A DNA stretch of 44,631 bases, taken from NCBI GenBank assembly GCA_019348555.1, contig JAHWJH010000003.1, positions 1 to 44,631 of the forward strand. Reading direction: 5' to 3'. The translations under genes and the position numbers were made by a program. This document shows, one piece after another, positions 1 to 44,631 of this stretch. The notes beneath the pieces are model-generated. The model did no database searches. It was not told where the DNA came from and saw only the letters and a program-made list of their open reading frames with translations. Within the stretch, counting starts at the first letter, position 1. Each line of letters begins with the position of its first letter. Source of the DNA: Actinomycetota bacterium (lineage in GTDB: Bacteria > Actinomycetota > Acidimicrobiia > Acidimicrobiales > CADCSY01).

Positions 1-331
1 CACCTGAGCCGTCGGATCCGCACGATGCCACGAGGACGAGGGACAGCGCCCATGAGAGCCAGCGCATGTTGCCGAGCACGCTAGTGCTCCGGGCGTACGT
101 CATGGCTGGTGACGCCGCACCTAACGTCCCGCTCGGAATCGCTCAGCCGACGGGTTCGCGCAGCGGGGATATCGGCGCTCATGCCGGTGATCTGACAAGT
201 TCGGACCTCACCGGCATATCCCGGCGAGGGTTCGCCATCGGCTCTTCGAGGCGCTCGAGTACCCCGTCGTAGGCTTCCAGAGCCGGTGGGACAGAACGGA
301 GGCCGAGAGCAAAAGTACTGGTCAGAAGGGG
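1..331. other. Left-edge region with no convincing gene
   Basis: I see no protein-coding gene here. The reading frames that stay open are short and give peptides without recognisable composition or motifs. The only structured element is a perfect 10-bp inverted repeat at 181-190 and 208-217, listed separately. The stretch lies downstream of the minus-strand tRNA-Ser gene. Confidence 0.6.
181..217. repeat. Perfect 10-bp inverted repeat
   Basis: ATGCCGGTGA at 181-190 is repeated inverted as TCACCGGCAT at 208-217, with a 17-nt spacer. No T-run follows on either strand. It could be a hairpin (terminator or processing signal downstream of the tRNA) or an operator for an unseen gene beyond the left edge. 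Its function is not known. Confidence 0.6.
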
Positions 332-414
332 CGGAGGGAGCGGGATTCGAACCCGCGGGGCTTCCGCCCAGAGGTTTTCAAGACCTCCGCATTCGGCCGC
401 TCTGCCATCCCTCC
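332..414 (-). tRNA. tRNA-Ser (anticodon UGA)
   Basis: On the minus strand the sequence folds as a class II tRNA. The acceptor stem GGAGGGA pairs with TCCCTCC. The anticodon stem GAGGT/ACCTC encloses the loop CTTGAAA with anticodon TGA. A long variable arm (GGGC/GCCC) is typical of tRNA-Ser, and the T-arm GCGGG-TTCGAAT-CCCGC is canonical. The discriminator base is G and CCA is not encoded. It reads UCA-type serine codons and lies just downstream of pheA on the same strand. Confidence 0.95.
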
Positions 415-450
415 TCGGCCGACACTAACGGCGACCGTCCACCACCGGCC

Positions 451-1380
451 TCAGCGGGAAGGATTCCGTATCTTCTGTCGGAGGTCGGTCAGCCACGCAT
501 CGGCCGCCTGCCAGGCGGCCTCTGCATCCCGGCGCAGGGCGTCACCGTGGTGTCCCGCCGCCGGATACGAACCGAGGAACTTCACATCGGCCAGCTTGGC
601 CTTGAGGTCCCTGAGGCAGTCGGCCACGAGCTCGTCGGCCACGTGGCCCTCGAAGTCGATGATGAAGCAGTACTCGCCGAGGCTGCGCTTCGTCGGGCGC
701 GACTCCAACTTGGTCAGGTTCACCGCCCGCGCGGCGAACTCCTGGAGGATCGCCAGCAGGCTGCCGGGGCGGTCGGCGTGCTGGAAGCACACCACCGTGG
801 TCTTGTCGTGGCCGGTCGGACCCATGATCCCGTTCCGCCCGACGAGCACGAAGCGGGTGGCGTTCTCGGGGTGGTCCTCGATGTCGGCCGCCACGACCTC
901 GAGGCCATAGAGCTCCGCCGCCAGCGAGGGTGCGACGGCCGCCATGCCCGGGGTCCCCGCACTGACGAGGCGGGCGGCTTCGGCGGTGGAGTTGGCGGCG
1001 ATCGTCGCCACACCGGGGAGCTCCCGGGCCAGGTAGCCCCGTACCTGGGCGGTGGCGTGGGGCATCGAGATCACGCTGGTGATCTGATCGAGCTGGGTGC
1101 CCGGCGCCGCCAGGAGGTTGAGCTGGATGCCCACGACCACTTCGCGCTGGATGAGCAGGTCGGTCTCGAAGGCCAGGGTGTCGAGCGTGACGTTCACGCT
1201 GCCCTCGATGGAGTTCTCGATCGGCACGAAGCCCAGGTCGACCTCGCCCTCGGCGGTTGCCGCCAGCACCTCGCCGATCGACCCCAGCGGCAGGAGCTTC
1301 CCCTGCGCCAGATCGTCCTGGGTGAGCAGGGCCTGCTCGGTGAAGGTGCCGTGAGGACCGAGGAAGCCGATGCTCGTCAC
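451..1380 (-). CDS. pheA: Prephenate dehydratase
   Basis: This 309-residue cytoplasmic enzyme converts prephenate to phenylpyruvate, the committed step to phenylalanine. The N-terminal catalytic PDT domain opens with GFLGPHGTFTEQA and contains FVPIENSIEGSVN. The C-terminal ACT domain contains the Phe-binding GSLLAILQEFAARAVNLTKLESRP segment split by ESRP, so allosteric inhibition by phenylalanine is expected. I chose the GTG at 1380 because the family starts right before this N-terminal motif; the frame stays open further upstream but codes low-quality sequence. A -10-like TACCCT (minus strand, 1389-1394) lies 8 nt before the GTG and no Shine-Dalgarno is visible, so the mRNA may be nearly leaderless. 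It is a monofunctional enzyme with no chorismate mutase domain. Confidence 0.95.
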   Translation of the reverse strand: MTSIGFLGPHGTFTEQALLTQDDLAQGKLLPLGSIGEVLAATAEGEVDLGFVPIENSIEGSVNVTLDTLAFETDLLIQREVVVGIQLNLLAAPGTQLDQITSVISMPHATAQVRGYLARELPGVATIAANSTAEAARLVSAGTPGMAAVAPSLAAELYGLEVVAADIEDHPENATRFVLVGRNGIMGPTGHDKTTVVCFQHADRPGSLLAILQEFAARAVNLTKLESRPTKRSLGEYCFIIDFEGHVADELVADCLRDLKAKLADVKFLGSYPAAGHHGDALRRDAEAAWQAADAWLTDLRQKIRNPSR

Positions 1381-1464
1381 GGAGCGACAGGGTAGACAGA
1401 TCCCTCCCCCGGTCGGACGTGGTCGTCCGATGACCGCCGACGAGGGACGGTCGGGCAGGATGAG

Positions 1465-2232
1465 GTGGTGGACGAGGCCGCCCTCGTGAAGCTTCTCGAC
1501 GATGTGCGACGTGGGGTGACGACGGCCGACGAGGCGGTGCTCGTGCTCCGGAGGCTGCCCTTCGTCGACCTCGGCTTCGCCCGGGTCGATCACCATCGCG
1601 GGCTGCGCCAGGGCGTCGCCGAAGCGGTCTACGCCCCAGGCAAGACGGCCCGGCAGTGCGCCGCCATCGTGGTCGAGCTGCTCGACCAGCCAGGAGGCCC
1701 GGTCCTGCTGACCAGGGCCAACTCCGAGCAGATCGACGCCTGCTCGGAGGTCTCGCCCGGAGGGCGGGTGACCGGCACGACGGTCGTATGGCGGCCGTCG
1801 GCCACGCGGCCTGAGCGGACGGTCGTGATGACGGCGGGTACCGCCGATCTCGCCGTGGCCGACGAGTGCGTCGCCACCCTCAACGCCTACGGCTTCGAGC
1901 CGTCGCGCCTCGACGACGTCGGCGTCGCCGGGTTGCACCGCCTCTTCGCCGACATCGACGTGGTGGCCGACGCCGACGCGGTGGTGGTCATCGCCGGCAT
2001 GGAGGGTGCCCTCGCCAGCGTCATCGGCGGGATCACGCCCGCACCGGTCATCGCCGTGCCGACCAGCGTGGGAAGGGGCGCGGGCCTGGAGGGCGTCACC
2101 GCCCTGCTCGGGATGATGGCCTCGTGCGCTGCGGGCGTCACCGTGGTGGGCATCGACAACGGCTTCGGGGCCGGGTGCGCCGTGGCCCGCATCCTCGACG
2201 TGCGCACGAAGTCGTCGGAGCACCGTGGCTGA
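1465..2232 (+). CDS. larB: Nickel-pincer cofactor biosynthesis protein LarB
   Basis: This 255-residue protein is related to PurE/AIR carboxylase. LarB carboxylates and hydrolyses nicotinic acid adenine dinucleotide to the P2CMN precursor of the nickel-pincer nucleotide cofactor. Family features visible are the GKT segment, the VMTAGTADLAVADE segment and the C-terminal VIAVPTSVGRGAGLEGVTAL loop that matches the PurE nucleotide-binding region. The GTG at 1465 and the next codon, GTG at 1468, are both possible starts. It overlaps larC by 8 nt, so translational coupling is likely. LarE (sulfur insertion) and LarA (racemase) are not in this window. Confidence 0.93.
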   Translation: MVDEAALVKLLDDVRRGVTTADEAVLVLRRLPFVDLGFARVDHHRGLRQGVAEAVYAPGKTARQCAAIVVELLDQPGGPVLLTRANSEQIDACSEVSPGGRVTGTTVVWRPSATRPERTVVMTAGTADLAVADECVATLNAYGFEPSRLDDVGVAGLHRLFADIDVVADADAVVVIAGMEGALASVIGGITPAPVIAVPTSVGRGAGLEGVTALLGMMASCAAGVTVVGIDNGFGAGCAVARILDVRTKSSEHRG

Positions 2233-3535
2233 GGGCCCGCCCACGGTGGCCTGGTTCCACTGCTTCGCCGGCATCGCCGGTGACATGGCGCTGGGCGCCC
2301 TGGTCGACGCCGGCGCCGACCTCGACGAGGTCCGTGCCCTCGTCGGTCGCATCCCGGTGACCGGCTGGAGCATCGAGGCGGAGGCGACCATGCGCAACGG
2401 CATAGCGGCCACCCGGGTCGTCGTCGCCGTCGAGCCCACGACGGTCACCCGGACCTACGCCCACATCGACGACCTGCTCGACCAGGCCCGCCTGCCCGAG
2501 CGGGTCCGCGATCGGGCGGCGGCCACGTTCGCGGCCATCGCCGCCGTGGAGGGCCGGCTGCACCGTCGACCGGTCGAGCAGGTGCACTTCCACGAGCTCG
2601 GCAGCGTCGACGCCATCGTCGACATCGTGGGAGTGGCTTCGGCGCTCGAGGTGCTCGGCGTCGAGCAGGTGTACGCCAGCCCTGTGGCCACCGGGCTCGG
2701 GATGGTGCGCAGCGCCCACGGCATGCTCCCGAACCCGGCTCCGGCGGTGGTGGAGCTGTTGTCGGGGGCGCCCACCCACGGGGTCGATGTCGCCGTGGAG
2801 CTGACCACCCCCACGGGTGCCGGCCTGCTCGCCGCCCTCTGTGAGGGCTGGGGAGCGATGCCGGCGATGACGATCGCCAGCAGCGGGTTCGGAGCCGGTA
2901 CCCGTGAGCTCGAGGAGTTGCCCAACCTCACCCAGGTGGTGATCGGTCGCCGAGTGACGGCCGATCTGGCCGGCCACGGCCAGCCGGTGGTGAAGCTGGA
3001 GGTGAACGTCGACGACGTCACCGGGGAGGTGCTCGCCCACGCCGTCGCCAGCCTGCTCGACGCCGGCGCGCACGACGCCTGGACCACGCCGATCGTGATG
3101 AAGAAGGGCCGCCCGGCCCACCTCGTCAGCGTGCTCGCCGACCCGGCCACCGCTGCCGAGCTGGCGGCGGTGCTGGCGCTCGAGACCGGCAGCCTGGGCG
3201 TGCGTTGGATGGTGCAGGAGCGACGGCCCGCGCCGCGCCACTTCGACGAGGTCGACGTGGGTGGGGTCGGCGTACGGGTGAAGGTGGCCGCCGACCGCGT
3301 CAAGGTGGAGCACGACGATGCCGCAGCCGCTGCCGCCGCCCTCGGTCTTCGGCTGTCCGAGGTCGTGACCCGGGCCGAAGAGGCCTGGCGCCGCCGGAGA
3401 GATCAAGGCCCGCTCTCCTCGGTACCCGACCACGACGACACCGTGGTCGACCTCCGCCCGAACGGACCGCTCCCGCCGGCTCCGCCGCACCCGCCACAGC
3501 CCTCGCCAGGTGGGCCTCCAGGCGAAGCCGGCTGA
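2225..3535 (+). CDS. larC: Nickel chelatase LarC, single uninterrupted frame
   Basis: This 436-residue protein inserts nickel into the bis-thiocarboxylate pincer nucleotide, the last step of cofactor formation. It starts with the family signature HCFAGIAGDMALGALVDAG and has the metal-site-rich HFHELGSVDAIVDIVG and the TPTGA motif. The C-terminal LarC2-type half contains LEVNVDDVTGEVL and MKKGRP. In Lactiplantibacillus the gene needs a programmed frameshift; here both halves are in one frame. The last ~40 residues are Pro/Gly-rich and probably disordered. The GTG start overlaps larB. Confidence 0.94.
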   Translation: MAEGPPTVAWFHCFAGIAGDMALGALVDAGADLDEVRALVGRIPVTGWSIEAEATMRNGIAATRVVVAVEPTTVTRTYAHIDDLLDQARLPERVRDRAAATFAAIAAVEGRLHRRPVEQVHFHELGSVDAIVDIVGVASALEVLGVEQVYASPVATGLGMVRSAHGMLPNPAPAVVELLSGAPTHGVDVAVELTTPTGAGLLAALCEGWGAMPAMTIASSGFGAGTRELEELPNLTQVVIGRRVTADLAGHGQPVVKLEVNVDDVTGEVLAHAVASLLDAGAHDAWTTPIVMKKGRPAHLVSVLADPATAAELAAVLALETGSLGVRWMVQERRPAPRHFDEVDVGGVGVRVKVAADRVKVEHDDAAAAAAALGLRLSEVVTRAEEAWRRRRDQGPLSSVPDHDDTVVDLRPNGPLPPAPPHPPQPSPGGPPGEAG

Positions 3536-3550
3536 GCACCGGGAGCCGGC

Positions 3551-4369
3551 GTGGAGGAGCTCGCGTACGCCTCGGCGCTGGCTCTGGCCGTGGTGATGGC
3601 CGTCGCCGGAGTGGCCAAGCTCCGGCATCGAGGTGTCACCGAGCGGGCGTTCCGCAGTCAGGGCCTGGCGTGGCCCGGGGCGTTGGCCATCGCCGTGCCC
3701 GCCACCGAGGTGGTCCTTGCCCTCGGGCTGGTCGTCGTCCCCGACTGGGCCGGCATGGCCACGCTGGCGGTGCTCGCCGGCTTCACCACGTTCCTCGTGC
3801 AGTCGGTCCGGCGGGGCCGAGCGCTGGGGTGCGGGTGCTTCGGGTCGACCCGTCCTCGCCCGGTGGGTGGCGTGGAGCTGGCTCGCAACGGCGTGCTGAT
3901 GGCCGGCGCCGGCTTCGTGGCGTTGGTGGCCGAGGCACCGAACTTGCCGGGGCTCACCTCGATCGTCGTGGTAGCCGTGGTCGCCGCCACATCGGCCGTG
4001 GGGCTGGCTCACCTCGGCCGTCGCCCCTGGCCGAACGATCCTGCACGACGCCAGGGGCTGCCTCGGGGAAGCAGGGCGCCGGCTCTTGCGGGTGGTCTCA
4101 CCGCTCCGGCGGGCGAGACCACCCTCGTGGCGTTCGTGGCCCCGAGTTGCCGAGGGTGCGCCGAGCTGCTGGCCGCCCTCGACCAGATGCCCCGCTCCGA
4201 GGTCGCGGTGCGGGTGGTCGCTCTCGACGACGACTCATCCGCGACCTTCACCGCCTATGGGGTCCGCTCGGCGCCGTATCTGGTCGTGGTGGACGAAGAC
4301 GGAGAGGTGCGCTCTTCGGGGCCGGCCACGTCGTTCGCCGACATCCGTCGCATCATGGCGCGCCAGTGA
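3551..4369 (+). CDS. MauE/DoxX-like membrane protein fused to a thioredoxin-like domain
   Basis: This 272-residue protein has four predicted transmembrane segments over residues ~5-160, in the MauE/DoxX redox-associated arrangement, with a Cys-Gly-Cys motif (residues 94-96, LGCGCFG). The C-terminal domain (from ~185) looks like a thioredoxin fold: VAFVAPSCRGCAELL carries a CxxC pair at Cys200/Cys203 and a cis-Pro-like SAPYLVVVDEDG follows. MauE family members are associated with disulfide formation or electron transfer. A role in membrane thiol-disulfide exchange is an inference. It starts with GTG 15 nt after larC, so it is likely in the lar operon, but a link to nickel-cofactor biology is unproven. 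Confidence 0.8.
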   Translation: MEELAYASALALAVVMAVAGVAKLRHRGVTERAFRSQGLAWPGALAIAVPATEVVLALGLVVVPDWAGMATLAVLAGFTTFLVQSVRRGRALGCGCFGSTRPRPVGGVELARNGVLMAGAGFVALVAEAPNLPGLTSIVVVAVVAATSAVGLAHLGRRPWPNDPARRQGLPRGSRAPALAGGLTAPAGETTLVAFVAPSCRGCAELLAALDQMPRSEVAVRVVALDDDSSATFTAYGVRSAPYLVVVDEDGEVRSSGPATSFADIRRIMARQ

Positions 4370-4379
4370 CGACCGCCGG

Positions 4380-5555
4380 TCATCGCCACCAGCCCTCCAG
4401 CCAACCCCGCCGCCGGCGCCGACCGAGGCGCTCGACCGCCACGCCGGTAGCGGAGGGCCCGGCGTCGACGGCGAGCTCCGTGCCCGCCACCGTCGCCGGA
4501 GCCGGGGTGAGCGGCCCGATGACGCCACGGGCCTTGAGCTCGCCGGCGACCGCCACGGCAACCGCAGCGGTGGGCACGGCGAGAAACGCGCCGATGAGGC
4601 CACCGATCACCGCTCCCCCGGTGAGGGCGGCGAGGATGACCACGGGATGCAGCCGCACGGCCCGCCCGAGCACCAGCGGCGCCACCAGATCACCCTCGAC
4701 CTGCTGGACCAGGACCACGACCCCCAGGGTGAGCAAGGCGTCGGTTGGCCCGCCGCTCACCAGGGCCACCAGCGCCGCCACCGCTCCGGCGGCCACGGCG
4801 CCCACCAGGGGGAAGAACGCCCCGAAGAAGGTGAGCAGCACCAGGGGCGCCACCAACGGGACACCGATGAGCACCAATCCGACCCCGATGATCACGGCGT
4901 CGACCACCGCCACCACGGCCGTCCCTCTGACGTAGCCCCCGAGCGCGGCCCAACCCCTCCGGGCCACCGCACGGGCGAGGTCGTGGTGCTCCTCCCTGAG
5001 CTGGCGGAGGCCGAACTCGCTCATCTGCTCGCCGTCCTTCACGAAGAAGAACGTGAGGACGAGGATCAACAGGAAGCCGGCAATGACCTCGGTGACCAAG
5101 ACGGCGCCGGCCACCACCCCAGAAGCGAGGCTGCTGCCGCTGGCGCGCAGCTGGTCGACCACCTGATCGGTGTAGCGGTCGATCTCCGCGGCCGAGAGCT
5201 CCAGGGGTCCCTCGACGAGCCATCTCTCGACCTGGAGCACGCCTTCCTCGACGGTGGGCCCCAGCCCGCTGAACTCCTTGACGACCGAGGGGGCCACGCC
5301 GGCGACGAGGCCGACGATCACGGCGACGACGCCCGCCAGCACCGTCCACGTGGCCAACAGCGGGGGGAAACCCTTGCGCTGCAGCCAGCGCACCGGGGGC
5401 ACGAGCACCGTGGCGAGCAACACGGCCACGATCGTCGGGAGCACCAGCAATCGAAGTCGGGCGAGGACGATCACCACCACGGCCACACCGGCCGCCACCA
5501 CCAGCGACTTGCCGGCGAACGAGGCCGCCCGGTCGAGGGGGTGATCCCGGCTCAT
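4380..5555 (-). CDS. AI-2E family transporter (UPF0118 permease)
   Basis: This 391-residue polytopic protein has the AI-2E exporter-like layout: two N-terminal transmembrane segments, a soluble helical stretch (~residues 95-150), then about six hydrophobic segments including FLLILVLTFFFVKDGEQM and the conserved GxFF.P-like FFGAFFPLVGAVAAG. Substrates vary across the family (AI-2 export, Na+/H+ antiport), so the cargo is unknown. The C-terminal ~45 residues end in an Arg-rich tail. The ATG at 5555 is preceded by a -10-like TAGACC at a 6-nt spacing and no Shine-Dalgarno, suggesting a leaderless mRNA. It converges on the upstream MauE-like gene with only 10 nt between stops. Confidence 0.88.
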   Translation of the reverse strand: MSRDHPLDRAASFAGKSLVVAAGVAVVVIVLARLRLLVLPTIVAVLLATVLVPPVRWLQRKGFPPLLATWTVLAGVVAVIVGLVAGVAPSVVKEFSGLGPTVEEGVLQVERWLVEGPLELSAAEIDRYTDQVVDQLRASGSSLASGVVAGAVLVTEVIAGFLLILVLTFFFVKDGEQMSEFGLRQLREEHHDLARAVARRGWAALGGYVRGTAVVAVVDAVIIGVGLVLIGVPLVAPLVLLTFFGAFFPLVGAVAAGAVAALVALVSGGPTDALLTLGVVVLVQQVEGDLVAPLVLGRAVRLHPVVILAALTGGAVIGGLIGAFLAVPTAAVAVAVAGELKARGVIGPLTPAPATVAGTELAVDAGPSATGVAVERLGRRRRRGWLEGWWR

Positions 5556-5561
5556 GGCCCC

Positions 5562-5567
5562 GGTCTA
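5562..5567 (-). promoter_or_regulatory. -10-like hexamer for the AI-2E permease gene
   Basis: TAGACC on the minus strand is separated by 6 nt (5556-5561) from the ATG at 5555. CCGACA, a partial -35 match, lies 18 nt further upstream. Transcription would begin at or next to the A of ATG. Confidence 0.55.
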
Positions 5568-5629
5568 CCCGGTGTCCGCAGAACCTGTCGGGATGGGTCG
5601 AAACGGACGGAGCTGGGCACACCAGGCGC

Positions 5630-6160
5630 ATGGACGCCATCACCTTGCTGAAGAACGACCACAAGACCGTTGAGCGGCTGTTCAAGCAGTTCGAGAAGGC
5701 GGAGAAAGCCGACGACGACAAGACCAAGGCGGAGGTCGTCGACAAGATCATCGCCGAGCTGAGCGTCCACGCCGCCATCGAGGAGCAGGTGTTCTACCCC
5801 GCCATCCGAGAGGCGGTCCCCGACACCGAGGACACCGTCCTCGAAGGCCTCGAGGAGCATCACATCGTCAAGTGGACGCTCTCCGAGCTGGAAGGGATGA
5901 CCCCCGACCACGAGCGATTCGACGCCAAGGTCACCGTGCTCATCGAGAGCGTGCGCCACCACGTCGAGGAGGAGGAAGCCGAGCTGTTCCCCGAGGTGCG
6001 CCAAGCCCTCGGCCGCAAGCGCCTCGGTGAGATCGGCGAGCGCTTGGAAAAGGCCAAGGAGACCGCCCCCAGCCGTCCGCAGCCGAAGGCTCCGGACACA
6101 CCTCCGGGAAACCTGCCCACCGGGAAGAAGAAGAAGAAGGTGGCGGCGGCGAGCTCCTGA
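5630..6160 (+). CDS. Hemerythrin (HHE) domain protein
   Basis: This 176-residue cytoplasmic protein has a four-helix hemerythrin/HHE cation-binding domain over residues 1-~130. Likely di-iron ligands are visible in LKNDHKTV, HAAIEEQVFYP, LEEHHIVKW and HHVEEEEAELFP, which provide the H...HxxxE...H...HxxxE pattern. The tail is Pro-rich and ends with a run of lysines. Such proteins bind oxygen, NO or iron in actinobacteria; the exact role here is not determined. It is monocistronic and converges on the molybdoenzyme gene. Confidence 0.9.
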   Translation: MDAITLLKNDHKTVERLFKQFEKAEKADDDKTKAEVVDKIIAELSVHAAIEEQVFYPAIREAVPDTEDTVLEGLEEHHIVKWTLSELEGMTPDHERFDAKVTVLIESVRHHVEEEEAELFPEVRQALGRKRLGEIGERLEKAKETAPSRPQPKAPDTPPGNLPTGKKKKKVAAASS

Positions 6161-6191
6161 CCCGCTCCCCGAGGATCAGACCGGGTCGAGC
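6153..6191. terminator. Hairpin overlapping both stop codons of a convergent pair
   Basis: GACCCG (6159-6164) pairs with CGGGTC (6182-6187). An outer GCTC/GAGC stem (6153-6156/6188-6191) is offset by a 2-nt bulge. The hairpin covers the stops of the hemerythrin gene (TGA 6158-6160) and the molybdoenzyme gene (TCA 6176-6178). It probably works as a bidirectional terminator; it lacks a T-run, as is common in actinobacteria. Confidence 0.5.
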
Positions 6192-7771
6192 ACGGTGACG
6201 GCGACGGCGTGGTAGCCGGTGGCTCCGTCGGGCCTCGGCAGGCTGCGGTCGGCGGTCTGGGTGCGCCCATCGCCGTCGGTGGCACGCACCCTGAGCTCGT
6301 GTCGCCCGGGGGTGGCGTCCCATCGGGAGCTCCACTGGCGCCAGGCATCGACGCCGAGCGCGTCGGCCAGGACCGCCTGCTCCCACGGTCCGTCGTCGAC
6401 TGCCACCTCCACCCGTGAGATGCCCCGGCTGGGCGCCCAGGCGACCCCGGCGATGGGTTGGTCACCCGCCCGGACCCGCGCTCCGAACCGGGGGACGTCG
6501 ATGCGGGCCTGGGTCTTGACCGGCCCCGACTTCGACCAGCCCCTCGGCACCCAGTAGCCGTCGAAGGCCTCGAAGGTGGTGAGCTCGATCTCGCTGAGCC
6601 ACTTGGTGGCCGAGACGTAGCCGTAGAGGCCGGCCACGACGAGGCGTGCCGGGAAGCCGTGGTCGAGGGGGAGCGGCTCCCCGTTCATCCCCACCGCGAC
6701 CAGCGCACCGCGCCCGTCGTAGGCGGCCTCGGTGGGAAAGCCCCCGGTCCAGCCGTCGATCGAGCGTCCCACGGTCTGGGTGGCACCGGCGCGTACACCG
6801 GCTCGGTCCAACAGCGTCGACAGCTCGACGCCCTGCCATCGGGCGTTGCCGACCAGGTCGCCACCCACCTCGTTGGAGACGCACGACAGGGTGATGTCGG
6901 CCTCGACCTGGTCGAGCTCGAGCAGGTCGGCGAAGGTCAGCTCGAGTGGCTCGTCGACCATGCCGGTCACCCGCAAGCGCCAGTCCTCGAGCTCCACCCG
7001 GGGCACGACCAGGGCTGTGTCGATGCGGTAGAAGTCGCGGTTGGGGGTGAACAACGGCGACAGGCCCTCGACGTCGAGGGCGGTGGCCGCCCCCGGCAGC
7101 GGCAGTGAGGCGGTCGGGGCCCCGAGAACCACGTCGGCCGGCCCCGATCCCGAGGCCAGCCGTCGTACCAGGCCTCTGCCGGCGGTGCCGGCGACGACCA
7201 CCACGCCTGCTGCGGTGGCCACCAGGCGTACGAACCGCCGCCGGCCCAGCCGGCTGCTTCCTGACGGCGCAGCCGCCGGAGCGCCTGGCCGACTCGACGC
7301 CACGACAAGGCGGCGAAGGACGGCCACGCCAGCCGCCACCGCCACAGCGCCGGTGAGCGACGAGCCCGCCCATGACGCGCCCGGTGTTCCCATGGCGGCG
7401 ACCACGCCGACGGCCCCGAAGGCGACGAAGCCGACGGCCGCCGCCCAGAAGCGCCGTGCCGCCAGGGCACCGAGGGCGCCCGCCAGCGCCAACGACACGC
7501 CGAGAACGCCGATCACCAGGGCGGTCTTGTCGGCGGTGCCGAACACGGCGATCGCCGCGTCCTCGATGGCGGGCGACACCCGGTCGATGACCTCCTGGCC
7601 GACGGAGGCGACGAGCGAAGGGGTCCAAGGCACGACGGCGGCGAGAACCTCGCTGGCGGCGAGTGCCACGCCTCCTGCCACCATGCCCGATGACACGGCC
7701 CGCCCCGGTGGCAGGGTGCGTCGGTGAGGCGGCTTCTCCAGTGACAGGGCACCCGGCAGGTCCGTCTTCAT
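6176..7771 (-). CDS. Membrane-anchored molybdopterin-dependent (sulfite oxidase-type) oxidoreductase
   Basis: This 531-residue protein has about four N-terminal transmembrane segments (residues ~25-160), then an RRRFVR segment followed by a further hydrophobic stretch. The molybdopterin domain follows (~250-440), with the Mo-ligand Cys in DITLSCVSNEVGG and the family motifs ARWQGVEL and GGFPTEAAYD. A C-terminal Ig-like Mo-co dimerisation domain (GISRVEVAVDDGPW) ends the protein. It belongs to the sulfite oxidase/YedY superfamily; the substrate is unknown. I chose the ATG at 7771 because GGAGGGG (7781-7787) sits 9 nt upstream; an in-frame ATG at 7798 is an alternative. It is divergent from a DtxR-family regulator. 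Confidence 0.88.
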   Translation of the reverse strand: MKTDLPGALSLEKPPHRRTLPPGRAVSSGMVAGGVALAASEVLAAVVPWTPSLVASVGQEVIDRVSPAIEDAAIAVFGTADKTALVIGVLGVSLALAGALGALAARRFWAAAVGFVAFGAVGVVAAMGTPGASWAGSSLTGAVAVAAGVAVLRRLVVASSRPGAPAAAPSGSSRLGRRRFVRLVATAAGVVVVAGTAGRGLVRRLASGSGPADVVLGAPTASLPLPGAATALDVEGLSPLFTPNRDFYRIDTALVVPRVELEDWRLRVTGMVDEPLELTFADLLELDQVEADITLSCVSNEVGGDLVGNARWQGVELSTLLDRAGVRAGATQTVGRSIDGWTGGFPTEAAYDGRGALVAVGMNGEPLPLDHGFPARLVVAGLYGYVSATKWLSEIELTTFEAFDGYWVPRGWSKSGPVKTQARIDVPRFGARVRAGDQPIAGVAWAPSRGISRVEVAVDDGPWEQAVLADALGVDAWRQWSSRWDATPGRHELRVRATDGDGRTQTADRSLPRPDGATGYHAVAVTVLDPV

Positions 7772-7816
7772 GACCTCGTGCCCCTCCGGTTCCAGCATCG
7801 TGCACCAAGTTGTACT

Positions 7817-7839
7817 CGGCGCCGTCCGTGCCGGCGCCG
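7817..7839. promoter_or_regulatory. Two copies of palindrome CGGCGCCG between divergent genes
   Basis: The self-complementary octamer CGGCGCCG occurs at 7817-7824 and 7832-7839, with centres 15 nt apart. It lies in the 132-bp gap between the molybdoenzyme gene and the DtxR-family regulator. It could be an operator pair or a hairpin. It does not match the AT-rich iron/manganese boxes usual for DtxR or MntR. Confidence 0.3.
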
Positions 7840-7903
7840 CGGCTTGCTCTCCGGTCGCATCCACGCCGTGACGGCGGCGCAGTAGCTTTCGACCTTCGCC
7901 ACC

Positions 7904-8569
7904 ATGGAAACCTCCTTCACCAGGTCGGAGCGCGAGACGCTCAAGGCCATCTACCGCCTCACCCGCGACCGGCTCGAAGCCCAGACCGGGGTGCTCGCCG
8001 ACGCCCTCGGTGTGGCGCCGGGGACGGTCACGTTCACCATCAAGCGCCTGGCGGAGCGCGGCCTGGTCGACCACCGCCCCTACCACGGGGTGGAGCTGAC
8101 CACCGGCGGCAGGCGGGCGGCGATCGCCGCCATCCGGCGCCACCGCATCGTCGAGCGCTTCCTCGCCGACATGCTCGGCTATGCCTGGAACGAGGCCGAT
8201 CGGCTGGCCGGCAGCTTCGAGCACGACCTGCCCCAGGAGGTGGAGGACCGCATCTTCGTCGCCCTCGACCGACCGGCCACCTGCCCGCACGGCTTCCCCA
8301 TCCCCGCCCTCGAGGCGGCCGACATCCCCGACCTCCCGTCGCTGTACGCCCTGGAGCCGGGTGATGTGGCGACCGTGGCCGTCCCCGGCTCCACCGACCC
8401 GGAGGTGGTGAAGTTCCTCGAGACCCTGGGCTTGCGACCGGGCGTCATCGTCGAGGTGCGCGAGAAGCACCCGTTCGACGGGCCCCTGGTCCTCCGGGTG
8501 GCCGGCCACGATCGAACCCTCGGCAGCATGGTCGCCAATCAGGTCTACGTGCGCTTGGGAGCCTCCTGA
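7904..8569 (+). CDS. DtxR/MntR-family metal-dependent transcriptional regulator
   Basis: This 221-residue protein has an N-terminal winged helix (residues ~1-65; recognition region APGTVTFTIKRLAERGLVDH). A DtxR-type metal-binding and dimerisation domain follows (~66-140, with RRHRIVERFLADMLGYAW, EADRLAGSFEHDLPQEVEDRI and the conserved CPHGFPIP). The C-terminal FeoA/SH3-like domain (~150-220) begins ALEPGDVATV. Family members repress metal-uptake or redox genes with Fe2+ or Mn2+ as corepressor. It may regulate the divergent molybdoenzyme or itself; no clear operator is seen. A -10-like TAGCTT lies 15 nt before the ATG. Confidence 0.9.
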   Translation: METSFTRSERETLKAIYRLTRDRLEAQTGVLADALGVAPGTVTFTIKRLAERGLVDHRPYHGVELTTGGRRAAIAAIRRHRIVERFLADMLGYAWNEADRLAGSFEHDLPQEVEDRIFVALDRPATCPHGFPIPALEAADIPDLPSLYALEPGDVATVAVPGSTDPEVVKFLETLGLRPGVIVEVREKHPFDGPLVLRVAGHDRTLGSMVANQVYVRLGAS

Positions 8570-8628
8570 AGGAGGCGCTGGCGGCGGCCCGTTTGACAAT
8601 CGTCGCCGCAGGGAGTTTGCGTGGAGCC

Positions 8629-11478
8629 GTGGCCAAGCCCCTCGTGATCGTCGAGTCGCCGGCCAAGGCCCGCACCATCGCCGGGTTCTTGGGAAGCGAC
8701 TACGTGGTCGAATCGTCGATCGGCCACATCCGCGACCTCCCCCGCTCGGCCGCCGAGGTCCCGGCCGATCTGAAGGGTGAGCCGTGGGCCCGGTTGGGCA
8801 TCGACGTCGAGAACGACTTCAAGCCCCTCTACGTCGTCCCGAGGGAGAAGAAGGAGCAGGTGGCGAAGCTCCGCCGGCTGCTCAAGGGGGCGAGCGAGGT
8901 CTACCTCGCCACGGACGAGGATCGTGAAGGGGAGGCCATCGCCTGGCATCTGCGTGAGGTGCTCGCTCCCAAGGTTCCGGTGCGGCGAATGGTGTTCCAC
9001 GAGATCACCCGCAGTGCCATCGAGCGGGCCATCGCCGAGCCCCGGGAGCTCGATCTCCGGCGCATCGACGCCCAGGAGACCCGCCGGATCCTCGACCGCC
9101 TCTACGGCTACGAGGTCAGTCCGGTGCTGTGGAAGAAGGTGATGACCGGCCTGTCCGCCGGTCGGGTGCAGAGCGTGGCCACCCGCATGGTGGTCGAGCG
9201 CGAGCGCGCCCGCATGCGGTTCCGCTCGGCCTCCTGGTGGGGGATCGAGGGCACCTTCGCCGCTGGAGCGGCTGGTCCGGCGTCGTCGTCGCAGTTCGAC
9301 GCCGCCCTCGTCGCCCTCGACGGCAGGCGCCTGGCCACCGGGCGCGACTTCTCCGAGTCCGGTGAGGTGGTGAGCGCCGAGGTGGTGGTGCTCGACGAGG
9401 CATCAGCGCAGGCGCTTTCGGCCGACCTCGACGGCGCCGCCTTCGCCGTGCGCTCGGTCGAGCGCAAGCCCTACCGCCGTCGCCCGGCGCCGCCGTTCAT
9501 GACCTCCACCCTCCAGCAGGAGGCCGGCCGAAAGTTGCGCATGTCGTCGGCGCAGGCCATGCGCTCCGCTCAGCGGCTCTACGAGGGCGGCTACATCACC
9601 TACATGCGAACCGACAGCACCACGCTGTCCGACACCGCCCTGTCGGCTGCGAGAGCCGAGATCGCCGAGCGCTACGGGCGCGAGTACGTCCCCGAGGCGC
9701 CCCGGCGCTACGTCACGAAGTCGAAGTCGGCCCAGGAGGCCCATGAGGCGATCCGCCCCGCCGGCGACACCTTCCGGGCGCCCGAGCGCGTGGCCGCTGA
9801 GCTCAGCGGTGCCGAAGCCAGGCTCTACGAGCTCATCTGGCAGCGCACCCTGGCCTCGCAGATGCCCGATGCCATCGGCGAGACGGTGACCGTGCGCCTG
9901 GGGGCGACCTCGGCGTCGGGCAGGGACGCCGAGTTCGCGGTGAGCGGGACCGTGATCACGTTCCCCGGCTTCCAGCGGGTCTACGTCGAGAGCTCGGACA
10001 ACGAGACCGATGGCGCCGAGGAGCAGCGCCTTCCGCCGCTGGCCGAGGGCGATCCGACCACGGCGCTCGACCTGCGCACCGCCGGCCACGAGACCTCACC
10101 GCCGGCTCGCTACACCGAGGCCTCGCTGGTGAAGCGCCTCGAGGAGCTGGGCGTCGGCCGGCCGTCGACCTACGCCAGCATCATCGGGACGATCCAGGAC
10201 CGCGGCTACGTGTGGAAGAAGGGCAGCGCCCTGGTGCCGTCGTTCACCGCCTTCGCCGTGGTGACCCTGCTGGAGCGCCACTTCAGCGACCTGGTCGACT
10301 ACGCCTTCACCGCCCGCATGGAGGATTGCCTCGACGAGATCGCCGCCGGCAGCGAGAGCTCCCTGCCGTGGCTGTCGCGCTTCTATTTCGGCACCGACGG
10401 CGGCGCCGATGCCGCACCGGACAGCGACGGCCGAGCCGTTCCGGAGGGGCTTCGCCGGATGGTCTCGGAGCACCTGGGCGAGATCGACGCCCGGGAGGTG
10501 AACTCCATTCCTCTCGGTGTCGACGACGAGGGCCGGGAGGTGGTGGGACGAGTCGGCCGCTACGGCCCCTACGTGCAGCGCGGTGAAGAGACCGCCGGCA
10601 TCCCCGAGGATCTGGCGCCCGACGAGCTGACCGTGGACAAGGCGCTCGAGCTGCTCGCCGCTCCCAGCGGCGACCGGGTGCTCGGCGAGGATCCGGTCAC
10701 CGGCCTGCCTGTGCTGGCTCGCGCCGGGCGCTACGGGCCCTACGTCCAGCTCGGCGAGGTGGTCGAGGGGTCGACCGACAAACCCCGTACCGCGTCGCTG
10801 TTCACGTCGATGAGCCTCGACACCATCGGGCTCGACGACGCTCTGCGTCTCTTGACCCTGCCGAGGGTGGTGGGGGTCGATCCCACCGACGGGCAGGAGA
10901 TCACCGCCCAGAACGGCCGCTACGGGCCCTACGTGAAGAAGGGCAGCGACAGCCGCAGCCTGGCGTCGGAGGAGGAGCTGTTCACCACCACGCTCGACGA
11001 CGCCCTCAAGCTCTTCGCCGAGCCCAAGCGGGGCCGGGGGCAGGGCCGCGCCGCTCCGCCGCTGCGTGAGCTCGGCGACGACCCGGTCTCGGGCAAGCCC
11101 GTCGTGCTCAAGGAGGGGCGATTCGGGCCCTACGTCACCGACGGCGAGACCAACGCCTCCTTGCGCAAGGGAGACACCATCGAGGGCATCACCGCCGAGC
11201 GGGCAGCCGAGCTGCTGGCCGACCGCCGGGCGAGGGAGCCGGTCCCCAAGCGGGCCAAGAAGTCCGGGGCCAAGACGTCCGCGTCCAAGAAGGCGACCGC
11301 CAAGAAGGCCACCGCCAACAAGAAGGCGACCGCCAACAAGAAGGGCGCCACCAAGAAGGTGGCCGGCAAGAAGTCGGCGACGAAGAAGTCGGCGGCCAGG
11401 ACCTCAGCGGCGACCAAGAGGCCCGGCACCACGGCGGCGGCGAAAAAGAGGCTGGACAAGGCGGCGGCGCCGAGCTGA
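8629..11478 (+). CDS. topA: DNA topoisomerase I
   Basis: This 949-residue type IA topoisomerase relaxes negative supercoils. The TOPRIM domain starts KPLVIVESPAKA and contains TDEDREGEAIAW. The catalytic tyrosine is Tyr325 in TYMRTDST. The C-terminal region has four GR[YF]GPYV repeats (the zinc-free actinobacterial type) rather than Cys4 zinc ribbons. It ends in a Lys/Ala-rich basic tail of ~75 residues, which aids DNA binding and processivity in actinobacterial TopA. I took the GTG at 8629, right before the family N-terminus; a TTG at 8593 in the same frame would add 12 residues. The start has no well-spaced Shine-Dalgarno. Confidence 0.96.
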   Translation: MAKPLVIVESPAKARTIAGFLGSDYVVESSIGHIRDLPRSAAEVPADLKGEPWARLGIDVENDFKPLYVVPREKKEQVAKLRRLLKGASEVYLATDEDREGEAIAWHLREVLAPKVPVRRMVFHEITRSAIERAIAEPRELDLRRIDAQETRRILDRLYGYEVSPVLWKKVMTGLSAGRVQSVATRMVVERERARMRFRSASWWGIEGTFAAGAAGPASSSQFDAALVALDGRRLATGRDFSESGEVVSAEVVVLDEASAQALSADLDGAAFAVRSVERKPYRRRPAPPFMTSTLQQEAGRKLRMSSAQAMRSAQRLYEGGYITYMRTDSTTLSDTALSAARAEIAERYGREYVPEAPRRYVTKSKSAQEAHEAIRPAGDTFRAPERVAAELSGAEARLYELIWQRTLASQMPDAIGETVTVRLGATSASGRDAEFAVSGTVITFPGFQRVYVESSDNETDGAEEQRLPPLAEGDPTTALDLRTAGHETSPPARYTEASLVKRLEELGVGRPSTYASIIGTIQDRGYVWKKGSALVPSFTAFAVVTLLERHFSDLVDYAFTARMEDCLDEIAAGSESSLPWLSRFYFGTDGGADAAPDSDGRAVPEGLRRMVSEHLGEIDAREVNSIPLGVDDEGREVVGRVGRYGPYVQRGEETAGIPEDLAPDELTVDKALELLAAPSGDRVLGEDPVTGLPVLARAGRYGPYVQLGEVVEGSTDKPRTASLFTSMSLDTIGLDDALRLLTLPRVVGVDPTDGQEITAQNGRYGPYVKKGSDSRSLASEEELFTTTLDDALKLFAEPKRGRGQGRAAPPLRELGDDPVSGKPVVLKEGRFGPYVTDGETNASLRKGDTIEGITAERAAELLADRRAREPVPKRAKKSGAKTSASKKATAKKATANKKATANKKGATKKVAGKKSATKKSAARTSAATKRPGTTAAAKKRLDKAAAPS
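11287..11349 (+). repeat. Short tandem repeats coding the lysine-rich TopA tail
   Basis: The 15-nt unit AAGAAGGCSACCGCC (Lys-Lys-Ala-Thr-Ala) occurs at 11287-11301, 11302-11316 and 11320-11334, with AAC codons between later copies and a degenerate fourth copy from 11338. Copy number may vary between strains by slippage, changing tail length. Confidence 0.7.
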
Positions 11479-11514
11479 CAGCGCGTCGTGAGAGGTGATG
11501 GGCTGGCCATGGCC

Positions 11515-11520
11515 TACGGT
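11515..11520 (+). promoter_or_regulatory. -10-like TACGGT that supports the GTG at 11527
   Basis: TACGGT is followed by a 6-nt spacer (GGCCCG) and GTG at 11527. The same geometry occurs before folP, a polyprenyl synthase gene and others, suggesting leaderless initiation at this GTG rather than at upstream in-frame codons. Confidence 0.55.
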
Positions 11521-11526
11521 GGCCCG

Positions 11527-12354
11527 GTGGAGCGTCCTGCGACCCATCAGGTGCCCGCCGGGCCGGCCCACGCATCGCCGCCGCCTCCCGAGCCCGACCG
11601 GCCGATACCTCCTGAACCGAGCCATGCCGAGCGCGCTCGGACCCTCGTGGCCGGAGGGAACCGGGGCACGCTGTGCACGTTGGCGGCCGATCCCGCCGGC
11701 TACCCGTTCGGCTCGGTGGTGACCTATGCCATGGCCGACGACGGGTCGCCCCTGTTCTTCGTCAGCCTCATGGCCGAGCACACCCAGAACGCCGAGCACG
11801 ATCGGCGTGCCAGCCTGCTCGTCGCCGAAGCGGTGGCAGACGGTGACGATCCCCTGGCCTCGGGCCGGGTCACGCTGTTGGGCGACCTGCACCGGGTGGC
11901 CGATGCCGAGGTCGGGCCGGTTCGCGACCGGTACCTGGCGGCGAATCCCAGCGCCGCCTACTACATCGACTTCGGCGACTTCTGCTTCTACCGGCTGGCG
12001 CTGCGGGCGGTCCGCTACGTCGGCGGCTACGGGCGGATGAGCTGGGTCGACGCCGGCGCCTTCGTGGAGGCCACGCCCGATCCTCTCGCCACCTCCGCTG
12101 CGGCCATCGTTGCCCACATGAACGCCGACCACGCCGAGGCCCTCGTGCTGATGTGCCGCCACCAGGGCGCCCGGCCCGACACGACGGAGGCCACGATGTC
12201 GGCCGTCGACCGCTACGGCTTCGAGGTGGTGGCGTCGGGACCCGGCGGCCGGTCGGGGGTGCGCCTGGGGTTCCCACGCCCGCTCGCCTCGCCGGAGGAG
12301 GTGCGAGCGGCCATGGTGGCCATGGTCAGGGAAGCTCGCGGCGCCGGCGTTTGA
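11527..12354 (+). CDS. HugZ-like heme/pyridoxamine-oxidase-fold protein with DUF2470 domain
   Basis: This 275-residue protein has a Pro-rich N-terminus (~30 residues) and a split-barrel FMN-binding-like domain (~residues 35-175). In that domain GTLCTLAADPAGYPFGSVVTYA and SPLFFVSLMAEHTQN match the PPOX/HugZ family. A C-terminal DUF2470 domain follows (AAAIVAHMNADHAEALVLM). HugZ-type proteins bind or degrade heme; other relatives bind flavin or F420. The activity here is unassigned. The frame is open from a GTG at 11488, but the -10-like TACGGT sits exactly 6 nt before the GTG at 11527. Confidence 0.85.
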   Translation: MERPATHQVPAGPAHASPPPPEPDRPIPPEPSHAERARTLVAGGNRGTLCTLAADPAGYPFGSVVTYAMADDGSPLFFVSLMAEHTQNAEHDRRASLLVAEAVADGDDPLASGRVTLLGDLHRVADAEVGPVRDRYLAANPSAAYYIDFGDFCFYRLALRAVRYVGGYGRMSWVDAGAFVEATPDPLATSAAAIVAHMNADHAEALVLMCRHQGARPDTTEATMSAVDRYGFEVVASGPGGRSGVRLGFPRPLASPEEVRAAMVAMVREARGAGV

Positions 12355-12421
12355 CGGTCCGGGAGCCGTCCGTGGGTCGGGCTCGGAGGTAGGCACCTCC
12401 TGACCGTCGACACCCCCTGGC

Positions 12422-12427
12422 TACGCT
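12422..12427 (+). promoter_or_regulatory. -10-like TACGCT for the MFS gene
   Basis: TACGCT is followed by 7 nt and the GTG at 12435. No Shine-Dalgarno lies upstream of this start, consistent with a leaderless transcript. Confidence 0.5.
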
Positions 12428-12434
12428 GGCGCCC

Positions 12435-13913
12435 GTGGCTGGTCGCCCAACGGAGCAGGGCCTTCCGCACCCGAGCCGCCCGCCGTCGGATCGAGCCGGG
12501 ATGACCGGCGACATGTCCGGCGTCTCCGACGTCCCCACCCGCAAGGTGCGGCAGGTCGAGAAGCCGGCGCAGCCGACGGCCACGGTGCGGCTGTTCGGGT
12601 CGCACGACTTCTTCCGCCTGTGGCTGGCGCAGGTGGTGTCGGCACTGGGCGACTGGATCGGGTTCTTCGCCATCGTGGCCATCGCCGCTCGCATCGGAGG
12701 CTCGTCGTCGGGCGCGGCCATCGGCGTGGTGATGACCGCCCGCATCCTGCCGGGGCTGTTCCTCGCCCCGGTGGCTGGGGTGTTGCTCGACCGCTGGGAC
12801 CGCAAGCGGGTGATGGTCGGCTGCGACGTCGGCCGAGGCCTGGTCTTGGTGTCGCTCCCGTTCGTCACCACCTTGCCTCAGCTGGTCGTGGTGTCGCTGC
12901 TGCTCGAGATCCTCACGGTGATGTGGTCGCCGGCCAAGGAGGCGGAGGTTCCCAACCTGGTTCCGTCGGCCCACCTGGCCACTGCCAACTCACTGTCGCT
13001 GGTGGCGGCCTACGGCACCATTCCCGTCGCCGCCGCCATCTTCGCTGCGCTCGTGAAGCTGTCCGGGGTGCTCGCCGGCAACGGATCCCTTGCCTTCCTC
13101 AGGCTGAACGACGCGTCGCTGGCGGTCTACTTCGACGTGTTGACGTTCTTCCTCTCGGCGGTGCTGATCTCCACGCTGCGCCTGACCCGTCGCCCCAAGG
13201 ACGCCGCCACCACCGACGGCAGGAGGATCGACTTCAGCCAGACCTTCGACGAGTTCAAGGAGGGGTGGCGCTTCATCGCCGTCAACCGCAGGGTCTCCGC
13301 CGTCATGGTGGGCCTCGGTGCCGGCCTCATCGGCGGCGGCATGCTGGTGCCGCTGGGCCCGTTGTTCACCGAGCAGGTGCTCGGTGGTGGGACGGCCGGC
13401 TTCGGGTTGGTGGTGTTCTCCCTCGGCACGGGCGTGGCGGTCGGGGTCTCGGTCGTGTCGGTCGTCCAGAACCGGCTGCACAAGCCCCGGGCGTTCAGCC
13501 TGGCCGTCCTCGCCGCCGGCGCTTCGCTGCTGCTGGGAGCGTCGATGTCGACGCTCATCCCCGCCCTGGTGCTCGTGGGCTGCCTGGGTGGGGCTGCCGG
13601 CGTCGCCTACGTGCTCGGCTTCACCGTGCTGCAGGAGAGCGTGTCCGACGACATCCGGGGACGGACCTTCACCGCCCTCTACACCGTGGTGCGCCTGTGC
13701 CTCATCATCTCCTTCGCCGTCGGTCCCTTCCTGTCCACCGCACTCGGCGGTCTGGCCGGCCGGCTGGTGGGTGACGCGGTGTCGGTGGGAGGGTTCAAGA
13801 TCAGCATCCCCGGGGTGCGCCTCACGCTGTGGTTGGCGGCCGCCATCATCGTCGTCGCCGGCGCCCTGGCCGGCCGCGTGCTGCGCGAGCCCGCCGATCA
13901 CGAGCAGCGGTGA
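12435..13913 (+). CDS. MFS transporter (MFS_3/EntS-like)
   Basis: This 492-residue polytopic membrane protein has about 12 hydrophobic segments and a cytoplasmic N-terminal extension of ~55 residues. The first segment region FRLWLAQVVSALGDWIGFFA and the loop VLLDRWDRKRVMVGCD (the motif-A equivalent between helices 2 and 3) are typical of the MFS_3 exporter group. The last quarter, GFTVLQESVSDDIRGRTFTAL, also matches that group. The substrate is unknown. The stop codon overlaps the tmk start by 4 nt (GTGA), so the two genes are probably coupled despite unrelated functions. Confidence 0.9.
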   Translation: MAGRPTEQGLPHPSRPPSDRAGMTGDMSGVSDVPTRKVRQVEKPAQPTATVRLFGSHDFFRLWLAQVVSALGDWIGFFAIVAIAARIGGSSSGAAIGVVMTARILPGLFLAPVAGVLLDRWDRKRVMVGCDVGRGLVLVSLPFVTTLPQLVVVSLLLEILTVMWSPAKEAEVPNLVPSAHLATANSLSLVAAYGTIPVAAAIFAALVKLSGVLAGNGSLAFLRLNDASLAVYFDVLTFFLSAVLISTLRLTRRPKDAATTDGRRIDFSQTFDEFKEGWRFIAVNRRVSAVMVGLGAGLIGGGMLVPLGPLFTEQVLGGGTAGFGLVVFSLGTGVAVGVSVVSVVQNRLHKPRAFSLAVLAAGASLLLGASMSTLIPALVLVGCLGGAAGVAYVLGFTVLQESVSDDIRGRTFTALYTVVRLCLIISFAVGPFLSTALGGLAGRLVGDAVSVGGFKISIPGVRLTLWLAAAIIVVAGALAGRVLREPADHEQR

Positions 13914-14533
13914 GGGGTCGCCTGGTCGTCCTCGAAGGCGGTGAGGCCTGCGGGAAGTCCACCCAGGCGGCTCGCCTGGCCGAACGGCTCGGAGCGGTGC
14001 TGACCCGGGAGCCGGGCGGCACGGTGGTGGGCGAGCGCATCCGCGATCTGGTGCTCGACCCTGTCGCTGCCGGCATCGTGCCCAGGGCGGAGGCGCTCCT
14101 CATGGCCGCCGCTCGGGCCCAGCACGTCGCCGAGGTGGTGGAGCCGGCGCTCGCCAGCGGCCGCCACGTGGTGAGCGACCGCTTCACCGGCTCCTCGCTC
14201 GCCTACCAGGGCCACGGTCGGGGGCTGTCGGTCGACGACCTGCGCTCGCTGTCGCACTTCGCCACCGGTGGGCTGGAGGCCGACGTCGTCGTGCTGCTCC
14301 AGCTCGATCCCGTGCAGGCAGCCGCCCGACGCCACCGTCGGCCCGACCGGATGGAAGCCGCCGGGACGGCCTTCCACCGCCGTGTCGGCGAGGGGTTCGC
14401 CGCCCTGGCCGCCGCTGACCCGGGGCGCTGGGTGGCTGTCGACGGCGCCGGTACCGAGGACGAGGTGGCCGAGCGGGTGTGGTCGGCGGTGCGGTCCCGC
14501 CTGCTCGACCCCACCGAGGCGACGAAGGGGTGA
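13910..14533 (+). CDS. tmk: Thymidylate kinase
   Basis: This 207-residue kinase phosphorylates dTMP to dTDP for DNA synthesis. Visible motifs are the P-loop EGGEACGKSTQ, the TREPGGT substrate motif and the DRFTGSSLAYQG motif; the LID region follows around RRHRRPDRMEA. The GTG start at 13910 overlaps the MFS stop. The stop overlaps the holB GTG by 4 nt, giving the usual tmk-holB coupling. Confidence 0.96.
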   Translation: MRGRLVVLEGGEACGKSTQAARLAERLGAVLTREPGGTVVGERIRDLVLDPVAAGIVPRAEALLMAAARAQHVAEVVEPALASGRHVVSDRFTGSSLAYQGHGRGLSVDDLRSLSHFATGGLEADVVVLLQLDPVQAAARRHRRPDRMEAAGTAFHRRVGEGFAALAAADPGRWVAVDGAGTEDEVAERVWSAVRSRLLDPTEATKG

Positions 14534-15618
14534 CGCCGACGACGAGCGAGGCCACCGACGTCTTCGCCGGCATCGTCGGACAGCCGGAGCTGGTGACCCA
14601 GCTGCGGGCCGCCGCCGCCCGGCCCGTGCACGCCTACCTTCTCGTCGGCCCGCCGGGGGCGGGTACCGCCAGCGCCGCCCGTGCCTTCGCCGCCGCCTTG
14701 CTGTGCCACAACGGCGGCTGCGGCCGGTGCCGGAACTGCCGGCTGGTGCTGGCCGGGGCCCACCCCGACGCCACCACCTTCGTGCCGGAAGGGGCCTTCC
14801 TGCGGGTCAGCGACGCCGAGGAGATCACCAGGATGGCCATGCGCAGCCCGGTCGAGGGCCGTCGCAAGGTGCTGGTGCTGGCCGACTTCCACCGGGTCCA
14901 AAAGGTCGGCCCGGCTCTGCTCAAGACCATCGAGGAGCCTCCGCCGAGCACGGTGTTCGTGGTGCTGGCCGACAGCGTGCCGACCGAGCTGGTGACCATC
15001 GCCTCCCGCTGCGTGCGCATCGACGTGGCTCCCCTCGGCGTTGCCACCCTGGCCGGAATCCTCGTCGCCGAAGGCGTCGAGGCCGATGCCGCTCGCACCG
15101 CAGCCGACGCTGCCGGGGGCAACCTCGACCGCGCCCGGCTCCTGGCGTCGGACGTCGGCCTGGCCGCCCGGCGGGAGGCATGGTGGCGGGTGCCCGAGCG
15201 CCTCGACGGCACCGGCGCCGCCGTTGCCGTGGTCGTCGCCGAGCTGATGGCGCTGGTGGAAGCGGCCGCCGAGCCGCTGCGCCGCGCCCAGGCCGAGGCG
15301 CTGGCCGAGCTGGCCTCTGACCTGGCGGCCGCAGGCGGTCGGGGCGGCGGTCGAGCGGGCATGGAGGCGGCGCACAAGCGGGCGCTTCGTCGCCACCGCG
15401 CCGACGAGCTGCGCTTCGGCCTCGCCACCCTGGGCGCCCGGTACCGCCACGAGCTGGACCCCGCCCCCCTCGATGCGGGTGCGCTCGCCGCTCCGGTGGC
15501 CGCCATCGACGCCATCGTCGACGCCGCCCGGGCCCTGGTCCGCAACCCCAACGAGCAGCTGCTGCTCCAAGCCCTGTTCTTGAGGCTCCCGCCTCTGGAA
15601 AGCACCGCTCGGAGCTAA
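14530..15618 (+). CDS. holB: DNA polymerase III subunit delta'
   Basis: This 362-residue AAA+ clamp-loader subunit acts in DNA replication. It has VFAGIVGQPELVTQLR at the N-terminus and a four-cysteine zinc module (CHNGGCGRCRNC). Also present are KVLVLADFHRVQKVGPALLKTIEEPPP (split here at the Walker B-like region) and the SRC motif (IASRCVRI). The P-loop is degenerate: GPPGAGTASAA lacks the usual GKT/S lysine, so it probably does not bind ATP productively, like E. coli delta'. It overlaps tmk by 4 nt and lies just upstream of the tRNA-Thr gene. Confidence 0.93.
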   Translation: MTPTTSEATDVFAGIVGQPELVTQLRAAAARPVHAYLLVGPPGAGTASAARAFAAALLCHNGGCGRCRNCRLVLAGAHPDATTFVPEGAFLRVSDAEEITRMAMRSPVEGRRKVLVLADFHRVQKVGPALLKTIEEPPPSTVFVVLADSVPTELVTIASRCVRIDVAPLGVATLAGILVAEGVEADAARTAADAAGGNLDRARLLASDVGLAARREAWWRVPERLDGTGAAVAVVVAELMALVEAAAEPLRRAQAEALAELASDLAAAGGRGGGRAGMEAAHKRALRRHRADELRFGLATLGARYRHELDPAPLDAGALAAPVAAIDAIVDAARALVRNPNEQLLLQALFLRLPPLESTARS

Positions 15619-15621
15619 CCT
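15616..15621 (+). promoter_or_regulatory. -10-like TAACCT before tRNA-Thr
   Basis: TAACCT overlaps the holB stop codon and lies 10 nt before the mature tRNA 5' end, a normal distance for a short tRNA leader. The -35 region is not clear. Confidence 0.45.
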
Positions 15622-15631
15622 CGCCGCGTCC

Positions 15632-15707
15632 GCCCGGGTAGCTCAGACGGCAGAGCGACGCTCTCGTAAAGCGTAGGTCAGGGGTTCGATTCCCCTCTCG
15701 GGCTCCA
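15632..15707 (+). tRNA. tRNA-Thr (anticodon CGU), 3' CCA encoded
   Basis: The 76-nt sequence folds as a complete cloverleaf. The acceptor stem is GCCCGGG/CTCGGGC (one G-U pair), the D-stem is GCTC/GAGC and the anticodon stem ACGCT/AGCGT encloses CTCGTAA (anticodon CGT). The T-arm is AGGGG-TTCGATT-CCCCT, with discriminator T and an encoded CCA at 15705-15707. The final A of CCA is also the A of the ATG of the following sigma-factor gene. Confidence 0.96.
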
Positions 15708-16321
15708 TGGCCGACCCCTCCGAGTTCAGCGACCAGGCGATGGAGTTCATGCCGTCGCTCTACTCGGCGGCGATGCGCATGACCCGCAACCCGTCGGACG
15801 CCGAAGATCTGGTGCAGGAGACCTACCTTCGGGCCTTCCGCGGCTTCGGCGGCTTCCGGCAGGGCACCAACCTCAAAGCCTGGCTCTACCGCATCCTGAC
15901 CAACACCTACATCAACCGCTACCGGGCCAAGCAACGACGCCCCGACGAGAGCAGCCTCGACGACGTGGAGGACTTCTACCTCTACCGCCGCCTGGGCGGG
16001 TTGGAGGGCGCCAGCGCCAGCCGCAGCGCCGAGGACGAGCTGCTCGAGCTCTTCAGCGAGGCCGAAGTCAAGGACGCGGTGGAGTCGCTCCCCGAGCAGT
16101 TCCGCATCGCCGTGCTGCTGGCCGACGTCGAAGGCTTCTCGTACAAGGAGATCGCCGAGATCCTCGACATCCCCATGGGCACCGTCATGAGCCGGATCCA
16201 TCGCGGAAGAAAGGGCTTGCAGAAGAGGTTGTACGACTTCGCCGCCCGGCGACGACTGGTCGACGAGCCCGCCGCCCAGCCGATCCAGGGCGTCGAGCAG
16301 GAGGAAGCCACCCGTGGATGA
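15707..16321 (+). CDS. RNA polymerase sigma factor, SigR/SigH (ECF) type
   Basis: This 204-residue sigma-70 family protein has region 2 ([30 protein letters not shown] split over residues ~19-48; core [11 protein letters not shown]) and region 4 ([26 protein letters not shown]). The overall sequence and the downstream anti-sigma factor identify the thiol-oxidative-stress SigR (Streptomyces)/SigH (Mycobacterium) group. The first ATG (15707) shares its A with the tRNA-Thr CCA end; an in-frame ATG at 15740, right before the conserved part, is the alternative start. Neither has a good Shine-Dalgarno. The stop overlaps the anti-sigma start by 8 nt. Confidence 0.92.
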
Positions 16322-16616
16322 CCAGGACAGCTCCGAGCGACCGCTCCCCCGACTCGACCCGGGCGATCTCGCCCCTGGTGCCGAGTGCCGGGAGTCCCTG
16401 ACCGAGCTGTACGGCTTCCTCGACGGGGAGCTGACCGTCGAGCGCCGGCGGCTGATCCAACTGCACCTCGAGGACTGCCACGGATGCCTGGAGGCCTACG
16501 ACTTCGAGGCCGAGCTGCGCATCGTGGTGTCCATGTGCTGTCGGGAGAATGAGCTCCCGGCGGGCCTGTTGGAGCGTGTCGCCGAAGCGCTGCGCCAGCT
16601 TCCCGACGCCGACTGA
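16314..16616 (+). CDS. Zinc-binding redox anti-sigma factor, RsrA-like
   Basis: This 100-residue ZAS-family protein is predicted to bind and inhibit the upstream sigma factor until oxidised. Cys25, His51, Cys55 and Cys58 have exactly the spacing of RsrA Cys11, His37, Cys41 and Cys44 (HLEDCHGC motif). Cys75-Cys76 match the RsrA Cys61-Cys62 position. This is strong evidence for a thiol-disulfide switch. The N-terminus is ~14 residues longer than in RsrA. The start is GTG, overlapping the sigma gene by 8 nt, so equimolar coupled expression is expected. Confidence 0.92.
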
Positions 16617-16690
16617 GCGTCGGGCGAGGGGCCGCCACGCCTCGGTCGCCGTCCGAGGTGCCCGGCAGGGTCGTCGAGAACCGGCTGGCC

Positions 16691-16696
16691 TACGAT
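16691..16696 (+). promoter_or_regulatory. -10-like TACGAT, leaderless geometry
   Basis: TACGAT is followed by a 6-nt spacer GGCGGG and the ATG at 16703. It separates the sigma/anti-sigma pair from the next transcription unit. Confidence 0.55.
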
Positions 16697-16702
16697 GGCG
16701 GG

Positions 16703-16864
16703 ATGGATCCGACGCTTGCTCCGGTGCTGGCCGCCAAGGTCTGGCACTACTGGATCGCCGTCCCCCTCGCCGGCGGGGGGCTGCTGCTCCTGGCGGCGAC
16801 GGTGGCGGGCTACCTGCGCAAGGTGCAGGCGCTCAAGTACCCCAGGGGCCACGACGATGGTTGA
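16703..16864 (+). CDS. 53-residue single-span membrane protein
   Basis: This small protein has one hydrophobic helix (YWIAVPLAGGGLLLLAATVA, residues ~16-35) followed by a basic juxtamembrane stretch with GYLRKVQALKYP. A positively charged C-terminal side suggests the C-terminus is cytoplasmic. I chose the ATG at 16703 rather than upstream starts because of the -10-like TACGAT 6 nt before it. It overlaps the next gene by 8 nt, so the two are probably co-translated. I do not recognise the family; it may be a membrane partner of the following metallopeptidase-like protein. Confidence 0.72.
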   Translation: MDPTLAPVLAAKVWHYWIAVPLAGGGLLLLAATVAGYLRKVQALKYPRGHDDG

Positions 16865-17957
16865 GGCCGTCGGCTGGGACATCGCCGAGAAGGTGGGGAC
16901 CCGCCTGGCGAACAGGGTCGGCAGTGGCGACACCTCTGCGAGGACCTACCGGCCCGATCTCCTCGTCGCCGACTTCGAGGAGCTGACCGCCGAAGCCGAG
17001 GGCCTCGTCGCCGAGGCCACCGGGTTGGTGTCGCTGTCGGGGCCGGCCCGAGCCCGGGTCACCGACCGGGCAGGGTGGGTCCGAGCCAACCTGGCTTCGT
17101 TCCGCCGGATGCTGGCGCCCCTCACCGATCGGCTCGCCGACCGCATGCCCAAGAGCGCCGCCGCGGCCAGCGCCACCCGGGCCATCACCGGGGTAGAGGT
17201 CGGAACCCTGCTCGGCTGGATGTCGACGCGGGTGCTCGGCCAGTACGACCTGCTCCTCGTCGACGACGACACCGCCGTCGACCAGGACCTCGTCTACTAC
17301 GTCGGGCCCAACGTCGTCGCCCTCGAGCAGCGCTTCGGCTTCCCTCCGAGGGAGTTCCGGCTCTGGCTGGCGCTGCACGAGGTGACGCATCGGGCGCAGT
17401 TCACCGGCGTGCCCTGGCTGCGCGGTCACTTTCTGTCGCTGGTGGAGGGCAGCCTCGGAAGCATCGAACCCGATCCCAAGCGCTTCATGTCGGCCCTGCG
17501 CCGTGCGGTCGACGAGGTCAAGGCCGGTCGGAACCCTCTCGACGAGGGTGGGCTGGTCGCGCTCCTGGCCACCCCGGAGCAACAGGAGCTGCTGGGTCGG
17601 ATCGGAGGCCTGATGAGCCTGCTCGAGGGCCATGGCGACGTCACCATGAACCGCGCCGGCGCCGACCGCATCCCGTCCGCCCCCCGCTTCGGTCGTGTGC
17701 TGCACCAGCGCCGGACCCAGGTGTCGGCGCCCGCCCGGCTGGTGCAGAAGCTGATCGGTCTCGACGCCAAGCTCAAGCAGTACGAGCAGGGCGAGCGTTT
17801 CATCGAAGCCGTCGAGGCCGAAGGCGGTGACGACTACCTCGCCACGGTGTGGGAAGGCCCCGAGCGTCTGCCGACGCTGGCCGAGATCCGCGACCCGGCG
17901 GCGTGGATGCGCCGCGTCGGCGCCCCCGTGCCCGGAGGAGCCGCTGCGGCCAGCTGA
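16857..17957 (+). CDS. Zinc-dependent metallopeptidase-like protein (DUF2342)
   Basis: This 366-residue protein carries an HExxH zinc motif (LALHEVTHRAQF; His174, Glu175, His178). Members of this actinobacterial family are annotated as zinc-dependent metalloproteases or as coenzyme F420 biosynthesis-associated proteins; no substrate is established that I know of. A likely third metal ligand is Glu in LVEGSLGSIE or the downstream LLEGHGDVTMNR segment. No signal peptide is visible, so it should be cytoplasmic. The ATG start overlaps the 53-residue membrane-protein gene, and the gene leads directly into tilS. Confidence 0.85.
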   Translation: MVEAVGWDIAEKVGTRLANRVGSGDTSARTYRPDLLVADFEELTAEAEGLVAEATGLVSLSGPARARVTDRAGWVRANLASFRRMLAPLTDRLADRMPKSAAAASATRAITGVEVGTLLGWMSTRVLGQYDLLLVDDDTAVDQDLVYYVGPNVVALEQRFGFPPREFRLWLALHEVTHRAQFTGVPWLRGHFLSLVEGSLGSIEPDPKRFMSALRRAVDEVKAGRNPLDEGGLVALLATPEQQELLGRIGGLMSLLEGHGDVTMNRAGADRIPSAPRFGRVLHQRRTQVSAPARLVQKLIGLDAKLKQYEQGERFIEAVEAEGGDDYLATVWEGPERLPTLAEIRDPAAWMRRVGAPVPGGAAAAS

Positions 17958-18825
17958 GCTGCTGCCCCGCTGCACGTTTCCCGCCGCCGGGACCAGCGTG
18001 GTCGCCGGGGTCTCGGGCGGGGCCGACTCCAGCGCCCTGCTGGTCCTCGCCGTCGAGTCCGGCTGCGACGTGACCGCCGTGCACGTCGACCACGGCCTGC
18101 GGCCGGGCTCGTCGGGCGAGGCCGACGTGGTGGCCGAGCTGGCGGCGACGCTCGGCGCCCGCTTCATCGCCCGGCACGCTCGTGTCGAGCACGGGCCCAA
18201 CCTCGAGGCACGGGCTCGCGAGGCTCGCTTGGCGGCGCTGCCGCCGGGGACCATGACCGGCCACACCGCCGACGACCAGGCCGAGACCGTCCTGCTCAAC
18301 CTCGTCCGGGGGGCGGGCCTCGACGGGCTGGCGGGGATGCGCCGGGGGCCGACCAAGCCGCTGCTGGGCCTTCGGCGTCGCGAGACGATGGCACTGTGCG
18401 CGTCGCTCGGGATCCGGCCACTCGTCGACCCCACCAACGTCGACCTCGCCCACCGCCGGAACCGCGTGCGCCACGAGGTGCTGCCGCTGCTGGAGCGGCT
18501 CGCCGAGCGCGATGTCGCCGCCGTGGTGGCCCGCAACGCGGCCCTGGTCGGCGACGATGCCCGTCTCCTCGACCATCTGGCCGCCAGCCTCGAGCCCACC
18601 GATGCCCGAGCGCTCGTCGTGGCCCCCCGGCCACTGGCCCGCCGGGCGTTGCGGCGGTGGCTGACCGACCAGGGCGGCGGGCACCCACCGCCGGCGGCCA
18701 CGGTCGAGCGCGTCCTGGAGGTGGCGGGAGGCCGGTGGCGGGCCACCGAGATCGGCGGAGGCCGACGGGTGGTGAGGCGCCAAGGTCGCCTCCGTGTGGA
18801 GCCGGGGTCGCCCGGCGAGCGATAG
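17944..18825 (+). CDS. tilS: tRNA(Ile)-lysidine synthase
   Basis: This enzyme ligates lysine to C34 of tRNA-Ile(CAU), changing its decoding from Met to Ile. The PP-loop SGGADSSALLVLA and the HVDHGLRPGSSGEAD motif identify the family, as does GHTADDQAETVLLNLVRGAGLDGL split by motif boundaries. The start is uncertain. Family similarity begins at about LLPRCTFP, but no ATG/GTG/TTG lies just before it. A strong Shine-Dalgarno GGAGGAG (17934-17940) sits 3 nt before CTG at 17944, which I use here. Alternatives are GTG at 17827 (131-nt overlap) or GTG at 17998, which would cut into the conserved N-terminus. Confidence 0.85.
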   Translation: MRPAELLPRCTFPAAGTSVVAGVSGGADSSALLVLAVESGCDVTAVHVDHGLRPGSSGEADVVAELAATLGARFIARHARVEHGPNLEARAREARLAALPPGTMTGHTADDQAETVLLNLVRGAGLDGLAGMRRGPTKPLLGLRRRETMALCASLGIRPLVDPTNVDLAHRRNRVRHEVLPLLERLAERDVAAVVARNAALVGDDARLLDHLAASLEPTDARALVVAPRPLARRALRRWLTDQGGGHPPPAATVERVLEVAGGRWRATEIGGGRRVVRRQGRLRVEPGSPGER

Positions 18826-18867
18826 TTGGGTGGCCATGGCCTCCACCGTGCGAACGAGCCACCGGGC

Positions 18868-19464
18868 ATGACGTCGCTGCCACCTCCCTACGACGCCGAC
18901 CCGGCCCTGGGGCCGCTCGTCGTCAGCCAGGAGGAGCTCGAGCTGCGCATCGTCGAGCTCGGCCGTCAGATCACCGCCGACTATGCCGGTCGACCGCCCC
19001 TGCTGGTCGGCGTGCTGAAGGGCGCCTTCGTGTTCATGTCGGACCTCTCCCGCGCCATCGACCTGCCGGTGGAGTTCGACTTCATGGCCGTGGCCTCCTA
19101 CGGCAGCGCCACCCGTACCAGCGGCGTGGTGCGCATCGTCAAGGACCTCGAGCTCGATCTGGCCGACCGCCACGTGTTGCTGGTGGAGGACATCGTCGAC
19201 AGTGGCCTCACGCTGTCGTACCTGCGTCGCACCCTGCTGGCCCGCAACCCCGCCAGCCTCGCCGTGTGCGCCCTGTTGGTGCGTGAGGGCAGCGACGACG
19301 AGCTCGACCTGGCCTACGTCGGCTTCGACATCTCCACCCAGTTCGTCGTGGGCTACGGGCTCGACGTCGACGAGCGCTACCGCAACCTGCCGTTCGTGTG
19401 CGCCTACGCCGGCGAGGCCGATGCCGCGCCTTCCGGTGTCGTGGGCAGGGGTGCCAGGCCGTAG
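18868..19464 (+). CDS. hpt: Hypoxanthine phosphoribosyltransferase
   Basis: This 198-residue purine-salvage enzyme makes IMP or GMP from hypoxanthine or guanine and PRPP. The PRPP-binding loop is [14 protein letters not shown], and the family segments [17 protein letters not shown] and [17 protein letters not shown] are present. The frame is open from a TTG at 18826; the ATG at 18868 gives the normal family length. The order tilS-hpt-ftsH is conserved widely in bacteria. Confidence 0.94.
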
Positions 19465-19467
19465 TCT
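19462..19467 (+). promoter_or_regulatory. -10-like TAGTCT upstream of ftsH
   Basis: TAGTCT overlaps the end of hpt and lies 18 nt before the ftsH ATG. The predicted leader would be ~12 nt and contains no Shine-Dalgarno. Confidence 0.4.
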
Positions 19468-19485
19468 GGGGCCTTCCCTCGGCTC

Positions 19486-21402
<1,917 letters not shown>

Positions 21403-21408
21403 GCATCG

Positions 21409-21993
21409 GTGAAACCTGAGCCGATCGACCGGGCTCGGATCGAGAAGGCGGTCGGTGAGATCCTGATCGCCATCGGCGAGGATCCGGGGCGGGACGGCCT
21501 CGAACGCACCCCGGGCCGGGTCGCCGAGCTCTACGCCGAGATCTTCTCCGGCATCGACGACGACCCCGGCGACCACCTGAGCGTCACCTTCGCCGCCGAC
21601 CACGACGAGATGGTGATGGTGCGCGACATCGCTCTGGTGTCGGTGTGCGAGCACCACCTCGCTCCCTTTCTCGGCACCGCCCACATCGCCTACATCCCGA
21701 GCGCCGACGGTCGCATCACCGGGTTGTCCAAGCTGGCCCGCCTCGTCGACGGCTACGCCCGCCGCCCTCAGGTGCAGGAGCGCCTCACCACCCAGGTGGC
21801 CGACACCCTCGAGCGGGTGCTGCGCCCGCGGGGTGTGCTCGTGGTGATCGAGGCCGAGCACCTGTGCATGTCGATGCGGGGGGTGCGCAAGCCGGGAGCG
21901 ACCACGGTCACGTCGGCGGTCCGGGGCTTGTTCCGCGACAACGCCGCCACCCGAGCCGAGGCCATGGCCTTCATCCACCGAGGAGGCCGCTAG
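21409..21993 (+). CDS. folE: GTP cyclohydrolase I
   Basis: This 194-residue enzyme converts GTP to 7,8-dihydroneopterin triphosphate, the first step of folate synthesis. The zinc and active-site motifs are [19 protein letters not shown] and [16 protein letters not shown], which give the Cys/His/Cys ligands. The start is GTG at 21409, 6 nt after ftsH. The fol cluster continues with folP, folB and folK; the enzyme that dephosphorylates dihydroneopterin triphosphate is not obvious in the window. Confidence 0.97.
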
Positions 21994-22016
21994 CCCGCCA
22001 ACCGGCAAGGGAGGGT

Positions 22017-22022
22017 TACCGT
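22017..22022 (+). promoter_or_regulatory. -10-like TACCGT for folP
   Basis: TACCGT, a 6-nt spacer GGCCCG and GTG at 22029 form a near-copy of the arrangement before the polyprenyl synthase gene on the other strand. It implies a leaderless start for folP inside the fol cluster. Confidence 0.6.
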
Positions 22023-22028
22023 GGCCCG

Positions 22029-22817
22029 GTGGCGACTCGGGTGATGGGCGTGCTGAACGTGACCCCCGACTCGTTCTCCGACGGTGGCCGCTTCACCGAT
22101 CCGGAGCAGGCGGTGGCCCATGGCCTCGCCATGGTGGCCGAGGGCGCCGACATCATCGACGTGGGCGGTGAGTCGACCAGGCCCGGCGCCGAGCCCGTCG
22201 ACGAGGTGGAGGAGCGCCGGCGGGTGCTCGACGTCGTGGCCTCGCTCGCCGGTCGGGTGGCCGTCTCCATCGACACCCGCCACCGATCGGTGGCCGAAGC
22301 GGCCGTGGAGGCGGGCGCCACCATCGTCAACGACGTGTCGGCGTCGCTGTGGCCCGTGGCCGCCGCCTCGGGGGTGGGATGGGTGGCCATGCACATGCAG
22401 GGCGATCCCCGCACCATGCAGGTGGCGCCCCGCTACGACGACGTGGTCGACGACGTCGTGTCGTTCCTCCTCGACCGCGTCGACTTGGCGCGAGGGGCGG
22501 GGGTGGCGGAGGTGTGGATCGACCCCGGCATCGGCTTCGGCAAGACCGTGGAGCACAACCTGTCCCTGCTCGGCCGCCTCGCCGACCTGGTGGCCACGGG
22601 AGTGCCCGTGCTCGTCGGCGCCAGCCGCAAGGGATTTCTCGGCACCCTGCTCGGTGGCGCCCCTGCCGAGGACCGCCTGGAGGGATCGCTGGCGGTGGCC
22701 GTGTGGGCGGCCATGTGCGGCGTGGCCATGGTGCGGGTGCACGATGTCGCCGCCACCGTGCGGGCACTGCGCCTGGTGGGCGACGCCGCCTTCGTCCCGG
22801 CCACGGTCCGGGCGTGA
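22029..22817 (+). CDS. folP: Dihydropteroate synthase
   Basis: This 262-residue enzyme condenses p-aminobenzoate with dihydropterin pyrophosphate and is the sulfonamide target. The family motifs are complete and in order: MGVLNVTPDSFSDGG, DVGGESTRPGA, SIDTRHRSV, IVNDVSA, MHMQGDPRTMQ, DPGIGFGKT, GASRKGFLG and RVHDV. I place the start at GTG 22029, just before the first strand and 6 nt after a -10-like TACCGT. The GTG of the next gene overlaps its stop by 4 nt. Confidence 0.97.
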   Translation: MATRVMGVLNVTPDSFSDGGRFTDPEQAVAHGLAMVAEGADIIDVGGESTRPGAEPVDEVEERRRVLDVVASLAGRVAVSIDTRHRSVAEAAVEAGATIVNDVSASLWPVAAASGVGWVAMHMQGDPRTMQVAPRYDDVVDDVVSFLLDRVDLARGAGVAEVWIDPGIGFGKTVEHNLSLLGRLADLVATGVPVLVGASRKGFLGTLLGGAPAEDRLEGSLAVAVWAAMCGVAMVRVHDVAATVRALRLVGDAAFVPATVRA

Positions 22818-23320
22818 AGGGCAAGTGGGCCGAGGGGATGCCCCCTCGCAACTTCTCCTGGGTGATCCGGGACCGGCTGGCAGTCTGCGAGCGGCCGGGC
22901 GGCTACGGGGCGAGCCACCGCAAGGTCCGCCGCCAGGAGGAGGTCGTCTGGGTCAAGGCCCAGGGCTTCACCCTGGTGGTCAGCGTGCTGGCGTCTCCCC
23001 ACAACCTCCACGTCTACGAAGCCGCCGGGCTCCCGTGCCGCCACGTCCCGCTCGGTTCGGGGGACGATCCCGCCGCGGTGCTGAGCTTGCTCTACGCCGA
23101 TCTCCAGGCCGTGCTGGCCGCGGGCGACCGGGTGCTGGTGCACGACGACGACGTGGGGGATCGGCTGCAGGGGGTGATGGCCGGGTACCTGCTCCACACC
23201 GGGATGGTGCCGCACGAGCCTCGGGCGATCGCCGCCGTCGAACACCTCCTCCACCGCCAGCTGGGCCCCGCCGGCCGCCGGTTGGTCACCGTCGCCGGCG
23301 GCCTCGCCCCTCAGCCGTGA
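22814..23320 (+). CDS. PTP/dual-specificity-phosphatase-like protein with Cys-to-Asp P-loop, in the folate operon
   Basis: This 168-residue protein lies between folP and folB and overlaps both by 4 nt, so it is translated as part of the folate operon. Its C-terminal half reads RVLVHDDDVGDRLQGVMAGYLL. This aligns with the phosphatase signature VLVHCxxGxxRTGxxxAxYL, but the catalytic Cys is Asp (residue 111) and the Gly is shifted by one; His110 and Arg117 are kept. The upstream region (FSWVIRDRLAVCERPGGY, GFTLVVSVLASPHN) also resembles atypical dual-specificity phosphatases. It is probably a PTP-fold protein without Cys chemistry. A binding or metal-dependent role in pterin handling is speculation. 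Confidence 0.75.
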   Translation: MKGKWAEGMPPRNFSWVIRDRLAVCERPGGYGASHRKVRRQEEVVWVKAQGFTLVVSVLASPHNLHVYEAAGLPCRHVPLGSGDDPAAVLSLLYADLQAVLAAGDRVLVHDDDVGDRLQGVMAGYLLHTGMVPHEPRAIAAVEHLLHRQLGPAGRRLVTVAGGLAPQP

Positions 23321-23685
23321 GCACCGACCGCCTGGAGCTGCGCGGCCTGCGGGTGCTGGCCCGCTGCGGGGTCGGCGACGCCGAGCGTGAGGTGGCCCAG
23401 CCCCTCGAGATCGACCTCGACGTGGTCGTCGACCTCGGCCTCGCCGGCACCACCGACGACGTCGGCGACACCGTCGACTACGGCGGCCTGTGCACGGCAG
23501 CGGTGGCGGCGACGACCGAACCGGCGGCGCTGCTCGAGCACGTCGCGGAGCGCGTCGCCGATGCCGTGCTGGCCGGCGACGCCCGCATCGCCGCCACCGT
23601 GGTCGCCGTGCGCAAGCTCCGACCCCCGGTGCCGCACCACCTCGCCACCGCCGGCGTGCGCATCAGCCGTGCCCGCTCCTCGTAG
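23317..23685 (+). CDS. folB: Dihydroneopterin aldolase
   Basis: This 122-residue enzyme converts 7,8-dihydroneopterin to 6-hydroxymethyl-dihydropterin and glycolaldehyde. The family pattern is visible: LRGLRVLARCGVGDAEREVAQPLEIDLDV (in parts), the TVDYGGL motif, the pterin-anchoring Glu in LLEHVAERVAD and the catalytic Lys in VRKLRPPV. It starts with GTG overlapping the previous stop by 4 nt and overlaps folK by 17 nt. Confidence 0.95.
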   Translation: MSTDRLELRGLRVLARCGVGDAEREVAQPLEIDLDVVVDLGLAGTTDDVGDTVDYGGLCTAAVAATTEPAALLEHVAERVADAVLAGDARIAATVVAVRKLRPPVPHHLATAGVRISRARSS

Positions 23686-24133
23686 AGCCTTCCTGGGCCT
23701 CGGCTCCAACCTCGGCGACCGGCGCCGCCATCTCGAGGCGGCCGTGTCGGGCATGCCCGACGTCGTGGCCGTCTCCCCGGTGTACGAGACCGCTCCGGTC
23801 GGCGGTCCCTCCGGCCAGGGCCCGTACCTCAACGCCGTGGTCGAGCTGGTCACCGAGCTCGGGCCCCATGAGCTGCTCGACGTGGCGAGATCGCTGGAGG
23901 CGCAGGCGCGCCGGAACCGCACCGAACGACACGGGCCCCGCACCCTCGATGTCGACGTCCTGCTCGTCGGCGACGAGACGGTCGACGAGCCCGACCTCGT
24001 GGTGCCGCACCCGGGGATGTGGCGACGGCGCTTCGTGCTGGCCCCTCTCGCCGACCTGGCGCCCGAGCTGGTGCCCGAGGCGACGTTGGCCGCCAGCGAA
24101 GGCGCCGTCCGCCGTACCGGCATCGTCCTCTGA
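23669..24133 (+). CDS. folK: 2-amino-4-hydroxy-6-hydroxymethyldihydropteridine pyrophosphokinase
   Basis: This 154-residue kinase pyrophosphorylates 6-hydroxymethyl-dihydropterin for FolP. Motifs are FLGLGSNLGDRRRHLEAA at the N-terminus, SPVYETAPVGG, GPYLNAVVEL and HGPRTLDVDVLL with the Mg-binding Asp pair. The start is GTG at 23669, inside the end of folB (17-nt overlap), which fits the family N-terminus exactly. It ends the fol operon at a hairpin. Confidence 0.96.
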   Translation: MPAPRRAFLGLGSNLGDRRRHLEAAVSGMPDVVAVSPVYETAPVGGPSGQGPYLNAVVELVTELGPHELLDVARSLEAQARRNRTERHGPRTLDVDVLLVGDETVDEPDLVVPHPGMWRRRFVLAPLADLAPELVPEATLAASEGAVRRTGIVL

Positions 24134-24165
24134 GCTCGGCGACCGGTGGGCGGTGCCCCGGCTCA
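24131..24165. terminator. Convergent hairpin built on two stop codons
   Basis: TGAGC at 24131-24135 pairs with GCTCA at 24161-24165, and the stem extends with imperfect pairs inside. The left arm starts with the folK stop TGA and the right arm ends with the reversed stop of the minus-strand gene. It is likely a compact bidirectional terminator; there is no T-run. Confidence 0.45.
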
Positions 24166-24879
24166 GCAGCCCCGGTCCTCGACCTCGGTTGAGACCCGCC
24201 CGTCGGCGGTCACCTCCACCCTGACGCAGCGGGCCTGGAGGCGCACCGTCACCTCGTCGGATGCCGTGAAGCCCTCCGGCCCCAACGTCGCTTGGTCGTA
24301 GGGGCCGCCCGGCAGGCCGGGGTCCGCACCGGAGATGGACCGCACGTAGTCGGTCCGCAGGCTCTGGAGCGTCCGGTCCTCCAGCGCCGTGCGTATCTCC
24401 TGTTCGCGGGCAGCCGCCCGGCGATCTGCCTCGGCCGCTCCCCAGGCGTCGAACGCCCTGCTGGCCACCACGAGGAGCAGCACCAGCACCACGAGGAAGC
24501 GCCCACGCTGCTCTTTGGTCTCGAACCGGCGGCGACGCCGCCCTGGGTCGGGGGGTGGCTCCCCGGTGGGCGGCGCATCAGGGCGGGCCACCAGCAGCGC
24601 CCCCGCCCTGACCATGAGCGCCGCGAGGGCCACGATCAGCGGCGTTACCACCACCACGACCAGGAGCGACCCCAGCGAATCGCTTCCGGCTCGCACCAGT
24701 CCGACGAGGAACCCCGGGGCCGAAGCCAGGGCGGCGCTGCGCCACGGGTGAGCGGGCAGGACGGCACCGAGGCCGAGGAACACCATCACGTTCGCCACCA
24801 TGGTGGCGCCGCTGTCGAGCCACACGGCCGACACCCCTACCAGCAGCACGCCGGCGGCCACCGGGAGCAGGATCTCCAC
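24163..24879 (-). CDS. Unrecognised multi-span membrane protein
   Basis: I do not recognise this ~238-residue protein. It has about five hydrophobic segments (ILLPVAAGVLLVGVSAVWL, TMVANVMVFLGLGAVL, ALASAPGFLVGLV, SLLVVVVVTPLIVALAALMV and FLVVLVLLLVVAS). A Pro/Arg-rich cytoplasmic-looking loop precedes the last one. The C-terminal ~85-residue soluble domain has two cysteines near the end (ARCVRV and a terminal Cys) that could form a disulfide outside the cell. The GTG at 24879 begins right before the first helix. The frame stays open upstream, and GTG codons further out are possible. It is divergent from panC and convergent with folK. Confidence 0.6.
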   Translation of the reverse strand: MEILLPVAAGVLLVGVSAVWLDSGATMVANVMVFLGLGAVLPAHPWRSAALASAPGFLVGLVRAGSDSLGSLLVVVVVTPLIVALAALMVRAGALLVARPDAPPTGEPPPDPGRRRRRFETKEQRGRFLVVLVLLLVVASRAFDAWGAAEADRRAAAREQEIRTALEDRTLQSLRTDYVRSISGADPGLPGGPYDQATLGPEGFTASDEVTVRLQARCVRVEVTADGRVSTEVEDRGC

Positions 24880-24981
24880 CGGCGAAGGTGGATGTGACGA
24901 TCCGGAGCCCTGTTCCCCACAAGGTGCTCCCACCGCTCCAGGGTGGCAGAGCCACCCCTCGGTCGCCGCCACCGCACCGGT

Positions 24982-24987
24982 TAGGCT
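24982..24987 (+). promoter_or_regulatory. -10-like TAGGCT upstream of panC
   Basis: TAGGCT lies 47 nt before the panC ATG, implying a ~40-nt leader that includes the Shine-Dalgarno AGGAG (25027-25031). It would drive the panC-panD-nadB-nadC-coaX-lysS operon. Confidence 0.45.
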
Positions 24988-25034
24988 CGGCATCGGCGAA
25001 CGGCACCTCCTAGGGCCGGAACGCGAAGGAGACG

Positions 25035-25892
25035 ATGGTGCAGGTGATCGAGCGGGTGGCGGAGCTGTCGTCGGTGCTCGGCGAGGAGCGTTCGGCCGGC
25101 GCTCGTGTCGGTCTGGTCCCCACCATGGGCGCACTCCACGCCGGCCATGCCAGCCTCGTCGAGCGGGCGGCGAGCGACTGCGACGTGGTCTGCGTGAGCG
25201 TCTTCGTCAACCCCCTGCAGTTCGGCTCCGCCGACGACGCCGCCGCCTACCCACGGGACCTCGCCGCCGACCTGGTGGTGGCCGAGAAGGCGGGCGCCAC
25301 CATGGTGTTCGCCCCGTCGGTGGCAGAGATGTACCCGCAGGAGCCGGTGGTCGGCGTGCGAGTCGACGGCCGCCTGGGAACCACCCTGGAGGGCGCGAGC
25401 CGGCCGGGGCACTTCGACGGCGTCACGACGATCGTGGCGAAGCTGTTCAACCTCGTTCGGCCCGACCGTGCCTTCTTCGGCGAGAAGGACTACCAGCAGC
25501 TCCTCGTCGTGCGCCGGCTCGTGGCCGACCTCTCCTTTCCGGTCGGCGTGGTGGGATGCCCGACGGTGCGCGCCCTCGACGGCGTGGCCGAATCCAGCAG
25601 GAACCACCTCCTGTCGAGGCAAGAGCGGGAGGCGGCGGTCGTGTTGAACCGGGCCCTGCGGGCCGGCGCTGCCCTTCTCCTGGCCGGAGGGTCGGTGCCG
25701 AGGGATGCAGCCGAGTTGATGGCCGACATCATCGGGGCCGAGCCGCTGGTGGACCTCGACTACGCCGTCGTGGTGGACGCTGACACCCTGGCCGTGCCCG
25801 AGGGCGTGGAGGGTCATCTGCGCCTGCTGGTGGCAGCGCGGATCGGCACCACCCGCCTGATCGACAACCTCGGCCTGCGCGTCGCGGCGTGA
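25035..25892 (+). CDS. panC: Pantothenate synthetase (pantoate-beta-alanine ligase)
   Basis: This 285-residue enzyme joins pantoate and beta-alanine through a pantoyl-adenylate. The HIGH-type motif is MGALHAGHASLVERA, FVNPLQFG follows, and DRAFFGEKDYQQLLVVRRL binds ATP/pantoate. The KMSKS-like loop is ESSRN where many homologues have MSSRN. The ATG has an AGGAG just 3 nt upstream, a short spacing. It is the first gene of a six-gene operon; panD follows after 7 nt and supplies beta-alanine. Confidence 0.96.
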   Translation: MVQVIERVAELSSVLGEERSAGARVGLVPTMGALHAGHASLVERAASDCDVVCVSVFVNPLQFGSADDAAAYPRDLAADLVVAEKAGATMVFAPSVAEMYPQEPVVGVRVDGRLGTTLEGASRPGHFDGVTTIVAKLFNLVRPDRAFFGEKDYQQLLVVRRLVADLSFPVGVVGCPTVRALDGVAESSRNHLLSRQEREAAVVLNRALRAGAALLLAGGSVPRDAAELMADIIGAEPLVDLDYAVVVDADTLAVPEGVEGHLRLLVAARIGTTRLIDNLGLRVAA

Positions 25893-25899
25893 GGGCCCG

Positions 25900-26256
25900 A
25901 TGAGGCGGCGGATGATGAAGTCGAAGATCCACCGGGCCACGGTGACCGCCGCCGACGTCTCCTACGTGGGCTCCATCTCACTGGACCCGACGCTCATGGA
26001 GCTCGCCGACATCCGGGAGCATGAGCAGGTGCAGGTGCTCGACATCGACAACGGCGCCCGCCTGGAGACCTACGCCATCTCCGGAGGGCCGGGTGAGGTG
26101 ACGGTCAACGGCGCCGCCGCTCGACTGGTGCATCCCGGCGACCGGGTCATCGTGCTCACCTACGCCGACTACGACGAAGCCGAGCTCGGTGGGTGGAGCC
26201 CCGTGGTGGTGCACGTCGACGGCGCCAACCGCCTCCGAACCGAGATGGCGTCGTGA
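25900..26256 (+). CDS. panD: Aspartate 1-decarboxylase proenzyme
   Basis: This 118-residue proenzyme makes beta-alanine from aspartate. The self-cleavage site is Gly24-Ser25 in SYVGSISLD, where Ser25 becomes the pyruvoyl group. The catalytic region YADYDEAE and the helical segment VTVNGAAARLVHPGDRVIVL (in parts) are as in the family. It overlaps nadB by 4 nt. The PanC-PanD pair feeds coaX downstream for CoA. Confidence 0.96.
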   Translation: MRRRMMKSKIHRATVTAADVSYVGSISLDPTLMELADIREHEQVQVLDIDNGARLETYAISGGPGEVTVNGAAARLVHPGDRVIVLTYADYDEAELGGWSPVVVHVDGANRLRTEMAS

Positions 26257-27842
26257 GTGTGGACCCAGGAGGCGCCGAGCTCGATCTGCTGGTGCTCGGC
26301 AGCGGCGTGGCGGGGCTGTCGGCGGCCGTTCGGGCGGCCGCCAGTCCCGGCATGCGGGTGGGGGTGCTGACCAAGGCCGCCCTCGACCAGGCCGCCACCC
26401 GCTGGGCCCAGGGCGGCGTCGCCGCCGTGCTGTCGACCGACGAGGACTCGACCGATTCGCACCTGGCCGACACCCTCGCCGCTGGCGCCGGTCTGTGCGA
26501 CGTCGACGCCGTGCGGGTCATGGTCGACGAGGGGCCGGCCCGGGTGCACGAGCTCATCGCCCTCGGAGCGGTGTTCGACCGCGACCAGCGGGGCGCGCTC
26601 GAGCTGGCCCGCGAGGGCGGCCACTCCTGGCCGCGGGTCGTGCACGCCGGCGGGGCCGCCACCGGTGTCGAGGTCGAGCGGGCGCTGGTGGAGGCGGTGC
26701 ACGCCACCGCCGCCGCCGTGCTCGAGGGGTGGTTCGCCCTCGACCTGCTGGTGGAGGGCGGACACTGCGCTGGGGTGGTGGCGCTCGACAGGAACGGGCG
26801 ACGTCACGAGGTCCGATCGACGCACGTCCTGCTCGCCACCGGCGGGGGCGGGCAGCTCTACGCCGTCACCACCAACCCGGCCGAGTCGACCGGTGACGGG
26901 CTGGCCATGGCGTTGCGGGCCGGCGTGGCGACCGCCGACGTGGAGTTCGTGCAGTTCCACCCCACCGCCCTCCACCACCCGTCCGCCCCCCGTCCCCTGC
27001 TCTCCGAGGCGCTGCGGGGCCACGGTGCGGTGGTGCGAGACGCCAAGGGCGAGCGCTTCGTCGACGAGCTGGTGACGCGCGACCAGCTCAGCCGGGCCAT
27101 CACCAGCCGGATGATCGAGCAGGGCGTCGACCACCTGTGGCTGGACGCCACCGGGCTCGAACGCTTCGACCTGCGCTTTCCGACCATCGCCGCCAGTGTC
27201 CGGACCGCGGGCCTCGACCCGGGCACCGACTGGCTTCCCATCGCCCCCGCCGCCCACTACCTGTGCGGCGGAGTGCTGACCGATCTCGACGGAGCGACGA
27301 GCCTGCCCGGGCTGTGGGCATGCGGCGAGGTGGCCTGCACCGGTGTCCACGGGGCCAACCGCCTGGCCTCCAACTCGCTGCTGGAGGGCATGGTCTTCGC
27401 CCCCCGGGTGGTCGAGGCCATCGCCGCCGGTCGCAATGGACCCCAGGCGAGCGGCGCCATGCGGGCGGTCCTGGCCGGCGAGGACGCCGGCGACGCGGTC
27501 GGCGGGCAGGTAGTTCACAGCGAGGCCTGGTTCGACCTGGCGCCGGCGCCTCGGCCGGCCGGCGAGCTGCGCGTCGAGCTGCAACAGTGCATGACCGCCG
27601 GCGCGGGCGTGGTCCGCACGGCCGGTTCCCTCCACGAGGCGCGCGAAGGGTTGCGCGGGGTACGGAGGGGTATCGCCGGAGGCGGTGGCCGGGCTGAGGC
27701 CGAGGTGCTCAATCTGTGGACGGTCGGTGACGCCGTCGTGACCGCCGCGCTGGCGCGCACGGAGAGCCGCGGCTGCCACTGGCGCGACGACCACCCGCAG
27801 ACCGACCCGGACCAACGGGTGCGACTGGTCCGGACCAGGTGA
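26253..27842 (+). CDS. nadB: L-aspartate oxidase
   Basis: This 529-residue FAD enzyme oxidises aspartate to iminoaspartate for quinolinate synthesis. The FAD-binding LVLGSGVAGLSAAV is at the N-terminus. TRWAQGGVAAVL, FVQFHPTALHHP, GHGAVVRDAKGERFVDE and GLWACGEVACTGVHGANRLASNS follow, with a helical C-terminal domain. The GTG at 26253 overlaps panD, and the stop overlaps nadC by 4 nt. The partner gene nadA is not in the window, so quinolinate synthase must be elsewhere. Confidence 0.96.
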   Translation: MSVDPGGAELDLLVLGSGVAGLSAAVRAAASPGMRVGVLTKAALDQAATRWAQGGVAAVLSTDEDSTDSHLADTLAAGAGLCDVDAVRVMVDEGPARVHELIALGAVFDRDQRGALELAREGGHSWPRVVHAGGAATGVEVERALVEAVHATAAAVLEGWFALDLLVEGGHCAGVVALDRNGRRHEVRSTHVLLATGGGGQLYAVTTNPAESTGDGLAMALRAGVATADVEFVQFHPTALHHPSAPRPLLSEALRGHGAVVRDAKGERFVDELVTRDQLSRAITSRMIEQGVDHLWLDATGLERFDLRFPTIAASVRTAGLDPGTDWLPIAPAAHYLCGGVLTDLDGATSLPGLWACGEVACTGVHGANRLASNSLLEGMVFAPRVVEAIAAGRNGPQASGAMRAVLAGEDAGDAVGGQVVHSEAWFDLAPAPRPAGELRVELQQCMTAGAGVVRTAGSLHEAREGLRGVRRGIAGGGGRAEAEVLNLWTVGDAVVTAALARTESRGCHWRDDHPQTDPDQRVRLVRTR

Positions 27843-28705
27843 GCGCGGTCCACCCGCCGATCACGGCGGTGCGGGCTGCCGTGCAGCGGGCGCTCGCCGA
27901 GGACCTCGAGCCGTTGGGCGACCTCACCGCCGGGCTTCTGGCCGCCGGGGCACAGGCCCGTGGGGCCATCGTCGCCCGCGCCGGCGGGGTGGTGGCCGGG
28001 CGGCACTGCGCCGTCGGGTCCTTCGCCGGCGTCGATCCGGCCGTGGAGGTCGAGTGGCTAACCGACGACGGCAGCAGGGTCGGCCCGGGCGATGTCGTCG
28101 CCACGGTGAGGGGACCGGCGGCGTCGATCCTCACCGCCGAGCGCACGGCGCTGAACTTCCTGTGCCACCTGTCGGGCATCGCCACCTTGACCCGACGCTT
28201 CGTCGACGCCGCCGCTGCCGGTGGCCCGGCCCGGATCTGGGACACCCGCAAGACGACCCCCGGACTGCGAGCGCTGGAGAAGGCGGCGGTGCGTGCCGGT
28301 GGTGGTGCCAACCACCGGGGCAACCTCAGCGACTGGGTGCTGCTGAAGGACAATCACCTGACCGGCCTCGGCATCACCGAGGCGGTGGCCGAGGTCCGAC
28401 GGCGCTGGCCCGGCCGGACCGTGGAGGTGGAGGCCGACCGGCTCTACCAGGTGGTGGAGGCCATCGCCGCCGGAGCCGACCTCGTCCTGCTCGACAACAT
28501 GACACCCGGCGAGGTGGCCCGCTGCGTCGCCGAGCGGGGCGAGGCCCGCCACCCGTTCCTGGAGGCCTCCGGCGGCGTCACCCTCGACACCGTCGGCGCC
28601 TACGCCGACACCGGCGTCGACCTCATCTCGGTGGGGGCGCTCACCCACTCCGCCCCCGCCCTCGACCTCGGCCTCGACCTCGACGTCGACCCCGACACCG
28701 TCTGA
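27839..28705 (+). CDS. nadC: Nicotinate-nucleotide pyrophosphorylase (quinolinate phosphoribosyltransferase)
   Basis: This 288-residue enzyme converts quinolinate and PRPP to nicotinate mononucleotide. The motifs AEDLEPLGDLT, ERTALNFLCHLSGIAT, WDTRKTTPGLRALEKAAV and GGANHR are intact, as are LLKDNH, LLDNM and EASGGVTLDTV. The start is GTG overlapping the nadB stop. The A of its TGA stop is the A of the coaX ATG. Confidence 0.96.
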   Translation: MSAVHPPITAVRAAVQRALAEDLEPLGDLTAGLLAAGAQARGAIVARAGGVVAGRHCAVGSFAGVDPAVEVEWLTDDGSRVGPGDVVATVRGPAASILTAERTALNFLCHLSGIATLTRRFVDAAAAGGPARIWDTRKTTPGLRALEKAAVRAGGGANHRGNLSDWVLLKDNHLTGLGITEAVAEVRRRWPGRTVEVEADRLYQVVEAIAAGADLVLLDNMTPGEVARCVAERGEARHPFLEASGGVTLDTVGAYADTGVDLISVGALTHSAPALDLGLDLDVDPDTV

Positions 28706-29490
28706 TGCTGCTCGCCCTCGACGTCGGAAACACCGAGATCGTGGTCGGGCTGTTCGGAGACCCCGCCGATTCGCCGGAGCCGCTCGACCACTGGCGCCTG
28801 TCGTGCGACCCCGAGCGCACCTCCGACGAGCTTGCCTTGGTGCTGGCCCAGGCGCTGGCGATGCGGGGCCTCGGCCTGACCACCGATATCACCGGGGTGG
28901 CCATGTGCGCGGGGGTCCCACGGGTGGCCTCCGCCGTTCGGGCCCTGACCGCCCGCTACCTCGGCTGCGCCCCCGTGGTCATCGAGCCCGGGACCCGGAC
29001 CGGCGTACCCGTCCTCTACGAGAACCCGCGTGAGGTGGGCGCCGATCGCATCGCCAACGCCGTGGGGGCCCTCGACCGCTTCGACCCGCCCCTGGTGGTG
29101 GTCGACTTCGGCACCGCCACCACCCTCGACGCCATCTCCGCCCGGGGGGAGTACCTCGGCGGCGCCATCGTGCCCGGCGTCGAGATCGCCCTCGACGCCC
29201 TGTACTCGCGGGCGGCGCTGCTGCGGCGGGTCGAGCTGGTCGAGCCCCGCCATGCCATCGGTCGCAGCACCGAGCAGTCCATCCAGTCGGGGGCGCTCTT
29301 CGGCACCGCCGCCCTCGTCGATGGCATGGTGGAGCGCATGGCCGCCGAGCTCCATGATCCCACCGTGGTCGCCACCGGAGGGCTGGGCGACCTGGTGGCG
29401 CCGTACTGCCGGCGTGTCGAGCACGTCGATCCGTGGCTGACCCTGCGCGGGCTGCGGGTCGTGTTCGACCGCAACCGGCCGGCCTCGTGA
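28705..29490 (+). CDS. coaX: Type III pantothenate kinase
   Basis: This 261-residue ASKHA-fold kinase phosphorylates pantothenate, the first step to CoA. The phosphate-1 motif is LALDVGNTEIVVGLF, the phosphate-2 motif is VVDFGTATTLDAI and the substrate-binding NPREVGADRIANAVGA is present. Type III kinases typically are not feedback-inhibited by CoA. It overlaps nadC by 1 nt and lysS by 4 nt. Its neighbours panC and panD make its substrate. Confidence 0.96.
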   Translation: MLLALDVGNTEIVVGLFGDPADSPEPLDHWRLSCDPERTSDELALVLAQALAMRGLGLTTDITGVAMCAGVPRVASAVRALTARYLGCAPVVIEPGTRTGVPVLYENPREVGADRIANAVGALDRFDPPLVVVDFGTATTLDAISARGEYLGGAIVPGVEIALDALYSRAALLRRVELVEPRHAIGRSTEQSIQSGALFGTAALVDGMVERMAAELHDPTVVATGGLGDLVAPYCRRVEHVDPWLTLRGLRVVFDRNRPAS

Positions 29491-30893
29491 GCCCGCCCTA
29501 CCGCTACGAGGTCACCCGGAGCGCCGCCTCGCTGCACGACGAGTTCGCCTCCCTGGAGCCTGGCGTCGAGACGGGCACGACGGTGAGCGTGGCCGGGAGG
29601 ATCATGCTGCGCCGCGCCCAGGGCAAGCTCGCCTTCGCCACGCTCGCCGACAGCACCGGGCGGGTGCAGCTCTTCGCCCCTGCCGCCACCACGCCCCGCT
29701 TCGACGAGTTCTGCGCCCTGTCGATCGGCGACTGGGTGGGGGTGGCCGGCGAGGTCATGACCACCCGGCGCGGCGAGCTGAGCGTGCAGGTGGCCGACTG
29801 GGTGGTGCTGGCGGCCACCCGCCGGTCGTTCCCCGACAAGTGGCACGGGCTGGCCGACGTCGACACCCGCTACCGCCAGCGCTACGTGGACCTGTGGGCT
29901 TCAGACGACGCCCGGGCCACGGCACTGGCCCGCAGCCGGACGGTGAGCCTCACCCGCCGCTGGCTGGAGGGCCGGGGCTTCGTCGAGGTGGAGACCCCGG
30001 TGTTCCACCCCATCCCCGGAGGAGCCACGGCCCGGCCCTTCACCACCCACCACGACGCCCTCGATCTCGACCTGTACCTGCGCGTCGCTCCCGAGCTCTT
30101 TCTCAAGCGCCTGGTGGTGGGTGGCATGGAGCGGGTCTTCGAGATTGCCCGGGTGTTCCGCAACGAGGGTCTGTCGACCCGCCACAACCCCGAGTTCACC
30201 ATGCTCGAGCTCTACCAGGCCTACGCCGACTACACCGACATGATGACGGTCGTCGAGGAGCTGGTCGTCCACCTCGCCAAGGAGGTGTGCGGCACCACCG
30301 AGCTGGTCTACGACGGGCGCCCGCTCGACCTCGCCCCGCCGTGGCGACGGTCGACCATGGTCGACCTGATCGAGGAGCACATCGGGGCGCGGGTCGGCGT
30401 GGCCACCCCGATCGACGAGCTGCGCAAGGCGTGCGCCGACCACGGCGTGCCTGTCGACGAGGCGTGGGGACCAGGCAAGCTGGTGCTCGAGCTCTACGAG
30501 AAGACCGTCGAGGCCAACCTGTGGGGCCCGGTCTTCGTGTGCGACTACCCCCAGGAGGTGTCGCCGCTGGCCCGAGACCACCGGGACCAGCCCGGCATGG
30601 TGGAGCGCTTCGAGGTGATCGTCGCCGGCCGGGAGCTGGGCAATGCCTTCTCGGAGCTGACCGACCCCGACGAGCAGCGCCGCCGCTTCGAGGCCCAGGC
30701 GGCGCTCCGCGGGAGCGGCGACGACGAGGCCATGACCGTCGACGCGGACTACCTGCGGGCGCTCGAGTACGGCCTGCCGCCCACCGGCGGCCTGGGCATC
30801 GGCATCGACCGCCTCGTGATGCTGCTCACCGGCGCCACCGCCATCCGAGACGTGATCCTGTTTCCCACCCTGCGCCCCGAGCCGGGGGAGTAG
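29487..30893 (+). CDS. lysS: Lysyl-tRNA synthetase, class II
   Basis: This 468-residue enzyme charges tRNA-Lys. An OB-fold anticodon-binding domain (residues ~15-120; VAGRIMLRRAQGKLAF) precedes the class II catalytic core. Motif 2 is FRNEGLSTRHNPEFTMLE and motif 3 is GLGIGIDRLVMLL. KWHGLADVDTRYRQRYVDL links the domains. The start is GTG overlapping coaX by 4 nt. It closes the panC operon, and a hairpin follows the stop. Confidence 0.96.
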   Translation: MSPPYRYEVTRSAASLHDEFASLEPGVETGTTVSVAGRIMLRRAQGKLAFATLADSTGRVQLFAPAATTPRFDEFCALSIGDWVGVAGEVMTTRRGELSVQVADWVVLAATRRSFPDKWHGLADVDTRYRQRYVDLWASDDARATALARSRTVSLTRRWLEGRGFVEVETPVFHPIPGGATARPFTTHHDALDLDLYLRVAPELFLKRLVVGGMERVFEIARVFRNEGLSTRHNPEFTMLELYQAYADYTDMMTVVEELVVHLAKEVCGTTELVYDGRPLDLAPPWRRSTMVDLIEEHIGARVGVATPIDELRKACADHGVPVDEAWGPGKLVLELYEKTVEANLWGPVFVCDYPQEVSPLARDHRDQPGMVERFEVIVAGRELGNAFSELTDPDEQRRRFEAQAALRGSGDDEAMTVDADYLRALEYGLPPTGGLGIGIDRLVMLLTGATAIRDVILFPTLRPEPGE

Positions 30894-30909
30894 CCCCGTT
30901 CCCTGGTGA

Positions 30910-30954
30910 TTTCTGGACACTCGGCGTCGATGATCGGCGCGAAGTGTCCACAAA
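30910..30954. terminator. Bidirectional hairpin between lysS and the polyprenyl synthase gene
   Basis: TGGACACT (30914-30921) pairs with AGTGTCCA (30943-30950). One mismatch and then three A-T pairs (30910-30912/30952-30954) extend the stem at the base. The left arm is preceded by TTT and the right arm is followed by AAA, so on both strands the hairpin is bordered by short U/A tracts. It is the expected terminator for two convergent genes. Confidence 0.7.
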
Positions 30955-30960
30955 TGCGGC

Positions 30961-31941
30961 TCAGGAGGTGGGGACGGTGCCGAGGAGGGCGTTGGCGGTG
31001 GCGGCCAGGTCGTCCACGCACGCCCCGCTCACCTCGGCCAGGGTGGCCACGGCCTCGTCGCAGTAGTGCCCGGCCACGGCCAGGGCGCTCTGCACGGCGC
31101 CGTCGGCCTGCACCAGGGCCCGGGCCCGCTCGATCTCGGCCGGGGCCAGGGGTCGACCGAGCAGGGCGGCCAGCTCCGGCCCGTCACCGGCACCGTTCAG
31201 GGCCCGGATGACCGGGAGGGTGTAGACGCCCTCGGCCAGGTCGTTGCCGGCCGGCTTGCCGAGCTGCTCGTCGGTGGCCACCACGTCGAGCACGTCGTCG
31301 ACGATCTGGAAGGCCATGCCGAAGCGCTGGCCGAAGCGGGTCAACGCCTCCACCTCGGTGCGGGGGAGGCCGGCGACGAGGGCGCCGATGCGACAGGCCG
31401 AGGCAGCCAGCGATGCGGTCTTGCCGGCGATGGCGGCCAGGTACTGCTCCTCGTTGCGGCGGGCGTCGAAGGCGGTCTGCAGCTCGCGGACCTGCCCCGC
31501 GCACATGTCGCCGATGGTGGCGGCCAGCAGCGCGGCCACCTCGGTGCCGAGCGAGGCGGCGATCTCCGAGGCCTTGGCCAGCAGGAAGTCGCCGGCGAGG
31601 ATGGCCCGCAGGTTGCCCCAGCGGGCGTTGACCGACTCGACGCCCCGGCGGGTCTCGGCCTCGTCCATGACGTCGTCGTGGTAGAGCGAACCGAGGTGGA
31701 CGAGCTCCACGGCGACGCCGCCGAGCACGACCTCGTCGCTCACCTCGCCGCCTGACGCGCAGCGCCCGGCGGCTATGGCGAGGGCCGGGCGCCACCGCTT
31801 CCCCCCTGCGGCCACCAGGTGGGTGGTCAGCTCGGTGAGGAACGGGTCGTCGGTGACCACCGCCGCCCGCAACGCCTCCTCGACCCTCGCCAACTCGCCG
31901 GCCATCCCCGGGAGCCGGAGCAGCGGGGTGAGGGCGGCCAC
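30961..31941 (-). CDS. Polyprenyl (trans-isoprenyl) diphosphate synthase
   Basis: This 326-residue enzyme elongates allylic diphosphates with IPP. The first Asp-rich motif is SLYHDDVMDEAETRRG and the second is FQIVDDVLDV; GGKRWRPAL binds IPP. The residues just before the first Asp motif are small rather than aromatic, which suggests a medium- to long-chain product such as a menaquinone side chain; the exact length is not determined. The GTG at 31941 has a -10-like TACCGT at a 6-nt spacing and no Shine-Dalgarno. Confidence 0.93.
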   Translation of the reverse strand: MAALTPLLRLPGMAGELARVEEALRAAVVTDDPFLTELTTHLVAAGGKRWRPALAIAAGRCASGGEVSDEVVLGGVAVELVHLGSLYHDDVMDEAETRRGVESVNARWGNLRAILAGDFLLAKASEIAASLGTEVAALLAATIGDMCAGQVRELQTAFDARRNEEQYLAAIAGKTASLAASACRIGALVAGLPRTEVEALTRFGQRFGMAFQIVDDVLDVVATDEQLGKPAGNDLAEGVYTLPVIRALNGAGDGPELAALLGRPLAPAEIERARALVQADGAVQSALAVAGHYCDEAVATLAEVSGACVDDLAATANALLGTVPTS

Positions 31942-31947
31942 GCGGCC

Positions 31948-31953
31948 ACGGTA
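31948..31953 (-). promoter_or_regulatory. -10-like TACCGT for the polyprenyl synthase gene
   Basis: On the minus strand TACCGT, GGCCGC and GTG follow each other. This is almost identical to the folP start region (TACCGT, GGCCCG, GTG). Confidence 0.6.
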
Positions 31954-32075
31954 GCCGGGGAGCCCCGATCATCCCATTGCCAGCGCACGAACCGTGCGAT
32001 CCGGGCGAACTCGTCGGGCCGGCAGAAAGGCCGGCAGCCGGAAAGGTCAACCGGCGCGGAGGGGTAGGGGGTCGG

Positions 32076-32081
32076 TAGACT
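32076..32081 (+). promoter_or_regulatory. -10-like TAGACT upstream of clpC
   Basis: TAGACT lies 36 nt before the clpC TTG, leaving a ~30-nt leader with the strong Shine-Dalgarno GAGGAGGG (32103-32110). This is a conventional leadered arrangement, unlike many other genes here. No clear CtsR or ClgR operator is visible. Confidence 0.45.
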
Positions 32082-32117
32082 CACAGCACGTAGCGCCCAG
32101 CCGAGGAGGGCGGTTCC

Positions 32118-34618
<2,501 letters not shown>

Positions 34619-34631
34619 GCCTCGACGCCTC

Positions 34632-34680
34632 GTTCTTTGTCGCATTCGCCGCCCCCCGGGTAGCGGATGCGACAGAGAAC
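34632..34680 (+). terminator. Strong 18-bp hairpin terminator after clpC
   Basis: The arm at 34632-34649 (GTTCTTTGTCGCATTCGC) pairs with 34663-34680 over 18 positions, with two G-U pairs and no mismatches. The loop is 13 nt. There is no T-tract after the stem. It lies 14 nt downstream of the clpC stop and before the VOC gene. Confidence 0.8.
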
Positions 34681-34720
34681 AGGTGGTTGACCGGCTCCGG
34701 GCCCCGTCAGGGAGGCGAAC

Positions 34721-35101
34721 ATGTCCGGGAAGGTGGTGCACTTCGAGGTCCCCGTCGACGACGTCGACCGTGCCACGTCGTTCTATGTCGAGGCCTTCGG
34801 CTGGCAGCTCGCGTCCATGCCGGGGATGGGCTACACCATGATCACCACCACGCCGACCGACGAGCAGGGCCGCCCGGCCGAGCCGGGTGCCATCAACGGC
34901 GGCATGTTCGTCCGTGAAGCCGACCTGACCACGCCGATGATCACCATCGACGTCGCCGACCTCGACGCCGCCCTGGCCAAGGTCGAGGAGCTGGGCGGGT
35001 CGGTGGTCCGGCCCAAGTTCCCGGTGGGCGACATGGGCTTCGCCGGCTACTTCAGGGATTCCGAGGGCAACCTGTTGGGGCTCTGGCAGTCGGCGACGTA
35101 G
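34721..35101 (+). CDS. VOC (glyoxalase/bleomycin-resistance fold) family protein
   Basis: This 126-residue single VOC module starts VHFEVPVDDVDRATSFYVEAFGW and ends with YFRDSEGNLLGLWQ, the two halves of a paired beta-alpha-beta-beta-beta fold. Candidate metal ligands are His8 and Glu in DSEGN. The reaction cannot be assigned from sequence. The ATG has GGGAGG 5 nt upstream. It is monocistronic and converges on the PPOX gene with 7 nt between stops. Confidence 0.88.
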   Translation: MSGKVVHFEVPVDDVDRATSFYVEAFGWQLASMPGMGYTMITTTPTDEQGRPAEPGAINGGMFVREADLTTPMITIDVADLDAALAKVEELGGSVVRPKFPVGDMGFAGYFRDSEGNLLGLWQSAT

Positions 35102-35108
35102 CCGCCGC

Positions 35109-35498
35109 TCAGGCCCGGCCGAGCACCCGGTCGACGGTGATCTCGATGGCCACCCGGTCGGGGTTCTCGCCGGGCTGGCGGTAGCGACCGGCGTAGGCGG
35201 CGACGGCCTTCGCCACCCGGTCCGGCTCTGCGCTCAGCACCACCGGGCCCTCCAACGACAGCCACCGACCCCCGTCCACCTGGCACACCACGGCTCGGCC
35301 ACCTCGGGCGGCGTTGGCCGCCTTCTGGCTGCCGGCGTTGGTGATGACGCGCACCAGGCCGGTGGCGGCATCGAAGGCGAAGCCGACGGCGACGGCATGG
35401 GGAGAGCCGTCCGCCCGCAACGTGGTCAGGCTGGCGAGATGGCGCTCCGCCAGGAACGCCAGCACCGGCTCGGGCAGGTGGCGGGGATCCAGGGCCAT
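35109..35498 (-). CDS. PPOX-class (likely F420- or flavin-dependent) split-barrel protein
   Basis: This 129-residue protein has the split-barrel fold of the pyridoxamine 5'-phosphate oxidase superfamily: FLAERHLASLTTLRADGSPHAVAVGF, LVRVITNAGSQKAAN and GRWLSLEGPVVL. The TNAGSQKAANA segment resembles the F420-binding group (TIGR03618-like) found in actinobacteria. The substrate is unknown. I chose the ATG at 35498; upstream in-frame codons add only a low-complexity stretch. It lies 28 nt downstream of the LigD-type polymerase gene on the same strand and may be co-transcribed. Confidence 0.82.
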   Translation of the reverse strand: MALDPRHLPEPVLAFLAERHLASLTTLRADGSPHAVAVGFAFDAATGLVRVITNAGSQKAANAARGGRAVVCQVDGGRWLSLEGPVVLSAEPDRVAKAVAAYAGRYRQPGENPDRVAIEITVDRVLGRA

Positions 35499-35526
35499 GG
35501 CAGAGCTCGCCAGTTGGAGGGGCGCC

Positions 35527-36438
35527 TCACCCGAAGGCGGGCAGCTGCTGTTCGACGGTGGCGGCGGTGGCGAAGAGGTCACCGTGGTCGGCGATGCGCT
35601 CGACCACGGCCCCCGCCTCGAAGCTCAGTCGGGCCGGTTCACCAGCGTCCACCGCCTCTTGGACCTCCTCCCAGCTCAGCGGGGTGGAGGCCGTGGGTCG
35701 CTCCCGGGCCCGTAGCGAGTAGACGCACACGGTGGTCTTGTGGCGGGAGTTCTGGCTCCAGTCGACCAGCACCTTGCCCGTGCGCAGGTCCTTGCGCTGG
35801 GAGCTCACCACCCGGTCGGGAGCCTGGCGCTCGAGGAGCTGAGCCAGGCTGCGGGCGAACCCGGCCGTATCGGCATAGGTGGTGGGCGTGTTGAGCGGGA
35901 GATAGACCTGGATGCCCTTCGACCCCGAGGTCTTCGCCAGACAGGTGAGGCCCACGTCGGCGAGGACGTCGCGGATCCACAGGGCGACGTCGGCGCACTC
36001 GAGCACCGCTGCCGGTGCCCCGGGGTCGAGATCGAACACCACCATGGTCGGCGTGTCGGGGTCGACGCCGCGGGCCATGGACGTGTGCAGCTCCAACGCC
36101 GCCAGGTTGGCCACCCACGTGAGGGCGGCCAGGGAGTCGATGCGGCAGAAGTCGATGGTGCCCTCCTCGCCGTGGACGCGGTGGACGCCCACCCAGTCGG
36201 GCCGGTGGCGGGGACAGTTCTTCTCGTAGAAGGACTTCCCGTCCACCCCGTTGGGGAAGCGCCGCAGCGTGAGAGCCCGGTCGCGCAGATGCGGGAGCAG
36301 GACGGGCGCCACCCGTGCGTAGTAGTCGAGCACCTCCGACTTGGTGAAACCGGCGGCGGGATAGAGCACCTTGTCGAGGTTCGACACGGTGAGTGCCCGA
36401 CCTTCCACCTCGATGACGGCCTGGTGGCCGGCGGCCAT
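35527..36438 (-). CDS. ligD: LigD-type polymerase/primase (NHEJ PolDom), stand-alone
   Basis: This 303-residue archaeo-eukaryotic-primase-superfamily enzyme fills gaps and adds nucleotides at double-strand breaks. The catalytic acidic motif is VFDLDPG, the SGSKGIQVYLPL motif binds nucleotides and VDWSQNSRHKTTV carries the third Asp. Only the polymerase domain is present; the ligase is a separate gene at 37705-38685 and no phosphoesterase domain is seen in the window. The ATG lies 12 nt after the ku stop, so the two form an operon. The symbol refers to the LigD polymerase domain only. Confidence 0.9.
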   Translation of the reverse strand: MAAGHQAVIEVEGRALTVSNLDKVLYPAAGFTKSEVLDYYARVAPVLLPHLRDRALTLRRFPNGVDGKSFYEKNCPRHRPDWVGVHRVHGEEGTIDFCRIDSLAALTWVANLAALELHTSMARGVDPDTPTMVVFDLDPGAPAAVLECADVALWIRDVLADVGLTCLAKTSGSKGIQVYLPLNTPTTYADTAGFARSLAQLLERQAPDRVVSSQRKDLRTGKVLVDWSQNSRHKTTVCVYSLRARERPTASTPLSWEEVQEAVDAGEPARLSFEAGAVVERIADHGDLFATAATVEQQLPAFG

Positions 36439-36450
36439 GCGAGAAGCGGC

Positions 36451-37344
36451 CTAGGCGCTCTGCGCCGCGGCCGCCGGCGCCTCGGGCTCGGGCTCGGGTG
36501 CCGCCTCCTCCGCCTCGGCCTCGCCGGCCGGTTCCTCACCCGCGGTGGGGTGGCGCCGGCGGGCCTCCCGTGCCTTGGCCACGCTCGCTTCGAGGGCGGC
36601 CATGAGGTCGACCACCCCGGTCTGGGCGGGAGCCGCCTCCGGCACGATCACCGGCTCGCCCTCGGCCTTGCGCTCGATGAGCTCCAGCAGCCGGTCGCGG
36701 TACTCGTCGCGAAAGCGCGCCGGATCGAAGTCGGCCGACAGCGACTCGATGAGCTGGCTGGCCATGACCAGCTCCTTGTCGGACACCTTCACGTCGCGTG
36801 CCGCCGACAGCTCGGATATCTCCTCGGCGGGAGTGACCTCGTCGGCGTAGACCATGGTCGACAACACCAGTGCACCGTCCTTGGCCCGCAGGGCGGCAAG
36901 GTACTGCTTGGTGCGCATGACGAAGCGGGCGATGGCCACCTTGCCCTGCTCCTCCATGGCCCGGACGAGGAGCGCGTAGGGCTTCTCGGCGGTCTTGACC
37001 GGGGCGACGTAGTAGGCGGCGTCGAAGAAGATGGGATCGATGTCGGCCAGATCGATGAACTCCTCGATGTCGATGGTGCGGGTGCCCTCGGGGTCGAGCG
37101 CGTCGAGCTCCGCAGGCTCGAGGAGGACGTAGTGCTCCGGGGACAACTCGTAGCCCTTCACGATCTGTTCGTAGGGCACTTCGGTGCCGTCGGCCGACGA
37201 CACCCGCTTCATCTTGACCCGGGCGCCGGTGCGGGCGTCCATCTGGTGGAACGAGACCCCCTTGCGGGAGACGGCGTTGTAGAGCTTGATGGGGATGTTG
37301 ACCAGCCCGAAGCTGATCGATCCGCTCCAGATCGCTCTCGGCAT
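36451..37344 (-). CDS. ku: Non-homologous end-joining protein Ku
   Basis: This 297-residue DNA-end-binding homodimer recruits the end-joining polymerase and ligase. The family start SGSISFGLVNIPIKLYNAV is followed by VSFHQMD, YELSPEHYVLLEPAELDAL and YVLFARFVMR-type core strands such as VAIARFVMRTKQYLAALR. The C-terminal ~60 residues are Ala/Glu/Pro-rich, unlike the Lys-rich tails of some Ku proteins. A good Shine-Dalgarno GAGGAGGG precedes the ATG. It is transcribed with the polymerase gene and is divergent from the MT0933-like gene. Confidence 0.95.
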   Translation of the reverse strand: MPRAIWSGSISFGLVNIPIKLYNAVSRKGVSFHQMDARTGARVKMKRVSSADGTEVPYEQIVKGYELSPEHYVLLEPAELDALDPEGTRTIDIEEFIDLADIDPIFFDAAYYVAPVKTAEKPYALLVRAMEEQGKVAIARFVMRTKQYLAALRAKDGALVLSTMVYADEVTPAEEISELSAARDVKVSDKELVMASQLIESLSADFDPARFRDEYRDRLLELIERKAEGEPVIVPEAAPAQTGVVDLMAALEASVAKAREARRRHPTAGEEPAGEAEAEEAAPEPEPEAPAAAAQSA

Positions 37345-37489
37345 GGCAGGCCCTCCTCGTGGTCCCGGCTCCCCCCCTGCGTCCAGTCAACCGCGTCGCC
37401 GGCCCGGTCGGCACCTCGGTGGGGGTGTCGTCGAAGAAGCCGGAGGCGAGCGGTACGGTGGCGGTGAACCGAGCCGAAAGGGAGGTGCG

Positions 37490-37708
37490 ATGAGCATCAT
37501 CGACAAGATGAAGGGCAAGGCGGGCGAGCTGGCCCGTACCCACGGCGACAAGGTCGCCGGTGGGCTCGACAAGGCCACCGACGCCGTGAACCGCCGCACC
37601 GAGGGCAAGCACGCCGGCAAGCTGGCCGACATCTCCCAGCGGGCCAAGGCGGCGGTGGACGGCCTGGCCGACCAGGACCGTCGGCCGAAGGGCCCCGAGC
37701 AGGTCTAG
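37490..37708 (+). CDS. Small MT0933-like antitoxin family protein
   Basis: This 72-residue charged protein (IIDKMKGKAGELARTHGDK, then AVNRRTEGKHAGKLADISQRAK) resembles the Rv0909/MT0933 antitoxin-like family of actinobacteria. No toxin gene is adjacent, so an antitoxin role here is doubtful; many such genes are orphans. The ATG has GGGAGGT 4-5 nt upstream, and a -10-like TACGGT is at 37454-37459. The stop TAG interlocks with the ligase stop on the other strand in the tetramer CTAG (37705-37708). Confidence 0.8.
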   Translation: MSIIDKMKGKAGELARTHGDKVAGGLDKATDAVNRRTEGKHAGKLADISQRAKAAVDGLADQDRRPKGPEQV

Positions 37709-38685
37709 GAGCGCTTCGTGTCGCCGGCCGCCAGGTCGGCCGGCGACTTGTCGATGCGGGTGCCCTTGTAGGAGGGGTGGCGCAGGATGCCGGCGTCGGT
37801 CCGTTGCCGGTACTCCACGTCCACCACCAGGCGGGGGACGACGAAGACGGCATCCCGCCGAGGGACCGGCCCGGCGAAGGGGCTCGACGGCGTGACGTCA
37901 CCCGCCAGCTCCCGGCCGAGGCGGGCGAGCTCGGCATCGGTGAAGCCGGTGCCGACGGCGCCCACGAAGTCGAGCGCAGCGTCGGACCGGGGCAGGCCGA
38001 GCAGGAGGGCGCCGATGCGCCCGGCGCGGGAGCCCTCTCCGGGCAACCACCCGCCGACCACGAACTCGTCGCGCGCCACGAGCTTGACCTTGACCCAGTC
38101 GCGCGAGCGGGCGCCGGGGATGTACGGGCTGGCCATCCGCTTGGCCACCACGCCCTCGAGGCCCTGGGACCGGGCGGCGGCGAGGGTGTCGTCGCCGGAG
38201 CCGGGGAACGTCGGCGGCGTGGCCCAGAACGGGCCGGCCAGCGCCAGGGACTCGAGAACCGCCCGGCGTTCGGTCCACGGCAGTGCCAACGTGGAGTGCT
38301 CGCCGACGTGCAGGACGTCGAAGGCCAGCCAGCACGCCGGCACCCGGGCTGCCCGCTCGGCGGCGGTTCGCGGGTCGGCCACGTGCATCCGCTCCTGGAG
38401 GTGCTGGAAGCTCGGCACCCCCCGGTCGTCGAAGGCCACGATCTCCCCGTCGAGCACTGCTGCCTGACGGCCCAACGCAGAACCGATCGCCGCCAGCTCG
38501 GGGTAGGCCACGGTGACGTCACGGAGGTTGCGGGTCTCCAGGCGCACGGCGGCCCCGTCCCAGTGCACCACGGCACGGATGCCGTCCCATTTGAGCTCGA
38601 AGGTGAAGTCGGCCTGACTTGCGGGGTCGGGGAGGGGGCCGGCGGTCGCCAGCATGGGAACGACGTGGGGCGGTGGCCCGGCCAT
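37705..38685 (-). CDS. ATP-dependent DNA ligase (LigD/LigC-type, end joining)
   Basis: This 326-residue ligase has the nucleotidyltransferase motifs in order: motif I FELKWDGIRA (catalytic Lys32), motif III WLAFDVLHVG, motif IV EGVVAKRMASPY and motif V RDWVKVKL, then a C-terminal OB-fold. It lacks polymerase and phosphoesterase domains and corresponds to the ligase module of LigD. Its ATG overlaps the stop of the upstream unknown gene (TGATG), so it is translationally coupled to an AAA-VWA-unknown operon. The NHEJ ku-polymerase pair lies just beyond the MT0933-like gene. Confidence 0.92.
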   Translation of the reverse strand: MAGPPPHVVPMLATAGPLPDPASQADFTFELKWDGIRAVVHWDGAAVRLETRNLRDVTVAYPELAAIGSALGRQAAVLDGEIVAFDDRGVPSFQHLQERMHVADPRTAAERAARVPACWLAFDVLHVGEHSTLALPWTERRAVLESLALAGPFWATPPTFPGSGDDTLAAARSQGLEGVVAKRMASPYIPGARSRDWVKVKLVARDEFVVGGWLPGEGSRAGRIGALLLGLPRSDAALDFVGAVGTGFTDAELARLGRELAGDVTPSSPFAGPVPRRDAVFVVPRLVVDVEYRQRTDAGILRHPSYKGTRIDKSPADLAAGDTKRS

Positions 38686-39440
38686 CACGGCTCCCAGGTA
38701 CGGGCCCACGTGCCGTCGGGCCGGCGGGCGAGGGTGACGGTGGCCACCGCCGGGCGCGCTTCGCCACTGGCCAGCGGTTCCCAGCGCACCGCCCGGGCGC
38801 GCAGTGCCCGGTTCGACGGTGCCAGCTCCAGCACCAGGGCGTCGTCGACCACCGCCAGCCCGCGGGCCCAGACCTCCAACACCCACCGCACGCTCAGGGC
38901 GGCGCTCGCGCGAGCGGTGTAGCGGTCGAGCACGCCGACCACCCGGCAAGCCTGGCCGGGGCGCAGGATCTTCACCTCGACCGCGGGGCTCTGCCCGAAG
39001 CCCAGGCGGTCGGCCCAAGCGGCGGTGTGCCGGCGCACCGGCTCGAGCGCCCGCTGCTGCAGCTGGGCCTGCAGCAGCAGCTCGTGGCCCTCGCCGTAGT
39101 AGGACGACGTCCGCCAGGCGCGCTCCCAGGTGAGCAGCAGGCCGAGCTCGTGGGGCGTGGCCAGGGCGCCGGGCCCCAGTAGCTGTTCGTCGCCGAGCCG
39201 CGCCCGCATCTGGGCGAACAGCTCGGTGGAGGTGGCCCACGTGTGGAGCTGGCGCCACTGGACCAGGATGCGCACGCAGGTGGGCGTCTCCGCGCCCATG
39301 GCCCGCATCGTGCGCTCGGCGGCCAGATCGTGGTCCTCGATCACCACCTGGCCCCTCCGCCAGCTCACCCGGTGCTCGGTGCCGCTGCAGGCCACCGTCG
39401 CGGTCACCGGCCTCAGGTGGTCGCACCACCGGGTGGCCAT
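38685..39440 (-). CDS. Unrecognised 251-residue protein between VWA protein and DNA ligase
   Basis: I do not recognise this cytoplasmic protein. It is Arg/Trp-rich and has no signal peptide or membrane segment. Visible segments include SWRRGQVVIEDHDLAAERTM near the N-terminus, CVRILVQWRQLHTW, and a central helical region (LLTWERAWRTSSYYGEGHE, LLLQAQLQQRALEPVRRHTA). The C-terminal half is strand-rich with VLELAPSNRALRARAVRW. The ATG at 39440 lies 19 nt after the VWA stop, and its TGA overlaps the ligase ATG. The context suggests a partner of the AAA/VWA pair or of the ligase; this is inference. Confidence 0.75.
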   Translation of the reverse strand: MATRWCDHLRPVTATVACSGTEHRVSWRRGQVVIEDHDLAAERTMRAMGAETPTCVRILVQWRQLHTWATSTELFAQMRARLGDEQLLGPGALATPHELGLLLTWERAWRTSSYYGEGHELLLQAQLQQRALEPVRRHTAAWADRLGFGQSPAVEVKILRPGQACRVVGVLDRYTARASAALSVRWVLEVWARGLAVVDDALVLELAPSNRALRARAVRWEPLASGEARPAVATVTLARRPDGTWARTWEP

Positions 39441-39459
39441 GTCGCCAGGAGCCCTGCGG

Positions 39460-40707
39460 CTAGGCAGCGGAGTCGACGTGCACCACGCGGGCCCACGTCG
39501 GCGTGGCCCACACCTGGCCCCCACCGGTGGCGCCGGGGGCACCCACGAGGCCGACGACCACCTCCATGCCCTTGGGCGGCTCGGCCGGCCACGGGGTCAT
39601 GCCGTCGGTCAGCACCACCAGGACCGAAGGCCGGGGGCGCAGCCGGGTGGCGGTCTCGATGCCGACGGCCATGTCGGTGCCGCCCCCGCCCACCAGCTCG
39701 ACGAGCGAGGCGCTGGTCACCCGGCGGGTCGTGTGCACGGCGGCGTCGACGGCGAGCACCCGCAGGCTCGAGCGGCCGACGCCGACGCCACGCAGCAGTC
39801 CCTCCACCTCGGCCAGCACCCGGGCCAGGTCGTCGGCGGTCATGCTGCCCGAGGTGTCGCACAGCACGGCGACCTCGGGCACCGGGCGCTCGAGCGCCGG
39901 GAGCACCACGTCGGGGCTCGAGCCGGCGCGCCGCGACGGCCGGCGGTAGCTGTAGTCGGCCCGGCCGGCCACCGTCGTGATGCCCTTGCGGATCTCGGCG
40001 GCCAGCACCCGGCGCCAGTCGACCCGGGGATCGAGGCGCTCCTCGGCCCACCGCTGCCACCCTGTGGCCACCCGCCCGCGGCCCCCCTTGGCGTAGTCGA
40101 TCACCCGGCTGGCGGTCTGGCAGGCCAGCAGCTCCCGCTCGCCGGGGGGCAGGCCACCGCCGGCGTCGCCGGCCAGCTCCCAGGGACGGGGTTGGGCGTC
40201 GGCACCGCTACCGCAGTCGGGATAGTCGGGGTGGTCGGGCATGTGGAAGTTCCCGAGGCGGAGGTACTCCTCGGCCAGGTGGCCCCGCTCACAGCCCAGG
40301 ACGTCGGGCAGCACCACCTCGCCCGGTAGGCGCAGGTCGGCGTGGAGAAGGTCGTCGTTGATCTCGGCATCGGCGGCCAGCGCCCAGTCCCCGGCCCGGG
40401 CGTGGTCGACGCCCAGGCTGCGGGCCCGGCCGGCATGGTCTCGCAGCAGGTGGCCGGTGTGGTGGACCATCAGGCTGCCGAGCTCGGCCACCGTCCAGGT
40501 GTCGACGACGTCAGGGTCGACGTAGAGACGCCACGCCTCGTCGACCGACGCACCGCCCAGCCCGGGGACCGCCACCACCGTCGAGGCGAACAACGCCGAC
40601 GCCAGGTAGGGATGCCGAGCCGCCGCCCACAGGCGAGCCGAGGCCACCTTGTGGGCGTCGAGGGGCGTGGTGTCGGGCTCGCCGGGGCGCTGCGCAGGAA
40701 CGGTCAC
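39460..40707 (-). CDS. VWA-domain protein with N-terminal metallopeptidase-like (DUF2201) region
   Basis: This 415-residue protein has an N-terminal region with SLMVHHTGHLLRDH, an HHxxH-type motif typical of DUF2201 putative metallopeptidase domains, and a C-terminal von Willebrand A-like domain (~residues 275-415). The VWA MIDAS is intact: DTSGS in AVLCDTSGSMTADD, the GGGTDM Thr and the LTDGM Asp. Such proteins pair with MoxR-type AAA ATPases as chaperone or metal-insertion modules. The GTG overlaps the AAA stop by 4 nt (GTGA). No signal peptide is present. Confidence 0.85.
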   Translation of the reverse strand: MTVPAQRPGEPDTTPLDAHKVASARLWAAARHPYLASALFASTVVAVPGLGGASVDEAWRLYVDPDVVDTWTVAELGSLMVHHTGHLLRDHAGRARSLGVDHARAGDWALAADAEINDDLLHADLRLPGEVVLPDVLGCERGHLAEEYLRLGNFHMPDHPDYPDCGSGADAQPRPWELAGDAGGGLPPGERELLACQTASRVIDYAKGGRGRVATGWQRWAEERLDPRVDWRRVLAAEIRKGITTVAGRADYSYRRPSRRAGSSPDVVLPALERPVPEVAVLCDTSGSMTADDLARVLAEVEGLLRGVGVGRSSLRVLAVDAAVHTTRRVTSASLVELVGGGGTDMAVGIETATRLRPRPSVLVVLTDGMTPWPAEPPKGMEVVVGLVGAPGATGGGQVWATPTWARVVHVDSAA

Positions 40708-41792
40708 ATCAGTCCGGCGTCTTTGAGGAGGGGGGCGAAGAGCTTGACCTCGGCCGGGGCCACGGCGGCCGGCGGGCGGCACCGGGCCAGGGTGCGGGCG
40801 GCCACGGCGGCGACGTCAGGCGTGTGGGCGCCCACCTTGGCCACCACCTTCCAGCCTGCCTGCCATCGGTCGACCGTCGGTCGTGCGGCCACGGCGGCGG
40901 CGACGGCGGACAGGGCGGCATAGGCCCGGTCGCCGCGCTCGGGTACGACGAAGAGGTCGGGCTGGGCCAGGACCGTTTCGGGGTCGGGCAGGTCCATCTC
41001 CTCCTGCCAGAGGAGGAACTCGGTGCCCGGGCCCTGGCCGACCGCCCCGTTCACCAGGGCGGTCGTCACGGCCCGGCCGGCGCCGACGACCCTGGAGGCG
41101 CACGAGAGTCGGGCCGCCATCTCCCAGGTGCGCGGGCTGGGCCAGCCCCGCCCCGCACGGGCGGCGTCGGTCGGCAGGGCGCAGGTGAGCCCGGGGCGTA
41201 CCGACACGAACGCCGACACCATGGCCCGCTCCGCCGCCAGCGCGTCCTGCCAGCCCTCGGGAAGCACGGGGATCACCGGCGCCGGCCATCCACCGACGAT
41301 GCCCTGGGCGAAGACGGCGGCGTCGACCTCCCAGTCGAGGTGGCAGAACCGGTTGGCCAGCGGCGCCGACAGGTCCCAGCCGTCGGCCGCCTGTTCGGGA
41401 GGGTTGGCGGCGGCCACCACGACGACGTCGTCGGGCAGGTCGAGGTCGCCCACCACCCGCTCGAGGACCACGCGCAGCAGCGCCGCCTGCACGGCCGGCG
41501 GCGCGGTGGAGATCTCGTCGAGGAACAGCAGGCCTCGCCCGCTGTCGGCCAGTCGCTCCGCCCACCGCGGCGGCGCGAAGTGCACCACCCCACCGATGAC
41601 CACCGGTAGCCCCGAGAAGTCGGACGGCTCCCGGATGGCGGCGATCACCGTCTCGCACGGCCACCCGGCGGCGTCGGCCATGGCGCGGATGGCCGAGGTC
41701 TTCCCCGTGCCCGGCGCACCCCACAGCAGCACGGGGACACCGGCGGCCACGGCCACTCCGAGGGCCTGGACCGTCGTCTCCTGCCCGCTCAC
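40704..41792 (-). CDS. MoxR-type AAA ATPase
   Basis: This 362-residue AAA+ protein has the Walker A LWGAPGTGKTSAI (residues ~24-36), Walker B GLLFLDEIS and the sensor-like VVAAANPPEQ. MoxR ATPases work with VWA proteins to remodel or activate client proteins. It is the first gene of the operon that continues with the VWA protein, the 251-residue protein and the DNA ligase. The GTG start at 41792 is preceded by TAGGGT at a 6-nt spacing and no Shine-Dalgarno, so the operon mRNA is probably leaderless. Confidence 0.9.
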   Translation of the reverse strand: MSGQETTVQALGVAVAAGVPVLLWGAPGTGKTSAIRAMADAAGWPCETVIAAIREPSDFSGLPVVIGGVVHFAPPRWAERLADSGRGLLFLDEISTAPPAVQAALLRVVLERVVGDLDLPDDVVVVAAANPPEQAADGWDLSAPLANRFCHLDWEVDAAVFAQGIVGGWPAPVIPVLPEGWQDALAAERAMVSAFVSVRPGLTCALPTDAARAGRGWPSPRTWEMAARLSCASRVVGAGRAVTTALVNGAVGQGPGTEFLLWQEEMDLPDPETVLAQPDLFVVPERGDRAYAALSAVAAAVAARPTVDRWQAGWKVVAKVGAHTPDVAAVAARTLARCRPPAAVAPAEVKLFAPLLKDAGLM

Positions 41793-41798
41793 GTTTGC

Positions 41799-41804
41799 AC
41801 CCTA
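41799..41804 (-). promoter_or_regulatory. -10-like TAGGGT for the AAA-VWA-ligase operon
   Basis: On the minus strand TAGGGT is followed by GCAAAC and GTG at 41792. A divergent -10-like TAGCCT for the lipoprotein gene is at 41860-41865, so the two promoters share an ~80-bp gap. Confidence 0.55.
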
Positions 41805-41859
41805 GGGGTTTCGACCTCGAGCCACGCCCAACAGCCGGGGTGGCGACCCTTGTAGTGAG

Positions 41860-41865
41860 TAGCCT
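41860..41865 (+). promoter_or_regulatory. -10-like TAGCCT for the LppM-like gene
   Basis: TAGCCT lies 9 nt before the GTG at 41875, leaving a leader of at most a few nucleotides. Confidence 0.45.
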
Positions 41866-41874
41866 CGTGCGCCC

Positions 41875-42627
41875 GTGGGGCGAACGGCGCGCTGCAAGAT
41901 GGTTCTGCTGTCGCTGCTGGTCACCGTCATCGCCGCCGGCTGCGAGGTCGACGCCCGTGTGGGGGTCGACGTGGCCGACGATGGCTCGGGTCGCGTCGAG
42001 GTGGCGGTGACGCTCGATCCCGACGCCGCAGGGCGGGTCAGCGATCTCTCCGGCCAGCTCCGGGTGGCCGACCTGACGGCCGCAGGATGGGCGGTGTCCG
42101 GTCCGAACACCCGGCCCGACGGCTCGGTGGTGGTCACGGCGACCAAGCCCTTCGCCGACGTCGCCGACGTGTCCGGCGTGCTCGACGAGATCAGCGGGAC
42201 CCAGGGGCCCTTCGGCGGCTTGGAAGTGCGCCGGGAGGGTTCGTTCTTCGCCACCACCTACCACCTGTCCGGCGTCGTCGACCTCACCGACGGCATCGAC
42301 GGGTTCAGCGACGACGGGCTGCGCCGGCGCCTCGAGGGAAGCGGCTTCGGGCTGGCCACCCCTGAGGTCGAGCGGCTCACCGGCGTCCCCCTGGGCGAGA
42401 GCTTCCACGTCGACGTGCGTACCCACCTCCCGGGCCGGCTGGTCGAGGGGCCCCGTGCGCCCGGCGACGGCGAGACGGCGGTGTGGTCGCCGGAGGTGGG
42501 TGAGACCACCGTGGTGGAGGCCCGCTCCCGGCGCTTGCACGTGGCCCGGCTCGCCTGGCTGGCGGGTGCGGTCGTCGCTGCCACGGCGCTGGCGGCGGTG
42601 CTCGGGGCCCGGCGCTGGCGGCGCTGA
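41875..42627 (+). CDS. LppM-like (DUF3153) lipoprotein with C-terminal membrane span
   Basis: This 250-residue envelope protein has a lipoprotein signal: a basic start, a hydrophobic core and the lipobox VIAAGC (Cys23). The mature region alternates short strands (VGVDVADDGSGRVEVAVTLD, REGSFFATTYHLSGVVDLTDG in part), as in LppM of mycobacteria. A C-terminal transmembrane helix (LAWLAGAVVAATALAAVL) and a basic tail would give a second anchor. LppM is linked to phosphatidylinositol-mannoside handling in mycobacteria; the function here is not established. Confidence 0.8.
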   Translation: MGRTARCKMVLLSLLVTVIAAGCEVDARVGVDVADDGSGRVEVAVTLDPDAAGRVSDLSGQLRVADLTAAGWAVSGPNTRPDGSVVVTATKPFADVADVSGVLDEISGTQGPFGGLEVRREGSFFATTYHLSGVVDLTDGIDGFSDDGLRRRLEGSGFGLATPEVERLTGVPLGESFHVDVRTHLPGRLVEGPRAPGDGETAVWSPEVGETTVVEARSRRLHVARLAWLAGAVVAATALAAVLGARRWRR

Positions 42628-42666
42628 GCCGTGCCGCCGGGCACGGTGGCTGTCACACGGTCTGCG

Positions 42667-42672
42667 TACGGT
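42667..42672 (+). promoter_or_regulatory. -10-like TACGGT for radA
   Basis: TACGGT is followed by 7 nt (GAGCGTG) and the ATG at 42680. The ATG directly precedes the conserved N-terminus of RadA, which supports this start. Confidence 0.5.
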
Positions 42673-42679
42673 GAGCGTG

Positions 42680-44014
42680 ATGGGCACCGCCAAGGTCGAG
42701 CACCGCTGCACCGAGTGTGGGACGACCAGCCCCCGCTGGCTGGGCCGGTGCCCGTCGTGTGGCGCATGGAGCACCCTGGTCGAGGCTTGCGCCCCGTCCC
42801 GAGCGGCTTCGGGCACTGCGCTCCTCCCGACCTCCACGGTGGTGCCCATCAGCGCCATCGACCTCGAGGGATGGGGTGCCCGTTCCACGGGGATGGCGGA
42901 GCTCGACCGGGTGCTCGGTGGCGGGCTCGTCCCCGGCTCGGTCACCCTCGTGGGTGGCGAGCCGGGGATCGGCAAGTCGACGCTGCTCCTCCAGGTGTTG
43001 GCGGCGATGGCGGGTGCCGGCGCCCGGGCCCTGCTCGTCACCGCCGAGGAGTCGGCCTCCCAGGTGGGCCTGCGCGCTCGCCGCCTGCGCATCTCGGCCC
43101 CGTCCCTGCACCTGGTGGCCGACGCTTCCCTGCCCTCGGTGTTGGCCCATGTGAGCACGGGCCGTCCCGACGTGGTGGTGATCGACTCGATCCAGACCTT
43201 GTTCGACCCCGAGTTGGGGGCGCCGCCCGGATCGGTCACCCAGGTGCGGGAGTGCGCCCAGCGGTTGGTGGCGGCGGCCAAGGACCACGGCGTGAGCGTG
43301 GTGCTGGTGGGCCACGTCACCAAGGAGGGGTCCCTGGCCGGACCACGGGTGCTCGAGCACGTGGTCGACACCGTGCTGAGCTTCGAGGGCGACCGTCACC
43401 ACGCCCTGCGCCTGGTGCGAGCCGTCAAGCACCGGTTCGGCTCCACCGACGAGCTCGGGCTCTTCGAGATGACCGAGACCGGTCTGGTGGGCGTGCCCGA
43501 CCCCAGCGGTCTGTTCCTCGGCGACCGTCGGCCCGGCGTTCCCGGGTCGGTGGTGGCGCCGATCATGGAGGGTCACCGACCACTGCTGGTGGAGGTGCAG
43601 GCCCTGGTGTCACCCTCGACCCTCGCCCAGCCCCGTCGATCGGCACAGGGCCTCGACCACGGCCGGCTGGCCCTGGTGCTGGCGGTGCTGGGCGCCCGCC
43701 TCGGCCACCGGGGCTTCGCCGCCGCCGATGTCCACGCCTCGGCGGTGGGCGGGGTCCGGGTGGTGGAGCCCGGCGTCGACCTGGCCGTCGCCCTGGCGCT
43801 GGTGTCGTCGGTCACCGGTCACGCCCTGCCCGCCGATCTGGTGGCCTGCGGCGAGGTCGGGCTCGGGGGCGAGCTGCGCGTAGGGGTTCACGCCCAGCAG
43901 CGGCGCGCGGCGCGGCGGCGGGGCTGCATTCCGCGGCGGCGCGTCTCGGTGGTCACGCGCGACCAGCGGTCCCACGCGGCCATGAGCGCCTCGGGGCCGC
44001 GGGTGAGCTCGTAG
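42680..44014 (+). CDS. radA: DNA repair protein RadA, C-terminus replaced at a probable junction
   Basis: RadA is a RecA-like branch-migration helicase. The N-terminal zinc finger CTECGTTSPRWLGRCPSCGAW (read as CxxC...CxxC), the Walker A GEPGIGKST and the RadA-specific KNRFG-equivalent KHRFGSTDELG are present. The Lon-protease-like domain follows up to EVGLGGELR. After about residue 402 (43885) the family sequence stops. The remaining ~40 residues are Arg-rich and do not match the expected AxLGF...VVP ending, although the frame runs on to TAG at 44014. Total length (444) is close to normal by chance. The downstream DNA appears to come from another source, so treat the C-terminus as unreliable. 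Confidence 0.85.
   Translation: MGTAKVEHRCTECGTTSPRWLGRCPSCGAWSTLVEACAPSRAASGTALLPTSTVVPISAIDLEGWGARSTGMAELDRVLGGGLVPGSVTLVGGEPGIGKSTLLLQVLAAMAGAGARALLVTAEESASQVGLRARRLRISAPSLHLVADASLPSVLAHVSTGRPDVVVIDSIQTLFDPELGAPPGSVTQVRECAQRLVAAAKDHGVSVVLVGHVTKEGSLAGPRVLEHVVDTVLSFEGDRHHALRLVRAVKHRFGSTDELGLFEMTETGLVGVPDPSGLFLGDRRPGVPGSVVAPIMEGHRPLLVEVQALVSPSTLAQPRRSAQGLDHGRLALVLAVLGARLGHRGFAAADVHASAVGGVRVVEPGVDLAVALALVSSVTGHALPADLVACGEVGLGGELRVGVHAQQRRAARRRGCIPRRRVSVVTRDQRSHAAMSASGPRVSS
43880..43940. other. Probable chimeric or rearrangement junction inside radA
   Basis: Plus-strand RadA similarity ends here and minus-strand coding-like sequence of another type begins. The zone contains GCGGCG-rich repeats (43906-43945) that could provide microhomology for a misassembly or a recombination. 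Confidence 0.5.
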
Positions 44015-44328
44015 CGCGCACCGCGGGCGGCGCGCTCGGCGGCCAGCCCGGGCACCGGGTCCGCCAGGCGGCCCTGCACGCCGGCGCTTGCCGCCGCGGC
44101 CGCGTTGCCGTTGCCGCTCTTACCATTGCCGTTGCCGCTCTCGCTCGTGCGGGCGACGGTCGTCGTCTGCACGTCGGCGGTGAGCGTCGGCTGGATCCAC
44201 TCGCCGACCGGCGGGAGCTGCTCCTCCTCGGCCTCGCGCGACGGGTAGTTGATCTGCTCCAGCTTACCCACCCGCTCCTCGCCCGCGTCCGCCGCCTGGC
44301 GGAACTGCTCGATCAGCGGCGTCGCCAC
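43888..44328 (-). CDS. Unrecognised minus-strand frame in the right-edge segment
   Basis: This 146-codon frame gives a plausible protein (LIEQFRQAADAGEERVGKLEQ, EEEQLPPVGEWIQP) with a Gly-Asn repeat stretch (SGNGNGKSGNGN). I do not recognise it. It is in the same frame as the upstream partial gene at 44362-44631, separated by a single TAG and 11 codons, so the two may be one broken gene. The last ~20 codons run into the probable chimeric junction in radA and may be artificial. Confidence 0.4.
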   Translation of the reverse strand: MATPLIEQFRQAADAGEERVGKLEQINYPSREAEEEQLPPVGEWIQPTLTADVQTTTVARTSESGNGNGKSGNGNAAAAASAGVQGRLADPVPGLAAERAARGARYELTRGPEALMAAWDRWSRVTTETRRRGMQPRRRAARRCWA

Positions 44329-44361
44329 GCGCTTGAGCGTGCCGTCGGGCTGCCGCTCGAG

Positions 44362-44631
44362 CTAACCGAGCTTCGCAGCAATCCCGGTCAGCGTTTGCCG
44401 AAGCGCGGCGACCCGCTTCGCCGCGGCCGTGTCCGAGCTGGCCGGCGCCAGGCCCGCCGCGAGCGACTGGATGCGGGAGGCAAGCTGCGCGTCGCGCGTG
44501 CCCGACTCCAGCCGCGCTCGCGCCGGCTCGAGCGCCTGCCGAAGCTGCGCGATGGTGCCGGCCGCGAGCCCGGCGCTGCGCTGAAGCTGGTCGAGGTAGG
44601 CGAGCGCCACCACCGGATGATCCGGCCAGCG
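44362..44631 (-). CDS. Partial unrecognised gene at the right edge
   Basis: The frame is open from the window edge to a TAG at 44362-44364 (about 89 codons). The sequence is Ala/Leu/Arg-rich and helical (YLDQLQRSAGLAAGTIAQLR, ALEPARARLESG), perhaps a coiled coil. I cannot assign a family. The 5' end is missing. It belongs to the segment that seems foreign to the contig. Confidence 0.4.
   Translation of the reverse strand, partial: RWPDHPVVALAYLDQLQRSAGLAAGTIAQLRQALEPARARLESGTRDAQLASRIQSLAAGLAPASSDTAAAKRVAALRQTLTGIAAKLG

What the first reader, a model, noticed from the sequence alone, without database searches (positions are those of the whole stretch)
37705..41792. End-joining ligase coupled to an AAA-VWA-unknown module next to Ku and a stand-alone polymerase
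Seen: four minus-strand genes (MoxR-type AAA, VWA/DUF2201-like, 251-residue unknown, ATP-dependent ligase) are joined by a 4-nt overlap, a 19-nt gap and a 1-nt overlap. ku and the LigD-type polymerase lie immediately beyond. Known: MoxR-VWA pairs remodel client proteins, and bacterial NHEJ normally needs only Ku and LigD. Inference: the AAA-VWA pair and the unknown protein may load, remodel or release end-joining proteins, or form a DNA-damage or defence module that recruits the ligase.
Basis: partly seen in the sequence, partly recalled or inferred. Interest (0 to 1): 0.7.

Follow-up and report, generated by a model that had tools for sequence, protein, structure and literature searches.

The report
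Remodelling ATPase cassette joined to ligase
Three adjacent genes that likely encode an ATP-powered protein-remodelling machine, present in many actinobacteria, run directly into a DNA end-joining ligase gene in one bacterial family, where that ligase appears to have been swapped for distantly related versions at least twice while its place was kept; the machine itself is probably not devoted to end joining.

Summary
The gene row is real: MoxR-type AAA, VWA/DUF2201, a 251-residue protein (here UNK) and an NHEJ-type ligase, joined by a 4-nt overlap, a 19-nt gap and a 1-nt overlap. One correction: an opposite-strand antitoxin-like gene lies between ligase and ku. AAA-VWA-UNK is a unit of its own. 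Of 30 loci read with the three in a row, a ligase follows UNK in 5, all in the window's family f1 (a sixth f1 contig ends at UNK), and in none of 24 loci from 11 other families. In f59, seven genomes hold VWA and UNK on separate contigs and have no Ku and no NHEJ ligase. Yet inside f1 the link is striking: trees show three ligase lineages in one slot, two nearest to other families' ligases, while VWA, UNK, Ku and Pol stay family-native. All 29 in-a-row cassette genomes tested also have Ku. I conclude: a MoxR-VWA module with an undescribed third subunit (no Pfam/NCBIfam/PADLOC match, no confident PDB fold match), to which f1 attached its end-joining ligase, likely for co-expression. A dedicated end-joining remodeller stays possible but unlikely.

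The parts
40704..41792 (-). MoxR-type AAA+ ATPase, 362 aa (GTG start)
   Evidence: Pfam AAA_5 E 1.7e-08 and related AAA models; Walker A GAPGTGKTS and Walker B LLFLDE read, nearly invariant in 27 aligned sequences
39460..40707 (-). VWA-like protein, DUF2201_N + DUF2201, 415 aa (GTG start)
   Evidence: PF13203 E 7.7e-28, PF09967 E 2.2e-20; MIDAS-type residues (recalled motif) D284, S286, S288, T344, D368 invariant in 28 aligned sequences; the HExxH position of the N-domain reads HHTGH here
38685..39440 (-). UNK, undescribed 251-aa third component
   Evidence: no Pfam, NCBIfam or PADLOC match; 129 homologues at E 0.001; model pLDDT 93; C18, H37, C55 in 32 of 32 and H23 in 31 of 32 aligned members
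37705..38685 (-). stand-alone NHEJ-type ATP-dependent DNA ligase, 326 aa
   Evidence: TIGR02779 247.4 bits; nearest solved relative by sequence 1vs0 (Rv0938, M. tuberculosis) E 2.2e-61
37490..37708 (+). MT0933-type antitoxin-like ORF on the other strand, between ligase and ku (not part of the cassette)
   Evidence: PF14013 E 7.6e-12
36451..37344 (-). Ku
   Evidence: TIGR02772 314.6 bits
35527..36438 (-). stand-alone LigD-type primase-polymerase
   Evidence: PF21686 E 1.2e-83; TIGR02778 274.2 bits

Best explanation
AAA, VWA and UNK are encoded together as a three-gene cassette that recurs across Actinomycetota and likely works as one ATP-driven protein-remodelling machine, and in family f1 its gene row runs on into a DNA end-joining ligase gene, which likely ties the two together in expression rather than making the machine a dedicated repair factor. 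Proposed mechanism (inferred from known MoxR-VWA pairs): a MoxR ring hydrolyses ATP; the VWA protein holds a client through its metal-dependent (MIDAS) site; UNK, with a predicted Cys/His metal site in its N-terminal domain, is the fixed third subunit or client adaptor; the ring then remodels or releases the client. The client is unknown. Shown: gene order, families, recurrence of the three genes, ligase adjacency seen only in f1, and discordant gene trees in the ligase slot. Inferred: physical complex, metal binding, one transcript, co-expression as the reason the slot is kept.
For: (1) AAA-VWA-UNK in a row on one strand in 30 loci of 12 families, window included (strands checked again); in four Streptomyces-like genomes the UNK N-terminal domain is in the gene just upstream of AAA-VWA (4 of 4 fetched loci). 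(2) Ligase directly after UNK only in f1: 5 of 5 f1 loci with enough sequence beyond UNK, 0 of 24 elsewhere (1.4-11.4 kb read downstream of UNK). (3) f1 genera without the cassette keep ligase with ku (G004, G005, G009, G010) or ku-pol without a ligase over the TIGR02779 cut-off (G006) in other surroundings, so cassette and end-joining genes are separable. (4) Ligase slot: window and G008 carry the f1-native ligase (76% identical); G001's is 66% identical to f29 ligases and 42% to the window's, G002's is 74% identical to G001's; G003's groups with an f10 ligase (100/99, 100/100); Ku and Pol stay f1-native and VWA and UNK follow the family. (5) Coupled junctions with native and swapped ligases alike: GTGA 4-nt overlap in G008 and in G001. 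(6) AAA-VWA-UNK-ligase keeps together although the upstream genes differ between genus g1 (LppM/RadA) and g6 (metallophosphatase).
Against: All 29 in-a-row cassette genomes tested have Ku (15 of 15 against 48 of 83 others in the 98-genome set, Fisher p 7e-4, size-adjusted family-level permutation p 0.015), which a purely incidental link does not predict. In 4 of 5 f29 genomes ligase and ku lie 16-27 kb downstream of the cassette on the same contig and strand (G039, G088, G124, G244; in G280 they are on another contig), and in G533 a LigD-type polymerase is the second gene upstream of AAA. The co-expression part has no expression data; G003 has a 51-nt gap before the ligase and G002 no overlapping ATG or GTG start.
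Confidence: 0.6

Rival explanations
1. The cassette is an end-joining remodeller: the MoxR ring with VWA and UNK loads, remodels or strips Ku or the ligase at DNA ends.
For: Ligase slot kept through at least two inferred ligase replacements; 29 of 29 in-a-row cassette genomes have Ku; in G002 the ligase stays beside UNK although ku and pol are not beside it; f29 and G533 proximity.
Against: 24 of 24 cassettes read outside f1 lack ligase and ku in the stretch read; f59: 7 of 8 genomes keep VWA and UNK (unlinked), 0 of 8 have Ku or an NHEJ ligase match; G096 and G081 have AAA-VWA without Ku. Ligases from three lineages sit in the slot, so no co-adapted ligase interface is evident.
Confidence: 0.12
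2. Plain neighbourhood: the cassette came to lie beside the f1 end-joining genes by rearrangement, there is no functional or regulatory link, and the ligase swaps are ordinary gene exchange in the end-joining row.
For: Adjacency seen in one family only; end-joining genes are known to move horizontally and NHEJ goes with large genomes, a confounder of the Ku correlation (PMC7719229, abstract and passages seen).
Against: Re-created tight junction with a foreign ligase in G001; adjacency in 5 of 5 informative f1 loci while ku and pol are no longer beside it in G002 and ku not in G003; different upstream context with the unit intact.
Confidence: 0.2
3. A conflict or defence module in which the ligase is a recruited effector.
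For: Other MoxR-vWA three-part systems were proposed as conflict systems (PMC7159879, passages seen); relatives of the VWA protein are on 65 plasmid records, mostly actinobacterial.
Against: No PADLOC match for VWA, UNK or ligase and only weak generic AAA matches; no effector domain at the VWA C-terminus (DUF2201 ends at residue 411 of 415); the neighbours I picked in other families are mixed metabolic and housekeeping genes (30 proteins).
Confidence: 0.05

Closest known systems
MoxR AAA+ / VWA chaperone pairs (RavA-ViaA, NorQ-NorD; search listings and abstract starts seen)
   Same: Adjacent MoxR-type ATPase and VWA protein with intact Walker and MIDAS-type residues
   Different: Here the VWA protein is of the DUF2201 type with a metallopeptidase-like N-domain, and a fixed third protein without known relatives follows; client unknown
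MoxR-vWA-centric ternary systems of Kaur et al. 2020 (PMC7159879; passages seen)
   Same: Three-part organisation around MoxR and vWA
   Different: Their third parts are VMAP, inactive STAND, FtsH or a beta-propeller, with effector domains fused to vWA in many; Pfam shows no such domain in UNK or at the VWA C-terminus; VMAP itself was not tested
Bacterial NHEJ gene sets with separate Ku, ligase and polymerase genes (Streptomyces, archaea; PMC5124664, passages seen)
   Same: Stand-alone LigD-type ligase and polymerase genes near ku
   Different: Here the ligase gene continues the gene row of a MoxR-VWA cassette and is exchanged in place between relatives
p97/Cdc48 extraction of Ku in eukaryotes (search listing only)
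   Same: An AAA+ machine acting on end-joining proteins is the analogy behind the novel reading
   Different: Different AAA+ clade and no ubiquitin system (recalled); no evidence here of action on Ku

Membership tests
NHEJ-type DNA ligase (LigD ligase domain) | Match over the curated cut-off of TIGR02779 | tested here: met
   247.4 bits against 227.75; the swapped G001 and G002 ligases score just below it (217.2, 222.5), G003 above (234)
NHEJ-type DNA ligase (LigD ligase domain) | Nucleotidyltransferase lysine motif KxDG (motif recalled) | tested here: met
   ELKWDGIR in the window, EPKLDGQR in G001/G002, EPKWDGVR in G003
Multidomain LigD | Ligase, polymerase and nuclease domains in one protein | tested here: not met
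   Ligase and polymerase are separate genes
MoxR-VWA chaperone pair | Adjacent MoxR-type AAA and VWA genes with Walker A/B and MIDAS residues | tested here: met
MoxR-VWA chaperone pair | ATP-dependent complex acting on a client | not testable with these tools
   needs biochemistry
MoxR-vWA ternary conflict systems (Kaur et al. 2020) | Third component is VMAP, iSTAND, FtsH or beta-propeller | tested here: inconclusive
   UNK has no Pfam match at E 1; VMAP itself was not profile-tested
MoxR-vWA ternary conflict systems (Kaur et al. 2020) | Effector domain fused to vWA C-terminus | tested here: not met
   DUF2201 reaches residue 411 of 415
DUF2201_N putative metallopeptidase | HExxH with catalytic Glu (motif recalled) | tested here: not met
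   HHTGH in the window; Glu present in 1 of 28 aligned cassette sequences (L072), absent in G533, G417, G402; present in 4 Streptomyces-like loci and 4 plasmid sequences; two Rhodococcus plasmid sequences did not fit the pattern and stay undecided
Known anti-phage defence systems | PADLOC-DB model match | tested here: inconclusive
   None for VWA, UNK, ligase; only weak generic matches for AAA

The most novel reading that the evidence does not exclude
AAA-VWA-UNK is a bacterial counterpart of p97: an ATP-driven machine that clears or recycles Ku and ligase from joined DNA ends, with UNK as the adaptor; family f1 has wired it directly to whatever end-joining ligase it currently uses, and the other actinobacteria in which the three genes stay together keep it unlinked but alongside Ku.
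Probability: 0.08. Interest if true: 0.85.

Novelty: new variant of a known kind. Interest (0 to 1): 0.5.

Why it matters
It defines an undescribed third partner for an uncharacterised actinobacterial MoxR-VWA (DUF2201) pair, with a confident structure model and a clear candidate metal site to test, and with a related layout in Streptomyces, which is tractable. It also gives a rare natural experiment: one operon slot after UNK filled by three different end-joining ligase lineages, which makes the question of whether a remodelling ATPase assists or regulates bacterial end joining directly testable.
Full report
Observation. The gene row is as described: AAA 40704-41792, VWA 39460-40707, UNK 38685-39440, ligase 37705-38685, all on the minus strand, with a 4-nt overlap, a 19-nt gap and a 1-nt overlap. 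Families. One correction: between ligase and ku (360 nt) lies an opposite-strand antitoxin-like ORF (37490-37708; PF14013). In G001 no such ORF was matched and ligase, ku and pol follow closely on one strand.

UNK is a real family. 129 homologues at E 0.001; none of the 120 listed has a precomputed Pfam domain. It has no Pfam, NCBIfam or PADLOC match. AlphaFold2 model on 108 sequences: pLDDT 93, pTM 0.88, a beta hairpin plus strand, five helices, then a beta-rich C-terminal part. C18, H37 and C55 are in 32 of 32 and H23 in 31 of 32 aligned members; in the 108-row alignment H37 and C55 are invariant and C18 and H23 at 90% or more. I propose a C-H-H-C metal site (inferred). No confident solved relative by fold or sequence.

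The cassette stands by itself. Neighbourhoods (strands and flanks checked) show AAA-VWA-UNK in a row on one strand in 30 loci: f1 G000 (window), G001, G002, G003, G008, G011; and 24 loci in 11 other families (f8 G018; f10 G020, G076, G113, G144, G170; f17 G339, G355; f24 G034; f29 G039, G088, G124, G244, G280; f30 G089; f40 G050, G130, G160, G185; f47 G100; f72 G402, G417; f102 G533; a Solirubrobacteraceae MAG, L054). Not counted: G046 (VWA-UNK, contig ends), G376 (UNK on the opposite strand beside AAA-VWA), G194 and G209 (UNK near a contig edge, no VWA match in the genome), and UNK copies without AAA-VWA (G040, f59, and further copies in several genomes). A ligase follows UNK in 5 (G000, G001, G002, G003, G008); G011's contig ends 174 bases past UNK. 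In the other 24 no ligase (three query ligases) and no Ku matched in the stretch read, which runs 1.4-11.4 kb downstream of UNK and 0-6.7 kb upstream of AAA; three have under 3 kb downstream (G050, G185, G280). The only end-joining match there is a LigD-type polymerase in G533, the second gene upstream of AAA. In four Streptomyces-like genomes (unnamed G445, G498, G556, G707; nearest named plasmid matches are Streptomyces and Embleya) the UNK N-terminal domain lies in the gene just upstream of AAA-VWA, and the same layout is annotated on two Streptomyces plasmids read.

Frequency. UNK was found in 17 of 98 relatives, 40 of 397 genomes of the order, 6 of 12 of the family and 8 of 396 of the phylum sample. 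VWA was found in 18 of 98, Ku in 63 of 98, and the NHEJ ligase profile at E 0.001 in 67 of 98, over its cut-off in 42 (matches below the cut-off include other ATP-dependent ligases).

Is Ku tied to it? In the 98 genomes, 15 of 15 with a linked cassette (G046 included) have Ku against 48 of 83 others; Fisher p 7e-4; adjusted for genome size and permuted by family, p 0.015. With VWA presence alone the figure is 16 of 18 against 47 of 80, p 0.012. G034's Ku is only a 53-position partial match. Outside the 98, 12 of 12 in-a-row genomes of the order and 3 of 3 from other families have Ku, so 29 of 29 in-a-row genomes tested (14 + 12 + 3; L054 not tested). Against: the 8 f59 genomes with a stand-alone UNK have no Ku and no NHEJ ligase match, although 7 of the 8 have the VWA gene on another contig; G096 (AAA-VWA, UNK elsewhere) and G081 (AAA-VWA, no UNK) lack Ku. 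So the module can live without end joining. Published work ties NHEJ to large genomes (PMC7719229, abstract and passages seen), a confounder.

The ligase slot. Identities: the window ligase is 76% identical to G008's and 56-63% to those of f1 genomes without the cassette (G005, G009 partial, G010), but 42-46% to G001, G002 and G003; G001 is 66% identical to the f29 ligases of G039 and G088 and 74% to G002. Trees: the window groups with G005 (100/97), G001/G002 fall in a clade with f29 ligases and one f41 ligase (100/100), and G003 pairs with G144 of f10 (100/99). Ku (G000, G001) and Pol (G000, G001, G003) stay in f1 clades, the Pol tree leaving G010 open. VWA joins the six f1 cassettes (100/99) with G001 and G003 as sisters (100/98). 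With 11 metagenome pairs added (inferred from equal contig lengths), lineage A holds the window, G008 and five pairs, lineage B G001, G002 and six pairs, lineage C G003. In the UNK tree the B and C cassettes form one group (98/96) with G003 inside it (the fragment P0119 was left out). The simplest history is A to B once and B to C once, with a possible further exchange in one metagenome contig (11328). Junctions: 4-nt GTGA overlap in G001 and G008; 1 or 4 nt in the window; G002 has no ATG or GTG overlapping (first ATG 23 nt on; a CTG would overlap by 4); G003 has a 51-nt gap. In G002 ku and pol are not beside the ligase; in G003 ku is not; both have a Ku elsewhere.

Other f1 genomes. Without the cassette, G004, G005, G009 and G010 have ligase beside ku, and G006 has ku-pol. 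In f29, ligase and ku lie 16-27 kb downstream of the cassette on the same contig and strand in 4 of 5 genomes; in G280 they are on another contig. In f10's G170 they are about 520 kb apart.

Reading. Selection seems to keep a ligase after UNK in f1, but the exchange of ligase lineages argues against a finely fitted ligase-UNK interface and fits co-expression better. The module itself is wider and separable from end joining. I therefore propose a MoxR-VWA machine with UNK as third subunit, client unknown, whose gene row in f1 was extended by the end-joining ligase.

A side result. In cassettes with a separate UNK the HExxH motif of DUF2201_N has lost its Glu (HHTGH in the window; Glu kept in 1 of 28 aligned, L072; lost also in G533, G417, G402), while four Streptomyces-like loci and four plasmid sequences (two Streptomyces, Mycolicibacterium, Xylanimonas) keep HExxH. 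The peptidase-like site is thus likely not catalytic here.

Noticed in passing
39460-40707: Metallopeptidase-like motif of DUF2201_N reads HHTGH instead of HExxH; Glu lost in 27 of 28 aligned cassettes with a separate UNK but kept in Streptomyces-, Mycolicibacterium- and Xylanimonas-type relatives (Rhodococcus undecided).
   Followed up: partly
31994-34618: clpC reads as two overlapping ORFs in different frames (32118-32495 and 31994-34618), an apparent frameshift, natural or from assembly; described only.
   Followed up: no
37490-37708 (+): MT0933-type antitoxin-like ORF, tail to tail with the ligase gene; I did not look for a partner toxin.
   Followed up: no
L086, L087, L088, L091, L093: A Ku about 53-57% identical to the window Ku sits away from the cassette in G001, G002, G003, G008 and G011; in G002 (L086) the gene beside it is a prolyl-oligopeptidase-type peptidase.
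   Followed up: partly
L066-L070, L075-L077: Family f59 keeps UNK as a stand-alone gene in a conserved spot, convergent with a 221-228 aa gene, on a different contig from VWA in the 7 genomes where VWA was found.
   Followed up: partly
L107 6132-8691: Three tandem, divergent UNK copies after AAA-VWA in G402.
   Followed up: no
L099 6393-8182: A second UNK of G533 overlaps by 4 nt the end of a DNA polymerase III delta (holA) gene.
   Followed up: no
L132-L135: Four actinobacterial plasmids carry AAA-VWA with a shared set of other companions: a 60-65 aa protein, a ~390 aa hypothetical protein and a second AAA-family ATPase.
   Followed up: partly
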